DNA of 64,000 nt, taken from the NCBI GenBank assembly GCA_031459855.1, contig JAVKHP010000001.1, forward strand, positions 912,059-976,058, given 5' to 3'. Made by a program: the position numbers and the translations under genes. The notes beneath the pieces are model-generated. The model was not told where the DNA came from, did no database searches, and worked only from the letters and a program-made list of their open reading frames with translations. Below are positions 1 through 64,000 of the stretch, piece after piece. This DNA comes from Armatimonadota bacterium (GTDB taxonomy: Bacteria > Sysuimicrobiota > Sysuimicrobiia > Sysuimicrobiales > Humicultoraceae). Within the stretch, counting starts at the first letter, position 1; the number at the start of each line of letters is the position of its first letter.

Positions 1-917
1 GCGTGACTGCGGGGGGAGGGTTCCATCGGCGGCCGGTTGAGTCCCCCCTCCAGCACGCCGCGCGTGCGCGGCAGGTGTTCGTGGGCAGCGATCTCCCGCA
101 GGCGCGCTTCCAGCGGGGCGACCTGGGTCAGCGCCGGCACCCGCACGTCGATCTCCGCCCGCGCGATGTCCGGGACGACGTTGGCCCGCGTCCCGCCCTC
201 GGTGACGATGGCGTTCACCGTGAGCCCCCGGGCGTAGTCGTTCAGTCCGTGCAGCGCCACGATCTTGTGGGCCAGGGCCACCACGGCGCTCGCGCCGTCC
301 TCCGGGTACGCCCCCGCGTGGGCTGCTCTGCCGTGCACGGTGAGGGTGTACCGGCCCACCCCCTTGCGCGCCGTCACCACCGACCCGTCGGGGCGGCCGG
401 GCTCGAGCACGAAGCACACGTGGGCGCGGCGGGCTTCCTCCTCGATCACGGCCCGCGAGCGGGGCGACCCGATCTCCTCGTCGGCGTTGTGCACGACCAC
501 GAGCGACGCGTAGTCGGTCCACCCGGCGGCCGCCAGCAGCCGCAGCGCCTCCCACAGCGTGACGACGCCACCCTTCATGTCGGCCACGCCGGGCCCGTAC
601 GCCCGCGCCCCGTCGGTGCGAAACGGCCGGCGTCGCACATCGTCGGCCCCGAAGACCGTGTCGTAGTGCGCCAGGAAGAGCACGCGCGCGCGGCCGGTGC
701 CGGTGCGCGTCCCCACGAGCACCGGACCGGTGTCCGGGAACTCCAGACGGCGCACCGCGAACCCCAGCAGGTGCAGCTGCGTCTCCACCCACCGGCTGGC
801 AGCCGCCAGCGCCTCCAGTGCGTAGGACCCGGTGTCGAGGTTGACCAGCGTCTCGAGCAGGGCCAGCGCCTCTGGGAGACGGCTCCGGGCCAACGCGAGC
901 GTGTCCTGCGCGTTCAT
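1..917 (-). CDS. M20 family metallopeptidase (glutamate carboxypeptidase-like), C-terminus beyond window
   Basis: About 305 residues are visible, from ATG at 917 reading off the left edge. The protein contains HYDTV (metal-binding His/Asp), then GVADMKGG (bridging Asp) and NADEEIGS (catalytic and metal-binding Glu pair), in the order and spacing of M20 peptidases such as carboxypeptidase G2. The central HGRAAHAG segment marks the dimerisation domain. The family hydrolyses amide bonds at the C-terminus of peptides or acyl-amino acids; the substrate cannot be read here. No signal peptide, so probably cytosolic. The start overlaps the stop of the upstream HTH gene in an ATGA, so the two are probably translationally coupled. 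The last metal-binding His lies outside the window. Confidence 0.9.
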   Translation of the reverse strand, partial: MNAQDTLALARSRLPEALALLETLVNLDTGSYALEALAAASRWVETQLHLLGFAVRRLEFPDTGPVLVGTRTGTGRARVLFLAHYDTVFGADDVRRRPFRTDGARAYGPGVADMKGGVVTLWEALRLLAAAGWTDYASLVVVHNADEEIGSPRSRAVIEEEARRAHVCFVLEPGRPDGSVVTARKGVGRYTLTVHGRAAHAGAYPEDGASAVVALAHKIVALHGLNDYARGLTVNAIVTEGGTRANVVPDIARAEIDVRVPALTQVAPLEARLREIAAHEHLPRTRGVLEGGLNRPPMEPSPRSH

Positions 918-1174
918 CGGTCGCCGATCCACTCCTCTGCCGGCGGCAGCGGCAGCCGCAGTGCGTGTCCTCGACCGCGCCGACCGGCAGGCCGGAGACG
1001 CACCAGGGCCTCCACGTCGCGCCGCAGGTAGAGGCGTCGGCGCCGCATCCCCTGTCGGTAGCTGCGCAGAATCCCGCGGCTGACGTAGGCGTACAGCGTC
1101 TGCGGCTTGACGCCCAACACCGCGCACGCCTCTGCGGCTGTCAGGTACTCCTGCTCGTCGATGCGCACGACCAT
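914..1174 (-). CDS. Small excisionase/MerR-type helix-turn-helix protein
   Basis: 86 residues. Residues about 8-55 (YLTAAEACAVLG, then KPQTLYAYVSRG, then RLYLRRDVEAL) form a winged HTH of the HTH_17/MerR type. This version resembles the N-terminal HTH that many actinobacterial-type citrate synthases carry, but here it stands alone. The ATG at 1174 was preferred over an upstream in-frame start because the HTH begins soon after it. The stop overlaps the M20 peptidase start (ATGA). A role as local transcription regulator of the peptidase is an inference from coupling only. Confidence 0.75.
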   Translation of the reverse strand: MVVRIDEQEYLTAAEACAVLGVKPQTLYAYVSRGILRSYRQGMRRRRLYLRRDVEALVRLRPAGRRGRGHALRLPLPPAEEWIGDR

Positions 1175-1403
1175 GGCTGCACCGCCCTCACCCGCGCGCC
1201 GCTTGCGTCCCACCCAGCGGTGGCCCGATGGGCTCGACGCGCTGACCAACGAGCCCCTCCTCCAGACCTGCGGAGCCCTCTACCAGCAGTCAACCGCACC
1301 CAAGCAGTCAAAGCGCACCGCTGCCGTCGCTGCAAGCACTGATCTTGATTGAAGTTGATTCTACCAGCTTGAGATTGACCCCTCCAGGCTCTCGTCATCG
1401 GCC

Positions 1404-3002
1404 TCACCGGCGCGGCGACCTGTTGGTGACCACCGCCCAGCCAGCAGGCGTGGTGAGCACCGTGTGGACGCGGGGCTGCGGGGGCAACTGGTCGAGGTCC
1501 CGGACTCTGAGGAACACAACAGCAGGCTCCAACGTCCACCACCGCCCCAGGGTGGCGGCATCCTCGGTGTGCTCCACGTCGACATCGAGGACGTACTCGG
1601 GGAAGTTCAGCGCGGCGCCGCGAAAGACGACGACCCGATCCCCTGGCTGCATCAGATGCGTGATCGTCGCGCCGATCTGTCGCCAGGGCCACAGCCGCGG
1701 CCAGTGGACCGCAAGGCCGCGCTCTGCAAGCCCCCAGGCCACCAGCGCGCCACCGGCGAGGAGCGCGACGGCCGTCCGGGGCCGGCCGGCGAGCGCGAGC
1801 ACGGCAAACAGCACCAGCGCGCCGGCCAGCGCCAGCGCAAAGGGCGCCACGATGGGCAGGTACAGGCCGGCCTCGTCCGGAAAACGGCCCGCCAGCCAGG
1901 CTGCCGTGAGCGCAAGCGCGGGCGCAGCGACGAGCACCCCGCCCCAGGCCGCGCCGCGCAGGGCGCGCGGTGCGTCCCACGTCGAGGTCACCGCGCGCGC
2001 CGTCAGCACGGCCAGCGGCGGATAGATAGGGTGGAGGTAGCGGAAGACCTTGTCGGTCGCCGACACGGACAGCAGCAGGAACACGCCGGCAGCCCAGATG
2101 GCGCACAGCCGCACCGACGGCGGACCGCCGCGCACCCCGCGCCATCCCGCGCGCAGGGCCCCGGGCACCAGCGGGGTCCACGGGAGGAATCCGACCAGGA
2201 GCACGGGGACATAGGCCAGCACCGCCTGCCAGAGCGGGGGCAACGCAGAGATCCGCGGGCTGAAGAAGCGTCCGGGGCCCAGGTTCCCACCGAGGAAGAA
2301 CGCCTCGGCGAACGGCTGGCCCTGACGGAGGAGGCCGACGACGAACCACGGTGCGCCCACGAGGACCAGCACCACCGCTCCCACCGCCGCCGCGCGCCAC
2401 GGCCAACCGCGCACCTCGCCCGCCCGGCGTGCCAGCAGCCATTCGCCGCCGGCTGTCATGGCGAAGATCGCCACGGCCACCACGCCTTTGGCGAGCACCG
2501 CCAGCGCCAGCCACAATCCGGCCGCCGCGGCCGACCGCACGCGCCCGTCGTGCCTGTACGCGAGGTACGCCAGGTGCGCGAGCGCCAGGAAGAACGACAG
2601 CGCCACGTCTTGCTGCGGGGTCAGGCTCTGGTAGAGCACCTGCACGGCGGTGAGCAAGACCAGGGCCGCGAGCAGCGCCTCTTCCCGGTTCGCGTGCAGG
2701 CGGGCCAGCCTGTAGGTGACGACCGCCAGGCCCAGCGTCATCAGCAGCTGCCAGCCGCGCAGGGCCGCGTCGCTCTGGCCCGCGACGCGGAGCGACGCCG
2801 CGATGAACCAGATCGTCAGCGGGGGCTTGTCGACGACCCAGTCCTGGGTGAATCGCAGCGTCAGCCAGTCGCCGGAGCGAAGCACGTTCTTCGCGATGCG
2901 CCCGTAGAGGGCCGCATCACCGTCGACGTGCGGCAACGGCGCCGCCGCCAGCACCAGCGCGCCGGCTGCCCACAGCAGCCACGTCCACGTCCGCACCGCC
3001 AT
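1404..3002 (-). CDS. ArnT/PMT-like integral membrane glycosyltransferase
   Basis: 532 residues from ATG 3002, which has a strong ribosome site (GGAAGGAG, 5 nt upstream). The N-terminus shows one transmembrane segment followed by the acidic loop HVDGDAALYGRIAKNV and the DKPPLT motif typical of GT-C family enzymes (ArnT, PMT_2) that transfer sugars from polyprenyl phosphate on the outer face of the membrane. Around ten further hydrophobic segments follow, then a soluble C-terminal part of about 100 residues. The acceptor (lipid, glycan or protein) is not evident from the neighbours. Confidence 0.85.
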   Translation of the reverse strand: MAVRTWTWLLWAAGALVLAAAPLPHVDGDAALYGRIAKNVLRSGDWLTLRFTQDWVVDKPPLTIWFIAASLRVAGQSDAALRGWQLLMTLGLAVVTYRLARLHANREEALLAALVLLTAVQVLYQSLTPQQDVALSFFLALAHLAYLAYRHDGRVRSAAAAGLWLALAVLAKGVVAVAIFAMTAGGEWLLARRAGEVRGWPWRAAAVGAVVLVLVGAPWFVVGLLRQGQPFAEAFFLGGNLGPGRFFSPRISALPPLWQAVLAYVPVLLVGFLPWTPLVPGALRAGWRGVRGGPPSVRLCAIWAAGVFLLLSVSATDKVFRYLHPIYPPLAVLTARAVTSTWDAPRALRGAAWGGVLVAAPALALTAAWLAGRFPDEAGLYLPIVAPFALALAGALVLFAVLALAGRPRTAVALLAGGALVAWGLAERGLAVHWPRLWPWRQIGATITHLMQPGDRVVVFRGAALNFPEYVLDVDVEHTEDAATLGRWWTLEPAVVFLRVRDLDQLPPQPRVHTVLTTPAGWAVVTNRSPRR

Positions 3003-3212
3003 GGCTCCTTCCACTATAGCGGGTGCCAGATCGTCCGGCCGGGCAGGGCCCGCGCAGGCCACCACCCGCGCGGGCTACCGCCGCGAACATCCGGTGGCCG
3101 CCCGATGGCTAGGCCCCGGTCAGCTGGCTATCGTATGCTGTAGCTGGACTTCCACCGACACCGGGCAGGGGGCGCGCGCCTGTGCCGCCCTGCCGACAGG
3201 GGGTAAAACACG

Positions 3213-4589
3213 ATGAGGACCAGAGCGATCGCAGGCCTCGCCGCTGTGGTGGCGCTGGCCGCAGGGGTGAGCCTGACCGGACCGACCGCGGCGAGCCCCA
3301 CCAGCGGGCCGACGCTGGTTGCGCAGGCCCCGCGCATCCAGCTCGAGTTCTGGCACGGCCTCCGGGGGCCGCTGGGCGAAGCCCTGGAGTCGATCGTCGC
3401 GGGCTTCAACGCCTCCCAGACGCGCTACCAGGTCAACGCCACGTTCAAGGGATCGTACCCCGAGACGATGGTGGCGGCCATCGCCGCGTTCCGGGCGGGC
3501 AACGCGCCCCACGTCGTGCAGATGTTCGAGGTCGGCACGGCCACCATGATGGCGGCCAAGGGGGCGATCAAACCCGTGCACGAGCTGATGCGGGAAGCGG
3601 GCATCCCCTTCGACCCCAGCATCTACCTGCCGGCGGTCCGCAGCTACTACAGCGACGCCGCCGGCCGCATGGTCTCGCTGCCGTTCAACACCTCGACGCC
3701 GGTCCTGTGGTACAACAAGGACGCCTTCCGCCGGGCCGGTCTGAACCCCGACGCGCCACCCAAGACCTGGAACGAGGTCCGGGCGGCGGCCCAGCGCATC
3801 CGGGCGGCCAACGCCGCGCCCTGCGGGTTGTCCACGGCGTGGCCGACGTGGGTGCAGGTGGAGAACTTCGGCGCGATCCACGACGTGCCGTTCGCCACGA
3901 AGGCCAACGGGTTCGAAGGCACCGACGCCGAGCTCACGCTCAACCTGCCCCTGTACGTCCGCCACCTGCAGTTCCTGGTGGACATGCTCCGGGAGGGAAC
4001 CTTCAAGTACGGGGGGCGCGACGCCGCCGGCGACGCGCTGGGGCCCTCGGGCGAGTGCGCGATGCTCACGGCGTCGTCGGCCCTGTTCGCCCGCTACCAG
4101 CGCGAGGCCAAGTTCGACTGGGGCGTCACGTTCCTGCCCTACTACGACGACGTGAAGGGCGCGCCGAAGAACTCCATCATCGGCGGCGCCAGCTTCTGGG
4201 TGATGACCGCGCCGCGGCGGACCGCCGAGGAGTACCGCGGGGTCGCCGAGTTCTTCCGCTACGTGAGCTCGCCCGAGGCGTCGGCGAAGTGGCACATGGA
4301 GACCGGCTACGTGCCCATCACCTTCACCGGCGCTCAGCTGGCGCGTGCCACGGGCTTCTACCAGCGGAACCCCTGGGCGGAGATCCCCATTCAGCAGCTC
4401 ACCCGCACACCACCCACGCGGAACTCGCGCGGCCTGCGGCTGGGCAACCTCGTGGAGATCCGGGTGGTGCTCTACGAGGAGATGGAGCGGGCGTTCCAGG
4501 GACAGCAGACGGCGCAACAGGCGATGGACAACGCGGTGCGCCGCGGGAACCAGATCCTGCGCCGCTTCGAGCGCACCGCAGGGCTGTAG
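3213..4589 (+). CDS. ugpB: UgpB-type ABC transporter substrate-binding protein
   Basis: 458 residues. A signal peptide spans about 1-38 (MRTRAIAGLAAVVALAAG, cleavage near AQA). The mature part starts IQLEFWHG and continues with FNASQTRYQVNATFKG and PFNTSTPVLWYNKDAFR, the pattern of family-1 solute-binding proteins closest to UgpB (glycerol-3-phosphate or glycerophosphodiester binding). It is followed by a glycerophosphodiesterase and two matching permeases (UgpA and UgpE types), so the substrate is probably a glycerophosphodiester. No ATPase gene is found in the set; a shared MsmK/UgpC-type ATPase elsewhere would be needed. A GGGGG ribosome site precedes the ATG. Confidence 0.9.
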   Translation: MRTRAIAGLAAVVALAAGVSLTGPTAASPTSGPTLVAQAPRIQLEFWHGLRGPLGEALESIVAGFNASQTRYQVNATFKGSYPETMVAAIAAFRAGNAPHVVQMFEVGTATMMAAKGAIKPVHELMREAGIPFDPSIYLPAVRSYYSDAAGRMVSLPFNTSTPVLWYNKDAFRRAGLNPDAPPKTWNEVRAAAQRIRAANAAPCGLSTAWPTWVQVENFGAIHDVPFATKANGFEGTDAELTLNLPLYVRHLQFLVDMLREGTFKYGGRDAAGDALGPSGECAMLTASSALFARYQREAKFDWGVTFLPYYDDVKGAPKNSIIGGASFWVMTAPRRTAEEYRGVAEFFRYVSSPEASAKWHMETGYVPITFTGAQLARATGFYQRNPWAEIPIQQLTRTPPTRNSRGLRLGNLVEIRVVLYEEMERAFQGQQTAQQAMDNAVRRGNQILRRFERTAGL

Positions 4590-4603
4590 GAGCTACGAGG
4601 GGT

Positions 4604-4645
4604 GCCGGTCGGGCGGGGCACGGGCAGCCGCCCCGCCCGACCGGC
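4604..4645 (+). terminator. Strong hairpin after ugpB
   Basis: A perfect 16-bp inverted repeat (4604-4619 with 4630-4645, loop of 10 nt) begins 14 bp after the ugpB stop. No T-run follows, so it may be a processing or stability hairpin that raises ugpB mRNA over the downstream genes, as is common for binding-protein genes, rather than a classic intrinsic terminator. Confidence 0.6.
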
Positions 4646-4709
4646 CGGGACCAGCATGCCCACAGGCGGTCCGTGCCGCGCTCGCAGGTCGTCCGGCGCG
4701 GATGCGGTT

Positions 4710-4725
4710 ATGGCGTATACGCCAT
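4710..4725. promoter_or_regulatory. Perfect 16-bp palindrome upstream of the glycerophosphodiesterase gene
   Basis: ATGGCGTATACGCCAT reads the same on both strands. It lies between ugpB and the phosphodiesterase gene, 36 bp before the chosen GTG start. Such a site fits a dimeric repressor operator. An alternative is that its ATG is the true start of the phosphodiesterase. Confidence 0.4.
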
Positions 4726-4760
4726 GCCGTGATCGTTCACGAGGCGGGCAGTCGCCAGCG

Positions 4761-5675
4761 GTGGATCGGTGTCCGCACCGCGCCCGTGCCCGGCGCAGGT
4801 CGTTCCAGCCGGCGCTCCGTTCCATCATCGTCCTGACCAGCCTCGCCGCCCTGGCGACGGCGGTGCTCCCCGCCGGTCTGGCGCAGACGCTCACGGTGGA
4901 CGTGCACGCCCATCGGGGCGGCGCAGGGCTGGCCCCCGAGAACACGCTGGCCGCCTTCCGCAACGCCATCGCGCTGGGCGCCGACGTCCTCGAGCTCGAC
5001 CTGCACGTCTCCAAGGACGGCGAGCTCGTGGTGATCCACGACGCCACCGTCTCCCGCACGACCACCGGCCGCGGGTACGTCCACGAGATGACCGTCGCAG
5101 AGCTCAAACGCCTGGACGCAGGCGTGCACTTCCACCCCCGGTTCGCCGGCGAGCGCATCCCGACCCTGGGCGAGGTGCTGGCGTTGGTGGCCACCCAGGC
5201 CCCGCCCCACGTGCGGCTCAACATCGAGACCAAGTACCCCTCACCCGGCCAGTATCCCCCTCCGCCACCCGACTTCGAGGCCAAGGTGATTGAGCAGGTG
5301 CGCGCCGCCGGCCTGCTGGACCGCGTGATCGTGCAGTCGTTCCACTACCCCTCGATCCGCAGGGTGAAGGCCCTGGCGCCCACGGTGCGCACCGCCGCGC
5401 TGCGCGCGGCGCGCGACCCGACTTTCGACCCCGTCGCCGTGGTGCGGGAGGTCGGCGCCGACCTGTGGGCCCCGCAGGGCGACCAGGTCACCGCCGACGT
5501 GGTGGAGACGTTGCACCGCGCCGGCATCCCCGTGGTGCCCTGGACCGTGAACACGCCCGCCGAGATGGCACGCCTGCTGGACGCGGGCATCGGCCGGCTG
5601 CCGGGCGACGGCATCATCACCGACTACCCGGACCGCCTGCTCCAGGTCCTGCGCGCCCGCGGGATCCGGCGGTGA
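4761..5675 (+). CDS. Secreted glycerophosphodiester phosphodiesterase (GDPD family)
   Basis: About 304 residues from GTG 4761. The hydrophobic stretch SIIVLTSLAALATAV followed by GLAQT is a signal peptide. The catalytic domain starts VDVHAHRGG (His), then PENTLAAF, then LELDLHVSKDGELVVIHD (Glu, Asp, His), the GDPD signature. It also has NIETK, typical of the fold, and ends with WTVNTPAEM and ITDYPD. The enzyme cleaves glycerophosphodiesters to glycerol-3-phosphate and an alcohol, here outside the membrane. Its position between ugpB and ugpA supports joint use. The start is uncertain: ATG 4710 lies in frame, but would give an unusually long n-region. Confidence 0.88.
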   Translation: MDRCPHRARARRRSFQPALRSIIVLTSLAALATAVLPAGLAQTLTVDVHAHRGGAGLAPENTLAAFRNAIALGADVLELDLHVSKDGELVVIHDATVSRTTTGRGYVHEMTVAELKRLDAGVHFHPRFAGERIPTLGEVLALVATQAPPHVRLNIETKYPSPGQYPPPPPDFEAKVIEQVRAAGLLDRVIVQSFHYPSIRRVKALAPTVRTAALRAARDPTFDPVAVVREVGADLWAPQGDQVTADVVETLHRAGIPVVPWTVNTPAEMARLLDAGIGRLPGDGIITDYPDRLLQVLRARGIRR

Positions 5676-5748
5676 GCGGCGCCCGCGTCCAGGCGGCCGG
5701 GGCGCCAGGGTATCGTGCTGCCCGCAGGCGTCGGGAGCGGAGCAGCGC

Positions 5749-5808
5749 CGGGCGGCTGACCGGGCGGCTGGCCGGGCGGCTGACCGGGCGGCTGGCCGGG
5801 CGGCTGAC
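5749..5808. repeat. 12-bp tandem repeat, 5 units
   Basis: Five consecutive 12-bp units of the form cgggcggctgac or cgggcggctggc, alternating strictly so that the true unit is 24 bp. It sits in the spacer between the phosphodiesterase stop (5675) and ugpA (5911). The rest of the 235-bp spacer shows no convincing gene. Confidence 0.85.
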
Positions 5809-5910
5809 CGCCCGGCGGACGCCCCGCCGCGGTCTTCCGCAGGTGGTGCGCCAGCGGCGCGGAGCGCGCGGGAGCCAGCACGGCCCGCCGCGAACATGAA
5901 CCCGTAGACG

Positions 5911-6792
5911 ATGCGCCGCCGGACGATCTTCCCCAACAAGGTGCTGCCCTACGCCCTGCTGGCGCCGCAGCTGGCCGTCACCGTCGTCTTCTTCTTCTGG
6001 CCCGCCGCGCAGGCCATCGTCCAGTCAATGCTCCGGCAGGACCCGTTTGGCCTCAGCACGGCGTTCGTGGGGCTCGAGAACTTCGTCACCGTGCTGACCG
6101 ACCCGTTCTACCTGCAGACCCTGCGGGTGACGTTCGTCTTCTCGGCCGCCGTCGTGCTCCTGGCCATGGCCACCGGCCTCCTCCTGGCCACGACCGCCGA
6201 CAAGGAGATCCGCGGCGCGTCGGTCTACAAGACCCTGCTCATCTGGCCGTATGCCATCGCCCCGGCGGTCTCCGCCTCCCTGTGGCTGTTCATCTTCCAC
6301 CCGACCATCGGCATCGTGGGCCGCGCGCTGATCCGCCACGGCATCCCGTGGGACTACACCCTCAACGGCACCCACGCCCTGGTCCTGGTGATCCTGGCCG
6401 CCGCCTGGAACCGGGTGGCCTACAACTTCATCTTCTTCCTGGCCGGCTTGCAGTCGATTCCCCGCTCGGTGCTGGAGGCCGCCGCCGTGGACGGCGCCAC
6501 CTCACGGCAGCGCTTCTGGCGCGTGGTGTTCCCGCTGCTCTCGCCGACCACGTTCTTCCTGCTGGTGGTCAACGTCATCTACGCCTTCTTCGACACGTTC
6601 GGCATCGTCCACGCCCTGACCCGCGGCGGCCCGGGCAAGGCCACCGAGACGCTGATCTACAAGGTCTACGTGGACGGCGTGATCAACCTCGACCTGGGGG
6701 GCTCGTCGGCGCAGTCGGTGATCCTGCTGCTGGTGGTGATCGCCCTGACGGCGCTGCAGTTCCGGTACATCGAGCGGCGGGTGGCGTACTGA
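5911..6792 (+). CDS. ugpA: UgpA-type ABC transporter permease
   Basis: 293 residues with six hydrophobic segments, beginning with [20 protein letters not shown]. The cytoplasmic EAA loop is clear: [22 protein letters not shown], where the ATPase docks. Closest in character to UgpA/MalF-class permeases of the CUT1 family. The stop codon shares one base with the ugpE start (TGATG), so both are co-translated. Confidence 0.9.
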
Positions 6793-7643
6793 TGCGGCTG
6801 CGCCGTCGCCTGCGCCACTGGCAGGCGCACCTGATCCTGCTGGCGGGCGTGGCGCTGTTCGCGTTCCCGGTCTACGTGGCCCTGGTCGGCTCCACCCACG
6901 ACCTGGGCACGGTGGCCCGCGGCGAGATGGGCCTGCGTCCGGGCCCCTACGCCGTGAAGAACTACACCCAGGCCTTCACCACCGGCAGCGGCGAGCGCAT
7001 CCGCGGGGCGCCGGTGCGCCTGATGATGCGCAACAGCCTGATCATGGCCCTGGCGATCCCCACCGGGAAGATCCTCATCTCGCTGCTGTCGGCGTTCGCC
7101 GTGGTCTTCTTCGAGTTCCCGCTGCGCATGTTCTTCTTCTGGATGATCTTCGTGACGCTCATGCTCCCCGTGGAGGTCCGGATCATCCCCACCTACAAGG
7201 TGGTCGCCGACCTGGGCATGATCGACACCTTCGCCGGGCTCACCGTCCCGCTGATCGCCTCGGCGACGGCCACGCTGATCTTCCGCCAGTTCTTCCTGAC
7301 GATCCCCGACGAGCTGGTGGACGCCGCCAAGGTCGACGGGGCGGGCCCCATGCGCTTCTTCTGGAGCATCCTGCTGCCGCTCTCCTCGACCACCACCGCG
7401 GCCCTGTTCGTCATCCTGTTCATCTACGGCTGGAACCAGTACCTCTGGCCGCTGCTCGTCACCACCAGCCAGGAGATGACGACCGTGGTCATCGGCATCA
7501 CGCGGATGATCGGCACGGGCGAAGCCCTGGTGGACTGGCCCATCATCATGGCCACGACCATCATGGCGATGCTGCCCCCCGTGGTGGTCGTGATCCTCAT
7601 GCAGCGATGGTTCGTGAAGGGCCTGACGGAGACCGAAAAATGA
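6792..7643 (+). CDS. ugpE: UgpE-type ABC transporter permease
   Basis: 283 residues with six hydrophobic segments and the EAA loop VDAAKVDGAGPMRFFW. It is the second CUT1-type permease that pairs with UgpA. ATG 6792 overlaps the ugpA stop. Its own stop overlaps the next start (ATGA at 7640-7643), placing the racemase-family gene in the same operon. Confidence 0.9.
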   Translation: MRLRRRLRHWQAHLILLAGVALFAFPVYVALVGSTHDLGTVARGEMGLRPGPYAVKNYTQAFTTGSGERIRGAPVRLMMRNSLIMALAIPTGKILISLLSAFAVVFFEFPLRMFFFWMIFVTLMLPVEVRIIPTYKVVADLGMIDTFAGLTVPLIASATATLIFRQFFLTIPDELVDAAKVDGAGPMRFFWSILLPLSSTTTAALFVILFIYGWNQYLWPLLVTTSQEMTTVVIGITRMIGTGEALVDWPIIMATTIMAMLPPVVVVILMQRWFVKGLTETEK

Positions 7644-8749
7644 CCCCCAACGGCACACGGGACACCGGGGCTCGCGCGGCGGGTGCGGCGGGCGAGGCCA
7701 CCTCAGACGCCCTCGTGGCCGCCGTGCGCCGGTGGCGCCCGCCGGACGACCACCCGATCCTCACGGTGATCGACGCCCACGCCGCGGGCGAGCCCCTGCG
7801 CGTCGTGACCGGTGGCTGGCCCCCGGTTCCGGGGAACACGATGTCTGCCAAGCGAGGGTACGCGCGCGCACACCTCGACCACCTGCGGCGGGCGCTCGTC
7901 TTCGAGCCGCGGGGCCATGCCGACATGTACGGGGCCGTGCTCACCGACCCCGTGACGCCCGACGGCGACCTGGGCGTGCTGTTCCTGCACACCGAGGGAT
8001 GGTCGACCATGTGCGGCCATGGCGTGATCGCCCTGGTGACCGTCCTGGTGGAGACCGGTGCCGTGGTCGCTACCGGTCCCGACGCTGTCGTCCGCCTGGA
8101 CACGCCCGCTGGCCGCGTGGTGGCCCGCGCGCGGCTGGATGCGGGGCGCGTGCGCAGCGTCGCCTTCGAGAACGTGCCCTCGTTCGTCGTCGCCCTCGAC
8201 CAGACGGTCGCGGTGCCGGGTTTGGGCACGGTGCGCTACGACGTGGCGTTCGGCGGCGCCTTCTACGCATACTGCGAGGCCGCGCCGCTCGGCCTGCGCC
8301 TGGTCCCCGAGGAGTACCGCCAGCTGATCGCCACCGGCGAAGCCATCACGCAGGCGGTGGCGGCGCGGCAGGCCGTCCGACACCCCGACGACGACACCCT
8401 CAGCTTCCTCTACGGGACGATCTTCACGGGCCCAGCCCACGTGCCCGGCGCCCACAGCCGTCACGTCTGCGTGTTCGCCGGCACCCAGGTGGACCGGTCG
8501 CCAACGGGCACCGGCGTCAGCGGCCGTCTGGCACTGGAGCATGCCCGCGGGCGCCTGGCGCCCGGGGCACCGCTGGTGGTCGAGAGCCTGATCGGCACGC
8601 GCTTTACCGGCCGCATCGTGCGCACGACCACCATAGGGACCATCCCGGCTGTGGTGCCCGAGGTCGAGGGGAGCGCGTTCATCACCGGCCGGACCGAGTT
8701 CGTCCTGGACCCCGCCGACCCGCTGCGCGAGGGGTTCTTCCTGCGGTAG
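7640..8749 (+). CDS. Proline racemase family, probable trans-3-hydroxy-L-proline dehydratase
   Basis: 369 residues. The first active-site segment is STMCGHG (Cys125). The second is DRSPTGTG, with Thr289 where proline and 4-hydroxyproline racemases have Cys. A Cys/Thr pair is the known signature of trans-3-hydroxy-L-proline dehydratase (as in human L3HYPDH), which removes water to give pyrroline-2-carboxylate. The first 35 residues form an Ala-rich extension. ATG 7640 was chosen because it overlaps the ugpE stop. Presence in an Ugp-like operon suggests the transporter may carry something other than glycerophosphodiesters, or that the operon is mixed; the link is an inference. Confidence 0.82.
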   Translation: MTPNGTRDTGARAAGAAGEATSDALVAAVRRWRPPDDHPILTVIDAHAAGEPLRVVTGGWPPVPGNTMSAKRGYARAHLDHLRRALVFEPRGHADMYGAVLTDPVTPDGDLGVLFLHTEGWSTMCGHGVIALVTVLVETGAVVATGPDAVVRLDTPAGRVVARARLDAGRVRSVAFENVPSFVVALDQTVAVPGLGTVRYDVAFGGAFYAYCEAAPLGLRLVPEEYRQLIATGEAITQAVAARQAVRHPDDDTLSFLYGTIFTGPAHVPGAHSRHVCVFAGTQVDRSPTGTGVSGRLALEHARGRLAPGAPLVVESLIGTRFTGRIVRTTTIGTIPAVVPEVEGSAFITGRTEFVLDPADPLREGFFLR

Positions 8750-8833
8750 GCGTCCGGGGTACAAGGCGGCGACCGGCTCGGCCCGGGCCTCCTACGCTGC
8801 GCGAGGGGTTCGTCTTGCGGTAGGCGTCCGGGG
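8722..8833. repeat. 38-bp direct repeat copying the 3' end of the racemase-family gene
   Basis: Positions 8722-8759 (last codons and stop of the dehydratase gene plus 10 bp) recur at 8796-8833 with 2 mismatches, 74 bp apart. The second copy still encodes LREGF-LR and a stop, but nothing upstream of it is coding. The following spacer to 9036 holds no gene I can support. Confidence 0.85.
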
Positions 8834-9035
8834 CCGTCCGCACCCGGCGCGGTGCAGGGCCGATCCCCGCCCGTGCCGAGAGCGCGCCGGGTCCCCCGAG
8901 CCGAGCCGCGCCGTGCCGCGCTTTCCACTCCATGCTGGCAGTCCATGCCGACAGGGTGTCGGGACGCCGTGCCGGTGTCCATGCAGGGCACAGACCGCGC
9001 CCGCGGCGAACCAGGAAGCGCGGAGGGAAGGGACG

Positions 9036-10193
9036 ATGCCGCCGATCCCCGAGGCGCACGGGCTGCTGCGCGACGCGGTCCGCGACCTCTGCCGCCGGTT
9101 CCCCGACGAGTACTGGCGCGCAACAGACCGCGCCCGCGCCTACCCCGAGGAGTTCGTGCGGGCGCTGACCGGCCACGGCTACCTGGCCGCCTTGATCCCC
9201 GAGGAGTACGGCGGGGCCGGTCTGGGCCTCACCGAAGCCAGCATCATCCTCGAGGAGATCCACCGCAGCGGCGGCAATGCCGCCGCCTGCCACGCCCAGA
9301 TGTACGCCATGGGCACGTTGCTGCGCCACGGCTCGCCCGCCCAGAAAGCCCGCTACCTCCCCGCCCTGGCGGCAGGGGAGCTGCGCCTGCAGGCCTTCGC
9401 CGTGACCGAGCCCGACGCTGGCTCCGACACCACGCGCATCGCCACCATGGCCGTGCGCCGGGGTGACCGCTACGTCGTCACCGGCCAGAAGATCTTCACC
9501 TCGCGGGTCCGCCAGTCGGACCTGATGTTGCTGCTGGCCCGGACCACACCCTACGACGCGGTCACCGACAAGACCCTGGGCCTGTCGCTGTTCCTGGTGG
9601 ACCTGCGGACGGCCGGCGATCGCCTGCGCGTCGAGCCCATCGAGACCATGCTGAACCACCACACGACCCAGGTCTTCTTCGACGGCCTGGAGGTGCCGGC
9701 CGAGAACCTCGTCGGCCAGGAAGGCCACGGGTTCCGCCACGTCATCGACGGCTGGAACGCCGAGCGCATCCTGCTGGCGGCCGAGGCGATCGGCGACGGG
9801 CGGTGGTTCATCGACCGGGCCGTGCGCTACGCGTGCCAGCGGGTGGTCTTCGGGCGGCCCATCGGGGCCAACCAGGGCATCCAGTTCCCCATCGCTGCGG
9901 CCTACGCGCGGATCGAGGCTGCCGACCTCGTGCGCTACGACGCGGCCCGTCGCTTCGACGCGGGCGAGCCGTGCGGCCCACAGGCCAACATGGCCAAGTA
10001 CCTGGCCGCAGAGGCCGCGTGGGAGGCGGCCAACGTCTGCCTGACCACCCACGGCGGCTACGGCTTTGCGGTGGACTACGACGTGGAGCGCAAGTTCCGC
10101 GAGACGCGCCTGTTCAAGGAGGCGCCGGTGAGCAACAACCTGGTGCTGGCCTACCTGGGGCACCGCGTGCTGGGCCTGCCGAAATCCTACTGA
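9036..10193 (+). CDS. Acyl-CoA dehydrogenase family protein
   Basis: 385 residues, normal family length. It has the N-terminal helical domain, then AFAVTEPDAGSDTTRI (flavin and substrate binding), IDGWNAERILLAAEAIG, and near the end THGGYGFAVDYDVERKFRETR. The catalytic base Glu of medium- and short-chain enzymes would fall in GFxxEY; here it is Asp (GFAVDY). The enzyme should oxidise an acyl-CoA at alpha-beta with FAD. Strong ribosome site GGAAGGG before ATG 9036. Next to a MaoC hydratase gene, which fits a short beta-oxidation-like module. Confidence 0.9.
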   Translation: MPPIPEAHGLLRDAVRDLCRRFPDEYWRATDRARAYPEEFVRALTGHGYLAALIPEEYGGAGLGLTEASIILEEIHRSGGNAAACHAQMYAMGTLLRHGSPAQKARYLPALAAGELRLQAFAVTEPDAGSDTTRIATMAVRRGDRYVVTGQKIFTSRVRQSDLMLLLARTTPYDAVTDKTLGLSLFLVDLRTAGDRLRVEPIETMLNHHTTQVFFDGLEVPAENLVGQEGHGFRHVIDGWNAERILLAAEAIGDGRWFIDRAVRYACQRVVFGRPIGANQGIQFPIAAAYARIEAADLVRYDAARRFDAGEPCGPQANMAKYLAAEAAWEAANVCLTTHGGYGFAVDYDVERKFRETRLFKEAPVSNNLVLAYLGHRVLGLPKSY

Positions 10194-10349
10194 CCGCGGG
10201 CACCCGCCCGTGCCGCCCCGCTGCGGGGCTGCGGTAGAGGGCCAGGTGACGCCGCGACGCGCCTGGCCAGGGTGGGCGGGTGGTGCCGCGCCAGCGCGTG
10301 CAGGGTCCGCCGCCAGACCGCGGACCGCGCAGGGAAGGGAGGGGTCGTC

Positions 10350-10871
10350 GTGCTCAAGCCCGGATGGGAAGGCCGGTTCTACGAGGACTTCGAGGTCGGC
10401 GACGTCTACCGCAGCCGGATGGGCCGCACCATCACCGACACCGACAACATCTGGTTCTCGCTGCTGACGGCCAACCCCAATCAGATTCACTTCAACGCCG
10501 AGTACGCCCGGCGCACCGCGTTCGGCCGCCCCCTGGTCAACAGCATCCTCACCCTGGGCATCGTGGTGGGACTCAGCGCCGATGACGTCAGCCAGAACGG
10601 CGTTGCGCTGGGCTGGGAGGAGATCCGGCTGCCGCACCCCGTCTACGCCGGCGACACGCTCTACGCCGAGACCGAAGTGCTCGACAAGCGCGAGTCGCGG
10701 TCCCGTCCCGAGTGGGGCATCGTCAGGGTCCGCACCCGCGGTCTCAATCAGGATGGCGTCGTGGTCATCGAGTACACGCGTACGGTCATGGTCTGGAAGC
10801 GCGACGCCGCACCCCGGCGCGGCCTGTTCCCCACGCCCCCACCGGCGTCGTCCCCGACGGCAGCGAAGTGA
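10350..10871 (+). CDS. MaoC-like hot-dog dehydratase
   Basis: 173 residues from GTG 10350 (AGGGAGGGG eight bases upstream). The hot-dog fold is shown by FYEDFEVGDVYRSRMGRTIT, then TANPNQIHFNAEYA and FGRPLVNSILTLGIV. In (R)-specific hydratases the active site is Asp-x4-His; here the His is kept but the Asp position is Asn (N-P-N-Q-I-H). Members with this change resemble the group that includes mesaconyl-CoA hydratase-like proteins. Expected role: hydration of the enoyl-CoA made by the neighbouring dehydrogenase. Confidence 0.85.
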   Translation: MLKPGWEGRFYEDFEVGDVYRSRMGRTITDTDNIWFSLLTANPNQIHFNAEYARRTAFGRPLVNSILTLGIVVGLSADDVSQNGVALGWEEIRLPHPVYAGDTLYAETEVLDKRESRSRPEWGIVRVRTRGLNQDGVVVIEYTRTVMVWKRDAAPRRGLFPTPPPASSPTAAK

Positions 10872-11086
10872 CAGTCGGGATGCGGCAGGGGCGCATCCGT
10901 GTGCCACCAGTCGACGTTGGGCCGATCCGTGCCCGCCGGGCCGGCGTGGCCTCTGGCGTGCCCGGGAGAATGCGCCCACGGTCCGGGATCGTACCACGCC
11001 CGCCTGTTGAGCTGGCGTAGCGTCTGGCGCGCCCGGAGGAACCGCACCGCGTCCACGGAATTCAAGAAGGGGTGGTGAGGACGCCC

Positions 11087-11893
11087 GTGCGTACCGCAGC
11101 CGAGTGGCGGCAGGAGATCCGGGCCGGGCGCTGGAGACGGCCCACCGCAGGCCTGGCGCCGGGGTTCGTGCAGGCCAACCTGGTCGTCGTGCCCGCGGCA
11201 GCGGCCGACGAGTTCCGGCGCTTCTGCGAGCGCAACCCCAAGCCCTGCCCGCTGCTGGAGGTCACCGCGCCGGGCGACCCCGAGCCGCGCCGGACCGCGC
11301 CGGGTGCCGACCTGCGCACCGACCTGCCGCGCTACCGCGTCTTTCGCGACGGCCAGATGGTCGAAGAGCGGGACGACCTGCACGACCTCTGGCAGGACGA
11401 CTTCGTGGCCTTTCTGCTCGGCTGCTCGTTCACCTTCGAGGAAGCCCTGCTGCAGGCGGGCCTGCGTCTTCGCCACCTGGACCTGGGCCGGAACGTCTCC
11501 ATGTACGTCACCACCCGGCTGTGCGAGCCGGCCGGACCGTTCGCCGGCCCGCTGGTAGTGAGCATGCGGCCGTTCCCGGCGGACGACGTGCCACGGGTCG
11601 AGGCAATCACCGCGCGCTACCCGCTGGCCCACGGCGCCCCGGTCCACGCCGGCGACCCGGCCGCGCTTGGGATCGCCGATCTGGCCCGGCCCGACTTCGG
11701 TGATCCCGTCCCGGTGGACCCCGGCGAGGTCCCGGTCTTCTGGGCGTGTGGCGTCACCCCGCAGGTGGCGCTCCGGCGGGCCCGGCTGCCCATCGCCATC
11801 ACCCACGCGCCGGGCCACATGTTCATCACCGACCTGACCGCGGACCGCATCGCAGGCGTGGCGCCGGGGAGCGTGCTCGTCCCCGGCTGCTGA
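11087..11893 (+). CDS. DUF1445 / YcsI-type putative hydro-lyase (D-glutamate cyclase family)
   Basis: About 268 residues. The start of the domain is clear: [25 protein letters not shown], followed by [14 protein letters not shown] and [17 protein letters not shown], and ending [13 protein letters not shown]. These match DUF1445, whose vertebrate member is a D-glutamate cyclase and whose bacterial members are listed as putative hydro-lyases. GTG 11087 has GGTGAGG six bases upstream; GTG 11072 or 11075 are possible. It precedes the Liv transporter genes, which suggests amino-acid-related metabolism. Confidence 0.85.
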
Positions 11894-11913
11894 CGCACAG
11901 GGAGGGAGCAACG

Positions 11914-13266
11914 ATGAGGAGCACCAGGCGGACGTCCCCGGACGCACGTCGGACGCATCGTGCACCGTCGGCGGGGTGGCCGGCGATGCGGATCACCAGA
12001 CGGAGGTTCCTCAGGTACACCGGCGCGGGGCTCGGGGCGCTGGTCATCGGCGACCGGCTGGCGTCTGCCCTTGCCGCCCAGGACGCGACGATCCCGGTCG
12101 GTGCCGTCTACCCGCTCTCGGGCGCGCTGGCGCGCATCGGCGCCGGGATTCGCAACGGCATCGAGCTGGCGGTCGACATCGTCAACAACGCCTACCCCGA
12201 CCTCACGCTCCCGCTGGCTCCCACCGCCGGACTGCCCAAGCTCGGCGGCCGCAAGATCCGGCTGATCTGGGGCGACAGCCGCGGCGATCCGGCCACCGGC
12301 CGCGCCGAGGCCGAGCGCCTCATCGAGCGCGAGCGCGTGGTGGCCCTGATCGGCTCTTACCAGAGCGCCGTGACGGCCACGGCCAGCCTGGCCGCCGAGA
12401 CCCGGGGCATTCCGTTCCTCAACCCGGAGTCGTCGTCGCCACGGCTGACCGAGCGCGGGTTCAAGTGGTTTTTCCGAACCGGCCCCCACGACACGACCTT
12501 CACCAAACTCTTCTTCGACCTCATGGAGGACATGAAGAAGCGGGGGCACCGGATCTCGCGTGTGGCGATCCTCGCCGAGGACACCGAGTTCGGCGCCACC
12601 GCCGCGGGCGTGGCCGATGGCTTCGCCCGGGTCTACAAGTACGACGTGGTGGCCAAGGAACTCTACACGTCGCCGCCCGCCAGCCTCACCGCCGAGTTCC
12701 TGCGCCTGCGCCAGGCCAACCCCGACGTCATCATCGGCGCCAACTACCTGGTCGATGCGGTGCTCATCGTCCGCACGCTCAAGGAGATGCGCTGGACACC
12801 GCAGGCGTTCATGGCCCACGCGGGCTTCACCACCGTGCCGGACTTCCTGCAGGCCACCGGCCGCGACGGCTGGTACTTCTTGGCGCGCGCGCCGTGGGCG
12901 CTGGGCATCGCCGCCCGCAAGCCGCTGGTCGCCCGGGTCAACGACCTCTACCGGCGCAAGTACAACGCCGACATGGACGAGGTGGTGGCGCGGGCGTTCA
13001 CCGGCATGCTGACCCTGGCCGACGCGCTGAACCGCGCGGGGAGTACTGCGCCTGCGGCGATCCAGGCGGCGCTGCGCGAGACGAAGATCCCCGGCGCGCA
13101 GCTCATCATGCCGTGGCAGGGGATCGAGTTCGACCAGTACGGCCAGAACAAGCACGCCGCCGGCATCATGACCCAGATCCTCGACGGCCAGTACAAGGTA
13201 GTGTGGCCGTTCGAGATCGCGGAGGCGCCGATCGTCTGGCCCATGCCGGCGTGGGATCGACGCTAG
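11914..13266 (+). CDS. livK: LivK-type branched-chain amino acid ABC substrate-binding protein, Tat-exported
   Basis: 450 residues. The leader contains TRRRFLRYTG, a twin-arginine motif, followed by a hydrophobic stretch and cleavage near ALAAQ. The mature protein starts IPVGAVYPLSGALARIGAGIRNG, typical of periplasmic-binding fold I proteins of the Liv/Urt class, with GSYQSAVTATASLAAE, the ligand-binding loop. The same operon carries LivH, LivM-LivG and LivF. ATG 11914 has GGGAGGGAG upstream. Ligand could be an amino acid or another small carboxylate. Confidence 0.9.
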   Translation: MRSTRRTSPDARRTHRAPSAGWPAMRITRRRFLRYTGAGLGALVIGDRLASALAAQDATIPVGAVYPLSGALARIGAGIRNGIELAVDIVNNAYPDLTLPLAPTAGLPKLGGRKIRLIWGDSRGDPATGRAEAERLIERERVVALIGSYQSAVTATASLAAETRGIPFLNPESSSPRLTERGFKWFFRTGPHDTTFTKLFFDLMEDMKKRGHRISRVAILAEDTEFGATAAGVADGFARVYKYDVVAKELYTSPPASLTAEFLRLRQANPDVIIGANYLVDAVLIVRTLKEMRWTPQAFMAHAGFTTVPDFLQATGRDGWYFLARAPWALGIAARKPLVARVNDLYRRKYNADMDEVVARAFTGMLTLADALNRAGSTAPAAIQAALRETKIPGAQLIMPWQGIEFDQYGQNKHAAGIMTQILDGQYKVVWPFEIAEAPIVWPMPAWDRR

Positions 13267-13299
13267 AGGCCCGCCCGCCGCGCCGTCGGCCCGGGGGGA

Positions 13300-13490
13300 G
13301 TCCGCCGGGGGCCCCTGGTACACACGGGACCTGCGGGGCCCTCGGCGTTCCTGGGGTCCTCAGGGTGCCTGGGATGCTCGCGGCGCCTGGGGCCCTCGGC
13401 ATGCCTCGGGTCCCCGGTGCGTCACGGATCCTTGGCATGCCCAGGCGTCCTGGCGCGCCCGCGGCCCTTGGAATGCTCCGGGCCGCGGGG
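13300..13490. repeat. Degenerate GC-rich 18-bp minisatellite between livK and livH
   Basis: About ten degenerate units with an 18-bp rhythm. Best-preserved pair: 13335-13359 and 13389-13413 (54 bp apart, 3 mismatches in 25). Read in the plus strand it would encode repeats such as GALGVP, GVLRVP, GMLAAP, GALGMP, but no start and ribosome site support translation. It fills nearly the whole 260-bp gap between two genes of one operon. Confidence 0.65.
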
Positions 13491-13527
13491 CGATCCGGAG
13501 CGTCGTGAGCGCTCCCGAGGCAGCGCG

Positions 13528-14391
13528 GTGACGCTGCTCCTGCACGCGACGGTCAACGGCCTGATCCTGGGGCTCGTGTACGCCCTGGTGGCGTTGGGGC
13601 TGTCGTTCATCTGGGGCGTCATGGACGTGGTGAACCTGGCCCACGCCGAGTACCTGATGCTGGCGCTGTACGCCACGTACTGGCTGTGGGCGCTGGGGCG
13701 GATCGAGCCGGCCCTGGCGGTGCCCGTGGTGGTACCCCTGTTCTTCCTGGCGGGCTGGCTCACCTACCATCTGCTCGTCCGCCGCATCCTGCGGGCGCCG
13801 CTGGCCACCCAGATCTTCGCGACGTTCGGCCTGTTGTTCTTCCTCCGCTACAGCGCGTTTGCCGCCTTCGGCCCCGACGTGCGCGGCTTCCTCGAGGCCG
13901 CGGCACCGCCCAGCGTGCCGGTGCTGGGCGTACCCATCGCCGTGCCCAAGTTGACAGCCGCCGGTGGGGCGCTGGCGGCATTCGCGGCGCTGGCCCTGTT
14001 CCTACGGCGCACCAAGACCGGCCGGGCACTCCAGGCCGCGGCCCAGAACCGCGATGTGGCCCTGGCGCTGGGGATCCCCGTCGAGCGCATGTACGCGCTG
14101 GCCTGGGGCATCGCCATCGCCAGCGTCGCGCTGGCGGGCGTGCTGGTCTTCCCCTTCTACCAGGTCTCGCCGACCATCGGCGACGCGTTCCTGCTGGTGG
14201 CGTTCGCCAGCGTGGTGCTGGGCGGCTTCGGCCGCGTGGACGGCGCGCTGGTCGGCGGTGTGGCCATCGGGCTGGTCGAGAACGTGCTGGGCACGCTGCT
14301 GGCGCCGTCGTTCAAACTGCTGTTCGTCTTCGTGATCTTCGTCCTCGTCCTGCTGGTGCGCCCCCACGGGCTCATCGGCGAACCCGCATGA
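13528..14391 (+). CDS. livH: LivH-type branched-chain amino acid ABC permease
   Basis: 287 residues from GTG 13528. Starts LLHATVNGLILGLVYALVALGLSFIWGVMDVVNLAHAEYLM, the diagnostic LivH N-terminus. About eight hydrophobic segments follow. The region RALQAAAQNRDVALALGIPVERMYALAWGI is the cytoplasmic loop. The stop overlaps the next start (ATGA at 14388-14391). Confidence 0.92.
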   Translation: MTLLLHATVNGLILGLVYALVALGLSFIWGVMDVVNLAHAEYLMLALYATYWLWALGRIEPALAVPVVVPLFFLAGWLTYHLLVRRILRAPLATQIFATFGLLFFLRYSAFAAFGPDVRGFLEAAAPPSVPVLGVPIAVPKLTAAGGALAAFAALALFLRRTKTGRALQAAAQNRDVALALGIPVERMYALAWGIAIASVALAGVLVFPFYQVSPTIGDAFLLVAFASVVLGGFGRVDGALVGGVAIGLVENVLGTLLAPSFKLLFVFVIFVLVLLVRPHGLIGEPA

Positions 14392-16328
14392 CCACCCAAC
14401 CCGCTGCGTGGCCCCCGCCGGCGGCGGGCAGCGCCCGCGCGCTGGCCAACCCGCCGGCCTGGGCGGTGCTCGCCGTCGGGGCGGCCCTGGCCCTGGTGCC
14501 GCCGGGCGTGCGCGACGCCTTCTTCCTCAACGCGATGATCACGGTCTTCCTGTTCGGCACCGTCGCGCAGGCCTGGAACCTCATCGGCGGTTACGCCGGA
14601 CAGATCTCCTTCGGGCATGCGGTCTTCTTTGGCCTGGGCGCCTACACGGCGGCCGTGCTGCTGAAGGAAGTCGGGCTGTCGCCGTGGCTGGGCATGTGGG
14701 TCGGCGCGGGGATCGCCACCCTGGTCTCGCTGGCCATCGGCTATCCCACGTTTCGGCTGCGCCGGCACTTCTTCGCGCTGGCGACGCTGGCGCTGGGCGA
14801 GATCGTGCGCATCCTCTTCCTCAACTGGCCGTTGGTCGGCGCGGCCGTGGGCTACTACCTGCCGCTGGAGTACCGAAACCGGCCGGGGTACCTCATGTGG
14901 GACGCCAAGGCGCCTTACTACCTCGCGAGCCTGGCGCTGTTCGCGGCCGTCACGCTGACCGTGGGGCTGCTCGATCGCCGTCGGGTTGGCGTCTACCTGC
15001 GGGCCATCAACCAGGACGAAGACGCCGCCGCGATGCTCGGACTGCCCACGCGCCGCTACAAGCTCTACGCCATGGGGCTGTCGGCGGCGTTCACGGCGCT
15101 GGCCGGCACGCTCTACGCCCTGTACGTGCTCTACATCGACCCCTACAACGTGATGCCGGGCCGTCTGTCGCTGCTGGCGGTCGTCATCGCCCTGATCGGC
15201 GGCCGCGCCACGGTCACGGGCCCGGTGCTGGGCGCGTTCTTCATCGTGTTGCTCAACGAGTACACGCGGTCGTGGCTGGGGGGCGGGGGCCGTGGCGTCG
15301 ACTTCATCCTGTTCGGCGCGCTGGTGATGCTCGTCTCCATTCGCGAACCGGGCGGACTGGTCGGCTGGCTCGTCCGCGCCGGCGCCCGGGCCCAGCCCGC
15401 CGCCGACAGCGAGGCTGCCCTGTCGCCACCTGCCGCCGACATGCCGTCCGCGCACGCCTCACCCGCGCGCCCGGGGGACGCCCACACCGCGCATCCCGAC
15501 GCCACACCCGCCGCCCCGACTGCAGACGCCGACGCGCCGCCCGCGATACCGGCCGTGCCGTCCGCGGCGCCGGTCGTGCCGTCCGCGACCTCGGTCGTGC
15601 TGCGCATTGCAGGCCTCTCCAAGCGCTTCGGGGGCGTGCAGGCGGTGCGGGACGTGTCGCTCGAGATCTTCCGCGGCGAGATCTGCGGCCTCATCGGTCC
15701 CAACGGCGCCGGGAAGTCCACCCTGTTCGACTGCGTGACGGGATTCACCCGCCCCGACGCGGGCGCGGTGTACCTGGCCGAGGTCCCGCTCACCGGCCGC
15801 GAACCTCACCGCGTGGCCTGGGCAGGGGTCGCCCGCACGTTCCAGACGATCCGCATCTTCCCCGAGCTGACCACGTGGGAGAACATGCTGTGCGCCCAGG
15901 AGCACCGGGCGGAGAGCCTGTGGACCGCCTCGACCCGCCCCACCCCGCCCCAGGTCCAGCAGCGCGCCCGCGGGCTGCTGGAGCAGTTCGGGTTGTGGCC
16001 GCTGCGCGACCTGCCGGCCGGTGCGCTCTCCTACGGGCAGCAGAAGTTGCTGTCCCTGGCCATGGCGGTGCTGCGCGCGCCCCGCCTGGTGTTGCTCGAC
16101 GAACCGGCCGCGGGTGTGAATCCCGTGCTGGTGGACGCCATCGCCCGGCACATCCGCCGTCTGAACGCTGCCGGCATCACGTTCCTGGTCATCGAGCACA
16201 ACATGGACCTGATCATGCACCTGGCGCACCGCGTGGTGTTCATGGCGGGCGGCGAGATCGTCGCGGTCGGCCCGCCCGAGGCCATTCAGGCCAACGCCAC
16301 GGTCCGGGAGCTGTACTACGGCCGATGA
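14388..16328 (+). CDS. LivM-LivG fusion: branched-chain amino acid ABC permease joined to its ATPase
   Basis: 646 residues. Residues 1-330 are a LivM permease (NLIGGYAGQISFGHAVFFGLGAY, then RRHFFALATLALGEIVR). Residues 331-403 are an Ala/Pro/Asp-rich linker. Residues 404-646 are a LivG ATPase: Walker A GPNGAGKST at 437-445, signature LSYGQQK, Walker B LVLLDEPAAG, then VIEHNMDLIM. LivM and LivG are usually separate proteins; fusions exist but are a minority. The reading frame is open and unbroken throughout, so the fusion is read directly from the sequence. Confidence 0.92.
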   Translation: MTTQPAAWPPPAAGSARALANPPAWAVLAVGAALALVPPGVRDAFFLNAMITVFLFGTVAQAWNLIGGYAGQISFGHAVFFGLGAYTAAVLLKEVGLSPWLGMWVGAGIATLVSLAIGYPTFRLRRHFFALATLALGEIVRILFLNWPLVGAAVGYYLPLEYRNRPGYLMWDAKAPYYLASLALFAAVTLTVGLLDRRRVGVYLRAINQDEDAAAMLGLPTRRYKLYAMGLSAAFTALAGTLYALYVLYIDPYNVMPGRLSLLAVVIALIGGRATVTGPVLGAFFIVLLNEYTRSWLGGGGRGVDFILFGALVMLVSIREPGGLVGWLVRAGARAQPAADSEAALSPPAADMPSAHASPARPGDAHTAHPDATPAAPTADADAPPAIPAVPSAAPVVPSATSVVLRIAGLSKRFGGVQAVRDVSLEIFRGEICGLIGPNGAGKSTLFDCVTGFTRPDAGAVYLAEVPLTGREPHRVAWAGVARTFQTIRIFPELTTWENMLCAQEHRAESLWTASTRPTPPQVQQRARGLLEQFGLWPLRDLPAGALSYGQQKLLSLAMAVLRAPRLVLLDEPAAGVNPVLVDAIARHIRRLNAAGITFLVIEHNMDLIMHLAHRVVFMAGGEIVAVGPPEAIQANATVRELYYGR

Positions 16329-17137
16329 GCCAGCCCCAGCACCCCCCGGACCTCCCTGCCGGCCCGCCCGCCGGGGCGGCGACGGCGCCCCCGGCCGTCA
16401 CGGCACCGGGCCGCAGCACCGCGCCGCCGCTGCTCGAGGTCGTCGACGTGCACGCCGGCTACGACCGACGCGAGGTGCTCCGCGGGGTCAGCCTGGTGGT
16501 GCACCCGGCGGAGATCGTGGCGATGATCGGCCCCAACGGTGCGGGGAAGTCCACGTTGCTGAAGACGGTGTTCGGCTACCTGACGCCCTCGGCGGGCGAC
16601 GTGCGCTTCCAGGGCGCGTCGATCGCCGGCCGCACCCCGCCGGAGATCCTCCGCCGCGGCGTCTGCTACGTGATGCAGGGCTACAGCATCCTGCCCAACC
16701 TCACCGTCGAGGAGAACCTGGAGCTGGGCGCCTACATCCGCACCGACCGCCGCGTCCGCGACGACGTCGCCCGCCTGTACGACCTCTTCCCCATCCTGCG
16801 CGCCCGGCGACGGCAGCCTGCCCGGGTGCTGTCGGGCGGCGAGCGCCGCATGCTGGAGCTGGCGCGGGTGCTGCTGCTCGAGCCCCGGCTGGTGCTGCTC
16901 GACGAGCCCACCATCGGGCTCGCGCCAAAGGTCATCGACGAAGTCTACGGCATCGTGCACGACCTGCGCGCCAGGGGCATCGCGCTCCTCATCGTCGAGC
17001 AGAACGCGCGCATGGCCTTGCGTCACGCCGATCGGGCCTACGTGCTGGAACAGGGCCGCATCCGGTTCGAGGGGAGCGGCGAGGAGATCCTGCACCACCC
17101 CGAGGTCCAGCGGGCCTACCTGGGCTCCCGCGCCTGA
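16325..17137 (+). CDS. livF: LivF-type branched-chain amino acid ABC ATPase
   Basis: 270 residues. After a Pro/Ala-rich N-terminal tail of about 35 residues come LLEVVDVHAGYDRREVLRG, Walker A GPNGAGKST, the LivF-like VMQGYSILPNLTVEENL, signature LSGGERR and Walker B LVLLDEPTIGL. The start overlaps the LivMG stop (ATGA). It completes the transporter: LivK, LivH, LivM-LivG, LivF. Confidence 0.93.
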   Translation: MSQPQHPPDLPAGPPAGAATAPPAVTAPGRSTAPPLLEVVDVHAGYDRREVLRGVSLVVHPAEIVAMIGPNGAGKSTLLKTVFGYLTPSAGDVRFQGASIAGRTPPEILRRGVCYVMQGYSILPNLTVEENLELGAYIRTDRRVRDDVARLYDLFPILRARRRQPARVLSGGERRMLELARVLLLEPRLVLLDEPTIGLAPKVIDEVYGIVHDLRARGIALLIVEQNARMALRHADRAYVLEQGRIRFEGSGEEILHHPEVQRAYLGSRA

Positions 17138-17145
17138 GGCGCCGG

Positions 17146-18147
17146 CTACGCGCGCAGCCCTGCCACCGCCGCGCGGACCGCATCCAGGTGCTCCGCCGGC
17201 GTGGTCACCGGCACCACGCACCCCGGCGCCAGCAGGTGCCGCACTCCGCCGGTGCGCCGGATTGTAGCGACCACGTCGTCGCGGATGCGCGCTGCAGGGC
17301 CGTCGTGGACGACTCCGCGCTCGTCGAGCCCGCCGGCCACCGCACCCCGCGGCCAGCGGGCGCGGCCCTCCACGAGATCCGGGGACGTCCGCCGGTCGTG
17401 CCAGTTGATAATCGGTAGCGGGTAGTCCGCAAACAGGTGGAACAGCGGCCGCGCGCCGTGCAGGTGGAGCACCGACAGGTGCTGCCGGCCGGCCAGCGGC
17501 GCCAGGGCCACCAGGTCGTAGGGCACGCCGAACGTGGCGTACTCCTGCTCGGTGAGCACCCCGTCGCCTGCCAGCTGCGTCGCGAAGAAGACCCCATCGG
17601 CACCCGCAGCCAGACACGCCGCGACGAACGCCTGCTCGGTCCTGGCGACGGCAGCCAGCACCCGATGGGCGTGCGCCGGATCGCTGCGGAGCAGGGCCAG
17701 CCAGCGATCCCGGCCCGCCGCCTTGGCGACGGTGGTCGCCGGGCTGAAGACCGTTTGCAGCACCGGCACGTCCTCGCCGCCACGCAGCGCCCGCCGCACC
17801 AGCTCCAGACACCGCAACTCGCGACCGCGGGCCCCGCGGTCGGGTGGCAGCACGCGCTCCAGCACCGCCCAGCCATCGGGCCCGTCCACGGGGGTGTGCA
17901 GGACGCGCTTGGCGCCGGTTGCGGGATCGGGCGCTCCTACCGTGCACCCGTAGTCCTCAACGCCGTAGACGCCGCTGGGCATGAGCTTGACCAGGTCGAG
18001 GTCGTACCGACGCTGGAACGCCACCAGCGTCTCGGCCAGCTGCACCGGATCGTGGTCGACGTCGGGGAAGTGTCGCCAGAAGCTGACCGGCGGGCGGTCC
18101 GGATGCCCGCCCTCGAGCGTCCGCAGGACGCGCTCACGTCGGGTCAT
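17146..18147 (-). CDS. Uroporphyrinogen decarboxylase (URO-D) superfamily protein
   Basis: 333 residues. MTRRERVLRTLEGGHPDRPPVSFWRHF is the typical start of URO-D-fold proteins. It also has VLQTVFSPATTVAKAAG, FFATQLAG and LHLHGARPLFHLFADYPLPIINWHDR, the region that in the family lines the substrate pocket. Members include heme-pathway HemE and corrinoid or CoM methyltransferases (MtaA, CmuA). No heme genes are nearby, so a role outside heme synthesis is more likely, but the reaction cannot be named. Convergent with livF, only 8 bp apart. Confidence 0.8.
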   Translation of the reverse strand: MTRRERVLRTLEGGHPDRPPVSFWRHFPDVDHDPVQLAETLVAFQRRYDLDLVKLMPSGVYGVEDYGCTVGAPDPATGAKRVLHTPVDGPDGWAVLERVLPPDRGARGRELRCLELVRRALRGGEDVPVLQTVFSPATTVAKAAGRDRWLALLRSDPAHAHRVLAAVARTEQAFVAACLAAGADGVFFATQLAGDGVLTEQEYATFGVPYDLVALAPLAGRQHLSVLHLHGARPLFHLFADYPLPIINWHDRRTSPDLVEGRARWPRGAVAGGLDERGVVHDGPAARIRDDVVATIRRTGGVRHLLAPGCVVPVTTPAEHLDAVRAAVAGLRA

Positions 18148-18237
18148 GCTCGTGGGGTCACAGTTCTCCGGCTGCCATCACGGTGCGCGGCCTGCAAGCA
18201 CCGCGCGGCGCATCACGCCGGGCGCGGGTACGCGTGG

Positions 18238-18420
18238 TTACGAGTCGGAATGCGTCCGCCGGGGGTTCGTGATCTCCTCCTCCACCTCGCTCATCGCCTT
18301 GCGGAACTCGCGGATCGTCTTGCCTGCGGCCGCACCGAGCCCCGCCAGGCGACTGGGGCCGAAGAGCAGCAGGAGCACCAGCAGGATCACCAGCATCTCC
18401 ATGGGCCCGACGTTGCCCAT
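18238..18420 (-). CDS. tatA: TatA-type twin-arginine translocase subunit
   Basis: 60 residues: a short N-terminus, one transmembrane helix (MLVILLVLLLLFGPSRLAGLG) with the FGP hinge, then an amphipathic helix (GKTIREFRKAMSE). This is the layout of TatA/TatE. It would form the Tat pore with TatC, which is not in the window. A Tat substrate candidate, LivK, is encoded about 5 kb away. Confidence 0.88.
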   Translation of the reverse strand: MGNVGPMEMLVILLVLLLLFGPSRLAGLGAAAGKTIREFRKAMSEVEEEITNPRRTHSDS

Positions 18421-18477
18421 CCCTGCGCACCTCCGGGGTCCATTATACCTCCGGGCGCGGGCGACCAGCCCGCACCG

Positions 18478-19134
18478 TCACGCGCGGACGTAGAGCCCGT
18501 GGACGTTGACCCAGAAGCCGCCCAGGTCGGTCGCACGCCTGGTCGTCGTGGTGGGCGCCAGCGGCGCGAACCCGTGGGATGCGACCAGCGCGTCCAGCTC
18601 GTCGGGCTCCAGCAAGACCATCCGCCGCAGCCGGGGGCCGGGGACCTCGACCACGTGGTCTGCCAGGCGCCGGATGCCCTGCCCTGTGGGATCGGAACGC
18701 GGGCTGAACTGTTGCACCAGCAACCGCCCGCCGTGGGCGAGGACCCGCGCCGTCTCGGCCAGCGCACGATGCCACGCCGCCATATCCGCCGCCTCGTGGT
18801 AGACGCCCAGGGCCACCACCAGGTCGAACGTCCCGGTCTCGAACGGATGCAGGTCCTCCATCCGGCACTGCTGCACCCGTCGCCGGGCTTCCGCCTCGCC
18901 GAGGTAGGGCGCCACCCGGGCCCGCGTCCGCGCCACCATGGCCGCGGCGCTGTCGCAGGCCCACACGTCGAAGCCCGCGCGCGCCAGCCACTCCGTGTTG
19001 CGCCCACCCGCGCACCCCAGGTCGAGTACCCGCGTGTGCGGCGGTGCACCGGTCAGCAGCTCGACCATGCGGGCGTCCGGAGGCCGCGCCGCGAAACGCT
19101 CGACGACCTCCGGGTCCTCCCAGTACGACGCCAT
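18478..19134 (-). CDS. Class I SAM-dependent methyltransferase
   Basis: 218 residues. Motif I VLDLGCAGGRNTEWLA binds S-adenosylmethionine. Post-I acidic residue at WACDSA, then FDLVVALGVYHEA and RVLAHGGRLLVQQF complete the fold (Methyltransf_11/25). Substrate unknown. It lies 57 bp upstream of tatA on the same strand, possibly one transcript with tatA and the URO-D gene. Confidence 0.85.
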   Translation of the reverse strand: MASYWEDPEVVERFAARPPDARMVELLTGAPPHTRVLDLGCAGGRNTEWLARAGFDVWACDSAAAMVARTRARVAPYLGEAEARRRVQQCRMEDLHPFETGTFDLVVALGVYHEAADMAAWHRALAETARVLAHGGRLLVQQFSPRSDPTGQGIRRLADHVVEVPGPRLRRMVLLEPDELDALVASHGFAPLAPTTTTRRATDLGGFWVNVHGLYVRA

Positions 19135-19175
19135 CAGCGCTCGAGCGGACTGACGCTGGCCATGCGAGATGTCTC

Positions 19176-19250
<75 letters not shown>

Positions 19251-19263
19251 CTGACCGGCTCTC

Positions 19264-19292
19264 ATTCTAGCAAAGCCACCCGCGGGCGCAAA
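19264..19292 (-). promoter_or_regulatory. Promoter of tRNA-Thr
   Basis: Minus-strand -10 TAGAAT (19264-19269) with an extended TGC before it and a weak -35 TTTGCG (19287-19292), spacer 17. It lies 14 bp before the tRNA. Confidence 0.65.
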
Positions 19293-19612
19293 GGACGCCG
19301 TCCATGACGCCGCCCGTGCCAGCACCGCCGTCTCCCGGCCGGGCGCGTGCGAGCGGGCCTGCCGTCCTCCCGGCGCCGACCGCCTTCGCCGCCCCACGGC
19401 CGCGGCAACCGGGATGACCGCGTACGACCGTGTGGTCCGTTCCCTGGCACACGCCGACATCTACTGTCCCGCAGCCGCACCAGCCTGGCTGCCAGCCGTG
19501 CGCCGCTCCGGAGGCGGGGCCCCGTCGTGCCCCGGATGGTCTGGCCGGTGCAGGAGGAATCTCCCGCACGCGCACGAACACCCGCACTGGTCACAGCGGC
19601 GGGGTGTCTGCC
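19293..19612. other. Gene-free spacer between tRNA-Thr promoter and the 90-residue protein gene
   Basis: About 320 bases in which I see no convincing coding region, RNA or repeat. Short open frames exist but lack ribosome sites and recognisable protein character. Confidence 0.5.
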
Positions 19613-19885
19613 ATGACTGAGCGGCTGTGGGAAATCTACGAGCAGCTCTGTCAGGTCGAGATGCGTGGCCTCGACGAGTTCGTCCGCCGCCTCAAAGCGG
19701 GGGAGTTCGGCGAGTTCCCGCGCGCCGAGGTCATCGCCTTTCTCCGCGAGATCGAAGCCACCATGGTGCAGAACATCCAGACGAAGGCGATGGAGCACCC
19801 GCGCTACGCCGAGATGGCGGACCAGGTGAGCGAAGAGACGCATCAGATGTTCGACGAGCTCATCGAGGACTTCGAGCGCGCCTGA
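19613..19885 (+). CDS. Small acidic helical protein of unknown function
   Basis: 90 residues, MTERLWEIYEQLCQVEMRG and onward. Strongly charged and predicted helical throughout, rich in Glu, with no transmembrane segment and no family I recognise. Codon third positions are GC-rich like neighbours and the composition looks like a real soluble protein. The ribosome site is weak (GGGGTG). It lies between two minus-strand genes, alone on the plus strand. Confidence 0.65.
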   Translation: MTERLWEIYEQLCQVEMRGLDEFVRRLKAGEFGEFPRAEVIAFLREIEATMVQNIQTKAMEHPRYAEMADQVSEETHQMFDELIEDFERA

Positions 19886-20010
19886 GGCCCACCCCCGCAG
19901 CGCCTGCGCTGGCTGCGCCGGCCCCGCAGCGCCCGATGCACGGCCGTCTGCGCGCCGTCGCGTGGGCTCGCGCCACGAGGGCGTCTCGTTCGGCGTCTGG
20001 TCCGCTGTCC

Positions 20011-21114
20011 TCAGACCAGGAACCGCCCGTCCCGGTAGACCACCTCGCCGTCGGCCAGGATCTCGGTGTCCGTGCGCAGGTCGCAGATCATGTCCCAGTG
20101 GAGGCCCGACGTGTTCCGGGAGCCCGTCTCGGGATACCCGGCCCCCAGTGCCAGGTGCATGGTGCCGCCGATCTTCTCGTCGAACAGGATGTTGCGCGTG
20201 AAGCGCGTGATCCGCTCGTTGAGCCCGAACGCCACCTCGCCCACGACGCGGGCGCCGGCGTCCAGGTCGAGCATCGCCCGGAGGAACTCCTGTCCCTTCG
20301 CCGCATCCGCCTCGACGACGCGCCCCCCGGCAAAGCGCAGGCGGACGCCCTGCACTTCGCGACCGCCGTAGATCGCGGGGTACGAGAAGCGAATCCACCC
20401 CTCGGTGGCATCTTCCACGGGGCCGGTGAAGATCTCGCCGTCGGGGAAGTTGTGCTCGCCCGCCGCGTTGATCCATCGCCGGCCGCCGACCCGAACGGTG
20501 AGGTCCACGTCCGGCCCGCGGACGTGGAGCACGTCCTTCGCCTCCAGCAGCGAGATCACCCGGGCCTGGGCGTGCCGTACCGCTTCCCAGGCCGCGACCG
20601 GATCCGGGTGGTCCAGCCTCCCCGCGGTGAACACGAACTCCTCGTACTCGGCCAGGGACATCTCGGCCTCCTGGGCGTCTGCCGGCGTGGGGTACTGCGT
20701 GCCCACCCAGCGCAGCGCCCCGGCCGCGGCCCGCTCGAGGAACCGCTGGACCAGTCCGCGGGTGGCCTCGCGCCGCAGCGCGAGCCGCTTCGGGTCCACA
20801 CTGGTCAGCGCCCGGGTGTTCGAACTCCCCCAGATGCTGAGGTCGGCATCGATCACCTCGACCTCCTGGGCAGCCAGCGGCGAGACGAACCGCAGCTGCG
20901 CGTCTCTGGCGTGCCTGTAGAAGATCTCGTCCAGCCCGTCCAGGTGCACGCGGACCACCACGTGGGCGCCGGCCGCCAGCGCCGCCCGATAGGCTTCTTC
21001 GATCAGCGGCGCGGCGGTCGGAATGCCGCTGATGCGTACCAGGTGCCCGGGCTGTACGCGCAGCGAGTAGTGCAGCAGCACCTGGGCCAGTTTCTCCACC
21101 CTGGGATCACGCAC
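20011..21114 (-). CDS. M29 family aminopeptidase (thermophilic aminopeptidase type)
   Basis: 367 residues from GTG 21114, which has GGAGG seven bases upstream; the protein then begins VRDPRVEKLAQVLLHYSLRVQPGH, the usual M29 start. Metal ligands are visible in VVGEVAFGLN (Glu), FDEKIGGTMHLALG (Glu, His), YPET (Tyr region) and SGLHWDMICD (His, Asp). M29 enzymes (AmpS, AmpT, PepS) are cytosolic two-metal aminopeptidases frequent in thermophiles. The open frame extends upstream without family similarity. Confidence 0.9.
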   Translation of the reverse strand: MRDPRVEKLAQVLLHYSLRVQPGHLVRISGIPTAAPLIEEAYRAALAAGAHVVVRVHLDGLDEIFYRHARDAQLRFVSPLAAQEVEVIDADLSIWGSSNTRALTSVDPKRLALRREATRGLVQRFLERAAAGALRWVGTQYPTPADAQEAEMSLAEYEEFVFTAGRLDHPDPVAAWEAVRHAQARVISLLEAKDVLHVRGPDVDLTVRVGGRRWINAAGEHNFPDGEIFTGPVEDATEGWIRFSYPAIYGGREVQGVRLRFAGGRVVEADAAKGQEFLRAMLDLDAGARVVGEVAFGLNERITRFTRNILFDEKIGGTMHLALGAGYPETGSRNTSGLHWDMICDLRTDTEILADGEVVYRDGRFLV

Positions 21115-21184
21115 GACCGTCCTCCAGCACACCCGCCATGCTCGCCATGGCGGGTCGTTCCCGCAAGACACGCAGCCGCGACCG

Positions 21185-21260
21185 TGGTGGGCGGTGCAGG
21201 ATTTGAACCTGCGGCCTCATCCGTGTGAAGGATGCGCTCTCACCGCTGAGCTAACCGCCC
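21185..21260 (-). tRNA. tRNA-Val (anticodon CAC)
   Basis: A 76-nt cloverleaf with encoded CCA. Acceptor stem GGGCGGT pairs with ACCGCCC. Anticodon loop TTCACAC gives CAC, reading GTG codons. T loop TTCAAAT. Confidence 0.95.
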
Positions 21261-21276
21261 GCAGGAAGGCATTCCC

Positions 21277-21306
21277 AGTATATGGAGCGCAAAAACGCAC
21301 CGTCAA
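21277..21306 (-). promoter_or_regulatory. Promoter of tRNA-Val
   Basis: Minus-strand -35 TTGACG (21301-21306), 18-bp spacer, -10 TATACT (21277-21282). Near-consensus vegetative sigma promoter, 17 bp before the tRNA. Confidence 0.8.
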
Positions 21307-21325
21307 GGACGCGTCCGACGTCGCC

Positions 21326-22729
21326 TCAGGGGGAACGCAGCCCCTCGCAGGCCCACACCGTCGCCACGCGCCCGGGACCCAGCGTCACGTCCTCCAGCCG
21401 GCGCAGGCGCCGACACCGCCGCGGCAGGTCCAGCGGCGTTCCGCCGGGCTCTTCCACGGCCACCGCATGCCTGCCTGTCCACTGGTCCATCCGCTGCCAC
21501 ACCAGGAACGCGCGCTCGACGGCGATCACCTGCAGCCGTGGCTCCAGACGATACGCCAGGTGGCTCGCCGCCTGGTAGCTGTCCGCCAGCACCATGACCG
21601 GACCTGCCAGCGCAGCCGCGTGCCGTGCCACCACGCCGGCGGCGCGGTCCCAGTCGCCGATGCCGCGGGCCACGGCGGCCACACCCCACGGCGAGAGTCC
21701 CGCCAGGGCCAGCCCCGCGCTCAACGCCGCGGTCACCGCCGCGGCCCCGCGCACCCAGCGCCCCCACCGGCCCGTCCACGCCTCCTCGAGCCCACCCAGT
21801 GCCAGCGCGGCGGCCAGGTACGCCGGTGCCGGCCAGTGGGGTTTGGTGCGGCCGCCCAGGGCGGCAGCGCTCATGACGGCCAGCAGCGGCAGGCTCGTCC
21901 ACGCCAGGTAGCGCCAGCGGACGTCGCGTGCGCGTCGCGCCGCCGCGACGACTGCCGCCACCAGCACCGGCGCCAGCATCCCGTAGTACGCGAGCTGCCC
22001 GCCGGCGAACAGTGCCACGCGCTGCACCCACGTCCCGCTGCCCGTCCAGGGCTCGCGCCCCAGCGTGACCTGGACAAGCAGCCAGTCGTGGCGCAGGTTC
22101 CACAGCACCGCCGGCGCACACAGCGCCATGGCCACCCCGACACCCGCGACGAGCCAGGGGTCGCGCGGCCGCGGTCGCGCGGCGAGCCACGCCCCGCCGA
22201 TACCCAGCGCCAGCGCCAGGCCCGTGAGTTTGGACAGCAACGCCCCGCCAACAGCGGCGCCGGTGGCGACCCACCACACGCCGCCCCGCTGCAGCGCGCG
22301 CCAGCCGCACCACAGCCCGACAGCCCACCACAGCGCCAGCACGGTGTCGGGGAAGGCGAACGTCCCGCCCACGGCGAACGCGGGCAGCAGCAGCACGCTC
22401 CAGGCGGCGCGCTGTCCAGCCACCTCGCCGTGCAGCGCGCGTCCCGCCGCATAGACGGCCAGGGGCACCAGCGTGGTCAGCACCAGGCCGAGGGCCCGGA
22501 TGCCCAGCGGGCCGTCGCCCACCAACCGCATGGAGGTCGCCACCACGGCGGCGATCATCGGCGGGTGGTCGGGATAGCTCCAGGCCAGGTGCTGCGCCCA
22601 CAGCCGGTAGTAGAGCTCGTCGTCGCCAAGAGGGACCCGCACGGCCAGCCCCAGGCGCAGGAGGCTCCCCATTGCCACTGCGGCCAGCAGCCAGCGTCGG
22701 GCGCCGATCTCAGCGGTTGTCGGACTCAC
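21326..22729 (-). CDS. GT39/PMT-like integral membrane glycosyltransferase
   Basis: 467 residues from GTG 22729 (GGAGGG ten bases upstream). After the first transmembrane helix comes VPLGDDELYYRLWAQHLAWSYPDHPPM, the catalytic acidic loop of PMT_2/ArnT-type GT-C enzymes. About eleven hydrophobic segments follow. It should transfer a sugar from a polyprenyl-phosphate donor. Not closely similar to the glycosyltransferase at 1404-3002 apart from the shared fold. Ends with a soluble tail containing four clustered arginines (RRCRRLRRL). Confidence 0.85.
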   Translation of the reverse strand: MSPTTAEIGARRWLLAAVAMGSLLRLGLAVRVPLGDDELYYRLWAQHLAWSYPDHPPMIAAVVATSMRLVGDGPLGIRALGLVLTTLVPLAVYAAGRALHGEVAGQRAAWSVLLLPAFAVGGTFAFPDTVLALWWAVGLWCGWRALQRGGVWWVATGAAVGGALLSKLTGLALALGIGGAWLAARPRPRDPWLVAGVGVAMALCAPAVLWNLRHDWLLVQVTLGREPWTGSGTWVQRVALFAGGQLAYYGMLAPVLVAAVVAAARRARDVRWRYLAWTSLPLLAVMSAAALGGRTKPHWPAPAYLAAALALGGLEEAWTGRWGRWVRGAAAVTAALSAGLALAGLSPWGVAAVARGIGDWDRAAGVVARHAAALAGPVMVLADSYQAASHLAYRLEPRLQVIAVERAFLVWQRMDQWTGRHAVAVEEPGGTPLDLPRRCRRLRRLEDVTLGPGRVATVWACEGLRSP

Positions 22730-22890
22730 GCAGCCGTGTCCCTCCAGCTGGACCGCCGATCGCTGGGAACCACCGGGCTCACCGGCTATCGGCCCCCGCC
22801 AACGTGTCCTGCGCTGGTCCGTCGGGTCCCGGGGCATGGCGCCCTGTCGTCGCCCGCAGGCGTCACGCAGGCGCCGCGGGCATCAGGGCA

Positions 22891-23637
22891 TCATGGAGGC
22901 GCCGATGGTGTCAGCAGCGCCCGGGCGCGTCGGAAGATCGCGTCCAGCATCGCAGGAGTCAGCCGGCCCGTGGCGGTGTTCTGCTGGCTCGGATGGTAGG
23001 ACGCGATCACCACGAGCGTCCTGCCGTCCCACGCGAGGCGCGCCTCGGCACCGTGCGCAAAGACCGGCCGCGGCCTGGGGAGCGCGGCGCCCAGCTCGCG
23101 GGCCGCGGCGAGCACCGCGTCGTGCGCGATCCGGCCGAGCGCCACCACCACCTGCAACCGCTCCAGCAACCGCAGCTCTGCCACCAGGTACGGCCGGCAC
23201 CGGGCCAGTTCGATGGGCAGCGGCTTGTTGTCGGGAGGCGCACAGCGCACGGCGGCCACCAGGTAGAGGTCCACGAGGCGCAGCCCGTCGTCGCGGGCGA
23301 CCGAGTGCGGCTGCGAGGCGAACCCCGTCCGGTACAGCGCGCCCATCAGGGTGGTGCCCGAGGAGTCGCCGGTGAAGATGCGGCCGGTGCGGTTCCCGCC
23401 GTGGGCGGCCGGCGCCAGCCCCACCACCAGGACCCGGGCAGCCGGGTCGCCGAACCCGGGCACCGGCCGCCCCCAGTAGTCCCAGTCGCGGAACGCCCGG
23501 CGCTTCGCCCGCGCCACCTTGCGGCAGTACGCGATCAGCCGCGGGCACTTGCGGCACGCGACGATCGTCTCGTTGAGGGCCGCCAGCGTGGCGGGCGCAT
23601 CACGGTGCGGGGAGGTGGCGCGCGATCCCGCGCTCAT
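22891..23637 (-). CDS. Family 5 uracil-DNA glycosylase (UDGb)
   Basis: 248 residues. Motif A is GLAPAAHGGNRTGR; an Ala where family 4 has an acidic residue is diagnostic of family 5. Motif B is YHPSQQNTATGR. Cys28, Cys31, Cys132 and Cys147 are placed to bind a 4Fe-4S cluster. Family 5 enzymes remove uracil, hypoxanthine and related bases and are common in thermophiles. Start overlaps the stop of the upstream gene (ATGA), so the pair is coupled. Confidence 0.9.
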   Translation of the reverse strand: MSAGSRATSPHRDAPATLAALNETIVACRKCPRLIAYCRKVARAKRRAFRDWDYWGRPVPGFGDPAARVLVVGLAPAAHGGNRTGRIFTGDSSGTTLMGALYRTGFASQPHSVARDDGLRLVDLYLVAAVRCAPPDNKPLPIELARCRPYLVAELRLLERLQVVVALGRIAHDAVLAAARELGAALPRPRPVFAHGAEARLAWDGRTLVVIASYHPSQQNTATGRLTPAMLDAIFRRARALLTPSAPP

Positions 23638-24161
23638 CGCGGCCGCAGCGCCAGGTTCGCGGCCAGCACGGCGCCCGTTTCCAGCGCCGCCGCCACTTCC
23701 TCGGCCCGCTGGGCGACGATGGTGCACAGCGCGCCCGGGTGGTGCCGGCGCGGGGCGCCTCCCCCGTAGGGCGCGTCGAGGGTGGCGCCGTTGGGGCTCT
23801 GGAGCACCGCCTGCAGCGCCTGCACGGCGGCCGCGGTGAGCTGCGCGCCTCGCGCGATGGCCTCGCGCGTGGCCTCGAGGTCCCGCCGCGCGCCATCGCC
23901 CGCCGCCGCCAGGTCCGCATCGGTCGCCAGCAGCACCGCGGGCGCGCGCTGGATCTCGCCGACGACGTGTTCCAGACGCCGCAGCGCCTCGAGGAAGGCG
24001 GGCCCGGGCGCCGGCCGCTCGCCGGTGAGAGGATGGAATTTGAACGTGGCGGCCTGGTGGCGCAGGATCGCTGCCGCTTCGCGCAGCGCACGCGCCCAGC
24101 CCACGGCGGCAGCGGCGCGCGCGGCGACCTCGGGGGGCACGACCGGTGGTTCCACGTCCAT
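23634..24161 (-). CDS. Helical protein of unknown function coupled to the uracil-DNA glycosylase
   Basis: About 175 residues from ATG 24161. Mostly alpha-helical, Ala/Arg/Glu-rich, with one less common segment (FKFHPLTGERPAPG) near residue 45. No signal peptide, no Cys pairs, no family recognised. The overlap with the glycosylase start implies co-expression. The start is not certain because no clear ribosome site precedes it. Confidence 0.65.
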   Translation of the reverse strand: MDVEPPVVPPEVAARAAAAVGWARALREAAAILRHQAATFKFHPLTGERPAPGPAFLEALRRLEHVVGEIQRAPAVLLATDADLAAAGDGARRDLEATREAIARGAQLTAAAVQALQAVLQSPNGATLDAPYGGGAPRRHHPGALCTIVAQRAEEVAAALETGAVLAANLALRPR

Positions 24162-24260
24162 GGGCAAGCCGCGGGTATCGTAGCACTCCGGGTTGCCCGT
24201 CGACAACGCCGGCCACCTGCGGGAGGAGCCGCCCGGCGCCCACGCGAAGATGGCCGGGCC

Positions 24261-25202
24261 ATGAGCTGGAGTCATACGCTGGAAGCCTACGACCTGCTGG
24301 ACTCCGCCCACGTCACCGGCGAGCGCGTGGCCGCTGTCCTACGGACACGGGGCGCGGACTGCCAGGTCGAGCGGGTCGAGGGTGCCCATGGGACCACTGA
24401 CGTCGTCCGGATCTTCGTCCCCGGCGCCCGCGGCCGCGCCGGCGGGGGCGACGCGCGCACGCTGGGGATCATCGGCCGCCTGGGCGGCATCGGCGCACGG
24501 CCGGCGCGGCTGGGCCTCGTCTCCGACGCCGACGGGGCCATCACCGCCATCGCGTGCGCCCTGAAGCTGGCCGACATGCGCCGCGAGGGCGACGTCCTCC
24601 CCGGTGACGTGATCCTCGCCACGCACATCTGCCCGCGGGCGCTGGTGCGCGAGACGCCGACCGTCCCCATGATGATGTCACCGGTGGACATGGCCGTGCT
24701 CAACGCCCGCGAGGTGGATCCGGCCATGGAGGCCATCATCTCCGTGGACACGACGCGCGGCAACCGCGTGATCAACCACAAGGGCATCGCCATCTCCTTC
24801 CCGGTGAAGGAGGGGTACATTCTCCCCGCGCCCGACGCCCTGCTGGATCTCTACCAGTGGGTGACCGGGCGACCACCGGTCATCCTTCCGCTGACCACGC
24901 AGGACATCACGCCATACGGCACCGGGCTGCGGCACATCAACAGCATCCTCCAGCCCGCGACGGCGACCCGGGCACCGGTGCTCGGGCTCGCGCTGACCGC
25001 AGAGACCATGGTCCCGGGGTCGGCGACAGGAGCCAGCGACGCCGCCGACATCGAGGTAGCCGTGCGGTTCTGCCTGGAGGTCGCCAAAGCGTTCGGCGCG
25101 GGCACCTGCGACTTCTACGACGCCCGGGAGTTCGACGAGCTGGTGGCGCGGTTTGGCCCCATGACGCGCCTGCAGACCACCGGCCAAACCCTGCCCGGCT
25201 GA
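24261..25202 (+). CDS. DUF1177 family protein
   Basis: 313 residues. LGIIGRLGGIGARPARLGLVSDADGAI, PGDVILATHICP, MSPVDMAVLNAREVDP and ISVDTTRGNRVINHKG are strongly conserved features of DUF1177 proteins, which are widespread in bacteria and archaea and have no assigned reaction. Conserved His, Asp and Glu residues suggest a metal site, and the general look recalls M42/M20 peptidase-like folds, which is only an impression. Stands alone between divergent and co-directional genes. Confidence 0.85.
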   Translation: MSWSHTLEAYDLLDSAHVTGERVAAVLRTRGADCQVERVEGAHGTTDVVRIFVPGARGRAGGGDARTLGIIGRLGGIGARPARLGLVSDADGAITAIACALKLADMRREGDVLPGDVILATHICPRALVRETPTVPMMMSPVDMAVLNAREVDPAMEAIISVDTTRGNRVINHKGIAISFPVKEGYILPAPDALLDLYQWVTGRPPVILPLTTQDITPYGTGLRHINSILQPATATRAPVLGLALTAETMVPGSATGASDAADIEVAVRFCLEVAKAFGAGTCDFYDAREFDELVARFGPMTRLQTTGQTLPG

Positions 25203-25220
25203 GGGCCGTCATATACGAAG

Positions 25221-26633
25221 ATGGATGGGGCCGCCATCATGAGACGCCTGCTCCGTACCCTCCTGACGTTGGGGCTCCTGGCAGCACTGGCCCTCGCCGT
25301 GGTCGGAGCGACCCAGTGGATCGGGCGGCGGTCGGCTGCCCGCGAAGCCCCCCAGCAGCAGCCGCGGCCGGTGCCGCTGGTCCGCACCGCCACCGTGGTG
25401 GCCACGCGGCTCGTGGAACAGACGACGCTTCCCGGTGAGGTTCGCGCGTCGGCCGTCGTCGACGTGACCGCGCGGATCCCCGGGCGCCTGGGTGCGATTC
25501 TCGTCGAGGAGGGCGCGGTCGTCGCCGCCGGACAGCTGGTCGCCCGGCTGGACGACCCTGAGCTCGAGCACGCCGTCCGGCAGGCGGAGGCTGCGCTGGA
25601 CGTGCAGCGGGCCCGGCTGGCCCAGCTGCGGGCGGGTGCCCGCCCCCAGGAGGTCGCCCAGGCCGAGGCAGCGGTCCACCAGGCCGAGGTCGCGCTGGCG
25701 CAGGCCGAACGGGAGCTCGCCCGGACGCAGCAGCTGTTCGCCGACGGCCTCGTGGCCCGGGCGGCGGTCGATCGCGCCCAGACCGACGTCGAGCTGGCAC
25801 GAGCCCGGCTGCGGGCCGCGCAGGAGCAGCTGGCGCTGGTGCGGCAGGGGCCGAGGGTCGAGGATCTCCAGGCACAGGAAGCCCTGGTGCGGCAGGCCGA
25901 GGCCACGCTGGCCCAACAGCGTGCCCGCCTGCGCGAGCTGCGCATCACCGCGCCCATCGGCGGCGTCGTCACCCGGGTGCCGGTGGAGCGTGGTGCCGTC
26001 GTCTCCACCCAGACGGTGATCGCCACCATCGCCACGCTGCGGCCCGTCGAGGTGGTCGTGCGCCTGCCCGAGACCGACCTCCCGCGCCTGCGTCCGGGCA
26101 GTCGTGCCCGCGTGGTCGCAGACGCGGTCCCCGGTCGGGTCTTCGAGGGGCGGATCGCCCGCCGCGCGCCGGCGCTGGACCCGGCCTCCCGGAGCGTCGA
26201 GCTCGTGGTCGAAGTCCTCAACCGCGATCTCGCACTGCGTCCCGGCATGTTCGTCCGGGCCACCGTGGTCTTCGACGAGCGCGACGCCCTCATGGTACCG
26301 TCCGACGCCATCGTGCGCCGCGGGGATGCGGCAGTGCTCTTCGTGATGCGCTCCCCGACCGTCGTCGAGGAACGCCGCGTCCGGATCGGCTACGTCGACG
26401 GCAGCCGCTCCGAGATCGTGGACGGCCTCACCGCCGGCGAGGAGGTGGTCGTCGCCGGCCAGCAGGGGCTGCGCGACGGCATGCAGGTCCGCACAGGCCC
26501 CAGCCGGCCACAGGGTCCTGCGGGCACCGATGCGGGCCCCGACCGCCCCCGCACCGGGCGGTCCCCCGGCACCACACCGCCCAGCCCCGACCCCGTCCGG
26601 GAGCCGGGCCGGCCACCCGGTACGCGACCGTGA
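25221..26633 (+). CDS. RND efflux periplasmic adaptor (HlyD/AcrA family)
   Basis: 470 residues. One N-terminal membrane anchor (LLRTLLTLGLLAALALAVVG), a barrel-sandwich half IPGRLGAILVEEGAVVAAGQLVARLDD, a long coiled-coil hairpin at about 105-235 with repeated A-E-A-Q patterns, the second lipoyl half ITAPIGGVVTRVPVERGAVVS, then beta-barrel and membrane-proximal domains. A Pro-rich tail of about 45 residues follows. ATG 25239 is an equally good start. The stop overlaps the pump gene start (GTGA). Confidence 0.88.
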   Translation: MDGAAIMRRLLRTLLTLGLLAALALAVVGATQWIGRRSAAREAPQQQPRPVPLVRTATVVATRLVEQTTLPGEVRASAVVDVTARIPGRLGAILVEEGAVVAAGQLVARLDDPELEHAVRQAEAALDVQRARLAQLRAGARPQEVAQAEAAVHQAEVALAQAERELARTQQLFADGLVARAAVDRAQTDVELARARLRAAQEQLALVRQGPRVEDLQAQEALVRQAEATLAQQRARLRELRITAPIGGVVTRVPVERGAVVSTQTVIATIATLRPVEVVVRLPETDLPRLRPGSRARVVADAVPGRVFEGRIARRAPALDPASRSVELVVEVLNRDLALRPGMFVRATVVFDERDALMVPSDAIVRRGDAAVLFVMRSPTVVEERRVRIGYVDGSRSEIVDGLTAGEEVVVAGQQGLRDGMQVRTGPSRPQGPAGTDAGPDRPRTGRSPGTTPPSPDPVREPGRPPGTRP

Positions 26634-29600
26634 ACCTGGCCCGCGGCGCCATCCACCGGCCCGTGACCACGGCCATGATCTACCTGGCCGTAGCCTTCCT
26701 GGGGCTGGTGGCGTTCACGCGGCTCCCGGTCGACCTCCTCCCCGACATCTCCTTCCCCACCCTGAACATCACCACCGACTACCCCGGGGCGGGCCCCCAG
26801 GAGGTCGAGCGCGAGGTCACCGTCCTGCTGGAGAACGCGCTCAGCACGGTGCCCGGGGTCACGCAGATCTCGTCCAACTCCGTCGAGGGGCGGAGCAGCA
26901 TCCAGCTGCGCTTCAACTGGGGCACCGACCTGGACGTGGCCGCCAACGACGTGCGTCCCGCCATCGACCGCGTCCGCGACCGCCTGCCGGACGGCGCGGA
27001 GACCCCGCGCATCGCCAAGTTCGACCCCAACCTGTTCCCCATCGTGCTGCTCGGCATCGAGGCCCGTGGCGACGTCGACGCCCTGCGCGACCTGGCCGAG
27101 AACGAGTACAAGCCGCGCTTCGAGCAGATTCCCGGGGTGGCCAACGTCGACGTCCGCGGCGGCCGCGAGCGCCAGGTGCACGTGCTCCTGGACCGCCAGC
27201 GCCTGGAAGCCCTGGGCGTCTCCGACCGTGAGGTCATCGCTGCGCTGGGTGCCGAGGCCACCGTCGAACCCGGCGGCGACGTGCGCGTGGGCACGCAGCG
27301 CCGGGTGGTACGCACCGTCGGCCGCTTTGCGTCCGTCGACGACATCGCGCGGGTCGTGGTCGCCACGCGCCAGGGCCTGCCCGTGCGCGTGGCCGACCTG
27401 GCCCAGGTGGTGGACACCCGGGAGGAGCCCACGTCGCTGGTACGCATCAACGGCCGCCCGGGTATCCTCATCGCCATCTCCAAACAGTCGGGCACGAACA
27501 CCGTGGCGGTGGCGCGCAGCATCTTCCGGGTGGCGCGGGAGATCAACGAGCAGTTCCCCCAGGCCCGGCTGGTGACCATCAACGACGGCAGCCGATTCAT
27601 CCGGCGGTCCATCGACACCCTGCGCAGCGCCGCCCTGGTGGGCGCGGCGTTGACGGCAGTGGTGCTGCTGGCGTTCCTGCGCAACGTCAGCAGCACCCTG
27701 ATCATCTCCACGGCCATCCCCACGTCGATCCTGGCCACCTTCCTGTTGATGTTCTGGGGCGGTTTCACCCTCAACCTCATCACCTTTGGTGGCCTGGCGC
27801 TGGCAGTGGGCATGCTGGTGGACAACGCCATCGTGGTCCTCGAGAACATCTTCCGGCACCGCGAGGAAGGCCGCCCGGCACTGCTGGCCGCCGAAGAGGC
27901 CACCCGCGAGGTGGGCACGGCCATCATGGCCAGCACGCTGACCACGGTCGTGGTCTTCCTGCCCATGTTCTTCACCACCGGCATCGCCAGCGTGCTCTTC
28001 CGCCCGCTGGCCTACATGGTCACGTTCGCCCTGCTCTGCTCGCTGGTGGTCGCCCTGACCCTGATCCCCTCGCTGGCCGCCCGCGCCCTGGTCGTGGGCC
28101 ACGGGCGCGGGGCGGCCGGTCGCCTGGCGGCCATGGCCGAACGGGCGTTTGGCGCCGTGGAAGACGTCTACCGGGCGGTGCTGATCCGGGCGATGCGCCG
28201 TCCATTCGTCGTCATTGGCACCGCGATCGTCCTGATCGTCGTCGCGTTCTCCGCGCTGCCCCTGCTGGGCCGCGAGACGTTCCCCCAGGCCGACGAGCGC
28301 GGGTTCTTCATGATCGTCCAGCTCCCGCGCGGGACGGCCCTCGACGTCTCCGATGCCACCGCGCGCCGCCTCGAGCAGGTGCTCATCGCACAGACGCCGG
28401 GCACCGACCTGGTGCTGTCGCTGGTGGGCAGCACGTTCGCCGCCACCAGCACCCACGTCACGACCTTCCGCGTCAGCCTGACGCCCGACGCCCCGCCCAC
28501 CCAGGAGGTCATCGCCGACCTGCGCCGCCGCGTCCGGATCCCCGGCGCCACGGTGATCTTCCGCCCCTTCAGCTCGCTGTTCTTCTTCCGGTCCCCCGAC
28601 CCGATCAGCATCGACCTGCGCGGCTTCGACCTGGAAGTCGGCAACGCCACCGCCCGACGGCTGCGCGGCGTGCTGGAGGGCATCCCCGGCGTCACCGACG
28701 TGCAGGTGAGCCGGGAGGAGAGCGCCGAGGAGTTCACCGTGCAGGTCGACCCGGTCAGGGCCGCCGCCTTCGGCACGACGGCGGCCCAGGTCGCAGCGTC
28801 CGTGCGCACCTACGTCGGCGGCCGCACGGCCGCGCTGTTGCGCAGCGGCGGCGAGGACGTCGACGTCGTCGTGCGCCTCCGGGAGGCCGATCGCCTGACG
28901 CCCGACCGCCTGGCGGCCCTCCCCATCAGCACCCCACGGGGCATCGTCCCGCTGCGCCAGCTGGCGCAAGTCACCGGCACCCCGGGCCCCACGCAAATCC
29001 AACGCCGCAACCGCGAGCGGGTCGTCACGCTGACCGGCAACATCACCGGCCGTGACGTGGCCAGCACGCTCCGCGACGTCCGTAGCGCGGTCCTGGCCCA
29101 GCGGCTCCCGCAGGGGTTCGCCGTGGCCTTCAGCGGCGAGTTCGAAGAGCAGCAGGAGTCGTTCTCCCAGTTGCTCTCCGGCTTCCTGATGTCCCTGGTG
29201 CTGGTCTACATGGTCATGGCGGCCCAGTTCGAGCGCCTGTTCGAGCCCTTCCTGATCATGGCGGCGGTCCCGTTCGCGCTGGTGGGCGTGCTGGGCGCCC
29301 TGCTGCTGACCGGCACCACCCTCAACGTCCAGTCGGGGCTGGGCGCCATCGTCCTGGTGGGTGTCGCCGTGAACAACGCCATCGTGCTCATCGACTACTC
29401 GCTGCAACTCCAGCACCGGGGTCTTCCCCTGCTGGAAGCCCTGGCCCGGGCCGGCCAGCGCCGGTTGCGGCCGATCCTGATGACCACGGCGACGACCATG
29501 TTCGGCCTGTTGCCGCTCGCTGTCGGCATCGGGGAAGGCGCCGAGCTCCAGGCGCCCCTGGCCCGCGCCATCGTCGGCGGGCTCGTCACCTCGACGCTGG

Positions 29601-29713
29601 CCAGCCTGTTCCTGATCCCGGCGTTCTACGTCGTGCTGGATCGCGTCCTGCAGTGGGCGCGCACCCGCCGCGCCCTGCCCGCGGGGGCGGTGGAGCCGAC
29701 CGAGGGGAAGTAG
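26630..29713 (+). CDS. RND family efflux permease (HAE1/SwrC-like)
   Basis: 1027 residues, from a GTG overlapping the adaptor stop. N-terminal helix, then the first porter loop LPDISFPTLNITTDYPGAGPQEVE. TM4 has VGMLVDNAIVVLENIF, where the Asp takes part in proton relay; a single Asp-Asn pair is the pattern of Gram-positive-like SwrC and many HAE1 pumps rather than AcrB Asp-Asp. A second set of six helices starts near residue 840 with LLSGFLMSLVLVYMVMAAQFE. Drives export of hydrophobic compounds with the adaptor. No outer membrane channel gene in the window. Confidence 0.92.
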   Translation: MNLARGAIHRPVTTAMIYLAVAFLGLVAFTRLPVDLLPDISFPTLNITTDYPGAGPQEVEREVTVLLENALSTVPGVTQISSNSVEGRSSIQLRFNWGTDLDVAANDVRPAIDRVRDRLPDGAETPRIAKFDPNLFPIVLLGIEARGDVDALRDLAENEYKPRFEQIPGVANVDVRGGRERQVHVLLDRQRLEALGVSDREVIAALGAEATVEPGGDVRVGTQRRVVRTVGRFASVDDIARVVVATRQGLPVRVADLAQVVDTREEPTSLVRINGRPGILIAISKQSGTNTVAVARSIFRVAREINEQFPQARLVTINDGSRFIRRSIDTLRSAALVGAALTAVVLLAFLRNVSSTLIISTAIPTSILATFLLMFWGGFTLNLITFGGLALAVGMLVDNAIVVLENIFRHREEGRPALLAAEEATREVGTAIMASTLTTVVVFLPMFFTTGIASVLFRPLAYMVTFALLCSLVVALTLIPSLAARALVVGHGRGAAGRLAAMAERAFGAVEDVYRAVLIRAMRRPFVVIGTAIVLIVVAFSALPLLGRETFPQADERGFFMIVQLPRGTALDVSDATARRLEQVLIAQTPGTDLVLSLVGSTFAATSTHVTTFRVSLTPDAPPTQEVIADLRRRVRIPGATVIFRPFSSLFFFRSPDPISIDLRGFDLEVGNATARRLRGVLEGIPGVTDVQVSREESAEEFTVQVDPVRAAAFGTTAAQVAASVRTYVGGRTAALLRSGGEDVDVVVRLREADRLTPDRLAALPISTPRGIVPLRQLAQVTGTPGPTQIQRRNRERVVTLTGNITGRDVASTLRDVRSAVLAQRLPQGFAVAFSGEFEEQQESFSQLLSGFLMSLVLVYMVMAAQFERLFEPFLIMAAVPFALVGVLGALLLTGTTLNVQSGLGAIVLVGVAVNNAIVLIDYSLQLQHRGLPLLEALARAGQRRLRPILMTTATTMFGLLPLAVGIGEGAELQAPLARAIVGGLVTSTLASLFLIPAFYVVLDRVLQWARTRRALPAGAVEPTEGK

Positions 29714-29784
29714 AACCCCAAGGACGCGCGCCGACGAGCTGCAGGCCTGGCGTCAATTCGTTGTATCGTGGGAGCGGCGGAATC

Positions 29785-29899
29785 GACCGAAAGGAAGCAA
29801 ACGGCCGTGGCGCGCGCCGACTGAGAGGTGGCCTGACATCGGTTGGTCATGTCGTAGGGACGGTCGGGGACCGGCCGAAGGGAAGCGAGCGGACGAGGC
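29785..29899. repeat. Imperfect direct repeat in the spacer after the RND pump gene
   Basis: 29785-29811 and 29869-29899 share the order GACC, GAA, GGAAGC, CGG, CG and GGC with small insertions. The 213-bp spacer between convergent genes holds no gene. The purpose of the repeat is unknown; paired RNA elements are one possibility. Confidence 0.4.
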
Positions 29900-29926
29900 C
29901 TGGCCGACGCCGGCGCCAACCGGGGG

Positions 29927-30070
29927 CTACGGCGCACGGGGCAGTTCCAGACGAATCCAGCCCAGCGCGACCGCCAGCGCCAGCAGCACCAGCACGCTGG
30001 CGACCACCAGCCATTCCTTGCGGCTGTCGCCCGTGACCTGCCCGACGAACTTGGCTACGCGGCGGAGCAC
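29927..30070 (-). CDS. Small single-pass membrane protein, hypothetical
   Basis: 47 residues from GTG 30070, with AGGGGG seven bases upstream: basic N-terminus, then one transmembrane helix (WLVVASVLVLLALAVALGWI) and a short tail. The general shape (basic lead, SRKEW before the helix) resembles SecE: VAKFVGQVTGDSRKEW is close to the SecE pattern, but a SecE call is unsafe because nusG, rplK and rplA are not nearby and a lone fragment of this size may be fortuitous. Confidence 0.45.
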   Translation of the reverse strand: MLRRVAKFVGQVTGDSRKEWLVVASVLVLLALAVALGWIRLELPRAP

Positions 30071-30241
30071 CGTGCGCCCCCTGGTGCCTTCCGGTACGAT
30101 CCCGCTCCTGCTGCGAGGAGCAACGTCCACGTGCCTGCCATGCTGCCGCCCATCATCGCCGCGTCGGGACCCTCGCCGACGTCCACCGTGGCCTCAGGAT
30201 CTGAGCGCTACCGTTCTGCCGCCCGTCATCGCCTCCGTCCG

Positions 30242-31393
30242 TCATCGCCCCATCGGGACCAGCCGGAGGATACGTCCTCGGGGGTTGTCCGTCGCCAGGT
30301 AGAGCAACCCGTCGGGCCCCTGCACCACGTCGCGGATGCGCTCGTGGAGGTCTGCCAGGTAGCGTTCCTCCCGCGCCACCCGGTCACCCTCGAGGACCAG
30401 CCGCACCAGCAGCCCCGGATTGAGTGAGCCGATGAACACGCTCCCCTTCCAGCCCGGGTAGGCGTCGCCCGTGTAGAACGCCATGCCCGAGGGCGCGATG
30501 ACCGGGTCCCAGTAGTAGACGGGCTGTTCCATCCCGGGCTTCACGGTCGCCTCACCGATCTTCGCCCCCGAGTAGTCCACACCGTAGGTGATGACCGGCC
30601 AGCCGTAGTTCTTCCCCGCCTCGACCCGATTCAGCTCGTCGCCACCGCGGGCACCGTGCTCGGCCGTCCAGAGCTGTCCGGTCTCCGGGTGAAGGGCAGC
30701 CGCCTGCACGTTCCGATGGCCGTACGACCAGATCTCGGGCCGTACGCCCTCACGTCCCACGAACGGGTTGTCGCGCGGGACCGACCCGTCGGGGGCGATC
30801 CGCACGACCTTGCCGATCGTCGTCGACAGGTCCTGCGCACGCTCCCGGTAGGCGAACCGGTCGCCCAGCGTCACGAACAACGTGCCATCACGGCGGAAGA
30901 CGAGCCGCGAGCCCCAGTGGTTGACGCTGGGGACCTTCGGCTGCTGGCGCCAGATGACCTGGGTACCCTCGAGGCCGGCCTCGCCCAGGCGCCCGCGCGC
31001 CACCGCCGTGCTGCCCCCGCCATCGCCCGGCTCCGCAAAGGAGAGGTAGACGGAGCGGTCCTGCACGAACGTCGGGCTCAGCTCGACGTCGAGCAGGCCG
31101 CCCTGTCCCTGGGCCAGGACCTGGGGAACGCCCGCCAGCGGGGCCGAGAGACGCCCGTTGCCGTCGACGATCCGCAGGCGTCCCGGGCGCTCCGTCACCA
31201 GGATGCGCCTGTCGGGGAGGAAGACCAGCCCCCAGGGACGCTCCAACCCCTCTGCCACCGTGACCACCCGGACGGGGGCCGCCGTGGGTTCAGGGGTGGG
31301 GGAACGGGGCGCCTGGGCCCGTGCCTGCAGGGGCAGGAGCAGGGACCCCACCAGCGTGACGCCGAGCAGCGCGTGCCTGATCCGACGATCCAT
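30242..31393 (-). CDS. PQQ-dependent soluble sugar (aldose) dehydrogenase family, secreted
   Basis: 383 residues. Signal peptide [27 protein letters not shown]. The beta-propeller of the GSDH family shows [89 protein letters not shown] and [13 protein letters not shown]. Known members (E. coli YliI, thermophilic Asd) oxidise sugars with PQQ outside the cytoplasm. ATG 31393 has AAGGAG. No PQQ biosynthesis genes nearby. Confidence 0.9.
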
Positions 31394-31677
31394 CGGTGCG
31401 GCTCCTTTCGCCTGGAAACACTGCCCGCGGAGGAATGCTGCCTGCAATAGCGAACGTGCTCCGTCCGCACGGTCATTCCGGGATCGACGCGCCGGCTACC
31501 CTGGACACGCTCGCGACATGCGCGGAGCCCGTTGTCTTTGCCACGATCGTGGGCGCGCGGGCTCGCCCTGGACCTGGAATGCGCATCGGACAACTGAAAC
31601 CGGTGCGACGGACCAGGACGCGATGAAGCTACACTGATGCCGACCCTGTACTGCACACGCGCGCATCGTGCCTGCAC

Positions 31678-31755
31678 TGGTGCCCCCAGCGGGATTCGAA
31701 CCCGCGTTACCGGCTTGAAAGACCGGTGTCCTGGGCCTGCCTAGACGATGGGGGC
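31678..31755 (-). tRNA. tRNA-Glu (anticodon TTC)
   Basis: A 78-nt cloverleaf with encoded CCA. Acceptor GCCCCCA pairs with TGGGGGC. Anticodon loop CTTTCAA gives TTC for GAA/GAG codons. T loop TTCGAAT. The D arm (CGTCTAGGC...) is typical of tRNA-Glu. Confidence 0.95.
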
Positions 31756-32038
31756 AGCCTGCGGCGTGCCGACGCGGCGCATGTGGTCGCTCGCCCCGAC
31801 ATGCCACCCGCTGCTCGCTGCGGCAGCCCGCACCGCTGCGCGCAGCGCCGCCTCCTGAGTATAGCAGTCGTCTCTGCGCCGGGCGAGCCTGAGCACAGCG
31901 CGCGTCCACCCACCGGCAAGGCCACCGCGCCAGGGCGCGCGGCGCCAGCTCCCCGGAGCGCGCCAGCTGCAGCGACGGCGTGTGCGTGTCGACCTGGCGG
32001 AGACGTCGCCGATCACTGGAACCGGAGGCCCACCCGCA
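31756..32038. other. Gene-free spacer with a promoter-like element upstream of tRNA-Glu
   Basis: On the minus strand TATACT (31858-31863) preceded by TGC is an extended -10 element about 95 bp before tRNA-Glu; the -35 is weak. The rest of the stretch up to the repeat at 32039 shows no gene. Confidence 0.5.
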
Positions 32039-32146
32039 GTACGCGCAGGTGGCCTGCGTCGACCCCGGCGGAAGCTCGGCCTGCGCGCGCCCCTTGGCGT
32101 CTGCGGCGGGTACGCGCAGGTTGCCTGCGCCGACCTCGGCGGAAGC
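32039..32146. repeat. 37-bp direct repeat with internal hairpin just after the SDR gene
   Basis: 32039-32075 and 32110-32146 differ at 3 of 37 positions and lie 71 bp apart. Each copy contains a small stem (CGCAGG with CCTGCG around a 3-nt loop; one pair mismatched in no copy). The nearer copy starts 12 bp after the SDR stop on the minus strand, so a role in transcript ends, like REP-type elements, is possible. Confidence 0.7.
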
Positions 32147-32157
32147 GTCGCCGGCCT

Positions 32158-32967
32158 CTAAAACGGCCCCCGCACCACGCCACCGTCGACCTGAAAGACG
32201 CCGCCGGTGATGAACGACGCCCGCTCCGAGGCCAGGAAGACGGCCAGCGCGGCGAACTCGCGCGGCTCGCCCAACCGGCCTAGCGGCACCTGCGACACCC
32301 ACAGGCGCTGGAGGGCCTCGTCGGTCGAGATGCCCTGGCGTTCCGCGTACTGGCGGGTCAGGTCCACCAGGCGGTCGGTCGCGATCGGCCCGGGGCACAG
32401 CACGTTGACCAGGATGTTGTGCGGCCCCAGCTCCACCGCCTGGGTCTTGGCCAGCCCCACGACCGCCAGGCGTACCGCGTTGGACAGCACCAGGTTCGGC
32501 AGCACCTGCTTGACCGTGAACGAGGCGATGTGGAGGATGCGCCCCCAGCGGCGCTCCTGCATGACCGGGATGACCGCGCGGGACAGCCGCACCGCGCCCA
32601 GCAGCAACGACTGCACCGCGGCCTCCCACTGGGCGTCGGAGACCGCGACCGCCGGGCCCGAGGGCGGCCCACCCGCATTGGTCACCAGGATGTCGACGCG
32701 TGCCCACCGCCGCAGGGCTTCGTCGACCACCCGCTGACAGTCGGCCGCCTGCCCGACGTCGGCAACCACCGGCACGGCCTCCCCGCCGGCCTCGCGCACC
32801 CCGTCTGCCGCATTGATCGCCGACGCCGTCGCGGTCAGCACCTCGGCCGTCCGCGCGCACAGCACCACGCGCACGCCCTCGGCGGCCAGCCCTTCAGCGA
32901 TCGCGCGTCCCAGGCCCCGGCTCCCGCCGGCCACGATCGCCACGCGCCCCTGCAAGCCCAGGTCCAT
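32158..32967 (-). CDS. Atypical short-chain dehydrogenase/reductase (SDR) lacking the YxxxK pair
   Basis: 269 residues. Cofactor motif GGSRGLG at 14-20, NAGG at 97-100, and the C-terminal PGPIATDR and ITGGVFQVDGG are classic SDR. The catalytic Ser is present (Ser149), but where the Tyr and Lys should be the sequence reads LSNAVR, giving Ser162 and Arg166. A recognised SDR subgroup shares this LSN...R pattern; its chemistry is unclear. Strong ribosome site AGGAGGGG before ATG 32967. The start overlaps the end of the LytTR regulator gene by 74 bp. Confidence 0.85.
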   Translation of the reverse strand: MDLGLQGRVAIVAGGSRGLGRAIAEGLAAEGVRVVLCARTAEVLTATASAINAADGVREAGGEAVPVVADVGQAADCQRVVDEALRRWARVDILVTNAGGPPSGPAVAVSDAQWEAAVQSLLLGAVRLSRAVIPVMQERRWGRILHIASFTVKQVLPNLVLSNAVRLAVVGLAKTQAVELGPHNILVNVLCPGPIATDRLVDLTRQYAERQGISTDEALQRLWVSQVPLGRLGEPREFAALAVFLASERASFITGGVFQVDGGVVRGPF

Positions 32968-33760
32968 GCACCCCTCCTGCCGCGAACCAGATCACACTCC
33001 GTCGAAACGCGGCCAGCCGTGACTTGGCAACCGGCACGTGCGTTTCCTGCGCGTCGTCCAGCACCAGGGTGTGGACGTGACGCGACCACGGGACCAGCGC
33101 GCGCACCCGGCGCAGGTTCACCAGGTACGCGCGGTGGGTGCGCAGGAAGCCGAAGGCGCCCAGCGCCTGCTCGAACCGTCGCAGCGGCGCCCGCACCGCC
33201 ACCGTTCCCACGTCGCTGTACACGATGCAGGTGCTCCCGCGCGCTTCCACGTAGACGATCCCCTCCGGCGCCACGGCGCGGTGGTGGTCGCCCGCGGCCA
33301 GGAAGAGTCGGGGCATGCTGCCCCCGCCTCCCGCATGGCGGGCAACGCCGCTCGCGACCGATTCCGTTCCCCTCTCGGGGCTGCTCCCTGTCCGCCGCAG
33401 ACGCAGGCGCACCCGACGGACCGCCTCGCGGACCCGCGCAGCCGACAGCGGTTTCAGCAGGTAGTCGACCGCATCCAGCTCGTACGCAGCGGCAGCGTAG
33501 TCGGCAAACCCCGTGGTGAACACCACCACCGGGCGGGGACTCGACGCCAGGTGACGCGCCACCTCCACGCCATCCCCGTCGGGCATGCGGACGTCCAGGC
33601 AGACGACGTCGCACGGCACGCGCGCCAGCATCGCCAGCACCTCCTGACCCGAGGCGCACTCGGCGACGACCCGCACCCCGCTGGCCGCCAGCAGCCCGCA
33701 CAGGTGCGCGCGGGCGGGTGGTTCGTCGTCGGCGACCAGGGCGCGTAGCGCGCGACTCAC
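32894..33760 (-). CDS. LytTR-family response regulator
   Basis: 288 residues from GTG 33760. Receiver domain 1-120 with DDE at 11-13, phosphoacceptor Asp56 (VVCLDVRMP) and the Lys in LLKPLS. A linker of about 40 residues leads to a LytTR DNA-binding domain at about 165-260: GIVYVEARGSTCIVYSD, FLRTHRAYLVNLRRV, HVPVAKSRLAAFRR. The last 24 or so residues run past the normal end of the domain and overlap the SDR gene. Partner of the kinase encoded just upstream. LytTR regulators often control cell-envelope, peptide or bacteriocin genes. Confidence 0.9.
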   Translation of the reverse strand: MSRALRALVADDEPPARAHLCGLLAASGVRVVAECASGQEVLAMLARVPCDVVCLDVRMPDGDGVEVARHLASSPRPVVVFTTGFADYAAAAYELDAVDYLLKPLSAARVREAVRRVRLRLRRTGSSPERGTESVASGVARHAGGGGSMPRLFLAAGDHHRAVAPEGIVYVEARGSTCIVYSDVGTVAVRAPLRRFEQALGAFGFLRTHRAYLVNLRRVRALVPWSRHVHTLVLDDAQETHVPVAKSRLAAFRRSVIWFAAGGVHGPGLAGARGDRGRREPGPGTRDR

Positions 33761-33831
33761 CTCGTCCTCAGCCCTTTCCGTGGGGCACCTGGCTCGTCCG
33801 CCTCGTCGAGGAAGCTGCGAGTGATACCCAC
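33757..33831 (-). CDS. Possible 24-residue leader peptide between kinase and regulator genes
   Basis: GTG 33831, preceded by GAGGGCAAG, encodes about 24 residues (VGITRSFLDEADEPG and onward) and stops at a TGA that overlaps the regulator start (GTGA). The same leader sequence is duplicated before the regulator start (33766-33793 versus 33837-33864). This makes translation of the short frame plausible, but there is no homologue evidence. Confidence 0.3.
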   Translation of the reverse strand: MGITRSFLDEADEPGAPRKGLRTR

Positions 33832-33898
33832 CTTGCCCTCAGCCCTTCCCGTCGGGCACCCGGCACTGCCGGCACACCCTGGGTACATAGCGGGCGGC

Positions 33899-34510
33899 TC
33901 ACCTCGGCAGGACCACCACCGCAAGCGTGCCCCGCGGCCACCGACGCCATACCCGGAGCCGCGCCCGCGCGCCCCAGAGCGCCACCAGCCGCCCCCGCAG
34001 CGCCACCAGCCCCCCACCGGTGCGAGCCGGGAACGGCCGCGCGACACCCGGGCCATCGTCGGCCACTGCCAGCAGCAGGTGCCCTGCAGCAAGGCGCACG
34101 CGCACGCACACGCAGCCGCCCTCCGGGCGTCGGACCACCGCATGGTGGATGGCGTTCTCGACCAGCGGGTGGAGGACGAGCGGCGGCACCAGCGCCCCCA
34201 TTGCCTCGGGCGGACATGAGACGTGGAGGCGCAGCCGCCCGCCCAGGCGCGCTCGCTCCACTCCCACGAGGGCCAGCACGAGGCGGATCTCCTGCGCAAG
34301 TGGCACGACCGGCCGCGCAGGCTGGAGCAATCCACGCAGGTAGCCGGCCAGGTGCGCCAGCAGGTCTTCGGCTGCCTCCGGACGACGTCGCGCGAGCAGG
34401 GCAGTGGCGGCCAGCGCGTTGGCCAGCGCGTGGACCTGCGCCCGCGCCTGCCAGTGCGGCAAGCCGCGCAGCGCGGACAGCGCCGATGCCCGGCGTCGGT
34501 TGCGCGTCAC
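33899..34510 (-). CDS. Sensorless LytS/YehU-type histidine kinase
   Basis: 203 residues from GTG 34510. The segment QARAQVHALANAL aligns with the His_kinase (PF06580) core QxxPHFLFNxL; the His is kept but both Phe are Ala (HALAN at 27-31). The ATPase part has HPLVENAIHHA (N box) and AVADDGPGV (G1). There is no transmembrane or sensor region; the whole protein is the kinase core, so the signal must come from a partner. Next to the LytTR regulator, its likely target. Confidence 0.75.
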   Translation of the reverse strand: MTRNRRRASALSALRGLPHWQARAQVHALANALAATALLARRRPEAAEDLLAHLAGYLRGLLQPARPVVPLAQEIRLVLALVGVERARLGGRLRLHVSCPPEAMGALVPPLVLHPLVENAIHHAVVRRPEGGCVCVRVRLAAGHLLLAVADDGPGVARPFPARTGGGLVALRGRLVALWGARARLRVWRRWPRGTLAVVVLPR

Positions 34511-34556
34511 GGGCCCTCACGCTCGGCCGGCCTGGATCCCAACCAGGCCGGATGCT

Positions 34557-35266
34557 TCAGCAGGACGGACGGGGGGCCGCCGGGGCTCGCCTCGTCGGAG
34601 CATGAACCGACGGGTCGACGGACGAGACGCGCCGTGCGGCACACCTCCCATTCGGGGCGTGCCGGCGCGGCTCCTGCCCACCGGCGCACGCCGGCGACGT
34701 ACCGGCCGCGTCGCCATCGACGAACCGCCGCAGCCGGTGCTGGGCGCGCCGCTGGATCTCCAGCACGCGCGTCACCGACAGCCCCATGGCCACGGCGGCG
34801 CCCCGCACCGACAGCCCCCGGACGAACCGCAGGGTGAGCACCTCGCGGTCGCGCGGCGGCAACGCCAGCAGGCCGCGCCAGACCTGCGCCCGCAGGTCGG
34901 CCTCGAGCGCCAGCGCTTCGGGGTCGTCGGCGTCGTCGGGGAGCATGGCAGCCTGCTCCAACTCGACAAGCTGCACGGGGGGCGGGCCGCCGGTCACTCG
35001 CAGGGCGCGGCGGGCCGCGCGTGGCAAGAAATCCCGCGCCCGCAAACCGTCGTAGATCGCTCCACGGATCCGGTAGCCGGCGTAGGCGCTGAACCCCACG
35101 CCACGGTGTGGGGATCGTAGCGGTGCGCCGCCTCCATCAAGCCGACCATTCCGTCGCCGATCAGGTCGCCCCGGTCGACGGTGGACGGCAACCGCCGTGC
35201 CACCATCCGGGCGATGGCGCGGACGAGGGGCAGGTAACTCTCGACCAGCTGCGCTGGCTGCGACAT
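34557..35266 (-). pseudogene. FliA/WhiG-like sigma-70 family factor, frameshifted
   Basis: ATG 35266 (GGAGG upstream) opens a frame with sigma region 2: VESYLPLVRAIARMVARRL, then DRGDLIGDGMVGLMEAAHRYDPH. At about 35106-35110 the frame breaks. Continuing in another frame gives GVGFSAYAGYRIRGAIYDGLRARDFLPRAARR (region 2/3 of FliA/WhiG class), then LPPRDREVLTLRFVRGLSVRGAAVAMG (region 4). The break sits in CCCCACACC; removing one CA pair restores a perfect match to the family. As written, the product stops after 90 residues. It could be a recent mutation, a slippage switch or a sequencing error. The tail after region 4 is low-complexity. Confidence 0.8.
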
Positions 35267-35584
35267 GCTGCACCTCCGGATGCACCTGGCGGTGGTTCCA
35301 CCATGCCCGATGCCGCGCACGGTGACACAGCGCCCGGGGCAACAGGGGCACGCTGTCGTCAAACGGGTGCACGCGAGATGCAGACGGGATGTCGCGGGCA
35401 CGACGCAGTATGCTATCCAGCAGGTAGTACCGTGCGCTCGGACGCCGGTGCCGCCTGTCGGAAGACGCGGGAACGGTCCCTGCCCGCGACGCGACGCCTC
35501 GGTGTGGCGACCTGCCCGACGACCGGTCCCGGCACCGGGGCGGCGTCGCGGCCGCTGCGCCATGGGCGGGAGGAGGAAGGGACG
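35267..35584. other. Divergent spacer between sigma-factor and hydrolase genes
   Basis: About 318 bp with no gene. TATGCT at 35410-35415 (plus strand) might be a -10 element for the hydrolase but lacks a good -35. Confidence 0.35.
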
Positions 35585-36382
35585 ATGCACCTCGAGGTGA
35601 ACGGCCAGCGCCTTTGGGTCCACACGTGGGGGACAGGTCCGCCGGTCGTGCTGCTCCACGGGTTTCCGCTGAACGGCGCGATGTGGCGCGTTCAGGGCGA
35701 GGCGCTGGCAGACGGCTGGCAGGTGGTCGCGCCCGACTTCCGCGGCTTTGGCGATTCCGACCCGCCGGGCGCGCCCGTGTCCCTCGACGCCTATGCCGAG
35801 GACGTGCTGCGGGTGGCGGACGCCCTGGGGCTGTCGCGGTTCGTGCTGGGGGGTCTCTCCATGGGTGGCTACGTGGTGTTCCGTGTCCTGGCGAGGGCCG
35901 CGGACCGCGTGGCCGCGGTCATCCTCGCCGACACGCGCGCCGACCCCGATACCGACGAGGGCAGGCAGCGCCGGTTCGACGCGATCGCCCGCATCGAGCG
36001 TGAGGGCCCGGACGGGTTCCTGGCCGACTTCACGGCCACGCTCGTGGGCGCCACCACCCGGGCACACGGAAGCGAGGTCCTGGAGGCCGTCCGCGCCATG
36101 GCCCGACGCGCCCATCCCCGGGGCCTGACCGCAGCGCTGGCCGCGATGGCCGCGCGCCCGGACAGCCGGCCGCTGTTGGCGCGCCTGACCGTCCCCGTGC
36201 TCGTGCTCGTCGGCGAGGAAGATACGTTAGCCCCGCCCGAGGTCGCCCGCACGATGGCCGCAGCCACTCCCCGCGGACAGCTTGTGGTGATCCCAGCCGC
36301 CGGCCACCTGAGCAACCTGGAGCGGCCCGACGTGTTTACGGCGGCCGTGCGGACGTTCCTGACGGAAGTGCCAGGCCCCTGA
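35585..36382 (+). CDS. Alpha/beta-fold hydrolase
   Basis: 265 residues from ATG 35585 (GGAGGAAGG). Oxyanion loop HGFPLNG, DFRGFGDSD, nucleophile elbow GGLSMGG (Ser), acid in VGEEDTLAPP and catalytic His in AAGHLSNLE. These are those of the 3-oxoadipate enol-lactonase/esterase-like branch of alpha/beta hydrolases. Substrate unknown. No signal peptide. Confidence 0.88.
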   Translation: MHLEVNGQRLWVHTWGTGPPVVLLHGFPLNGAMWRVQGEALADGWQVVAPDFRGFGDSDPPGAPVSLDAYAEDVLRVADALGLSRFVLGGLSMGGYVVFRVLARAADRVAAVILADTRADPDTDEGRQRRFDAIARIEREGPDGFLADFTATLVGATTRAHGSEVLEAVRAMARRAHPRGLTAALAAMAARPDSRPLLARLTVPVLVLVGEEDTLAPPEVARTMAAATPRGQLVVIPAAGHLSNLERPDVFTAAVRTFLTEVPGP

Positions 36383-36407
36383 GACCGCTCCTCCCAGGGC
36401 CCGGTCG

Positions 36408-37550
36408 CTACCGCCGCTCCTCGAGCGGTACGAACGTCCTGTCCAGCGGCCCCACGTACTCGGACACCGGCCGGATGAGCCGGTTGTCGGCGTACTGCTC
36501 CATGACGTGGGCGGTCCAGCCGACGATGCGGCTCACGGCGAACACCGCCGTGTAGAGGTCGGTGGGGATGCCCATCGCGCGGTAGACCGACGCCGAGTAG
36601 AGATCGACGTTGGCGTGGATCTTGCGCTGGGCGGTCACGACGTCCTCGACTCGCCGGGTGAGCTCGTACCAGCGGACGTCGCCGGCGCGCTCGCCCAGCC
36701 GCTTCGAGAGCGGCCGCAGGATTCGGGCCCGCGGGTCCTCGGTGCGGTAGACCCGGTGCCCGAACCCGGGGACCTTCTTCTTGGCCGCCAGCATCTCGGT
36801 GATCACCGGCTCCACGCGCTCGACGGTGCCGATCTGCTCCAGCAGCCGCATGACCTCCTCGTTGGCCCCCCCGTGGAGGGGACCCTTGAGCGTGCCGATG
36901 GCCGACACCACGGCCGAGTGCAGGTCGGAGAGGGTGGCGGCAGTCACGCGCGCCGAAAAGGTACTGGCGTTGAACTCGTGGTCAGCGTGGAGGATCAGCA
37001 CCACGTCCAGCGCCCGCGCGACCTCCGGGTCGGGCGCGGCGCCGTGCAACTGGTAGAGGAAGTTGGCCGCGTGCCCCAGTGTCGGCAGCGGGGGCAGCGG
37101 CTCGGCCCCGGTGCGCAGCCGGTGGAACCCCGCCACGATGGCGGCCACCTGCGCCGTCAGGCGGACCGCCTTGCGGAGGTTGGCCGCCGGCGCGTTGTCG
37201 GCGGCCTCGGGATCGAAGTGGGCCAGGGCCGAGACGGCCGTGCGCAGCACGGCCATGGGATGCGCATCGGGCGGCACCAGCCGCAACACCTGCACCACGG
37301 GCCCTGGCAGGCGGCCCGCCGCCACCAGGTCGGCACGCAGCTGGTCGAGGGCGGACCGCGACGGCAGGTCGCCATGCCAGAGCAGGTAGGCCACTTCTTC
37401 GAAGGTGGCCCGCTCGGCGAGCTCGATGGCGTCGTATCCCCGATAGATCAACCGGCCGTGGACGCCGTCGACCAAGCAGATCGAGGACAGCCCTGCAACA
37501 ACGCCCTCCAGGCCCTCGGCGACCTGGACCTTCCCGGGTGGTGTGGCCAT
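36408..37550 (-). CDS. gltA: Citrate synthase (type II short form)
   Basis: 380 residues from ATG 37550 (GGGGAGG five bases upstream). N-terminus VAEGLEGVVAGLSSICLVDG, LIYRGYDAIELAE, then HADHEFNASTFSARV, GPLHGGANEEVM (active-site His) and PGFGHRVYRTEDPRA (active-site His; the catalytic Asp follows near the C-terminus). Condenses acetyl-CoA with oxaloacetate; the 2-methylcitrate synthase reaction is possible since no other TCA or prp genes are near. No N-terminal HTH is present, although a lone HTH of the kind fused to some citrate synthases is encoded at 914-1174. Confidence 0.92.
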   Translation of the reverse strand: MATPPGKVQVAEGLEGVVAGLSSICLVDGVHGRLIYRGYDAIELAERATFEEVAYLLWHGDLPSRSALDQLRADLVAAGRLPGPVVQVLRLVPPDAHPMAVLRTAVSALAHFDPEAADNAPAANLRKAVRLTAQVAAIVAGFHRLRTGAEPLPPLPTLGHAANFLYQLHGAAPDPEVARALDVVLILHADHEFNASTFSARVTAATLSDLHSAVVSAIGTLKGPLHGGANEEVMRLLEQIGTVERVEPVITEMLAAKKKVPGFGHRVYRTEDPRARILRPLSKRLGERAGDVRWYELTRRVEDVVTAQRKIHANVDLYSASVYRAMGIPTDLYTAVFAVSRIVGWTAHVMEQYADNRLIRPVSEYVGPLDRTFVPLEERR

Positions 37551-37613
37551 ACGTCCTCCCCGCGCGGGAACCGCGCTGTGACGGGTGCACCGGCAGTGTC
37601 TCGTGCAGTGTCT

Positions 37614-37643
37614 AGTGTAGCCGCGGCCCGCGGCTACTGACAA
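37614..37643 (-). promoter_or_regulatory. Citrate synthase promoter with palindrome in its spacer
   Basis: Minus-strand -35 TTGTCA (37638-37643), 18-bp spacer, -10 TACACT (37614-37619). The spacer contains an inverted repeat of 9 bp arms (37617-37625 and 37629-37637), which overlaps the -10 box and could be an operator. It could also work as a hairpin at the end of the dnaB transcript. Confidence 0.65.
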
Positions 37644-37805
37644 GCAAGCGGGCTTTGGCTGCCGCGCCGCACCTGGTCACCCTCTGGCCGCACCTTGCGC
37701 CGCCCTCGACCCTACCCCGCCGCATCCGGCGCCGCCCTCAGCCCACTCCTTACCGCACCGGCGCCGCGCTGGACCGCCGCTCCTCTCACCCCGTCGCCGT
37801 CGGTG

Positions 37806-40145
37806 CTACGACCCCGCCGCCGCGTGGCGCCGGTCGAGGTCCATGAACCGCCCGTACTCCCTGTGGAAGAACATCTCGATGTCGCCCACCGGCCCGTTGC
37901 GGTGCTTGGCGATGCGGATCTCGGCGATGTGCTCCTTGCCCTCGGCGCGGGCCTTGGCGTGGTCGTAGTAGTCCTCACGGTAGATGAACAGCACCAGGTC
38001 GGCGACCTGCTCCAGCTCGCCCGACTCCCGCAGGTGCGACAGCTGGGGACGCTTCGTCCCCGACAGCTCCACGACCCGCGACAGCTGCGAGACGGCCAGC
38101 ACCGGGATGTCCAGCTCCTTCGCCAGCGACTTGATGGCGCGGGCGATCTCCGACACCTCCTGTGTCCGGTTCTCCGCCCGCTTGTACGACTGGATCATCT
38201 GCAGGTAGTCGATGATGATGAGGCCCAGGCCGTGCTCGGCTCGCAGCTTGCGGGCTTTGGCGCGCATCTCGATGGCGGTCAGGTTGGCGGTATCGTCGAT
38301 GAAGATGGGCGCCTCCGACAGCCGCCCCATCGCCGCCGCCAGCCGGGGCCAGTCGGCGTCGGTCAGGTAGCCCGTGCGCAACCGGGACGAGTCGACCTGC
38401 GCTTCGCTGCACAACATCCGCTGCACGAGCTGCTCCTTGTTGGTCTCGAGGCTGAAGATCGCCACGGGGATCTTGTGCTCCAGCGCCGCATGCTGCGCGA
38501 TGTTCAGGGCGAACGTCGTGTTGTGCACGCAGACGTCGTTGGCGACGAAGTTGTGGGTCTCGGGCACGGTGAGGTCGTACACCTGCGAGGCCCCGGCCTC
38601 CTCGATGTGCACGATCTCCTCCCACATGATGTCCACGTCGTCCAGCAGCGAGCGCTGGGCGTGCCGGGCCCACCGGCGCAACCGCTCCCACCCGAACAGG
38701 CCGCACTCGCGCACGACCGCCAGCGTCGCGCTCACCCCCAGCGCGAGCGTGGCCCCGTCCCGGACGGCCGGGGCCCCAAACCGCAGCAGCAGGTGCTGCA
38801 CCTGGCGCGCCATGCGCGCCGACGGCAACACAACCGTCGCCCGGTAGCCGTCCGGGTGGTCGACCACCTCGGCGGTGGCCCCCAGCAGGCGGTTGAGGAA
38901 CAGGGCGAGTTTCTCGCGCCGCAGGGTGAAGACGGCTGCGGGCAGCCCGCGGGCGCCCGCGGGCTGCGCCAGCTCGGGGTAGCGCCAGCGCAGGTCCTCG
39001 ATGGCCAGTCCGCCTTCGGCGCCACCACCAATGGCGCGGACATCGACCGGTCGGCGCGCGGCCGCCAGGATCGCCTCGGCCGCGGCCGCGGCGTCGGCGA
39101 AGTCCTCGGCGATCGCGGGATGGGTGGGCAGGCGCCCGCTGCACACGTAGGCCAGCAGCTTGATCTCGTGGTCGGGCAGCTCGCCCCGGCCGAACACCGG
39201 CAGGCGGCGCGGCACCGCCACCAGCGCGCCCGGCTGCAGTGCGGCCAGCGGCTCCCACCCGTGGGGCGTCAGGAACGGGTGCGTGAGCGTCGTCTCCACC
39301 TGGCGCCCGCCGCTCGTGGTGACCCGGAAGACCGGCTTGATCCCGTCGTCGACGAAGAGGCTGGGCTCGGCGGGGCGGAACCGGTGGTCGGCCCCGAGCG
39401 TCAGCAGGCGCGCGCGGCCGGCAGCCACCAGCTCCTGGATCGTCCGCACCTCGCCCGTGACGGCATCGACCACCTCAGCGTCGAACTTGAGACACTTGCC
39501 CATCGACGGTCGGGCGGCCACGATGATGAGGTCGGCGGGCTGCAGGCCGGAGGTCAGCTTGTCCAGCTCGGCGAACCCCGTGGGCACCCCGGTGATGGTC
39601 CCCTTCTCCCGGTAGCGCTTGTCAATGCGGTCGAAGCTCTCGCGCAGGATCTCCGGCAGCGGCACGAACTCCTGCCCCATGCGCCGGGAGGCGATGCCGA
39701 AGACCAGCTTCTCGGCCTGGTCGACGAGCAGCTCGACGTCCTGGTCTTCGCGGTAGCCCATGTCCACGATCCGCGTGCCCGCGTGGATCAGCTGGCGGAG
39801 CATCGACTTCTGGACGACGATCCGGGCGTAGTACTCGACGTTGGCGGCGGTCGGCACCGCGTGCAGTAGCGAGGTGACGTAGGCCACGCCGCCCACGTCG
39901 TCGAGGAGCCCGCGGGCGCGCAGCCGGTCGGTGACGGTGATCAGGTCTGCGGGCTCGCCGCGCTCGAACAGATCGGCGATCGTCTCGAAGATGCGCCGGT
40001 GGGCCTCGCGGTAGAAGTCCTCTGGACGGAGGATCTCCACGGCCCGCGCGATGGCGTCGCGCTCGAGCAGCATCGAGCCCAGCACGCTCTGTTCCGCCTC
40101 GAGGTTCTGCGGCGGCACGCGGTCTATGGCCGGGCTATCAGCCAT
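37806..40145 (-). CDS. dnaB: Replicative DNA helicase DnaB with an intein in the Walker A motif
   Basis: 779 residues from ATG 40145. Residues 1-217 are the DnaB N-terminal domain and start of the helicase domain up to ARPSMGK. Residues 218-542 are an intein. The helicase resumes TTFALNIAQHAALEHKIPVAIFSLE, with Walker B IIIDYLQMI and the DnaB C-terminal signature VLAVSQLSR. Splicing must restore GK-TT of the P-loop before the protein can hydrolyse ATP. The extein of about 454 residues has the normal DnaB length. Ribosome site GGGAG eight bases before the start. Confidence 0.95.
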   Translation of the reverse strand: MADSPAIDRVPPQNLEAEQSVLGSMLLERDAIARAVEILRPEDFYREAHRRIFETIADLFERGEPADLITVTDRLRARGLLDDVGGVAYVTSLLHAVPTAANVEYYARIVVQKSMLRQLIHAGTRIVDMGYREDQDVELLVDQAEKLVFGIASRRMGQEFVPLPEILRESFDRIDKRYREKGTITGVPTGFAELDKLTSGLQPADLIIVAARPSMGKCLKFDAEVVDAVTGEVRTIQELVAAGRARLLTLGADHRFRPAEPSLFVDDGIKPVFRVTTSGGRQVETTLTHPFLTPHGWEPLAALQPGALVAVPRRLPVFGRGELPDHEIKLLAYVCSGRLPTHPAIAEDFADAAAAAEAILAAARRPVDVRAIGGGAEGGLAIEDLRWRYPELAQPAGARGLPAAVFTLRREKLALFLNRLLGATAEVVDHPDGYRATVVLPSARMARQVQHLLLRFGAPAVRDGATLALGVSATLAVVRECGLFGWERLRRWARHAQRSLLDDVDIMWEEIVHIEEAGASQVYDLTVPETHNFVANDVCVHNTTFALNIAQHAALEHKIPVAIFSLETNKEQLVQRMLCSEAQVDSSRLRTGYLTDADWPRLAAAMGRLSEAPIFIDDTANLTAIEMRAKARKLRAEHGLGLIIIDYLQMIQSYKRAENRTQEVSEIARAIKSLAKELDIPVLAVSQLSRVVELSGTKRPQLSHLRESGELEQVADLVLFIYREDYYDHAKARAEGKEHIAEIRIAKHRNGPVGDIEMFFHREYGRFMDLDRRHAAAGS
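38520..39494 (-). mobile_element. DnaB intein (325 residues)
   Basis: Begins with Cys (CLKFDAEVVDAVTGEV, block A) directly after PSMGK. Block B is GGRQVETTLTHPF with the Thr-x-x-His. The C-terminal blocks are VYDLTVPETHNFVANDV and VCVHN, ending in His-Asn, followed by Thr as the +1 extein residue. Between blocks B and F lie about 200 residues without a clean LAGLIDADG motif (a weak echo at LLAYVCSG), so the homing endonuclease looks decayed while splicing residues are intact. Confidence 0.93.
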
Positions 40146-40175
40146 ATCCGAACTCCCGTTCGCTCTTGGCCTCCA

Positions 40176-40205
40176 AGTATATCGAACAAATGTACGATAT
40201 GTCAA
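40176..40205 (-). promoter_or_regulatory. dnaB promoter overlapped by an SOS-box-like dyad
   Basis: Minus-strand -35 TTGACA (40200-40205), 18-bp spacer, -10 TATACT (40176-40181), near consensus. In the spacer, on the plus strand, TCGAACAAATGTACGA (40182-40197) matches the Gram-positive/actinobacterial LexA operator CGAAC-N4-GTTCG with one change. A wider dyad ATATCG/CGATAT spans 40179-40200. Confidence 0.8.
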
Positions 40206-40354
40206 GCGGCCCGAAAAAGAAACTCCAGGCACAACGGTTTGGCACTCCCTTGTGGAATCCCTTGGGGACGCGATGCGCGCAATGGCACATCGCATCGTTC
40301 AATAATGGTGGATTGCCGGTGAGCATCCTGTGGACGATCGGCAACGGTGGCACC

Positions 40355-40395
40355 GCCCGCAGAGGGCATCCGGACGATCCGGGCATCCTGCGGGC
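40355..40395 (-). terminator. Hairpin downstream of rplI
   Basis: An 8-bp perfect stem (40355-40362 with 40388-40395) enclosing a smaller CCGGA/TCCGG stem, starting about 47 bp after the rplI stop on the minus strand. No T-run. The surrounding spacer 40206-40354 is less GC-rich and shows no gene. Confidence 0.5.
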
Positions 40396-40441
40396 AGCCG
40401 GCACTCCCGCCACGGCCACCGCAGCAGGCCGGATGGTGGGG

Positions 40442-40888
40442 TCAGCGGCTTCCGACGACGTTCACCTCGACGTGCACCACCACCCCCGGACGCAGGCGGA
40501 CCGGCACCTTGTAGAAGCCCTCCGCCCGAATGGGCTCGTCGAGCTCGACCTGTTTCCGCGTCACCGGGAACCCCCGCGCCTCCAGCGCAGCCGCGATCTG
40601 CTGCGCCGTGACAGCGCCGAAGAGCCGTCCGCGCTCCCCGGCGCGGGCACGGATCTCCAGCACCAGCGCCTCCAACCGCCGTCGCTGGTCGGCGAGCTCC
40701 TGGCGTTCGCGCTCGAGACGCTGCTGGCGCGCGCGCCGCTGCTGCTCGAGCTGTCGCAGGGTGCCCTCGGTGGCCTCCACAGCCAGCCCGCGCGGCAGCA
40801 GGTAGTTGCGGGCGTGCCCTTCCTTGACCTCGACGACCGTACCGGCCTTGCCCGTCCCCGGCACGTCCTTCAGCAAGACGACTTTCAT
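40442..40888 (-). CDS. rplI: 50S ribosomal protein L9 (bL9)
   Basis: 148 residues. MKVVLLKDVPGTGKAGTVVEVKEGHARNYLLPRGLA is the L9 signature that binds 23S rRNA; a long charged helix at about 45-80 joins the C-terminal domain (GRLFGAVTAQQIAAAL). The start overlaps the stop of the membrane protein gene upstream (ATGA). Confidence 0.97.
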   Translation of the reverse strand: MKVVLLKDVPGTGKAGTVVEVKEGHARNYLLPRGLAVEATEGTLRQLEQQRRARQQRLERERQELADQRRRLEALVLEIRARAGERGRLFGAVTAQQIAAALEARGFPVTRKQVELDEPIRAEGFYKVPVRLRPGVVVHVEVNVVGSR

Positions 40889-41901
40889 GAGCCCGCCTTG
40901 GACCGCTGGTCCCGCGGCAGCCCCCAGCGATCCCGTACCTTCAGGAGGCTATCGGCGATCCCCAGGTAGAACACCACGAGGTTGAGGAACGGCAGCGCCG
41001 TCGAGAGCATGAACAGCAGCACGACGGCGAACCAGCGCTCGCGGCGCGACAGCTCCAGGTTGCCGAGGATCACCCAGGTGGCCAGGAGCCCCTGGAACAT
41101 GAAGGCGATCATCGACGCAAACAGCATCGACAATCCCGCGCCTGCCAGCGAGACGCCACCGACCCGAGGTCCCGCCGCGCTCAGCACGAAGCCCAGCACG
41201 GGGAACCAGACCGCCCAGGCGGGCAGCCGCCACTGTCGGGCCGGCGGCAGCGGGCGCAGGCTGAAGCCGAAGCGTCCGAGCACGCGCCGCGCCACCTCGT
41301 AGTTGAGCCACGCGGCCAGCACGGCGCCCAGCACGAACGACGCGGGCAGCAGGTAGGGAAGGAAGCGCGCCGCCTCGGTCATCTGCCGGGTCACGGCCTC
41401 GAGCTGCTCCGGCGGGACGCCCAGGCGGGCATAGAGCCCGGTGGCCATGGCTGCGCTGCGCTCCATGGTGCGCTGCATCTCCTGGGCCACGGCGGTAGGG
41501 CTCATGCGCCCACCGCCCAGCAGCCCCAGGAAGCTCAGAGCGGTGGAGCACGCCGACACCAGGGAGCCCGCGGCCACCACGCGCGCGGCCGGCCACCCGC
41601 GCGCCGCCCCGGTGCCGATCACCAGCCCCATGGGCGCGAACGAGATCAGGATCGCGACCCCCACCAGCGGGCCCGCCAGCGTGGCGCCCACGAGCCCGCT
41701 GGCCGCTGCAGCGACGATTGCGACCCGCAAACCGTGTCGGATGACCAACACAGCCAGGGGCAGCGGACACAGCAGGGCGGTCGCGATTCCCACCAGCGGC
41801 AGGTAGCGCGTGGCAACGGCGAACAGCGCCACCAGGGCGGCGAGGATCGCGCCCTCGGTCAGCCCGCGCGTGCTGATCGTCTTCGCGTCGCTTCCCGCCA
41901 C
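40885..41901 (-). CDS. DUF2232 (YybS-like) polytopic membrane protein
   Basis: 338 residues from GTG 41901 with about eight hydrophobic segments; starts TRGLTEGAILAALVALFAVATRYLPLVG. The position between rpsR and rplI is exactly that of YybS in Bacillota, and the start (T-E-G-A-I-L-A-A-L) matches that family. Function unknown; ECF-transporter-like membrane topology has been noted for the group. Confidence 0.85.
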   Translation of the reverse strand: MAGSDAKTISTRGLTEGAILAALVALFAVATRYLPLVGIATALLCPLPLAVLVIRHGLRVAIVAAAASGLVGATLAGPLVGVAILISFAPMGLVIGTGAARGWPAARVVAAGSLVSACSTALSFLGLLGGGRMSPTAVAQEMQRTMERSAAMATGLYARLGVPPEQLEAVTRQMTEAARFLPYLLPASFVLGAVLAAWLNYEVARRVLGRFGFSLRPLPPARQWRLPAWAVWFPVLGFVLSAAGPRVGGVSLAGAGLSMLFASMIAFMFQGLLATWVILGNLELSRRERWFAVVLLFMLSTALPFLNLVVFYLGIADSLLKVRDRWGLPRDQRSKAGS

Positions 41902-41977
41902 GTCGTCTTTGCCCCGCGGGCGGCCGGAGTCTTTGCACGCCGCCCCCGCCGGCCGACTGCGCCGCTACAGGGCGCGT

Positions 41978-42229
41978 CTAGTCGACGGTCGTGTACGGCA
42001 GCAGGGCCAGCTCGCGGGCCCGCTTGATGGCGACGGCCAGGAGGCGTTGGTGCCGGGCGCAGTTGCCAGAGACGCGCCGGGGCACGATCTTCCCGCGGTC
42101 GGTCACGTACCGCCGCAGGCGCTGCGCATCCTTGAAGTCGATCTCCCGGGCCTTCTCGGCGCAGAACGCGCAGGTCTTGCGCTTCTGCCTGCGTCCCCGC
42201 CACTGTTTCTTCGGCGCTGCGTCTGCCAT
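41978..42229 (-). CDS. rpsR: 30S ribosomal protein S18 (bS18)
   Basis: 83 residues from ATG 42229 (GGAGGG). KKTCAFC-like start ([17 protein letters not shown]), [26 protein letters not shown] is the S18 rRNA-binding core. Two of the Cys of a C+ zinc form are present (CAFC), with a third in GNC. Forms a heterodimer with S6, encoded two genes upstream. Confidence 0.97.
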
Positions 42230-42331
42230 ACGTTCCCTCCGGGATGCTCCTGTCCGATTGCCGTCTGTCGTCGCCACACGCCCCGCGCCCGCCGGTCCGC
42301 GGCGCCCGCCGCGCCGGATACTCGCCGGGCC

Positions 42332-42727
42332 CTAGAAGGGGACGTCCTCCTCGACCTCCTCGGCGAACTCCTCGCCCTGGGCGGGTGCCGCCACCGCCGC
42401 GCCTGCTGCCTTGCGGTCGAGAAACCGGACCGCGTCGGCCACCACTTCGGCGACCCGCCGCTTCTGGCCGTCCTGCGTCTCGAACGACCGGATCTGGAGC
42501 CGGCCCTCCACGGCCACCAGACGCCCCTTGGACAGGTGCTGGCTGACCTGTTCCGCCAGCTTCCGCCAGGCCACGACGTCGATGAAATCGGTCTCGCGCT
42601 CGCCCTGCTGGTTGGTGAACGGGCGGTCGACCGCCAGGGTGAACGACGCTACGGGCTGCCCGCTGGGCACGTACCGCAGCTCAGGGTCACGGGTGAGCCT
42701 GCCGATGAGGATGATCCGGTTGAGCAC
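42332..42727 (-). CDS. ssb: Single-stranded DNA-binding protein
   Basis: 131 residues. OB-fold MLNRIILIGRLTRDPELRYVPSGQPVASFTLAV, DFIDVVAWRKLAEQV, GRLVAVEGRLQIRS, followed by a short linker and an acidic tail ending EEDVPF, the partner-binding tip. Sits between rpsF and rpsR as in Bacillota. Confidence 0.97.
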   Translation of the reverse strand: MLNRIILIGRLTRDPELRYVPSGQPVASFTLAVDRPFTNQQGERETDFIDVVAWRKLAEQVSQHLSKGRLVAVEGRLQIRSFETQDGQKRRVAEVVADAVRFLDRKAAGAAVAAPAQGEEFAEEVEEDVPF

Positions 42728-42752
42728 CGCACTCCCTCCCCCTGCCGGGACC

Positions 42753-43142
42753 TCAGGTCCCGGGCGTCTCGGTTCTTGCCGCTGCGGGCGTCGCCTCGGG
42801 CTGCGCGGCGCCGAGCTGACCGGAGGGTGGCGCGGACGCGGCCTTGGCCAGGGGCCCGACCGCGACGGTCACCGAGGCGCGCAGGATCTCCTCGCTGAGG
42901 CGCAGCGCCCGCTTGATCTCGGGAATGGCATCCCCCGAAGCCGAGAAGCGGACGAACACGTACTGCCCCTCCCGATGCCGCTGGATGGGGTAGGCCATCC
43001 GGCGCTTGCCCCAGACCTCCGTGTGCTCGACGACGGCATGCTGCTCGCGCAGCCGCTGATGCACGCGCTCGACCAGTGCCGCCAGCGCCTCGCCGTCGAG
43101 GTCGGGTTTCGCGATGTACACCAGATCGTAGCTCTTCACCAC
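42753..43142 (-). CDS. rpsF: 30S ribosomal protein S6 (bS6)
   Basis: 129 residues from GTG 43142 (AGGAGGAGGGGG upstream). YDLVYIAKPDLDGEAL, WGKRRMAYPIQRHREGQYVFVRFSA is typical S6. An Ala/Pro-rich tail of about 25 residues extends the usual length. First gene of the rpsF-ssb-rpsR-DUF2232-rplI operon. Confidence 0.97.
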   Translation of the reverse strand: MVKSYDLVYIAKPDLDGEALAALVERVHQRLREQHAVVEHTEVWGKRRMAYPIQRHREGQYVFVRFSASGDAIPEIKRALRLSEEILRASVTVAVGPLAKAASAPPSGQLGAAQPEATPAAARTETPGT

Positions 43143-43205
43143 AGCCCCCTCCTCCTCTGGACTTCCAGACCCGCAGCGCCAGGTCCGGAGGGCGCATCGC
43201 CCACG

Positions 43206-43312
43206 GCCCTCCGCACGACGGGCGCCGCCGGAGGGCAGGAGGAACGCGCGGTACGAACAACCGCACCGCTACAAGCGACGCCAATTCTAGCATCGGCGCT
43301 CACATGGGACAA
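43206..43312 (-). promoter_or_regulatory. rpsF operon promoter and structured leader
   Basis: Minus-strand -35 TTGTCC (43307-43312), 17-bp spacer, extended -10 TGC-TAGAAT (43284-43289). Predicted start near 43277, leaving a leader of about 135 nt before rpsF. The leader contains a hairpin with an 8-bp stem (43206-43213 with 43229-43236). In many bacteria the S6:S18 complex binds an rpsF leader to control the operon; whether this hairpin is that element is an inference. Confidence 0.65.
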
Positions 43313-43416
43313 GTACGGGGGTGGCGCCGGGCAGCCATGTGAGGTTGCGTCCGTTGGTGCGGACCCCAGAAAGACGCGGCGCGAGCGGTAAGGGTGCCGC
43401 GCGCAGGGAGCACCGG

Positions 43417-44511
43417 TCACACCGCGAAGCGAAACGTGATCACGTCGCCGTCCTGGACGAGGTAGTCGCGCCCTTCGAGCCGGACGAGCCCGCGCTCGCG
43501 TGCCGCCTGGAGCCCCCCGGCCGCCACCAGCACGTCCCAGGGCACCACCTCGGCACGGACGAATCCGCGCGCCATGTCGGTGTGGATCCGGGCGGCGGCC
43601 TCCACTGCCGGGGTACCCCTGGGCACCGGCCAGGCCCGCACCTCGCGCGAGAGGACCGTGAAGAAGCTGACCAGGTCCAGCATCGCGAAGCCGGCCCGCA
43701 CCAGCCGCGGCAGCCCGGGTTCCTCCAGCCCGACCGATGCCAGGTAAGCACGGGCGTCGGCCTCGGGGATCTCGCGCAGCTCGGCCTCCAGGCGCGCGCA
43801 CAGCACCAGACACCCTGCGCCCTCGCGCTGCGCCAGGGCGGTCAGCGCCGCGGCGGCAGGACCGCCGTCGGGCAGCGCCTCCTCGTCGACGTTGGCCACG
43901 TAGAGCACCGGCTTGAAGGTGAGCAGACGCAACTGGACCGCCTGGACGCGTGCCGCCTCGGAGAGCGGAGCCCGCCGCAGGGGCTCGCCCCGTCCCACGA
44001 CGGTTGCCAGCTCCTCCAGCGCCGCCAGGTGCTCCCGCGCGGCGCGCTCGCCGGCCCGGGCGCGCGGGGTCGTGCGCTCGATCGCCCGCTCCACCGTTTC
44101 CAGGTCGGCCAGCGCCAGTTCTGTCTCGACCACGCCGGCATCGCGTACGGGATCCACCGCACCCTCGGGGTGGGCGACGTCACCGGCCGCAAAGCATCGG
44201 ACCACGTGCACGATCGCGTCGACCTCACGGATGTGGGCGAGAAAGCGGTTGCCCAACCCCTCGCCGCGGGACGCGCCGCGGACCAGACCCGCGATGTCGA
44301 CGACGCGTACCGCTGCGGGCACGATCCGTTCGGGGTGCGTCACCGCCGCGATGGCAGCCAGCCGGTCGTCTGGCACCGCTGCCTGGCCCAGGTGCGGCGC
44401 GATGGTGGTGAAGGGGTACGGGGCGACCGCAGCCCCCGCCTGGGTGAGCGCGTTGAACAGCGTGGACTTCCCGGCGTTGGGCAGCCCAACGATCCCCAGC
44501 GCCAGGCTCAT
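43417..44511 (-). CDS. ychF: Redox-regulated ATPase YchF/OLA1
   Basis: 364 residues. P-loop GLPNAGKSTLFNALTQ, switch PYPFTTIAPHLG, G3 VVDIAGLVRGASRGEGLGNRFL, G4 NVDE, which explains ATP preference in this family, and a C-terminal TGS domain (WPVPRGTPAVEAAARIHTDMARGFVRAEV). Binds ribosomes. A DUF951 gene lies upstream, as in Bacillota, but here a diguanylate cyclase gene is placed between them. Confidence 0.96.
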   Translation of the reverse strand: MSLALGIVGLPNAGKSTLFNALTQAGAAVAPYPFTTIAPHLGQAAVPDDRLAAIAAVTHPERIVPAAVRVVDIAGLVRGASRGEGLGNRFLAHIREVDAIVHVVRCFAAGDVAHPEGAVDPVRDAGVVETELALADLETVERAIERTTPRARAGERAAREHLAALEELATVVGRGEPLRRAPLSEAARVQAVQLRLLTFKPVLYVANVDEEALPDGGPAAAALTALAQREGAGCLVLCARLEAELREIPEADARAYLASVGLEEPGLPRLVRAGFAMLDLVSFFTVLSREVRAWPVPRGTPAVEAAARIHTDMARGFVRAEVVPWDVLVAAGGLQAARERGLVRLEGRDYLVQDGDVITFRFAV

Positions 44512-44556
44512 GGCCGCCCGCCCCCGCGGTACAGGCGGCGCCGCGTCTGGGGCCGC

Positions 44557-46812
44557 TTACGCACCGTGGGCCACGTGCACCCGGTTGCCACCGGACCGCT
44601 TGGCGGCGTACTGCGCGCGGTCTACGGCCTCGACCAGGGCGTCCACGGTCTGTCCGTCGACGGGGAAACTGGCGACTCCCACGCTCAGCGTCACCGAGGC
44701 CACGTCCTCGTCGCCCAGCGCGAACGGGTGCAGCTCAACGCTCCGGCGGAGGCGCTCGGCCGTGTCGACGGCCGCCGCCTTGGGGGTGCCAGGCAAGACG
44801 ACCATGAACTCGTCGCCGCCATACCGCGCCACGACGTCCGACGGCCGGCTGCCGCGCCGCAACACCATCGCCACGGTGCGCAGCACCTCGTCCCCACGCC
44901 GGTGGCCGTACACGTCGTTGAAGCGCTTGAAGCTGTCGATCTCCAGCATGACCAGCGACAGCGGCTGCTCGTCGCGGCGCGCGCGCTCGACCATCCGCTC
45001 CAGGGCTTCGTACAGGTACCGGTGGTTGTAGAGTTCCGTCAGCCCGTCGGTGATCGCCAGCCGGCGCGCCTGCTCGAACAACCTGGCGTTCTGCACGGCG
45101 AGGACGGCGTACGACGCCACCGTGGTCAGCAACTGCAGGTCGCGCTGCCCGAAGGCCGCCACGCGCCCGCTCTCGACGTTGAGCACGCCGAGCACGGTGC
45201 CCTCGGCGATGAGCGGTACCGCCAGCTCCGACCGAGTGCGACCGTCGCCGGGGTAGTACCGCGGATCCTGCCGCACGTCGTCGACGATGAGCGGCGTCCC
45301 CGTGCGCGCCACCCAGCCCGTGATCCCCGTGCCGGGTGGTAACCGCAGGCCGCGCACGGACGTCCGGTAGCCGTAGGCGGCCTCCACCACGAGTTCCCCC
45401 GTCTCGCGATCCACCAGCACCAGCGCGCCCAGGTCGTACCCGAAGACGCGGCAGGTCACCGAGACCAGCGTGTCCAGCAGCGTCGGCAGGTCCAGCGTGC
45501 CGCTCACCGCCCGCGCCGCCTCGTAGAGGACCTGCAGTTCGTCGCGCGCCCGGCGCACCTCGTCGAACAGCACGGCGTTGCGCATGGCCACCGCCAGGTG
45601 CTGGGAGAGCGCCACCAGCAGCTCGTACAGCTCGGCCGTTACCGGGTGGTCCGCGGTGCCTTCCGCCACCAGCACGGCCACGGGCGCTCCGTCCAGCAGA
45701 ATCGGCACGGCCGCACGGCTCGTCGCCGGTGTCTCCCCACGGGTCCCCGTATCGTCGGAGCCTACCACGAACTCCGCCCGTCCCGTGCGCACCACGCGTG
45801 CCAGCAGGTCGGCCACCAGCGGATCCTCAGGGGTCGACGCCGCCGTGCCGGCCTGTGCCACCGCTTCGACCCGCTGTCCGTTCACCCGGTACGCCCAGAT
45901 GCGTAGGGCGCCCGAGACGTCCGCGATGCCGGTGGTGGCCCGGGCCAGTACCTCGGCGGGCTCCAGCGATCCGCTGACCGACTGCAGGATCTGGGTGAGC
46001 AGCGCCGCTTCCCGGCGCTCACGCACGCTCCTGGCGAGCAGCGCGGTCTGGTGCACCGCGGCGGCGACGTGGTCGGCCAGCTCCCCGGCCAGGTGAAGCA
46101 TCCCCTCAGAGACCGCGGGGCGCCGCGCGTAGAGGAAGACGAGCATGCCAACGCTTTCCTCCCGGACTCGCAGGGGAAGGAACAGACCGCCGGTCACGCC
46201 GTCGGCCGCCGCGGTCGCCGCCAGCGCCGCCGTCCGATGGTCGTCCCCGAACGCCGGCACCACCACGGGGTCGGCGGCCGGGCCGAACAGGGCCGCCTCC
46301 CCGACCGTGTGGTCGGCGAGGGCCCGGGCCAGTCCCTGCGACAGGCCGTCCGCCAGCACCGTGGCGTGGTAGCCCCGACCGCCGCCATGGACGAGCGCCA
46401 CCCGGGCGGCGCCGAAGACCTCCCGGGCAGTGTCGGAGACAGTCCCGTAGATCTCGTGGAGGTGCCGCGCAGTCGCCAGGTATCGGGTGACCCGGAGCAG
46501 CGCCTCCAGATGGCGGAGGCGCTGGGGGACGACGGCGGACGGCGGTGCGACAGGAGCCTCCGGCAGCCGCTCCGATGGCGCTGCAGGCGTGTCCGCTGTC
46601 CTCGCCGTCCGGTCGGACACGCGGTCTCTGCGCGCCGCCGCGTACACCACCGCGGCGCCGACCACGGTGCCTGCTGCCGCAACCCCCGCCGGTACCCGGA
46701 CCTTGGGCACCGCCAGCGCGAGCACCGCCAGCAGGGCTGTGAGGCCGGCGCACGCGCCGATCGCGAGCCCGGCCCCGAGCCCCCCTCCCGGCGGCCCACC
46801 TGTCGGGGTCAC
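44557..46812 (-). CDS. GAF-domain diguanylate cyclase
   Basis: 751 residues from GTG 46812. One or two N-terminal transmembrane helices ([20 protein letters not shown]), then three GAF-like domains at about 85-245, 255-405 and 415-570 (e.g. [33 protein letters not shown]), then a GGDEF domain at about 580-750. The active site is [13 protein letters not shown], so it should make cyclic di-GMP. RPSD five residues before it is the inhibitory I-site, so product feedback is expected. The start overlaps the DUF951 stop (GTGA). Confidence 0.92.
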
Positions 46813-47045
46813 ACGGGCCCCGCCTCGACGGGGGGCGGGGGCGGTGCTGCACCCGGTCCCCGGCGCACGAACGTCTTGATGCGCCGCTCGAACTTCACCC
46901 GCGGCATCAACACCCGGCGTCCGCATTTGAGACATCGAATGCCGATGTCGGCGCCCAGCCGCACGACCTCCCACTGGTCGCTGCCACAGGGATGCGTCTT
47001 GCGCATGCGCACGACGTCGCCAAGGACGATCTTCAGCACTGGCAT
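46809..47045 (-). CDS. DUF951 family protein
   Basis: 78 residues from ATG 47045. [42 protein letters not shown] is characteristic: three Cys (Cys in HPCGS, and CLKC) suggest metal binding. A Pro-rich tail follows. The family is usually encoded beside ychF. Function unknown, possibly nucleic-acid binding. Confidence 0.9.
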
Positions 47046-47159
47046 GGTGCCGCGACCTCCCCTCCGGCGGGGCGACACCGTCCGCGTAGGGGTATTTTGC
47101 CCACCCGGCCGTGCAGCGAGTCACCCCGGGCTGCCACGCTCCCCCGGGCCATCCGACGT

Positions 47160-47340
47160 CCGTCGACCGCCGACCCGCGCCCGGGCACGGACCGACAGCA
47201 GCCACGGCCGGCGCAGGTCCCGGACCCGGCGCAGCGGCCACCGGCACGGGACCCGGGCCGAGCCCATCGGCCACCGGCCCAGGACGCGGGCCGAAAGCAG
47301 CGACGGCCGGAGCGGCACGCGGCCCCGAGAGCCGTGCCCT
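47160..47340. repeat. 33-bp degenerate tandem repeat, about 4-5 units
   Basis: In the 375-bp spacer between DUF951 and the spermidine synthase-like gene. Units of about 33 bp end in variants of gccaccgg or gacggccgg. On the plus strand an open frame (47111-47437) would read 11-residue repeats such as GPGPGAAATGT, GPGPSPSATGP, GRGPKAATAGA, but there is no ribosome site. No other gene in the spacer. Confidence 0.65.
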
Positions 47341-47420
47341 CACCCCTCGATCGGACAGTGTCTGCGCCTGCCCACCGGCCAGCCGTCGGAGCACTGGTGG
47401 GTTTCGCGTCGGGGGAAGAC

Positions 47421-48926
47421 TCAGCGACGCGGAATGAGAGCATCCACGGGCGCGAAGTCGTCGGACAAGACCGGCACATCGTCGGTCCGGATCGGCGCCT
47501 CGTAGAGGCTGGCGGCCGCCTCCACGAAGCGCTCGACCGTCACCCGACCGCTGGCCGCCAGCGCCTGCGCGCGGCGACGCACCTCCGCCGCCGACCAGCG
47601 GGGCGCGTCGGTGGCCACCACGATGATGTTTCGCAGCGACGCGGGCGACCCGTACCGGGCGAAGTCCACGGGGAACACATACACGGTGGGGAAGACCTGC
47701 CCAATCGTCTTGTAGATGGCGCGGAAGAGCCGACTGTCGGGGCCCTCCAGCGCGCCAATGATGTTGGACGTCACCACGCCGCCGGGCGCCAGCCGCGCGC
47801 GGGCCAGCGCGAAGAACTCGCGGGTGGCCAGGTGGAAGGGGATGGTATCGATCAGGTAGGCGTCGGTGAGGATGACATCCTGGGGCTCCGCCAGCCGCAG
47901 CAGGTGCAGACGGCCGTCGCGCGCTTCGATCCGCAACCGCTCGCCGGGCGTCACGGCGAAGAAGTCGCGCGCCGTCCGGACCACCTCCGGGTCGAGTTCG
48001 GCCACGGTCATCACGACCGACGGGTAGTCGGCCACGTAGCGGGCCGGGACGGTCCCGCCGCCAAGCCCGATGAGGAACGCCCGCCGGGGATCGGCGACGA
48101 AGACCAGCGGCAGGTGCATGTAGTCAGCGTAGGCAAACACGGTGCGCCGTGGCTGTTCGCGGTCGGTCGCGCTCTGCCAGTAGTTGTCGAGCTTCAGGTA
48201 CCGGATCGGTCCTTCGTCCGTGACCGTGATCCGGTGGTAGACGGTATCCCGCGCGTAGACCACCGGGGGCGTCAGCGCCTCCGGCCGCGCCACGCCGCCC
48301 ACCAGCACCACCACCAGCGCGACGCCCGCGCCCGCCGGCACCATCCGGCGCCCGGCCAGCCAGCCCAGCACGGCCATCCCCATGAGCGCGAAGCCCATGA
48401 GCAGGATGATGGCCCGCACCCCCAGGTAGTTGATGAGGACGAACGACGTCGCCAGCGTGCCCACGATGGAGCCCACCGTGCTGATGGCGTACAGCGAGCC
48501 GGCCGTCTGCCCCATGGTGGCCACCGCGCGCGCGCGCAGGCGCACGGCGAAGGGCGACACCATGCCCATCACGACGCTGGGCACCACGAAGAGCACGGTG
48601 GCCCCCACCAGCGGGTTCAGCTGGGGGCCGAAGTCGGCCCGGGCGATGGCGTCCAGCACGGTGGGAGCCATGACCGGGATCGGCACCGTGAGCAGCCCCG
48701 CCAGGAAGACGATCCCGGAGAACACCGTCGGCGAGGGGAAGCGGTCGGCCAGCCGACCGCCCACGGCGTAGCCGACGGACAGCGCCGTCAGGAAGACACC
48801 GATCAGGCTCCCCCAGACGTAGATCGAGTTGCCGAAGTAGGGGGCCAGGACCCTGCTGGCGATGATCTCCAGCGACAGCAGCACGCCTCCGCTGGTGAAG
48901 ACGATGACCTCGAGGATCGACGCCAC
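47421..48926 (-). CDS. Fused MFS-like / spermidine synthase-like membrane protein
   Basis: 501 residues. Residues 1-215 hold about seven hydrophobic helices (FTSGGVLLSLEIIASRVLAPYFGNSIYVWGSLIG), the N-terminal membrane part of fused MFS/spermidine synthases. Residues about 230-500 are the synthase domain: FLIGLGGGTVPARYVADYP, VAELDPEVVRTARDFF, DVILTDAYLIDTIPFHLATREFF. The Gly-rich SAM loop and following acidic residue are kept; the transfer Asp of true SpeE is not obvious, so polyamine synthesis is unproven. Confidence 0.85.
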   Translation of the reverse strand: MASILEVIVFTSGGVLLSLEIIASRVLAPYFGNSIYVWGSLIGVFLTALSVGYAVGGRLADRFPSPTVFSGIVFLAGLLTVPIPVMAPTVLDAIARADFGPQLNPLVGATVLFVVPSVVMGMVSPFAVRLRARAVATMGQTAGSLYAISTVGSIVGTLATSFVLINYLGVRAIILLMGFALMGMAVLGWLAGRRMVPAGAGVALVVVLVGGVARPEALTPPVVYARDTVYHRITVTDEGPIRYLKLDNYWQSATDREQPRRTVFAYADYMHLPLVFVADPRRAFLIGLGGGTVPARYVADYPSVVMTVAELDPEVVRTARDFFAVTPGERLRIEARDGRLHLLRLAEPQDVILTDAYLIDTIPFHLATREFFALARARLAPGGVVTSNIIGALEGPDSRLFRAIYKTIGQVFPTVYVFPVDFARYGSPASLRNIIVVATDAPRWSAAEVRRRAQALAASGRVTVERFVEAAASLYEAPIRTDDVPVLSDDFAPVDALIPRR

Positions 48927-49088
48927 CTCCCGTTCGCCGGCTGGTTCGCCCCCATGCTACCACGGCCCCACCGCAACGCGGATACCGGCTGGCCACCCCC
49001 CCTGCGGTACACCACAGCGCAACGCCAGGCGACGTCGGAGGCCGACCGGCGCCGGCCTGCGAAGCCGCGTGCGCGCCAACAGGGCACA

Positions 49089-49122
49089 GCGCGGCCGCAC
49101 CGTGGTCACGGTGCGGCCGCGC
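49089..49122. terminator. Bidirectional-looking hairpin between clpB and the SpeE-like gene
   Basis: A 16-bp perfect stem (49089-49104 with 49107-49122) with a 2-nt loop, 14 bp after the clpB stop. Purely GC-rich with no T-run. Likely the end of the heat-shock operon. Confidence 0.7.
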
Positions 49123-49136
49123 GTGCGGATTCCCTG

Positions 49137-51767
49137 CTACGAGACCACTTCCGCCGGCACGCGGGCGGTGAAGGTCAACCGCTCGCCCTCCAGATCGACC
49201 ACCACCGTCTGCCCCGGGCGGAACTCGCCCGCCAGCAGGCCGCGCGCGATGGCGTTCTCCACTTCCTTCTGAATCAGCCGGCGCAGCGGCCGCGCGCCGA
49301 AGTCGGGGTTGTAGCCTTCCCGGGCCAGCCAGGCCTTGGCGGCGTCCGTCACCTCCAGCCCGATCCCCTGCGCCGCCAGCCGTGCCGCCAGCTGTCGCAG
49401 CTGCAGCCCCGCGATCGCCACCAGCTGCTCGCGCGTGAGGGGCCGGAAGACCACGATCTCGTCGATCCGGTTCAGGAACTCCGGGCGGAACGTCTTGCGG
49501 CACTCCCCCAGCACCAGCACCCGCGCCATCTCGAACGCCGCCGGGTCCCGGTCCTCGAGCCCCTGGAGGTGGCGGCTGCCCAGGTTGCTGGTCATGATGA
49601 TCACCGTGTTCCGGAAGTCCACGGTGCGGCCGTGTCCGTCGGTCAACCGGCCGTCGTCCATGATCTGCAGCAGCAGGTTGAAGACGTCCTGGTGCGCCTT
49701 CTCGATCTCGTCGAACAGCACCACGCGGTAGGGCCGCCGCCGCACGGCCTCGGTGAGCTGGCCGCCCTCCTCGTAGCCCACGTACCCGGGGGGCGCCCCC
49801 ACCAGGCGGCTGACGGTGTGGCGCTCCTGGTACTCGGACATGTCCAGCCGCACCATGGCGCCCTCGTCGTCGAACAGCACCTCGGCCAGCGCCCGGGCCA
49901 GCTCCGTCTTGCCCACACCGGTCGGCCCCAGGAAGAGGAACGACCCGATGGGCCGGCGCGGGTCCTTGAGGCCCGCGCGCGCGCGGCGGATGGCGTCGGC
50001 CACCGCGGCCACCGCCTCGTCCTGCCCGACGACCCGCTCGTGGAGCCGCGCTTCCAGGTGCAGCAACTTCGCCATCTCGCCCTCCAGCAACCGCTGCACC
50101 GGAATCCCCGTCCAGCGGGCCACGACCTCCGCGATCTCGTCGGCCGTCACTTCCTCGTTGAGCAGTCGCCCGTGGGCCTGCACCTGCCGCAGCTGCTCCT
50201 CCTGGGCCCGCAGCTGACGCTCCAGGTCGGGCAGCTCGCCGTACCGCAGCCGCGCCGCCCGCTCCAGGTCGGCCCGGCGCTCGGCCTCCTCGATCTGGTG
50301 ACGGACTTCCTCGATCTTCTGCTTGGTGGCGCGGATGGCCAGAATGGCCTGCTTCTCCTGCTCCCACTGGCGGCGCAGCGCCTCCGACTGCTGGCGCAGG
50401 CCGGCCAGCTCCTCCTCCAACCGCTGCAGCCGCTCGCGGCTGGCCGGGTCGGTCTCCCGGCGCAACGCCTCCCGCTCGATCTCCAGCTGCATGATCCGCC
50501 GATCGACCTCGTCGAGCTCGGCGGGCTTGCTGTCGATCTCCATGCGCAGGCGGCTGGCGGCCTCGTCGATGAGGTCGATGGCCTTGTCGGGCAGGAAGCG
50601 CCCGCTGATGTACCGGTCCGACAGCGTCGCGGCCGCCACCACCGCCGAGTCGGCGATGCGCACGCCGTGGTGCACCTCGTACCGCTCCTTGAGCCCGCGC
50701 AGGATGCTGATGGTCTCTTCCACCGACGGCTCGCCGACGTAGACCGGCTGGAAGCGGCGCTCCAGCGCCGCGTCCTTCTCGATGTACTTGCGGTACTCGT
50801 CGAGGGTGGTGGCGCCGATGGCGTGCAGCTCGCCCCGGGCCAGCATGGGCTTGAGCAGGTTGGCCGCATCGATGGCGCCCTCGGCCGCGCCCGCGCCCAC
50901 CACCGTGTGGAGCTCGTCGATGAACAGGATGATCTGCCCCTCGGCGGCGGCGATCTCGCGCAACACGGCCTTCAGGCGATCCTCGAACTCCCCGCGGTAC
51001 TTGGTGCCCGCCACGAGCGCGCCCATGTCCAGCTGGATCACGCGCTTGTGCTTGAGCCCTTCCGGCACGTCGCCGCGCACGATGCGCTGCGCCAGCCCTT
51101 CGACGATGGCCGTCTTCCCCACGCCCGGATCGCCGATGAGCACCGGGTTGTTCTTGGTGCGCCGGGCCAGGATCTGGATCACCCGGCGGATCTCCTCGTC
51201 CCGGCCGATGACGGGGTCGAGCTTGCCCGCCGCCGCCAGCTGCGTCAGGTCGCGGCCGTAGCGCTCCAGCGCCTGGTACTTGCTCTCCGGATGGGGATCG
51301 GTGACCCGTTGCGCGCCCCGGATCTCCTCCAGTGCCTGGTAGATGCGGTCTACGGTGACGCCCGCCTCGCGCAGCAGCGCGGCCGCCTCCCCGTCGGCGT
51401 CCTGGGCCAGGCCCAGCAGCAGGTGCTCGGTGCTGACGTAGTCGTCCTTCAGCCGGTCCGCCTCGCGCTGCGCGGCCTCCAGCACGCGGGCCAGCCGCGG
51501 GGTCAGCGCGATGCCCCCCGCGGGCGCAGGCCCCCCGACCACGCGGGGGCGACGATCGAGCCCGTGGACCAGCCGGGTGCGCAGCACCCGGGAGTCCACG
51601 GACAGCTTGGCCAGGATGCGCGGCACCAGCCCGTCCGGTTGCGTAATCAAGGCCAGCAACAGGTGTTCCGGGTCCGGCGCCTGGTGTCCCCGTGTCGTCG
51701 CCTCCTGCTGCGCCGTCAGCAACGCCTCCTGCGCCTTTTCGGTCAACCGATCGAATCGCATCGCCAT
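49137..51767 (-). CDS. clpB: ATP-dependent disaggregase ClpB
   Basis: 876 residues, full length. N-domain [36 protein letters not shown]-1 with [18 protein letters not shown] and [15 protein letters not shown]; a coiled-coil middle domain at about 400-530 ([27 protein letters not shown]), which separates ClpB from ClpA/C; AAA-2 with [16 protein letters not shown] and [11 protein letters not shown]. Works with DnaK-DnaJ-GrpE to rescue aggregates, all encoded directly upstream. Confidence 0.97.
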
Positions 51768-51781
51768 CTCCCGTCCCTCGC

Positions 51782-52762
51782 TCAGACCTTCCGCGACGGC
51801 TCACGCTGCAGCCGCCGCAACTCCTCCAGCAGTGCCCGTTCCCGGGGCGACAGCGTCGTGGGCACGGTGACCTTCACGCGGGCGTACAGGTCGCCCCGCC
51901 CTCCCTGCGCCCGGGGCAACCCCTGCCCGCGCAGCCGCAGCCGCTGGCCCGACTGCGTCCCGGGCGGAACCGTCACCACCATCCTGCCCTCCAGCGTCGG
52001 CACCTCGACCTCGCCGCCCAGCGCGGCGTCCACGAACGGCACCGAGACGTCCACCACCAGGTCGTCGCCATCGCGCTCGAAGACCTTGTGGGGCGCCACC
52101 TCGACAGTCAGGTACACGTCCTGCCCGCCGGCGGCACCGGGCAGGCGGATGGCCTGACCCGCCCGGACCCCCGGTGGCACCTGCACCTCTACCTGCCTGC
52201 CATCCGGCAGCCGGACACGCCGCCGGGCCCCGTGGAGCACTTCCTCCAGGGTCAGGGTAAGCGTGCCACTGTGTCCCGGCGGCCGTGCGCCCGCCGTGGG
52301 CCCCGAGGGCTGCACCTGGTCCCAGGGCTCGGCGACACGCCCGCTTCGGCCAGTCCGGCCGAACCCGCCCAGACCGCCCAGGTCGCCGAAGAACGCGCGG
52401 AAGAACTCTGAGAACCCGCCTAGGGTGCCTCCGAGCAGGTCCTCCAGGTTCTCGCCGCCCACGGTCACGGTGAACCCGCCGGGGCCCGTCCACGTGCGCG
52501 CGCCGCCCACGCGGCCGAACAGGTCGTGCAGCGGCACGCCGGACTGGTATGCGTCGTAGATCTGGTCGTACTGGGCCCGCTTCTGCGGGTCGCTTAGGAC
52601 CTGATAGGCTTCGTTGATCTCCTTAAAGCGCTCCTCGGCGCCCTTCGATTTGTTGACGTCCGGGTGGTACTGCCGTGCCAGGCGGCGAAACGCCTGGCTG
52701 ATCGCCTTCTGATCGGCTCGCCTGTCGACGCCCAGGATCTTGTAGTAGTCCTTGAACTCCAT
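51782..52762 (-). CDS. dnaJ: DnaJ/CbpA-type co-chaperone
   Basis: 326 residues. J domain at 1-70 with the HPD motif ([10 protein letters not shown]). Gly/Phe-rich region at about 85-140. Then two substrate-binding beta domains ([48 protein letters not shown]). No Cys-rich zinc domain, so it is a class II (CbpA-like) J protein. Stimulates DnaK ATPase. Confidence 0.95.
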
Positions 52763-52788
52763 GGCTCACCCTGGGCGCCGGGGCACGA

Positions 52789-53454
52789 CTACTGCGCCAC
52801 CCGCACCCTGGCTGGCCGCAAGACCTCGTCGCCCATCATGTACCCCCGCTGCACCTCGCCGACCACTGTGCCCGCGGGCGTCTTGTCGTCGGACGCCACG
52901 GCCTCGACCGCCTCGTGCACCCGCGGGTCGAACGGCTGCCCCACCGCATCGATGGGGCGCACGTTCATGCCGCGCAGCGTCTCGAGCACTTCGCGGTGCG
53001 CCAGGCGAATCCCGTCGAGGATGGCGGCCGCGTTCGCCTCGCCCGCACCCTCGCCGGCGTGCTGCAGGGCGCGCTCCAGCGTGTCGACCACCCCCAGCAC
53101 GACCCGCAGCAGGGCCCGCCGGGTGGTGGCGACGGCTTCCTCCCGCTGCCGGGCGGCGTGTTTCCGGTAGTTCTCGAGGTCGGCGGCCGTGCGCAGGAAC
53201 TGCTGCCAGTTGCGCTCGGCTTCCTCGGTCAGCCGAGCGACCTGCTCTCGCAGCGCCGCCATCTCCTGGTCGCGTGCGGACACGGCCTCCTCCTCACCGG
53301 CGGCCGTCCCGCCCTCCGCGACGTCCCCGGCCGCCGCCATCCCAGGGATCTGGGGCTCGGGCTCCCCGGTGCGCGTGGTCGCCTGCGCGTCGTGGGGCGC
53401 CGAAGAGCGCTCGTCGCCCGCGACCTCGCCGTTGATCGTCCGTTCCCTGTCCAT
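52789..53454 (-). CDS. grpE: Nucleotide exchange factor GrpE
   Basis: 221 residues. A charged, disordered N-terminus of about 60 residues, a long coiled coil (EMAALREQVARLTEEAERNWQQFLRTAADLENYRKHAAR), then the beta domain FDPRVHEAVEAVASDDKTPAGTVVGEVQRGYMMGDEVLRPARV. Releases ADP from DnaK. Ten bases downstream of dnaK stop. Confidence 0.96.
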   Translation of the reverse strand: MDRERTINGEVAGDERSSAPHDAQATTRTGEPEPQIPGMAAAGDVAEGGTAAGEEEAVSARDQEMAALREQVARLTEEAERNWQQFLRTAADLENYRKHAARQREEAVATTRRALLRVVLGVVDTLERALQHAGEGAGEANAAAILDGIRLAHREVLETLRGMNVRPIDAVGQPFDPRVHEAVEAVASDDKTPAGTVVGEVQRGYMMGDEVLRPARVRVAQ

Positions 53455-53464
53455 CGTTCCTAAC

Positions 53465-55366
53465 CTACGACGTCGGCTTGTACTCGGCGTCGATCACGTC
53501 GTCACCGCCCGGCTTGCCAGCGGGCCCACCTGTTGGCCCTCCCGCGCCGGTCGGGGCGCCCGCCGTCGCCTTGTACATGGCCTCGCTCAGCTTGTACGAC
53601 GCCTGCTGCACCGCGTCTGCGGCGCGAGTGATGCGTGCGATGTCGTCGCCCTTCAACGCCTCGCGCAGCTCCCCCAGCGCCTGCTCCACGCGGGCACGCT
53701 CGTCGGCCGAGACCTTGTCGCCGTGCTCGCGCAGCAGCTTCTCGACCTGGTAGAGCACCGAGTCGCCGCGGTTGCGCGCCTCGGCGGCCTCGCGCTTCCG
53801 GCGATCCTCCTCGGCGAAGCGCTCGGCCTCCTTGACCATCTTCTCGACCTCTTCCTTGGAGAGGGTCGAGGTGCCGGTGATCTTGATGGACTGCTCGCGG
53901 CCCGTGGCCTTGTCCTTGGCCGTGACGTTCAGGATGCCGTTGGCGTCGATGTCGAACGTCACCTCGATCTGCGGCACCCCTCGCGGCGCCGGCGGGATCC
54001 CGTCGAGGATGAAACGTCCCAGCGTGCGGTTGTCACGCGCCATCGGCCGCTCGCCCTGCAGCACGTGGATCTCCACCTGCGTCTGGCCGTCGGCGGCCGT
54101 GGTGAACGTCTCGCTCTTGCGGGTGGGGATCGTCGTGTTGCGGGGGATCAGCGTGGTCATCACGCCGCCCAGGGTCTCCACGCCCAGCGACAGCGGCGTC
54201 ACGTCCAGCAGCACCACCTCGCGGACCTGCCCCGCCAGCACGCCGGCCTGGATCGCCGCCCCCACCGCCACTACCTCGTCGGGGTGCACCTCGCGGTTGG
54301 GCTCCTTCCCCGTCAGGCGCCGGACCAGCTCCTGGATCATGGGCATGCGGGTGGCCCCGCCCACCAGGATGACCTCGTCGATGTCCTTCTCGGTCATCTT
54401 GGCGTCGGCCAGGGCCTGCTTGAAGGGCCCGATGCAGCGCTCCACCAGGTCGGCTGTGAGCTCCTCGAACTTCGCCCGGGTCAGCACCATGTCCAGGTGC
54501 TTGGGCCCGGTGGCGTCGGCAGTGATGAAGGGCAGGTTGATCGTGGTCTGGACCACGGTCGACAGCTCCACCTTGGCACGCTCGGCCGCCTCCCGCAGCC
54601 GCTGGAGCGCCTGACGGTCGTGGCGCAGGTCGATCCCCTGCTGCTTCTTGAACTCGTCGGCCAGCCAGTTCACGATGCGCTCGTCCCAGTCGTCGCCACC
54701 CAGGTGGGTGTCGCCGCTGGTGGCCTTCACCTCGAAGACCCCTTCGCCGATCTCCAGGATCGAGACGTCGAAGGTGCCCCCGCCCAGGTCGAAGACCAGC
54801 ACCGTCTCCGCGCCCTTCTTGTCCAGGCCGTAGGCCAGGCACGCGGCCGTGGGCTCGTTGATGATGCGCAGGACCTTCAGCCCCGCGATCTCGCCGGCGT
54901 TCTTGGTGGCGGTGCGCTGCGCATCGTTGAAGTACGCCGGCACCGTGATGACCGCCTCGGTCACCTTCTCGCCCAGCACCGCCTCGGCGTCGGTCTTGAG
55001 TTTCTGGAGGATCATCGCCGAGATCTCCTCCGGCGTGAACGTCCGCCCGGCGGCCGGGATACGCACCACCGCCATGCCGTTCTGCCCCTCTTCGACCTTG
55101 TAGGGCACCATCTTGCGCTCGGTCTCGACCTCGGCGTACCGGCGGCCCATGAACCGCTTGATGGAGTAGACCGTGTTCTCGGGGTTCAGGATCGCCTGGC
55201 GCTTGGCCATCTGGCCGACCAGGCGCTCGCCGGTCTTGGTGAAGGCCACCACCGAGGGCGTGAGCCGGCTGCCCTCGGCGTTGGCGATCACCTGCGGCTC
55301 GCCGCCCACCACGTGGGCGATGACCGAGTTCGTCGTGCCCAGATCGATCCCCACGACCCTGCCCAT
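53465..55366 (-). CDS. dnaK: Chaperone DnaK (Hsp70)
   Basis: 633 residues from ATG 55366 (AGGAGGAG). [75 protein letters not shown]-like segment, and the substrate domain [18 protein letters not shown]. The C-terminus ends in a Gly/Pro-rich lid tail. The in-frame ATG-less extension upstream of 55366 is not family-like. Confidence 0.98.
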
Positions 55367-55382
55367 TGTGCACTCCTCCTGC

Positions 55383-55438
55383 GGTGCCGGGACGGCGAGC
55401 CCCTGTGCGCCCTGCACGAGGGCCCGCCGCCCGGCACC
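55383..55438 (-). promoter_or_regulatory. Hairpin between hsp20 and dnaK
   Basis: A 9-bp perfect outer stem (55383-55391 with 55430-55438) enclosing further GC pairs, 16 bp before dnaK, inside a 178-bp intergenic gap. May be a partial terminator or a processing site between hspR-hsp20 and dnaK. I find no separate strong promoter for dnaK in the gap. Confidence 0.5.
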
Positions 55439-55544
55439 TCTCTGATCACTGCGTCATGCACCCGCCGGCGACCGCTCTCCGGTGGCGTCCGGTCGGTCCA
55501 TCTCCTACGACCCCGCACCGGACGCCGCACGCCCGCCGCCGGGG

Positions 55545-55994
55545 TTACGACGCCACCTCGACCTTGACCGTCTTGGGCCGCGCCCGCTCCGACTTCGGCA
55601 CCCGCACCTCCAGGATGCCGTGGCGGAACGTCGCCTTCGCCTCTTCGCTCTTCACCTCGCCCGGCAGCGGGATCAGGCGCTGGAACGCCCCGTACCGCAG
55701 TTCGCGGCGGTAGTAGTTCCGGCCCTTCTCCTCCTGCTCGGCCTTGTGCTCGCCCTTGATGCTCAGCCCCTCCGGCGTCACCGTCACCTCGACGTTCTTG
55801 GGATCGAGGCCGGGCAGCTCGACCTTCGCCACGACCTCGGTGTCCGTCTCGTAGACCTCGACGGCGGGCTCCCAGATCGCCGGCACCATGGCGCGCCGGG
55901 TCCGCCGCGGTCCGAAGAAGTCCTCGAACAGGCGGTCCATCGACTCCCGCAACGACATCAGGTCGTCGAACGGATCCCACCGCATCAGGCTCAT
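55545..55994 (-). CDS. Hsp20/alpha-crystallin small heat-shock protein
   Basis: 149 residues from ATG 55994 (MSLMRWDPFDDLMSLRESMDRLFEDFF). Alpha-crystallin domain at about 40-135: VYETDTEVVAKVELPGLDPKNVEVTVTPEGLSIKGEHK, then FQRLIPLPGEV and ATFRHGILEVRVPK (the conserved G-x-L). Holdase for unfolded proteins. Start overlaps the hspR stop (ATGA). Confidence 0.95.
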   Translation of the reverse strand: MSLMRWDPFDDLMSLRESMDRLFEDFFGPRRTRRAMVPAIWEPAVEVYETDTEVVAKVELPGLDPKNVEVTVTPEGLSIKGEHKAEQEEKGRNYYRRELRYGAFQRLIPLPGEVKSEEAKATFRHGILEVRVPKSERARPKTVKVEVAS

Positions 55995-56350
55995 CGTCCT
56001 CGCCCTCCTTCGCCTTCGAGTAGTCGTTCCACCAGCCATCGCACGATGTCACCGTCCTGCCCCTGCTGCTCCGGCGCTGCGGCGCCCGCCCGCGCCTCCA
56101 GCCGCTCGAGCATCTTCAGCACCAGCCGCACCCCCGCCAGGTTCAACCGGTGGTGCTCGATGAGCTGGCGGATCAGCCGTACCCGCTCGATGTCCTGCTC
56201 CGAGTACAGCCGAATCCGATTCCGCCGCGCCGGCTGCAGGAGCCCTTTCTCCTCGTAGATCCGCAGGGTGCGCGGGTGCAGCCCGCAGATCTCCGCGGCC
56301 ACGCTGATGACGTAGACCGGACGGGTACTCCGCATGATCCGCACCCGCAT
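55991..56350 (-). CDS. hspR: HspR, MerR-type heat-shock repressor
   Basis: 119 residues. PVYVISVAAEICGLHPRTLRIYEEKGLLQPARRNRIRLYSEQDIERVRLIRQLIE is the HspR-type MerR domain; a helical tail with LNLAGVRLVL-KMLERLE follows. HspR represses chaperone operons by binding HAIR sites. Here it leads the operon (hspR-hsp20-dnaK-grpE-dnaJ-clpB), whereas in actinobacteria it ends the dnaK operon. Confidence 0.92.
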   Translation of the reverse strand: MRVRIMRSTRPVYVISVAAEICGLHPRTLRIYEEKGLLQPARRNRIRLYSEQDIERVRLIRQLIEHHRLNLAGVRLVLKMLERLEARAGAAAPEQQGQDGDIVRWLVERLLEGEGGRGR

Positions 56351-56370
56351 CCCGCACGCACCCCACTCGC

Positions 56371-56426
56371 CTTGAATATACCGACTGGCATCTATGTTGT
56401 CAAGAGTACTGATAATGATATTGTCA
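56371..56426 (-). promoter_or_regulatory. Heat-shock operon promoter with candidate operators
   Basis: Minus-strand -35 TTGACA (56398-56403), 17-bp spacer, -10 TATATT (56375-56380). CTTGA (56371-56375) and TCAAG (56400-56404) are inverted arms flanking the promoter, each matching half of the HspR HAIR consensus CTTGAGT-N7-ACTCAAG, though at wider spacing. Just upstream, TGATAATGATATTGTCA (56410-56426) is a 7-3-7 dyad resembling a Fur/PerR-family operator. This is by far the most AT-rich spot in the region. Confidence 0.7.
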
Positions 56427-56429
56427 ATG

Positions 56430-56806
56430 TTTTGCTATCGCTTCCTGTCACTCGTGCACCGGGACGTCCGCGCCCGGAACGCCGAAACGGCCCGTCATTC
56501 CCTGCGTCCAGGTCTGGACCCCTGCGCAGTTGGGCATGCCCAATACGGTGCCTCCGGCATCCCGGAGCCGGAGGGTGGTCCAGCAGCGACCACGACCGCG
56601 ACAGGCAGACCCAAGGTACTCCAGGCACGCGGTGCCATGGGACCGGCCTGCGCGGATGCGCCGGCGGCCGCTAGGCCGGGGTGCCGACGCGGGTGATGTG
56701 ATGGCCCACCCAGCAACGCAGGTGGAGCAGCGGCGGGGCGGGCTGTGTTGTGTCGCCATCGCAAACGAGCGAGGCGCTCTCGCACCTCTCACCAGGAGGA
56801 AGCGCT
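56430..56806. other. Gene-free spacer, possible structured leader of the secreted protein gene
   Basis: About 375 bp. It contains an 8-bp stem hairpin (56551-56558 with 56567-56574) and other GC-rich inverted segments up to 56680. No known riboswitch class recognised. No coding region supported. Confidence 0.4.
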
Positions 56807-58030
56807 ATGCACAAACGGGAACCACGTAGGCTCACGGTGAGCATGGAACTGCTCGTCCTCGCTCTAGGAGCCATGTTGGTCTTTGCGCGTGCTCCGCTCA
56901 CCGGGCAGGCGTGGGGTGCCGCCGCCAACTGGCGCCAGAGCCCGGGCACGCTCACCGGACGGGTCGTCGACGCCATCTCCCGCACCGGCCTCCCTGCTGT
57001 TGTCTTCACCAAGGGAAACATGACCTGGGCAGGACAAACCGATGGCAGCGGCTACTATACGACGCAGCTGCCACCGGGCAGCTACTCCGTCATCGCCAGT
57101 CGCTCAGGATACAAGGAGGAAAAGAAGCAAACGCTCGTCAAGGGCGGCGCGACGACGCGGGTGGATTTCGCGCTCCAGCCGTTGAGTACCGCGATCGCGC
57201 CGAGTCCGACGCCCACGCCCACACCGACGTCAGCACCCACGCCGGCGTCCGACGAGATCGCCCAGTTGATCTACGAGTGGTTCGGCCCGCCGTTCCGCTC
57301 CGGGCTGGAGTACGGCTGGGGGCCGCCGTGGGGCCAGCATGAAGCCCGCCTGGCCACCAACCCGTCGTGGGACTGGACCGAAGGCGCCCGGCCAGCCCAG
57401 TGGGCGACCCCGCCGCCCGGGTACACCGCGATGAGCGGGTGGGGGCAGGTCGTGGAGGCCGCCGTCGGCATCGGCCCGACCAGGAACTTCCGCGTGCACG
57501 TTCGGTGGAACCGGCTCTACGCGTTCGTCAACGGGGTGTGGATCCTTGTGGAGTCCACCGAGCAGTACGGCATTCAGGGCGGGTGGTTTCGCACCAGCGA
57601 CTTCTCCGCTGCCAGCGGCTACGTCAGCTGGCGGCGGGAGGCCGAGGGGTTCTCGGTCTCCTGGCAATCCGCACCGCCTGGCACGTTGCTCCACTGGTGG
57701 ATCAACTCCTGGCCGCACCCCCTGATTCCGGCGGGCGCGACGGCCTTCTACGCGGTGGCGCAGATGCGGCTCATCCCCGACACCGACCCGGGCGCAGACC
57801 TGACGGCGGTCCAGGTCTACGGCGCCGTCGGCAACGACTGGTGGGACTCGCCGACGGGTCGTGGCGGGCCGGGGACGGGGATCCCACGGCACAAGCGCCT
57901 GACCACCCAGTGGAAGACCTTTGCGTCGGCCACGATCCCTGTCCCCGCACCGCCCAAGTACGACCCGAGCTACGACTACAACACCGCCGTGCGATCCTTC
58001 CTGCAACTGCCGCCGCTGTTCTACTACTGA
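56807..58030 (+). CDS. Secreted protein with carboxypeptidase regulatory-like domain and unknown C-terminal domain
   Basis: 407 residues from ATG 56807 (AGGAGGAAG). Signal segment MELLVLALGAMLVFA. Residues about 45-120 (GTLTGRVVDAISRTGLPAVVF, then TDGSGYYTTQLPPGSYSVIASRSGY) form a CarboxypepD_reg beta-sandwich. A Pro/Thr linker (PSPTPTPTPTSAPTPA) leads to about 260 Trp- and Tyr-rich residues without any family I recognise, ending FLQLPPLFYY. Probably exported and surface-associated. Codon use looks native. Confidence 0.75.
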   Translation: MHKREPRRLTVSMELLVLALGAMLVFARAPLTGQAWGAAANWRQSPGTLTGRVVDAISRTGLPAVVFTKGNMTWAGQTDGSGYYTTQLPPGSYSVIASRSGYKEEKKQTLVKGGATTRVDFALQPLSTAIAPSPTPTPTPTSAPTPASDEIAQLIYEWFGPPFRSGLEYGWGPPWGQHEARLATNPSWDWTEGARPAQWATPPPGYTAMSGWGQVVEAAVGIGPTRNFRVHVRWNRLYAFVNGVWILVESTEQYGIQGGWFRTSDFSAASGYVSWRREAEGFSVSWQSAPPGTLLHWWINSWPHPLIPAGATAFYAVAQMRLIPDTDPGADLTAVQVYGAVGNDWWDSPTGRGGPGTGIPRHKRLTTQWKTFASATIPVPAPPKYDPSYDYNTAVRSFLQLPPLFYY

Positions 58031-58054
58031 CACGGCCTCACTGGCCCAACGGAG

Positions 58055-58088
58055 AGCAGGGCACAGCCGCTCGCGGCCGTGCCCTGCT
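58055..58088. terminator. Hairpin between the secreted protein gene and the PqqD-like gene
   Basis: A 10-bp perfect stem (58055-58064 with 58079-58088) with inner GC pairing, in the 120-bp gap between convergent genes; could end both transcripts. Confidence 0.65.
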
Positions 58089-58150
58089 CCGCAGTTGCCC
58101 TCACGACGTGCGGGTGTCTGTTGACAGCACCGCGGGTTCCGGTCCGAACG

Positions 58151-58435
58151 CTACTCCTGCATCCTGACCAGACCGCACCGCGCGAGATCCGCTACGAAGG
58201 CCTGCACGTCGACGACGAACGACGCCGGCGCATCCACCACGCGCTTGCGCAGTTCCTCCAGAACCTCGTCCAACGTGCGCGTGCCGTCGAGCAGGGTCCA
58301 GACGATTGCCCCCACCTCGTTCAGTCCGTAGTAGGCGCCCGACTCGAGATTGAGCAGAACGGCCCCTTCGCCCTCCGAGAGCTCTCGATGGACGACTCTG
58401 GGGTGCCTGTGGATCCGGACGTTCGTCGGCACCAT
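58151..58435 (-). CDS. PqqD-like RiPP recognition element (lasso B1-type)
   Basis: 94 residues from ATG 58435 (GGAGGGAG eight bases upstream; a GTG at 58456 is less likely). RVVHRELSEGEGAVLLNLESGAYYGLNEVGAIVWTLLDGTRTLDEVLEEL is the PqqD winged-helix fold, which binds leader peptides. In lasso peptide systems a stand-alone PqqD-like B1 protein presents the precursor leader to the B2 protease. Last gene of the precursor-exporter operon; 2-3 bp gap after the permease runs the other way (permease upstream). PQQ synthesis is unlikely because no PqqA, C or E is near. Confidence 0.88.
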   Translation of the reverse strand: MVPTNVRIHRHPRVVHRELSEGEGAVLLNLESGAYYGLNEVGAIVWTLLDGTRTLDEVLEELRKRVVDAPASFVVDVQAFVADLARCGLVRMQE

Positions 58436-58459
58436 GACTGCATCTCCCTCCGGCACAGG

Positions 58460-59308
58460 TCAGTACTGCCCCAGCGTGCCGGTGCGCAGCTCGCTCCGTA
58501 GGGCCAGCCGGAAGAGCCAGACGCCGCCCGCGAGGGCCAGGAGCGAGGTGGGTGCAAGCACCAGGAGCGCTGGGGTGACCGCAGCCCAGCTGCCGCCGCC
58601 GAGCAACGCCTCCCGGGTGGCATCGAGCGCGACGGCCACAGGGTTGCGGGCGGCGAACCCGGCTACCCACCCGGGCAGGAGCTCCCGGGGGAAGTAGGCG
58701 CCCGACCCGACCGCCAGGCCGTACCCTACGAGACCGACCACCGCCGGTACCCGCCGAAATCGCAGCACCGCAGCGGCGCTCGCAGCGCCCAGGCCACCGG
58801 CGAAGGGCACGAACAGGGCGAAGACGGCGGCCGCGGGCACGATGCCGCTCAGATGCACCTCCACGCCGAAGAGCACCGCCGCCACGACCAGGAACACCGT
58901 GATCTGCACCGGCAGGTAGAGGAGGTCGTAGGCCACGAGTCCCACGAGGATAGTCAGCTCCGAAGTGGGCGTCACCAGCAGCGACTCCAGCGTGCCGAGG
59001 AGTTGCTCATTGCGCAGGGCCGAGCCCACACGGCTCAACCCCAACTGCAGTAACGCGCTGATCGCGATACCCACCACCACGAACGCGAGGTACGTGGGAC
59101 GCGCCTCCCCGACCACGGGGACCCGGGCCGGATCGACGAGCCTCGCCACGAACGAAAAGACGACGACCTGCGCGATGAGATTGATCAGGTCGGAGACGAA
59201 CGCCAGCCGATAGCTCAACGCCGTGAGCAGGTCGCGACGCAGGAAGGCTGCCAGCTTGCCTACTTCCTGCCCCACGGCGCCCCAGCCGTGTTCGCGCCCC
59301 GCGATCAT
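58460..59308 (-). CDS. ABC-2 type exporter permease
   Basis: 282 residues with six hydrophobic segments. LSYRLAFVSDLINLIAQVVVFSFVARLVDP, then LRNEQLLGTLESLLVTPTSELTILVG (the ABC-2 cytoplasmic signature) and YFPRELLPGWVAGFAARNPVAVALDATRE. Forms a half-exporter with the ATPase encoded upstream (ATGA overlap). In this context the likely cargo is the mature peptide, giving export and self-protection. Confidence 0.88.
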   Translation of the reverse strand: MIAGREHGWGAVGQEVGKLAAFLRRDLLTALSYRLAFVSDLINLIAQVVVFSFVARLVDPARVPVVGEARPTYLAFVVVGIAISALLQLGLSRVGSALRNEQLLGTLESLLVTPTSELTILVGLVAYDLLYLPVQITVFLVVAAVLFGVEVHLSGIVPAAAVFALFVPFAGGLGAASAAAVLRFRRVPAVVGLVGYGLAVGSGAYFPRELLPGWVAGFAARNPVAVALDATREALLGGGSWAAVTPALLVLAPTSLLALAGGVWLFRLALRSELRTGTLGQY

Positions 59309-60330
59309 CGGTCCGTCGCCTCATGCATCGTCGATCCACTGCCTCGTGCACCGCCCGTGAGCCGGAGAAACGCCTCCTCGAGCCCCGGGCGTTCCTCGCG
59401 ACAGCTCAACACGTGAAAGCGGGCAGCACTGAGCGCCGCCAGCGCATCCCCCAGGACGGCGCCATTGTGCATGGTCAGCACGTAGTCTCCCGCGTCCTGC
59501 CCGCCCGCCCGTGCAATGGTCCCGTGGCGGCCGAGGGCCGCCTGGAGCTCCGCTGCCGACGGATGATTGCCACCCCGACCGTTCGTGACCCGGAGCACGT
59601 ACCGATCGGGTACCGTCTGCGCCAGCAGCTGCGGCACGGTGCCGCTGAACCTGACCATGCCCCGGTGGAGCAGCGTGACCGTGTGCGCGAAACCGCGGAT
59701 CTCGTCCACCCGCTGGGTGGCCCAGAGGACTGCCGCACCCTGGCGAGCGGCCGTGGCGACGAGTTCCCGTACCGTCCGACTGGCCTCCGGGTCGAGGTCG
59801 TGCGTGGCCTCGTCGATCAGCAGCACGGGAGGATTCGGGAGCAATGCCCGAGCAATGGCCAGTTTCTTCTGCATCCCGTGCGAGTAGGCCGCGACCCGCA
59901 GGTGGGCGACCCCGTCGAGTCCCACCTCTGCCAGCCTCTGCAGAGCCCGGGTCCGCGCCTCCCCGACGGTCATGCCCCACAGCCGACCGAAGAAGATCAG
60001 GTTCTCGAGCCCGCTGAGCCTGAGGTAGAACGTGCGGTCGCCCCCCGGCACGAAGCCGACCCACCGGCGAGCGGCACGCGGTGCCTCGGTGACCGGCCGC
60101 CCCATCAGTCGCACAGCCCCTGTTGTAGGCGTCAACAGGCCACAGAGGATCCGCAGCAGGGTGGTCTTCCCTGCACCATTTGGCCCGAGCACCGCGTGGA
60201 TCTCGCCCGCGGCGACCCCGAGGGAAACGTCCGACAACACCACCGCGGCGCCGTAGCGGTGACAAACACCAGAAACCTCCGCGGCATATCCCGCACCGCG
60301 GAGGTTCACGGTCTCCCTGTCTTCGTACAA
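59305..60330 (-). CDS. ABC exporter ATPase of the peptide cluster
   Basis: 341 residues from TTG 60330 (GTG 60309 is an alternative). Walker A GPNGAGKTT, Q-loop region FVPGGDRTFYLRLSGLENL, signature YSHGMQKKLAIARAL in place of LSGGQ, Walker B VLLIDEATHDLD. A C-terminal extension of about 100 residues follows the ATPase core, as in CcmA/DrrA-type exporters. Starts 44 bp after the precursor gene. Confidence 0.88.
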   Translation of the reverse strand: MYEDRETVNLRGAGYAAEVSGVCHRYGAAVVLSDVSLGVAAGEIHAVLGPNGAGKTTLLRILCGLLTPTTGAVRLMGRPVTEAPRAARRWVGFVPGGDRTFYLRLSGLENLIFFGRLWGMTVGEARTRALQRLAEVGLDGVAHLRVAAYSHGMQKKLAIARALLPNPPVLLIDEATHDLDPEASRTVRELVATAARQGAAVLWATQRVDEIRGFAHTVTLLHRGMVRFSGTVPQLLAQTVPDRYVLRVTNGRGGNHPSAAELQAALGRHGTIARAGGQDAGDYVLTMHNGAVLGDALAALSAARFHVLSCREERPGLEEAFLRLTGGARGSGSTMHEATDR

Positions 60331-60354
60331 CTCGCTCGGCGCGCCCGGACTCCT

Positions 60355-60378
60355 CTTGTCCCTACTACTTGTCCCTAC
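60355..60378. repeat. 13-bp tandem repeat between precursor and exporter genes
   Basis: CTTGTCCCTAC occurs at 60355-60365 and 60368-60378. The second copy contains the precursor stop codon. On the transcript it reads GTAGGGACAAG twice, just before the ATPase start. It might set the ratio of peptide to exporter, but this is speculation. Confidence 0.6.
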
Positions 60379-60581
60379 GACCTACCCACACATCCTTCCT
60401 TGGTTGTTCCCGGAAAGTCCAACCCCGAACCGCCGGACCGCTCGTTGTGCTGGTCGCAGTGCCAGATGTCCGTCCCGCCCTTGATCGTCGCTCCCACTGC
60501 GAACGTGTGGCGAGCGATCGATCCGAGTTCCATGAGCTCCGGCGGCTTGTACGTCACGAGACGCTCAAACGCTGGCCCCAT
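60375..60581 (-). CDS. Lasso-type RiPP precursor peptide
   Basis: 68 residues from ATG 60581 with a strong ribosome site (AGGAGGG). The leader has Tyr11, Pro14, Leu16, Gly20 and Thr26, a complete YxxPxLxxxGxxxxxT recognition motif for B1-type elements (GSIARHTF at 20-27). The remainder carries Asp38, Trp40, His41, Cys42, Asp43, Glu47 and a Gly/Ser stretch, then Cys64. If cut after residue 27 there is no Asp/Glu at ring positions 7-9. Rings of 8-9 residues would fit Gly30-Asp38, Gly35-Asp43 or Gly36-Asp43. First gene of the minus operon, divergent from the cyclase gene. Confidence 0.85.
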   Translation of the reverse strand: MGPAFERLVTYKPPELMELGSIARHTFAVGATIKGGTDIWHCDQHNERSGGSGLDFPGTTKEGCVGRS

Positions 60582-60693
60582 ACGTTGCCCTCCTCACCGA
60601 GGCGCCCATCCACCCCACTGCCCCATCCTAGGCCGACACCCGGGCGCGTCGCAATCCCTCAAAGGACAGATGCACGACCTGCACGGAGGGGAA

Positions 60694-60727
60694 TTTACCA
60701 GATAACCGCGTTGTGCTAGCATAGCAC
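60694..60727 (+). promoter_or_regulatory. Promoter of the cyclase operon with dyad over the -10
   Basis: -35 TTTACC (60694-60699), 17-bp spacer, -10 TAGCAT (60717-60722). An inverted repeat GTGCTA-GCA-TAGCAC (60713-60727) covers the -10 box, an ideal operator site. The predicted start is near 60729, only about 11 nt before the ATG, so the mRNA would be nearly leaderless, which fits the missing ribosome site. Confidence 0.6.
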
Positions 60728-60739
60728 GCACTGCGACTC

Positions 60740-62536
60740 ATGGGCGCCATTGCGGCGGTCTTCTCTCCGGGCAGGCACGTCGAGGCCGCCGTTCCCCGGC
60801 GGATGCTGGCAGCCTCTCCACACCGCGGGGCCGAAGCCCACGTCGTCTCCTATGGGGACACGGTGCTGGGTATCGCCATACGTCCAGACGATCGGGACGC
60901 GTGGGTCGCGCAGCGCGGCCCCCTGCTGGTCGGATTTGTCGGAACCCTGGACAACGCCGAAGAGTTAATAAAACTCTATAACATTGGGGTAAGCTTTAGC
61001 GCCCGAGCACACCCGGCCGACCTGGTAGCTGCGCTCTATCTGGCGCTGGGAGACAGCACTCCAGAAGTCCTCCGGGGAGCCTTCGCCTGCATCGTCACGG
61101 ACGGCACCAGGTTCGTGGCCTTCCGGGACCACCTGGGCCTTGGCACCCTGTTCTACCGGGAGGACGCGCAGGGGCTGTTCGTAGCCACCGAGGCCAAGCA
61201 GGTCGCGATCGGAGCCGGCATCTCCCTGCAGCCCGACCTCGAGGTCCTCGAGCGGATGTTCTACAACCTGTCGTCGGGCGACGCGTTGTCCTGCGCCCTC
61301 AAGGGCGTGCACCGCCTGCCCAAGGCCTCGATCCTCCGCGCCATCCCAGGCAAGCCGACCGTCGTCGCACGCTATTGGGCTCCGGAGCGCCTGCTCGAGA
61401 CCGCCCGGCTCTCCCTCGACGACATCCGAGCCCGCTTCGAAGAACTGATGGATCGTGCCGTGACCCGCGCCATGGCCGGCACACCTGTGTTGTCGCTCAG
61501 CGGCGGCATCGACTCGACAGCCGTCGCGGCCTTTGCGGCACCGGCGCATCTCCGGCTCACAGGCAGGCCCCTGCCGGCGATCACCCAGGTCTTCCCCGAC
61601 CATCCGACCGTGGACGAACGCCGGTACACGGAGATGGTGGCCGACTATCTGGGGATCACCTTGCACACCTACACGTCGGCAGTGGGGCACCTCGACGATC
61701 TCGACCACTGGGTGCGCCTCGTCGACGGCCCCCCGCTTGCGCTGTTACCCGAGATCGCGTACCAGCAACGGCTGGTGCGCAGGTTGGGATTCCGGACGGT
61801 CCTGACGGGCGAGTTCGGAGAGTTCGTCTACGACATGCGCACTGCCCTCGTCACCCACCTGGCGGCCAAGAAGCGCTACGCGGCGCTATGGCGGATCTTC
61901 CGTACGTGGCCGGCTGACGGCATGTTGCGGGCACAGCTGGCCCGTGACGTCCTCGCGGCTTTCGTCCCTCTTCCCCTTGCAGTGGCGTACCGGCGCCTCG
62001 TCCGGAGGCGCGGCAACCCCATGCTGCCCGACTGGATAGACCGCCGTCTGGGCAGCCGGGCGTTCTACCATCACCACCTCAACACTCCACCGGGGCGCCT
62101 GTGGTCGGAAGCGCAGCTGGTGGCGTTCACCGAACCGAGCATCGGCATGGAATCGCTGGAAATCTGCGGGGCGTTCCACGGCGTCCGGACGCGCCAGCCG
62201 CTGGCGGACGTGGACCTTTGGGAGTTCTTCCTCTCCCTCCCCGCGGAAGTGAAGTACCCCGAGAGGCTCTCCAAAGCCCTGGTGCGGTCACTGCTGCGGG
62301 GTAGACTCCCCGACGCCGTGCTGGCCCGCAGGGACAAGACCGTCTTCGACGAGTTCGCCGTCGCCAAGACAGACTACACGGCGCTGCGACGGTGGCTGCT
62401 GAACGGCTCGTATCGCATGCCGGGAGTGGACTACGCCCGGCTGCAGGCACAACTGGACCGTCAGGACTTCGCGCTGCGGGACGTCGTGTGGGCCAACGAC
62501 CTGGCGGCAATCCACGCGTTCGTGAGCCTCTGGTGA
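60740..62536 (+). CDS. Asparagine synthetase-like lasso cyclase (C protein)
   Basis: 598 residues. The N-terminal half has the class II amidotransferase fold (GFVGTLDNAEELI, FRDHLGLGTLFYRED, FVATEAKQVAI), but the nucleophile Cys2 is replaced (MGAIAAVF), so glutamine cannot be used. The synthetase half has the PP-loop SLSGGIDSTAVAAFA (254-260) and TGEFGEFVYD. Loss of Cys2 is the hallmark of lasso cyclases, which adenylate an Asp/Glu side chain and close the macrolactam. Start overlaps nothing; see the promoter entry. Four bases separate it from the next gene. Confidence 0.9.
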   Translation: MGAIAAVFSPGRHVEAAVPRRMLAASPHRGAEAHVVSYGDTVLGIAIRPDDRDAWVAQRGPLLVGFVGTLDNAEELIKLYNIGVSFSARAHPADLVAALYLALGDSTPEVLRGAFACIVTDGTRFVAFRDHLGLGTLFYREDAQGLFVATEAKQVAIGAGISLQPDLEVLERMFYNLSSGDALSCALKGVHRLPKASILRAIPGKPTVVARYWAPERLLETARLSLDDIRARFEELMDRAVTRAMAGTPVLSLSGGIDSTAVAAFAAPAHLRLTGRPLPAITQVFPDHPTVDERRYTEMVADYLGITLHTYTSAVGHLDDLDHWVRLVDGPPLALLPEIAYQQRLVRRLGFRTVLTGEFGEFVYDMRTALVTHLAAKKRYAALWRIFRTWPADGMLRAQLARDVLAAFVPLPLAVAYRRLVRRRGNPMLPDWIDRRLGSRAFYHHHLNTPPGRLWSEAQLVAFTEPSIGMESLEICGAFHGVRTRQPLADVDLWEFFLSLPAEVKYPERLSKALVRSLLRGRLPDAVLARRDKTVFDEFAVAKTDYTALRRWLLNGSYRMPGVDYARLQAQLDRQDFALRDVVWANDLAAIHAFVSLW

Positions 62537-62540
62537 ACGC

Positions 62541-63473
62541 ATGCCCGACGTATCACCGCACGGGTGGAAGGAAACGACCGGCACCTGCTACGGGCTGCAG
62601 GTCGCGTCGTCGTTACCGTTCGCCTACCTGCGCGCCGGGGCCGGAATCCCGCTGGACGTGGCAGTCGGCCCGTCGCCGCCCATACCCCCGGGCGCCCGCC
62701 TCCTCCGGGAGTGGCCGGCGCGGCCGGGGCGCACGCTGTTAGCCCGCCTGTACCAGGATGGCACGCGCTACCTGTTCTGGAACGAACTCGCGGAGGTCTT
62801 CGTGGTGGAACCCGCCACGCTCCGGGTGACGGTGCCCGACATGGACCCGGTCCGCCGCGAGGACATCCTCTGGGGCATCCCCGCGAGCCTGTGCCTGCTA
62901 CACCTGGGGCACCTACCGCTCCACGCCGCAGCGGTGGAGGTCGACGGTGGAGCGGTCCTCTTTGCCGCGCCGGGCGGATTTGGGAAGACCACGCTGGCCG
63001 CAGCGTTCCACGCGGCCGGGCATCGTGTGCTCTCGGAGGACATTGCCTGCGTGACGACGCAGGCATCGCCGGCCGTGATCCCAGGTCCCGCCAGCCTGCG
63101 TCTTCGGCCGGACGTGGCCGACCACCTGGCTCTCCCGGGCGTCCAGGTCGTCAGGCGCACCGACGTCCGGATCAGCCTGGCGCTCGACCGAGCCTGCCGC
63201 GGGCGGTGCGACCCCGTGCCCATCAGGGCGGTCGTCTTCCTGCGGGTCGCACGCGACATCGCCGTGACCCGCGTACGGGTCACCGACGCCATCCCGGACC
63301 TGTGGACGCTGAGCCAGTCCTACGTCGACGATGCCGAGCACGCCCGGTGCTTCAGACATGTCGTTGACCTGGCCCGCAGCGTCCCCCTGTGGAACGTGTA
63401 CCGGCCCCTGCGGTTCGATGCACTCCACGGCACGATCGAGCGGATCCTGTCGGTCTGCCTGGCCAATGTCTGA
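62541..63473 (+). CDS. HPr kinase-like protein of the RiPP cluster
   Basis: 310 residues. P-loop APGGFGKTT at 143-151 preceded by LPLHAAAVEVDGGAVLF, then RVLSEDIACV, the pattern of HprK-like kinases found in many lasso clusters (e.g. paeninodin-type), where such kinases phosphorylate the precursor C-terminal residue. Here the precursor ends in Ser, a possible target. The N-terminal 110 residues form a beta-rich region without a recognised name. Confidence 0.85.
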   Translation: MPDVSPHGWKETTGTCYGLQVASSLPFAYLRAGAGIPLDVAVGPSPPIPPGARLLREWPARPGRTLLARLYQDGTRYLFWNELAEVFVVEPATLRVTVPDMDPVRREDILWGIPASLCLLHLGHLPLHAAAVEVDGGAVLFAAPGGFGKTTLAAAFHAAGHRVLSEDIACVTTQASPAVIPGPASLRLRPDVADHLALPGVQVVRRTDVRISLALDRACRGRCDPVPIRAVVFLRVARDIAVTRVRVTDAIPDLWTLSQSYVDDAEHARCFRHVVDLARSVPLWNVYRPLRFDALHGTIERILSVCLANV

Positions 63474-63921
63474 CCGTCGCGCGCGGCTCTCGCTCGCCGA
63501 CAAGACCCGCCTGGCCGCGCGCGTCTGGGGCGCGTACGTCCTCGTCCGACTGCAGGTGCACCGGTGCCCCTTGCCCGACCTGGTCGCACGTCTCGGCACC
63601 CGGTCAGGCCCGGTGCGCCATCGGTACGCGCCGGCATCACTGTCTCGAGCGGTGCATCGTGTCTTGGGCATGCGCCTCACCGAGCAGACCTGTCTCGTAC
63701 GCGCACTGGTCCTGTACCGGCTCCTGCGGGCCCAAGGGGACGATGCCGAGCTGGTGATCGGACTTCCGCCGCGTCCGGTCGACCACAAGGCCCACGCGTG
63801 GGTGGAGCTAAACGGCGTCGACCTGGGCCCGCCCCCGGGGCGGGGCGCATATGAGCCCCTGGCGCGATACCCCGCGCGCCCGGTCACGACGGTGTCCGAC
63901 CAACTCAAAAGAGCGCCTTGA
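63466..63921 (+). CDS. Transglutaminase-like lasso leader peptidase (B2 protein)
   Basis: 151 residues from ATG 63466, overlapping the kinase gene by 8 bp. Cys76 (EQTCLVRALVLYRLLRAQG), His110 (KAHAWVELNG) and Asp119 form the Cys-His-Asp triad of the Transglut_core3 family that includes McjB C-terminal halves and stand-alone B2 proteins. It cuts off the leader when it is presented by B1, which is encoded in the divergent operon. Confidence 0.92.
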   Translation: MSDRRARLSLADKTRLAARVWGAYVLVRLQVHRCPLPDLVARLGTRSGPVRHRYAPASLSRAVHRVLGMRLTEQTCLVRALVLYRLLRAQGDDAELVIGLPPRPVDHKAHAWVELNGVDLGPPPGRGAYEPLARYPARPVTTVSDQLKRAP

Positions 63922-64000
63922 CAGCGTCCTCGAACCTCGCCGGCCGATCCCGCACCAAGTGCAGTGCCTGGACGGCGAACATGGTCGCCCACGACGTCAC
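63905..64000 (-). CDS. C-terminus of an unidentified protein (partial)
   Basis: The minus strand is open from the window edge to a TGA at 63905-63907, giving 31 residues that include SWATMFAVQALHLVRD and end KALF. The hydrophobic and aromatic pattern looks like a real protein end, convergent with the B2 gene and overlapping it by 17 bp. The family cannot be named; the rest lies outside the window. Confidence 0.35.
   Translation of the reverse strand: MTSWATMFAVQALHLVRDRPARFEDAVKALF

Follow-up and report, generated by a model that had tools for sequence, protein, structure and literature searches.

A lasso-type gene cluster with an HprK-like kinase and an atypical precursor core in an Armatimonadota bacterium, with related loci in several phyla

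Results

Gene Content of the Locus

The window analysed here, a stretch of 64,000 nucleotides from an Armatimonadota bacterium (assembly GCA_031459855.1, contig JAVKHP010000001.1), contains a cluster of seven genes in a divergent layout (Table 1). The source phylum, of soil and hot-spring bacteria, is little known. The precursor, the ABC exporter ATPase and permease, and B1 are encoded on the minus strand; the plus strand carries the genes for the cyclase, the HprK-like kinase and B2. A preliminary description had recognised all the parts of a lasso-type system, with B1 and B2 on opposite strands and the precursor on that of the exporter. The window's open reading frames and searches of Pfam and NCBIfam confirmed the coordinates and strands of all seven genes (with a small correction placing the B2 start codon at 63466), and each gene other than the precursor was matched to a family. 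No match to a sigma-70 promoter or a terminator was found in 60300-60760, a negative of little weight in this phylum.

Table 1. Genes and precursor features of the cluster (positions in the window).
Feature	Position	Strand	Evidence or detail
B1 / PqqD-like RiPP recognition element, 101 aa	58151..58456	-	Pfam PF05402 PqqD 6.2e-17
ABC-2 exporter permease, DrrB-like, 282 aa	58460..59308	-	PF01061 4e-13; drrB 4.6e-11
ABC exporter ATPase, DrrA-like, 341 aa	59305..60330	-	PF00005 3.4e-29; TIGR01188 8.6e-56
Precursor peptide, 68 aa	60375..60581	-	15 homologues adjoining homologous cyclases
Precursor leader, residues 1-27	60501..60581	-	Y11, P14, G20, T26-F27
Predicted core, residues 28-68	60378..60500	-	motif K-x7-9-[D/E]-x3-E-x-S in 15/16 precursors
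Core K34, conserved	60480-60482	-	
Core D43, conserved	60453-60455	-	
Core E47-x-S49, conserved	60435-60443	-	
Core C-terminal residue S68	end of predicted core 60378..60500	-	
Asparagine-synthetase-like cyclase, 598 aa	60740..62536	+	PF00733 Asn_synthase 4.6e-28; GATase_7 9.1e-10
HprK-like kinase, 310 aa	62541..63473	+	TIGR04352 HprK_rel_A 4.6e-13
B2 leader protease, transglutaminase-like, 151 aa	63466..63921	+	PF13471 3.8e-15

Besides its PqqD match, B1 matches the solved structure of TbiB1 (5v1u; 6.5e-6), as befits the RiPP recognition element (RRE) of a lasso cluster. B2 scores 54 bits against the NCBIfam model lasso_biosyn_B2 (NF033537, cut-off 33), which places it with the lasso proteases, and its Cys and His are conserved in an alignment of 16 sequences. 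In the cyclase alignment the PP-loop SGGIDS is intact and the N-terminal glutaminase Cys is absent. The enzyme scores 125 bits against the lasso-specific model NF033535, for which the cut-off is 525, and 123.5 bits against generic AsnB; its AlphaFold2 model (pLDDT 86.8) lies nearest to TsnB9, beta-lactam synthetase and AsnB. The kinase motif H..GK-T..ED is conserved in an alignment of 14 sequences, and the nearest folds to the kinase model (pLDDT 91.2) are PEPCK and HprK/P. Related kinases phosphorylate a C-terminal Ser (PMC9266682) or Ser3 of the core (PMC10368454).

A Family of Sixteen Related Loci

Scanning genome contigs with a cyclase alignment returned nine loci, while a scan with a single cyclase sequence returned none. 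Altogether the family numbers 16 related loci in several phyla, the window's included, with cyclase identities of 38-46%. The same gene set and a homologous precursor occur in all 16, and every complete locus has all the parts, including a B1 homologue and the kinase; co-occurrence on this scale is far beyond chance. The preliminary description had staked its proposal on homologous precursors lying next to homologous cyclases in related genomes, and it survives its own test, since the two adjoin in all 16 loci.

The divergent layout of the window, which that description had suggested looking for in relatives together with a conserved precursor, recurs in two other genomes (L037, L038), and B1 and B2 also lie on different strands in L016, L017, L018 and L040. 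Gene order is freely shuffled across the family, the order in the window being one of several, so the layout itself is a minor matter and we do not retain the earlier suggestion that the arrangement is a novel feature.

A cyclase search of plasmid records gave no match, and one of IMG/VR gave matches at 21-22% identity only. A second asparagine-synthase-like match in one relative (G035, L008/L013) was rejected as a family member: the protein begins with MCGIVG, as glutamine-dependent amidotransferases do, and its gene is surrounded by glycosyltransferase genes. Near the extra B1 and B2 genes of L040 a second lasso-like precursor was sought and not found.

The Precursor Has a Lasso-Type Leader and an Unusual Core

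The precursor, whose ATG is preceded by a GAGGAGGG ribosome-binding site read from the sequence, has no match in Pfam or NCBIfam and is the sole leader-like match within the whole window. All 16 precursors share a leader with YxxP, a Thr 15 residues after the Tyr, and then a Phe. Lasso leaders carry Tyr(-17) and Thr(-2), and by this rule (PMC10368454) the Thr stands at the lasso spacing in 16 of 16 precursors; B2 is therefore predicted to cut after T-F, and we infer, by analogy with lasso leaders, that the window precursor is cut after F27.

Counted from this predicted cut, the core departs from that of a lasso peptide, in which a ring of 7-9 residues is closed with the N-terminal amine (PMC8498205). 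An Asp or Glu at core positions 7-9 is found in only one of 16 precursors, against 5.1 expected from composition, and the window core has none there. What is conserved is the motif K-x7-9-[D/E]-x3-E-x-S, present in 15 of 16 precursors against 0.03 expected after shuffling. The Asp follows the Lys by 8-10 residues in 15 of 16; the exception is L018, with a Lys-Asp spacing of 6 and an Asp-Glu spacing of 5. Because the two conserved acids lie at core positions 14-49 and 19-53, depending on the member, neither could close an N-terminal ring of 7-9 residues from the T-F cut. The earlier assignment is supported for a RiPP cluster with a lasso-type B1 and B2, an asparagine-synthetase-like cyclase, an HprK-like kinase and an exporter, but not for an ordinary lasso precursor.

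The linker between T-F and the conserved Lys runs from 6 to 40 residues across the 16 precursors; such variation is as expected for an arm outside a ring. At the other end, 10 of 16 precursors finish with Ser (P 3e-7), and 15 of 16 have Ser or Thr within the final three residues, the window precursor ending in GRS.

The preliminary description had assumed an ordinary lasso in another register, for example a nine-residue ring (GATIKGGTD) numbered from Gly30 and ending at Asp38. A Gly does stand eight residues before an Asp in the window and in G013, G037 and L014. Tested by register, however, this ring fails across the family: the Thr would sit at -4 or -5 rather than -2, L019 and L020 when numbered in this way lack an acid at 7-9, and neither the invariant Lys nor D-x3-E-x-S is explained. 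We consider this reading very improbable.

The main rival to a lactam formed by the Lys is a true lasso whose core begins right after the conserved Lys, with the N-terminal amine closing on the conserved Asp and the tail threaded, in the window GGTDIWHCD-QHNERS... with Gly1 and Asp9. Thirteen of the 16 precursors have Asp or Glu at 7-9 when counted from the residue after the Lys, the rings would have 8-10 residues, mostly 8 or 9, behind a leader of variable length, and B1, B2 and an asparagine-synthetase-like cyclase, the enzyme set of lassos, are all present. Against this, B2 would need to cut 6-40 residues downstream, at Lys-X, leaving the invariant T-F at its normal Thr(-2) spacing unexplained, and the clusters show no second protease. 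The core would then start with G, S, D, N or Q, and rings of 10 residues would be needed in L015 and L017 and one of 6 in L018. On balance we regard a displaced core as unlikely, though it is the alternative to be taken most seriously.

Polysaccharide Genes and a Possible Ligase Role

Just beyond the window lie a Bac_transf gene (9.7e-59) and glycosyltransferase genes. Sugar or polysaccharide genes adjoin about half of the loci examined, the window included, as a raw count, and NTP_transf_5 genes adjoin L014, L016 and L040. Such neighbours would suit an asparagine-synthetase-like enzyme acting as a ligase or amidase, which would join the conserved Asp or Glu to an outside amine, for instance that of an amino sugar in a surface polysaccharide, and so yield a phosphorylated, sugar-linked linear peptide. 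A precedent for the linear product is the LPP family of phosphorylated RiPPs, first seen within capsular polysaccharide loci (PMC13381572). This role leaves the invariant Lys unexplained, however, and the pairing of B2 with a cyclase is that of the lasso set, whereas the LPP core gene set contains neither; we judge it improbable.

Discussion

Proposed Maturation of the Peptide

The best reading of these sequences is a multi-phylum RiPP family in which lasso-type B1, B2 and cyclase act with an obligate kinase to give a phosphorylated macrolactam; such a phosphorylated peptide, closed by an enzyme, would probably be of a new kind. B1 would bind the YxxP leader and present it to the kinase and B2. 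The kinase would phosphorylate a Ser, the best candidates being the one at the C-terminus and the invariant Ser of E-x-S, and B2 would cleave after T26-F27. The cyclase would adenylate the side chain of conserved D43 or E47, which the side-chain amine of invariant K34 would attack. The result would be an internal Lys-Asp/Glu macrolactam whose N-terminal arm, differing in length between members, stays free, and the DrrAB-type ABC pump would export it. We infer the phosphorylated residue and the identities of the joined amine and acid.

That lasso-type machinery works here on a non-lasso core, to produce a secreted, phosphorylated internal Lys-Asp/Glu macrolactam, is plausible but falls somewhat short of probable. 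A bond from the Lys side chain to Asp or Glu is the likeliest of those considered, and is put forward tentatively. More tentative still is the idea that the lasso-type cyclase has switched its nucleophile from the N-terminal amine to an internal Lys, giving a class of phosphorylated side-chain macrolactams in several phyla that are possibly tied to surface polysaccharide. No earlier case of a lasso-type cyclase that uses a Lys side chain turned up in the papers searched. The Lys could instead be conserved for activity or for binding by the cyclase; two conserved acids give two candidate acceptors, with deviating spacings in L018; and the Lys-Asp spacing would also fit a lasso ring if the core began after the Lys.

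If cyclisation through the Lys is correct, lasso-type cyclases are not limited to N-terminal rings, the targets of genome mining would widen, and a new enzyme for side-chain lactams would be at hand. If the displaced lasso core is correct, the Thr(-2) rule is unsafe for calling lasso cores. Under both readings, tools expecting Asp or Glu at 7-9 after Thr(-2) would assign this family's cores wrongly.

Comparison with Known Systems

Split B1/B2 lasso systems of the fusilassin/fuscanodin type (compare microcin J25) share with this family the B1 RRE, the B2 cysteine protease, the asparagine-synthetase-like cyclase, an ABC exporter and a YxxP leader with Thr(-2) spacing. The family differs in lacking the Asp or Glu at core 7-9 (15 of 16), in conserving Lys and D-x3-E-x-S, and in the variable linker ahead of the conserved block.

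The phosphorylated lassos of the paeninodin type (PadeK, ThcoK, SyanK, PsmK; BsfK) likewise have an HprK-like kinase and split B1/B2, with a C-terminal Ser in most precursors and NTP_transf_5 near some members (here L014, L016 and L040); in the window, too, a HprK-like kinase lies in the cluster and the precursor ends in Ser. In contrast to that type, the family has the kinase in every complete cluster, a kinase motif reading ED instead of DD, a core departing from Gly1-Asp8/9 and, in most members, a DrrAB-type exporter.

The LPPs of Bacillota (PMC13381572) have the YxxP leader, the Thr 15 residues after the Tyr, the RRE, the HprK-like kinase and the polysaccharide-gene setting. They use a signal-peptidase-like leader protease and have no cyclase of their own (PMC13381572), whereas every complete cluster of this family, the window's included, contains both a cyclase and B2.

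If the Lys-lactam explanation holds, the family would share a Lys-to-Asp/Glu side-chain lactam with the graspetides (omega-ester/omega-amide). Graspetides are made by ATP-grasp ligases, whereas the sole candidate ligase here is the asparagine-synthetase-like enzyme.

Gene content and order

The cluster, in a host genome of 3.19 Mb that is 98% complete, consists of seven genes in two divergent groups, as the preliminary description had correctly laid out. A precursor, an asparagine-synthetase-like cyclase, a PqqD-like leader-binding protein (B1), a leader protease (B2), a kinase and an ABC exporter are present in every complete locus that we read. The divergent arrangement had also been put forward as new. 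The layout is real and recurs exactly in the related loci L037 and L038, but other members are ordered differently: L010, L015 and L039 have a single-direction gene order, the kinase and B2 lie on the opposite strand in L016 and L018, and the kinase alone does so in L019. The layout therefore reflects real variation and is not the point of interest. The ATPase-permease-B1 unit is kept wherever the exporter is of the DrrAB type. In L011, L014, L017 and L021 no DrrAB-type pump was found, and a large ABC ORF near each of these clusters is probably a McjD-like half-transporter. The precursor follows the kinase in L011, L014 and L021. Around the L040 cluster there are additional B1 and B1/B2 genes, with no second cyclase in the stretch read and no recognisable second precursor.

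Positions of the cluster, its neighbors and features of related loci
Feature	Position	Strand	Remark
Seven-gene cluster	window 58151-63921		two divergent groups
Precursor, DrrA-like ATPase, DrrB-like permease, B1	within 58151-63921	minus
Cyclase, HprK-like kinase, B2	within 58151-63921	plus	B2 start 63466
Predicted precursor core	window 60378-60500
Probably exported protein, CarboxypepD_reg domain, Ser/Thr/Pro-rich linker	window 56807-58030	plus	ORF adjoining cluster
Weakly GH88-like protein, two glycosyltransferases, Bac_transf sugar transferase	L004:13967-18583 (window 63908 to beyond window end)		convergent with B2
NTP_transf_5 genes	L014:4627-6237; L016:6759-8516; L040:5653-7026		adjoin three related clusters
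Precursor with altered spacing	L018:538-1179
Additional B1 and B1/B2 genes	L040:3461-3769 and 11262-11989

The enzymes

B1 matches PqqD (6e-17) and the solved TbiB1. B2 scores above the NCBIfam lasso_biosyn_B2 cut-off (54 versus 33 bits), and its Cys and His are conserved across the 16 aligned sequences. In the cyclase, both asparagine-synthetase domains are present and the SGGIDS loop is intact; the glutaminase Cys is absent from the cyclases of members read from their own start codon. It scores 125 bits against the model for lasso cyclases and an equal 123.5 against generic AsnB, in each case under the cut-off. The structures nearest to its AlphaFold2 model (pLDDT 86.8) are TsnB9, beta-lactam synthetase and AsnB. 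No lasso cyclase structure was among the matches; none had been solved by 2024 (PMC11420955). For the kinase, the model (pLDDT 91.2) resembles structures of the PEPCK/HprK fold group, with the His, Walker Lys and ED residues conserved in 14 members.

Leader and core of the precursors

Tyr-x-x-Pro is found in all 16 precursors read (the window and 15 relatives), each with a Thr exactly 15 residues past the Tyr, followed by Phe. Since the Tyr of lasso leaders is residue -17 and the Thr residue -2 (PMC10368454), this spacing places the expected cut after T-F. To close a lasso ring, one of core positions 7-9 must be Asp or Glu (PMC8498205). Counted from T-F, 1 of the 16 precursors has such an acid, against 5.1 expected from composition, and the window core has K, G and G there. 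Of the hallmarks of a lasso cluster, the window shows the B1 protein, the B2 protein and the leader pattern; the lasso-specific cyclase model speaks neither for nor against, and the ring rule for the core fails. We therefore do not file the product as a lasso peptide, and the system is one working with lasso-type enzymes.

A different motif unites the cores. Fifteen of 16 carry K-x7-9-[DE]-x3-E-x-S and all 16 carry [DE]-x3-4-E-x-S, where shuffled cores would give 0.03 and 0.38, respectively; these expectations serve as a guide and not as a formal test, since the motif was tested on the sequences that yielded it and the shuffles assume independent sequences. The precursors are related, yet accompany cyclases about 40% identical from several phyla. 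In L037 and L038 the block HKDHIVCETDKFGEYSCGS is identical; linker and tail differ. The L018 precursor has an altered spacing (Lys-Asp 6, Asp-Glu 5) and offers a useful natural test of the acid used.

Proposed maturation

B1 would bind the leader, the kinase would phosphorylate a Ser, B2 would cut after T-F, the cyclase would couple the carboxylate of a side chain with an amine, and export would be through the ABC pump. Counted from the T-F cut, the first conserved acid is core residue 14-49, too far in to close a lasso ring of 7-9 residues. The conserved Lys, separated from T-F by 6 to 40 residues, lies 8-10 residues ahead of the Asp and 12-14 ahead of the Glu in 15/16 members. Because it is the only invariant amine, we tentatively favor a lactam between Lys and Asp/Glu. 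Cleavage after the Lys to give an N-terminal ring of 8-10 residues, the strongest competing explanation, agrees with ring sizes and seems somewhat less probable; it leaves the invariant T-F unexplained and fits neither the variable linker nor member L018.

The C-terminal residue is Ser in 10 of the 16 precursors (P 3e-7 for Ser frequency), and 15 have Ser or Thr within the last three residues. PadeK-type kinases target a C-terminal Ser (PMC9266682), whereas BsfK (PMC10368454) and LppK (PMC13381572) act on core Ser3; with known kinases differing in this, the phosphosite here is inferred. Of the 16 cores, the window's among them, 15 contain 0, 2 or 4 Cys and one contains 3. These almost always even counts suggest disulfides and, together with the C-terminal Ser, are compatible with a structured, phosphorylated product.

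Surroundings and distribution

A surface polysaccharide locus directly adjoins the cluster, its bacterial sugar transferase and two glycosyltransferases lying shortly past the end of the window, and related loci neighbor flippase, sulfotransferase, glycosyltransferase, UDP-sugar dehydrogenase and NTP_transf_5 genes. The flanking genes were a set of our choosing, and the polysaccharide link is only suggestive; to that extent it speaks for ligation of the peptide by the cyclase to an outside amine, e.g. of a sugar, which we regard as improbable beside the favored lactam. No link to the cluster was found for the putative exported protein on the other side.

The relatives' cyclases are 38-46% identical. 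They occur in 3 of 43 genomes of the window's phylum and in records titled Gemmatimonadetes, Thermoleophilia, Actinobacteria, Jatrophihabitans, Nocardioidaceae and Spirochaetaceae; these are assembly names, and several are metagenome bins that may be mis-binned. Samples elsewhere gave low rates (at least 4/349, 2/346, 2/27, 1/250 and 4/397), which include the genome used as center, count some matches in more than one search, and are lower bounds, since scoring in the large samples was confined to the few best candidates of each genome.

Comparison with known systems

No description of the precursor family was found in the open-licence literature searched, and we provisionally consider it new, subscription papers and protein databases being outside the scope of the search. 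Lasso kinases carry a His-Lys-Asp-Asp motif (PMC9266682); the kinase here has the corresponding motif, but with Glu in third place. The NTP_transf_5 genes beside three related clusters, not seen among the tested flanking genes of the window, are of a kind known from paeninodin-type and linear polyphosphorylated peptide clusters, a likeness by family name only. The system is not one for a linear polyphosphorylated peptide, because here the cyclase and B2 are always present.

Follow-up and report, generated by a model that had tools for sequence, protein, structure and literature searches.

Where does the core of a lasso-type precursor begin when its leader conforms to the rules and the residues that follow do not? 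Genome-mining tools place lasso cores by a Thr at position –2 and an acid at core position 7–9; the latter feature of lasso peptides is set out in excerpts from PMC9266682. The question is raised by a short open reading frame in the window, by which we mean the whole 64,000-nucleotide stretch of DNA that was analyzed. The frame is preceded, directly 5′ of its ATG, by a run resembling a ribosome-binding site (GAGGAGG) and encodes MGPAFERLVTYKPPELMELGSIARHTF (leader) followed by AVGATIK (spacer), GGTDIWHCD (proposed ring), and QHNERSGGSGLDFPGTTKEGCVGRS (tail). As had been claimed in a sequence-only reading of the locus, the leader pattern YxxPxLxxxGxxxxxT is complete, with an exact fit (Y11-x2-P14-x-L16-x3-G20-x5-T26). 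That reading had also pointed out that a core placed by the Thr(–2) rule, here a cut two residues past the Thr counted inclusively (that is, after Phe27), lacks Asp and Glu at positions 7–9. Indeed, the core that starts AVGATIKGG has acids at positions 11, 16, 20, 28, and 35 only, and the 7–9 rule therefore fails. Such a lack is not rare by shuffling (18% for all four cores described below, jointly); the oddity, in a cluster equipped with a cyclase, is functional rather than statistical.

The coordinates of the precursor and of the genes around it are collected in Table 1. The genes for B1, the two ABC proteins, and the precursor are on the minus strand and those for the cyclase, the HprK-like kinase, and B2 are on the plus strand, and the window holds the B1 RRE, the B2 peptidase, and the asparagine-synthetase-like cyclase of a split-B lasso cluster. 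The cyclase is a weak match to the lasso model NF033535 (125 bits, as compared to a cut-off of 525). The kinase retains its His, its GKT, and its acidic residues, spaced as has been reported for BsfK, with Glu in place of the first Asp of the pair. The profile scores for B2 (NF033537 and PF13471) were taken on a longer open reading frame (63331–63921), and Cys76 and His110 of B2 are invariant in all four genomes that we compared. No second protease was found among the window genes tested by Pfam, and the window-side open reading frames run against Pfam gave no match to the NTP transferase family PF14907. Downstream of the cluster are open reading frames that by eye are glycosyltransferase-like and sugar-transferase-like, a polysaccharide setting. 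Adjoining the cluster, at 56750–58030 on the plus strand, is a gene for a 426-residue protein with a carboxypeptidase-regulatory-like domain.

Table 1. Features of the precursor and of its gene cluster, in window coordinates
Feature	Position	Strand	Basis
Precursor peptide A, 68 aa	60375..60581	–	Translation from ATG; leader common to four genomes
Leader, canonical register, Met1–Phe27 (Tyr11, Pro14, Leu16, Gly20, Thr26)	60501..60581	–	Tyr–Thr = 15 in 4/4 precursors
Spacer Ala28–Lys34, from the end of the leader to the proposed core, with invariant Lys34	60480..60500	–	Thr–Lys distances 8, 8, 12, 12
Proposed ring, 9 residues, Gly35–Asp43 (predicted)	60453..60479	–	K-x8-D in 3, K-x7-D in 1
Tail Gln44–Ser68; last residue Ser, a possible phospho-acceptor (predicted)	60378..60452	–	C-terminal Ser/Thr in 3/4 precursors
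B1, PqqD-like RRE	58151..58456	–	PF05402 6e-17; TbiB1 5v1u 6.5e-6
ABC-2 type permease	58460..59308	–	PF01061
ABC transporter ATPase	59305..60330	–	PF00005
C, asparagine-synthetase-like macrolactam cyclase	60740..62536	+	PF00733; NF033535 2.6e-36
HprK-like peptide kinase	62541..63473	+	TIGR04352 4.6e-13, under cut-off; conserved His, GKT, Glu-Asp motif
B2, transglutaminase-like leader peptidase, 151 aa	63466..63921	+	NF033537 52.5 bits (cut-off 33), PF13471

Three further genomes, G037 and G013 from the same order and G762 from another phylum, also encode a cyclase of the same clade, a kinase, and a B2 protein. G037 was reached by a search with the precursor, G013 was reached from the precursor of G037, and G762 was found by way of its cyclase, the same contig encoding a precursor, MRYERPQIADLGSIAAHTF, that shares the leader, along with an NTP transferase, B1, B2, and a protein resembling the kinase. 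Because the leader turns up again in these three genomes, next to enzymes of the same types, the precursor gene is more than a chance reading frame, and its recurrence in four genomes rules out a frame artefact. B1 is present in the window, G013, and G762 and was not found in G037, where the cluster is divided between two contigs; the NTP transferase (PF14907) was found in G013, G037, and G762. Beside the first cluster of G762 and near the contig end (L083:12126–14236) are a second B2-like protein (PF13471, 90 bits), a second NTP transferase (PF14907), and, by eye, an RRE-like open reading frame, perhaps a second peptide system.

Searches for relatives used the precursor, B2, and the cyclase. 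The search with precursor P0002 matched 44 of 147 genomes at E ≤1, and among 30 loci then screened by leader motif only the window and G037 passed. A search of 43 genomes matched eight at E ≤0.5, and the motif screen of seven loci (L033, the window's own place, being left out) retained G037 and G013. A leader-motif match at L038 was dropped as chance. In 386 genomes seven matched at E ≤0.05, four of which (E 0.02–0.04) were left out of the comparison; precursor searches also covered sets of one and of two genomes, with no match in the latter. The B2 family scored above the Pfam cut-off in four of 43 genomes of the phylum (the window's own, G037, G013, and G038); the strong PF13471 match in G038 (L066, 63.6 bits) was set aside, as no cyclase or precursor was seen around the B2-like gene. 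For the cyclase (E limits 1e-25 or 1e-30), the only strong matches among 386 relatives were in the window's own genome, G013 (43%), and G037 (46–47%, in two pieces), with a distant one in G192. G762 was the one match in 249 genomes of another phylum (41%, 4e-107) and reappeared in 228 genomes of an overlapping class; a set of 195 genomes yielded the distant G578, and sets of 80 and of five genomes yielded no homolog. Plasmids gave no match to P0002, P0003, or B2, and among the 30 of 55 plasmid records listed for the cyclase the matches were below 30%. No relative was found by protein in the viral contigs, where a single pattern match was ascribed to chance, its frame being antisense to a long open reading frame.

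What do the four precursors, the whole basis of the comparison, have in common? In each of them the distance from Tyr to Thr in the YxxPx[L/V/I] leader is 15 residues and Phe follows directly after the Thr; in each the 7–9 rule counted from that Phe is broken; and in each the Phe is followed by a spacer of six or ten residues and then by a Lys. The distance from Thr to Lys is eight in the window and G037 and twelve in G013 and G762. Counted from the residue after the Lys, an Asp falls at position 9 in three precursors and at position 8 in G762. The cores that would begin there are 34, 21, 21, and 38 residues long (window, G037, G013, and G762, respectively), and the peptide ends in Ser in two cases (window and G037), in Thr in G013, and in Asn in G762.

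The sequence-only reading had named an unconserved C-terminal half as a ground for its refutation. Within the order that outcome did not arise, although this half is conserved only to a moderate extent: an Asp, a Glu, and a Ser align without gaps after the Lys in all three precursors (D-x3-E-x-S). The fourth core is ambiguous, in that G762 carries K-x7-D-x3-E-x-S and MAFFT, given all four sequences, prefers another alignment there, and we therefore do not count the motif in G762, where D-x3-E-x-S may have arisen by chance, as established. (The x8 form was derived from the first three precursors, and x7 was admitted once G762 had been seen.) In 200,000 shuffles of the G762 core, K-x7/x8-D-x3-E-x-S arose in 90, D-x3-E-x-S in 2,713, and K-x7..8-[DE] in 51,192. 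For the three-core block, whose length was picked after looking, the score was reached in 126 of 3,000 shuffles and the number of invariant columns in 54. Any K-x7..8-D was present in all four cores in 45 of 20,000 joint shuffles, and the product of the shuffle frequencies for a first Lys with Asp at +8/+9 was 7e-4, a figure that makes no correction for which residue was chosen or for common descent. The actual significance is lower, because the sequences are related and because Gly, like Lys, has an Asp at that distance in all four precursors.

The extra stretch between the cutting signal and the predicted ring in these relatives implies either that the leader is cut further along or that the ring is of a new kind, the two outcomes entertained in the sequence-only reading, and the four-sequence alignment favors the former while the latter survives as a rival. 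Shifted cuts had been put forward before Gly30, Gly35, or Gly36, and the arithmetic is right (Asp38 at position 9 in the first case, and Asp43 at position 9 or 8 in the others). The alignment speaks for Gly35, next to the invariant Lys34 and with an Asp nine residues on in three precursors and eight in one, and not for Gly36 or for Gly30; the cut before Gly30 lacks support, since that Gly and its Asp are not common to the relatives. Nor did the segment WHCDxHxExS hold up as a set of ligands or a metal site: its His and Cys positions do not align, Trp40 and Cys42 have no fixed counterpart, and His45 is Phe in two relatives.

We therefore lean slightly, at little better than even confidence, to a predicted lasso peptide with a core that starts after Lys34 and a ring of Gly35–Asp43. 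It is the simplest account. Ring sizes stay normal, and it explains a variable spacer (Thr–Lys of 8, 8, 12, and 12) next to a nearly constant Lys–Asp distance (9 or 8), in clusters in which the lasso genes are present and the leader, Thr-Phe, spacer, and Lys are shared by all four precursors. The gene content, the register of the leader, the invariant Lys, and the Lys–Asp spacing are observed; we infer the cut site, ring, threading, phosphorylation, and export. In members of the subfamily, seven or eleven residues would lie between the conserved Thr and a Lys with which the leader closes. B1 would, by analogy to its family, bind YxxPxL; B2 would leave Gly35 as the N-terminus; and the cyclase would join the Gly35 amine to Asp43, creating a nine-residue ring and a 25-residue tail. 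The kinase probably phosphorylates a Ser or a Thr, in the window peptide perhaps Ser68 at its C-terminus, and the ABC pair would export the product. Gly35 could be exposed by two possible routes: B2 may reach the farther bond, or it may cut at Phe27, with trimming to the Lys thereafter. The exact canonical Tyr–Thr distance and the Phe after Thr in all four precursors argue that B2 still cuts at Thr-Phe, and of the two routes they favor the one that opens with a cut at Phe27. Ile and Val at –2 are reported for some phosphorylated lasso precursors in excerpts from PMC10368454, and a cut after the Lys would place Ile at –2 in the window and Val in G037. The same cut would place Pro there in G013 and His in G762 and would give G013 a core beginning with Asp rather than Gly; these features, together with the score of the cyclase far under the NCBI lasso cut-off, count against displacement.

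The invariant Lys is explained as well or better if the leader is cut canonically after Phe27 and the cyclase joins the side-chain amine of Lys34 to Asp43 (or Glu47), yielding a side-chain lactam with an N-terminal extension. This is the main rival to a core at Gly35, and we consider it unlikely. Conservation of the Lys across two phyla seems stricter than a residue at –1 would call for, the leader register and Thr-Phe are canonical in all four precursors, and all four cores have K-x7..8-D; that spacing, however, also matches an ordinary lasso ring if the count starts one residue after the Lys, and a basic residue followed by Gly also closes the canonical leaders of two outgroup loci. To our knowledge, no lasso cyclase employs a Lys side chain, and a Lys lactam would be a new reaction for the enzyme family; a full-text literature search found none in titles or abstract openings. 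Were it correct, a lasso-type synthetase would be forming a graspetide-like bond, with the N-terminal amine no longer used, and lasso synthetases would be capable of making side-chain lactams and tailed macrocycles. The likeness to graspetides is confined to that bond, and no ATP-grasp ligase was found among eight window proteins by Pfam.

The canonical cut could also be followed by closure of an N-terminal ring that is unusually large (16, 16, 20, and 19 residues, the Asp included), in keeping with the leader register and with the downstream acids in all four precursors. Ring size would then differ by four residues within one cyclase clade, whereas the Lys–Asp distance differs by one, and we regard such a ring as very improbable. 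Rather improbable, too, is a linear, phosphorylated product of the kind known as linear polyphosphorylated peptides (LPPs), with the cyclase acting elsewhere or on another peptide. The LPP set of RRE, HprK-like kinase, and transporter is represented here, its NTP transferase was found in three of the four clusters, and, according to excerpts from PMC13381572, atypical clusters of this kind sit in capsule loci, recalling the polysaccharide-type surroundings of the window. Nevertheless, each of the four genomes has a cyclase and a B2 gene along with the precursor, no SpI or signal-peptidase match was found among eight window proteins by Pfam, and the leader motif given for LPPs in the same excerpts (YxxPxVLxHQxIxFETxxS) is absent from the window precursor.

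Returning to a core that begins after Lys34, the window feature would be a variant within known lasso clusters. Its closest counterparts are the phosphorylated lasso peptides of the paeninodin kind (A, B1, B2, C, HprK-like kinase, and NTP transferase), which it resembles in gene set, in a YxxPxL-type leader, in a kinase gene whose motif is intact at a score under the TIGR04352 cut-off, and in the C-terminal Ser of the window peptide. It differs from them in the seven or eleven extra residues from the leader Thr to the Lys before the proposed core; no NTP transferase was found among the window-side open reading frames tested, and paeninodin-like leaders of Bacillota have WxxP, according to excerpts from PMC13381572. 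BsfA and its relatives in the Bradymonadales share the kinase, the split B, and, if the cut is after Lys34, an atypical –2 residue (Ile or Val), yet BsfA keeps its Tyr at –17, whereas here the Tyr would be at –24, or at –28 in G013 and G762. Literature searches, which covered open-licence papers, turned up no title or abstract opening on precursors of this type. A subfamily that spans two phyla without obeying the rule would be overlooked or wrongly scored by mining tools. It also makes testable whether the cut is set by how far it lies from the leader bound to the RRE or by the residue that precedes the core.

Finally, a tree of nine cyclases united the four in one clade (support 100/99), with G578 as the nearest outside row (87/93, midpoint rooting). 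The precursors at three outgroup loci are canonical: T-R is followed by GGGLFFGAD in G578 and by GGGGSIEKD in G192, and I-Q by GTCGWGTE on a Paenibacillus plasmid, so that all three have an acid at 7–9 if the Ile of the last is counted as –2, and two of the three have a basic residue and then Gly at the start of the core. Given canonical precursors in the outgroup and a single clade for the four cyclases, the extra stretch seems to be an insertion acquired within lasso clusters. The precursor of G578 (GGGLFFGADVTNRVASPA; L085:7714–8073, minus strand), of canonical lasso type with a leader ending in VTR, lies near the cyclase closest to the four. That of G192 (QRYAAPRLIEYGDLTALTR GGGGSIEKDPTNKTAFSNHN; L080, around 553, minus strand) is in a locus that contains three asparagine-synthetase-like genes and RRE-like open reading frames.
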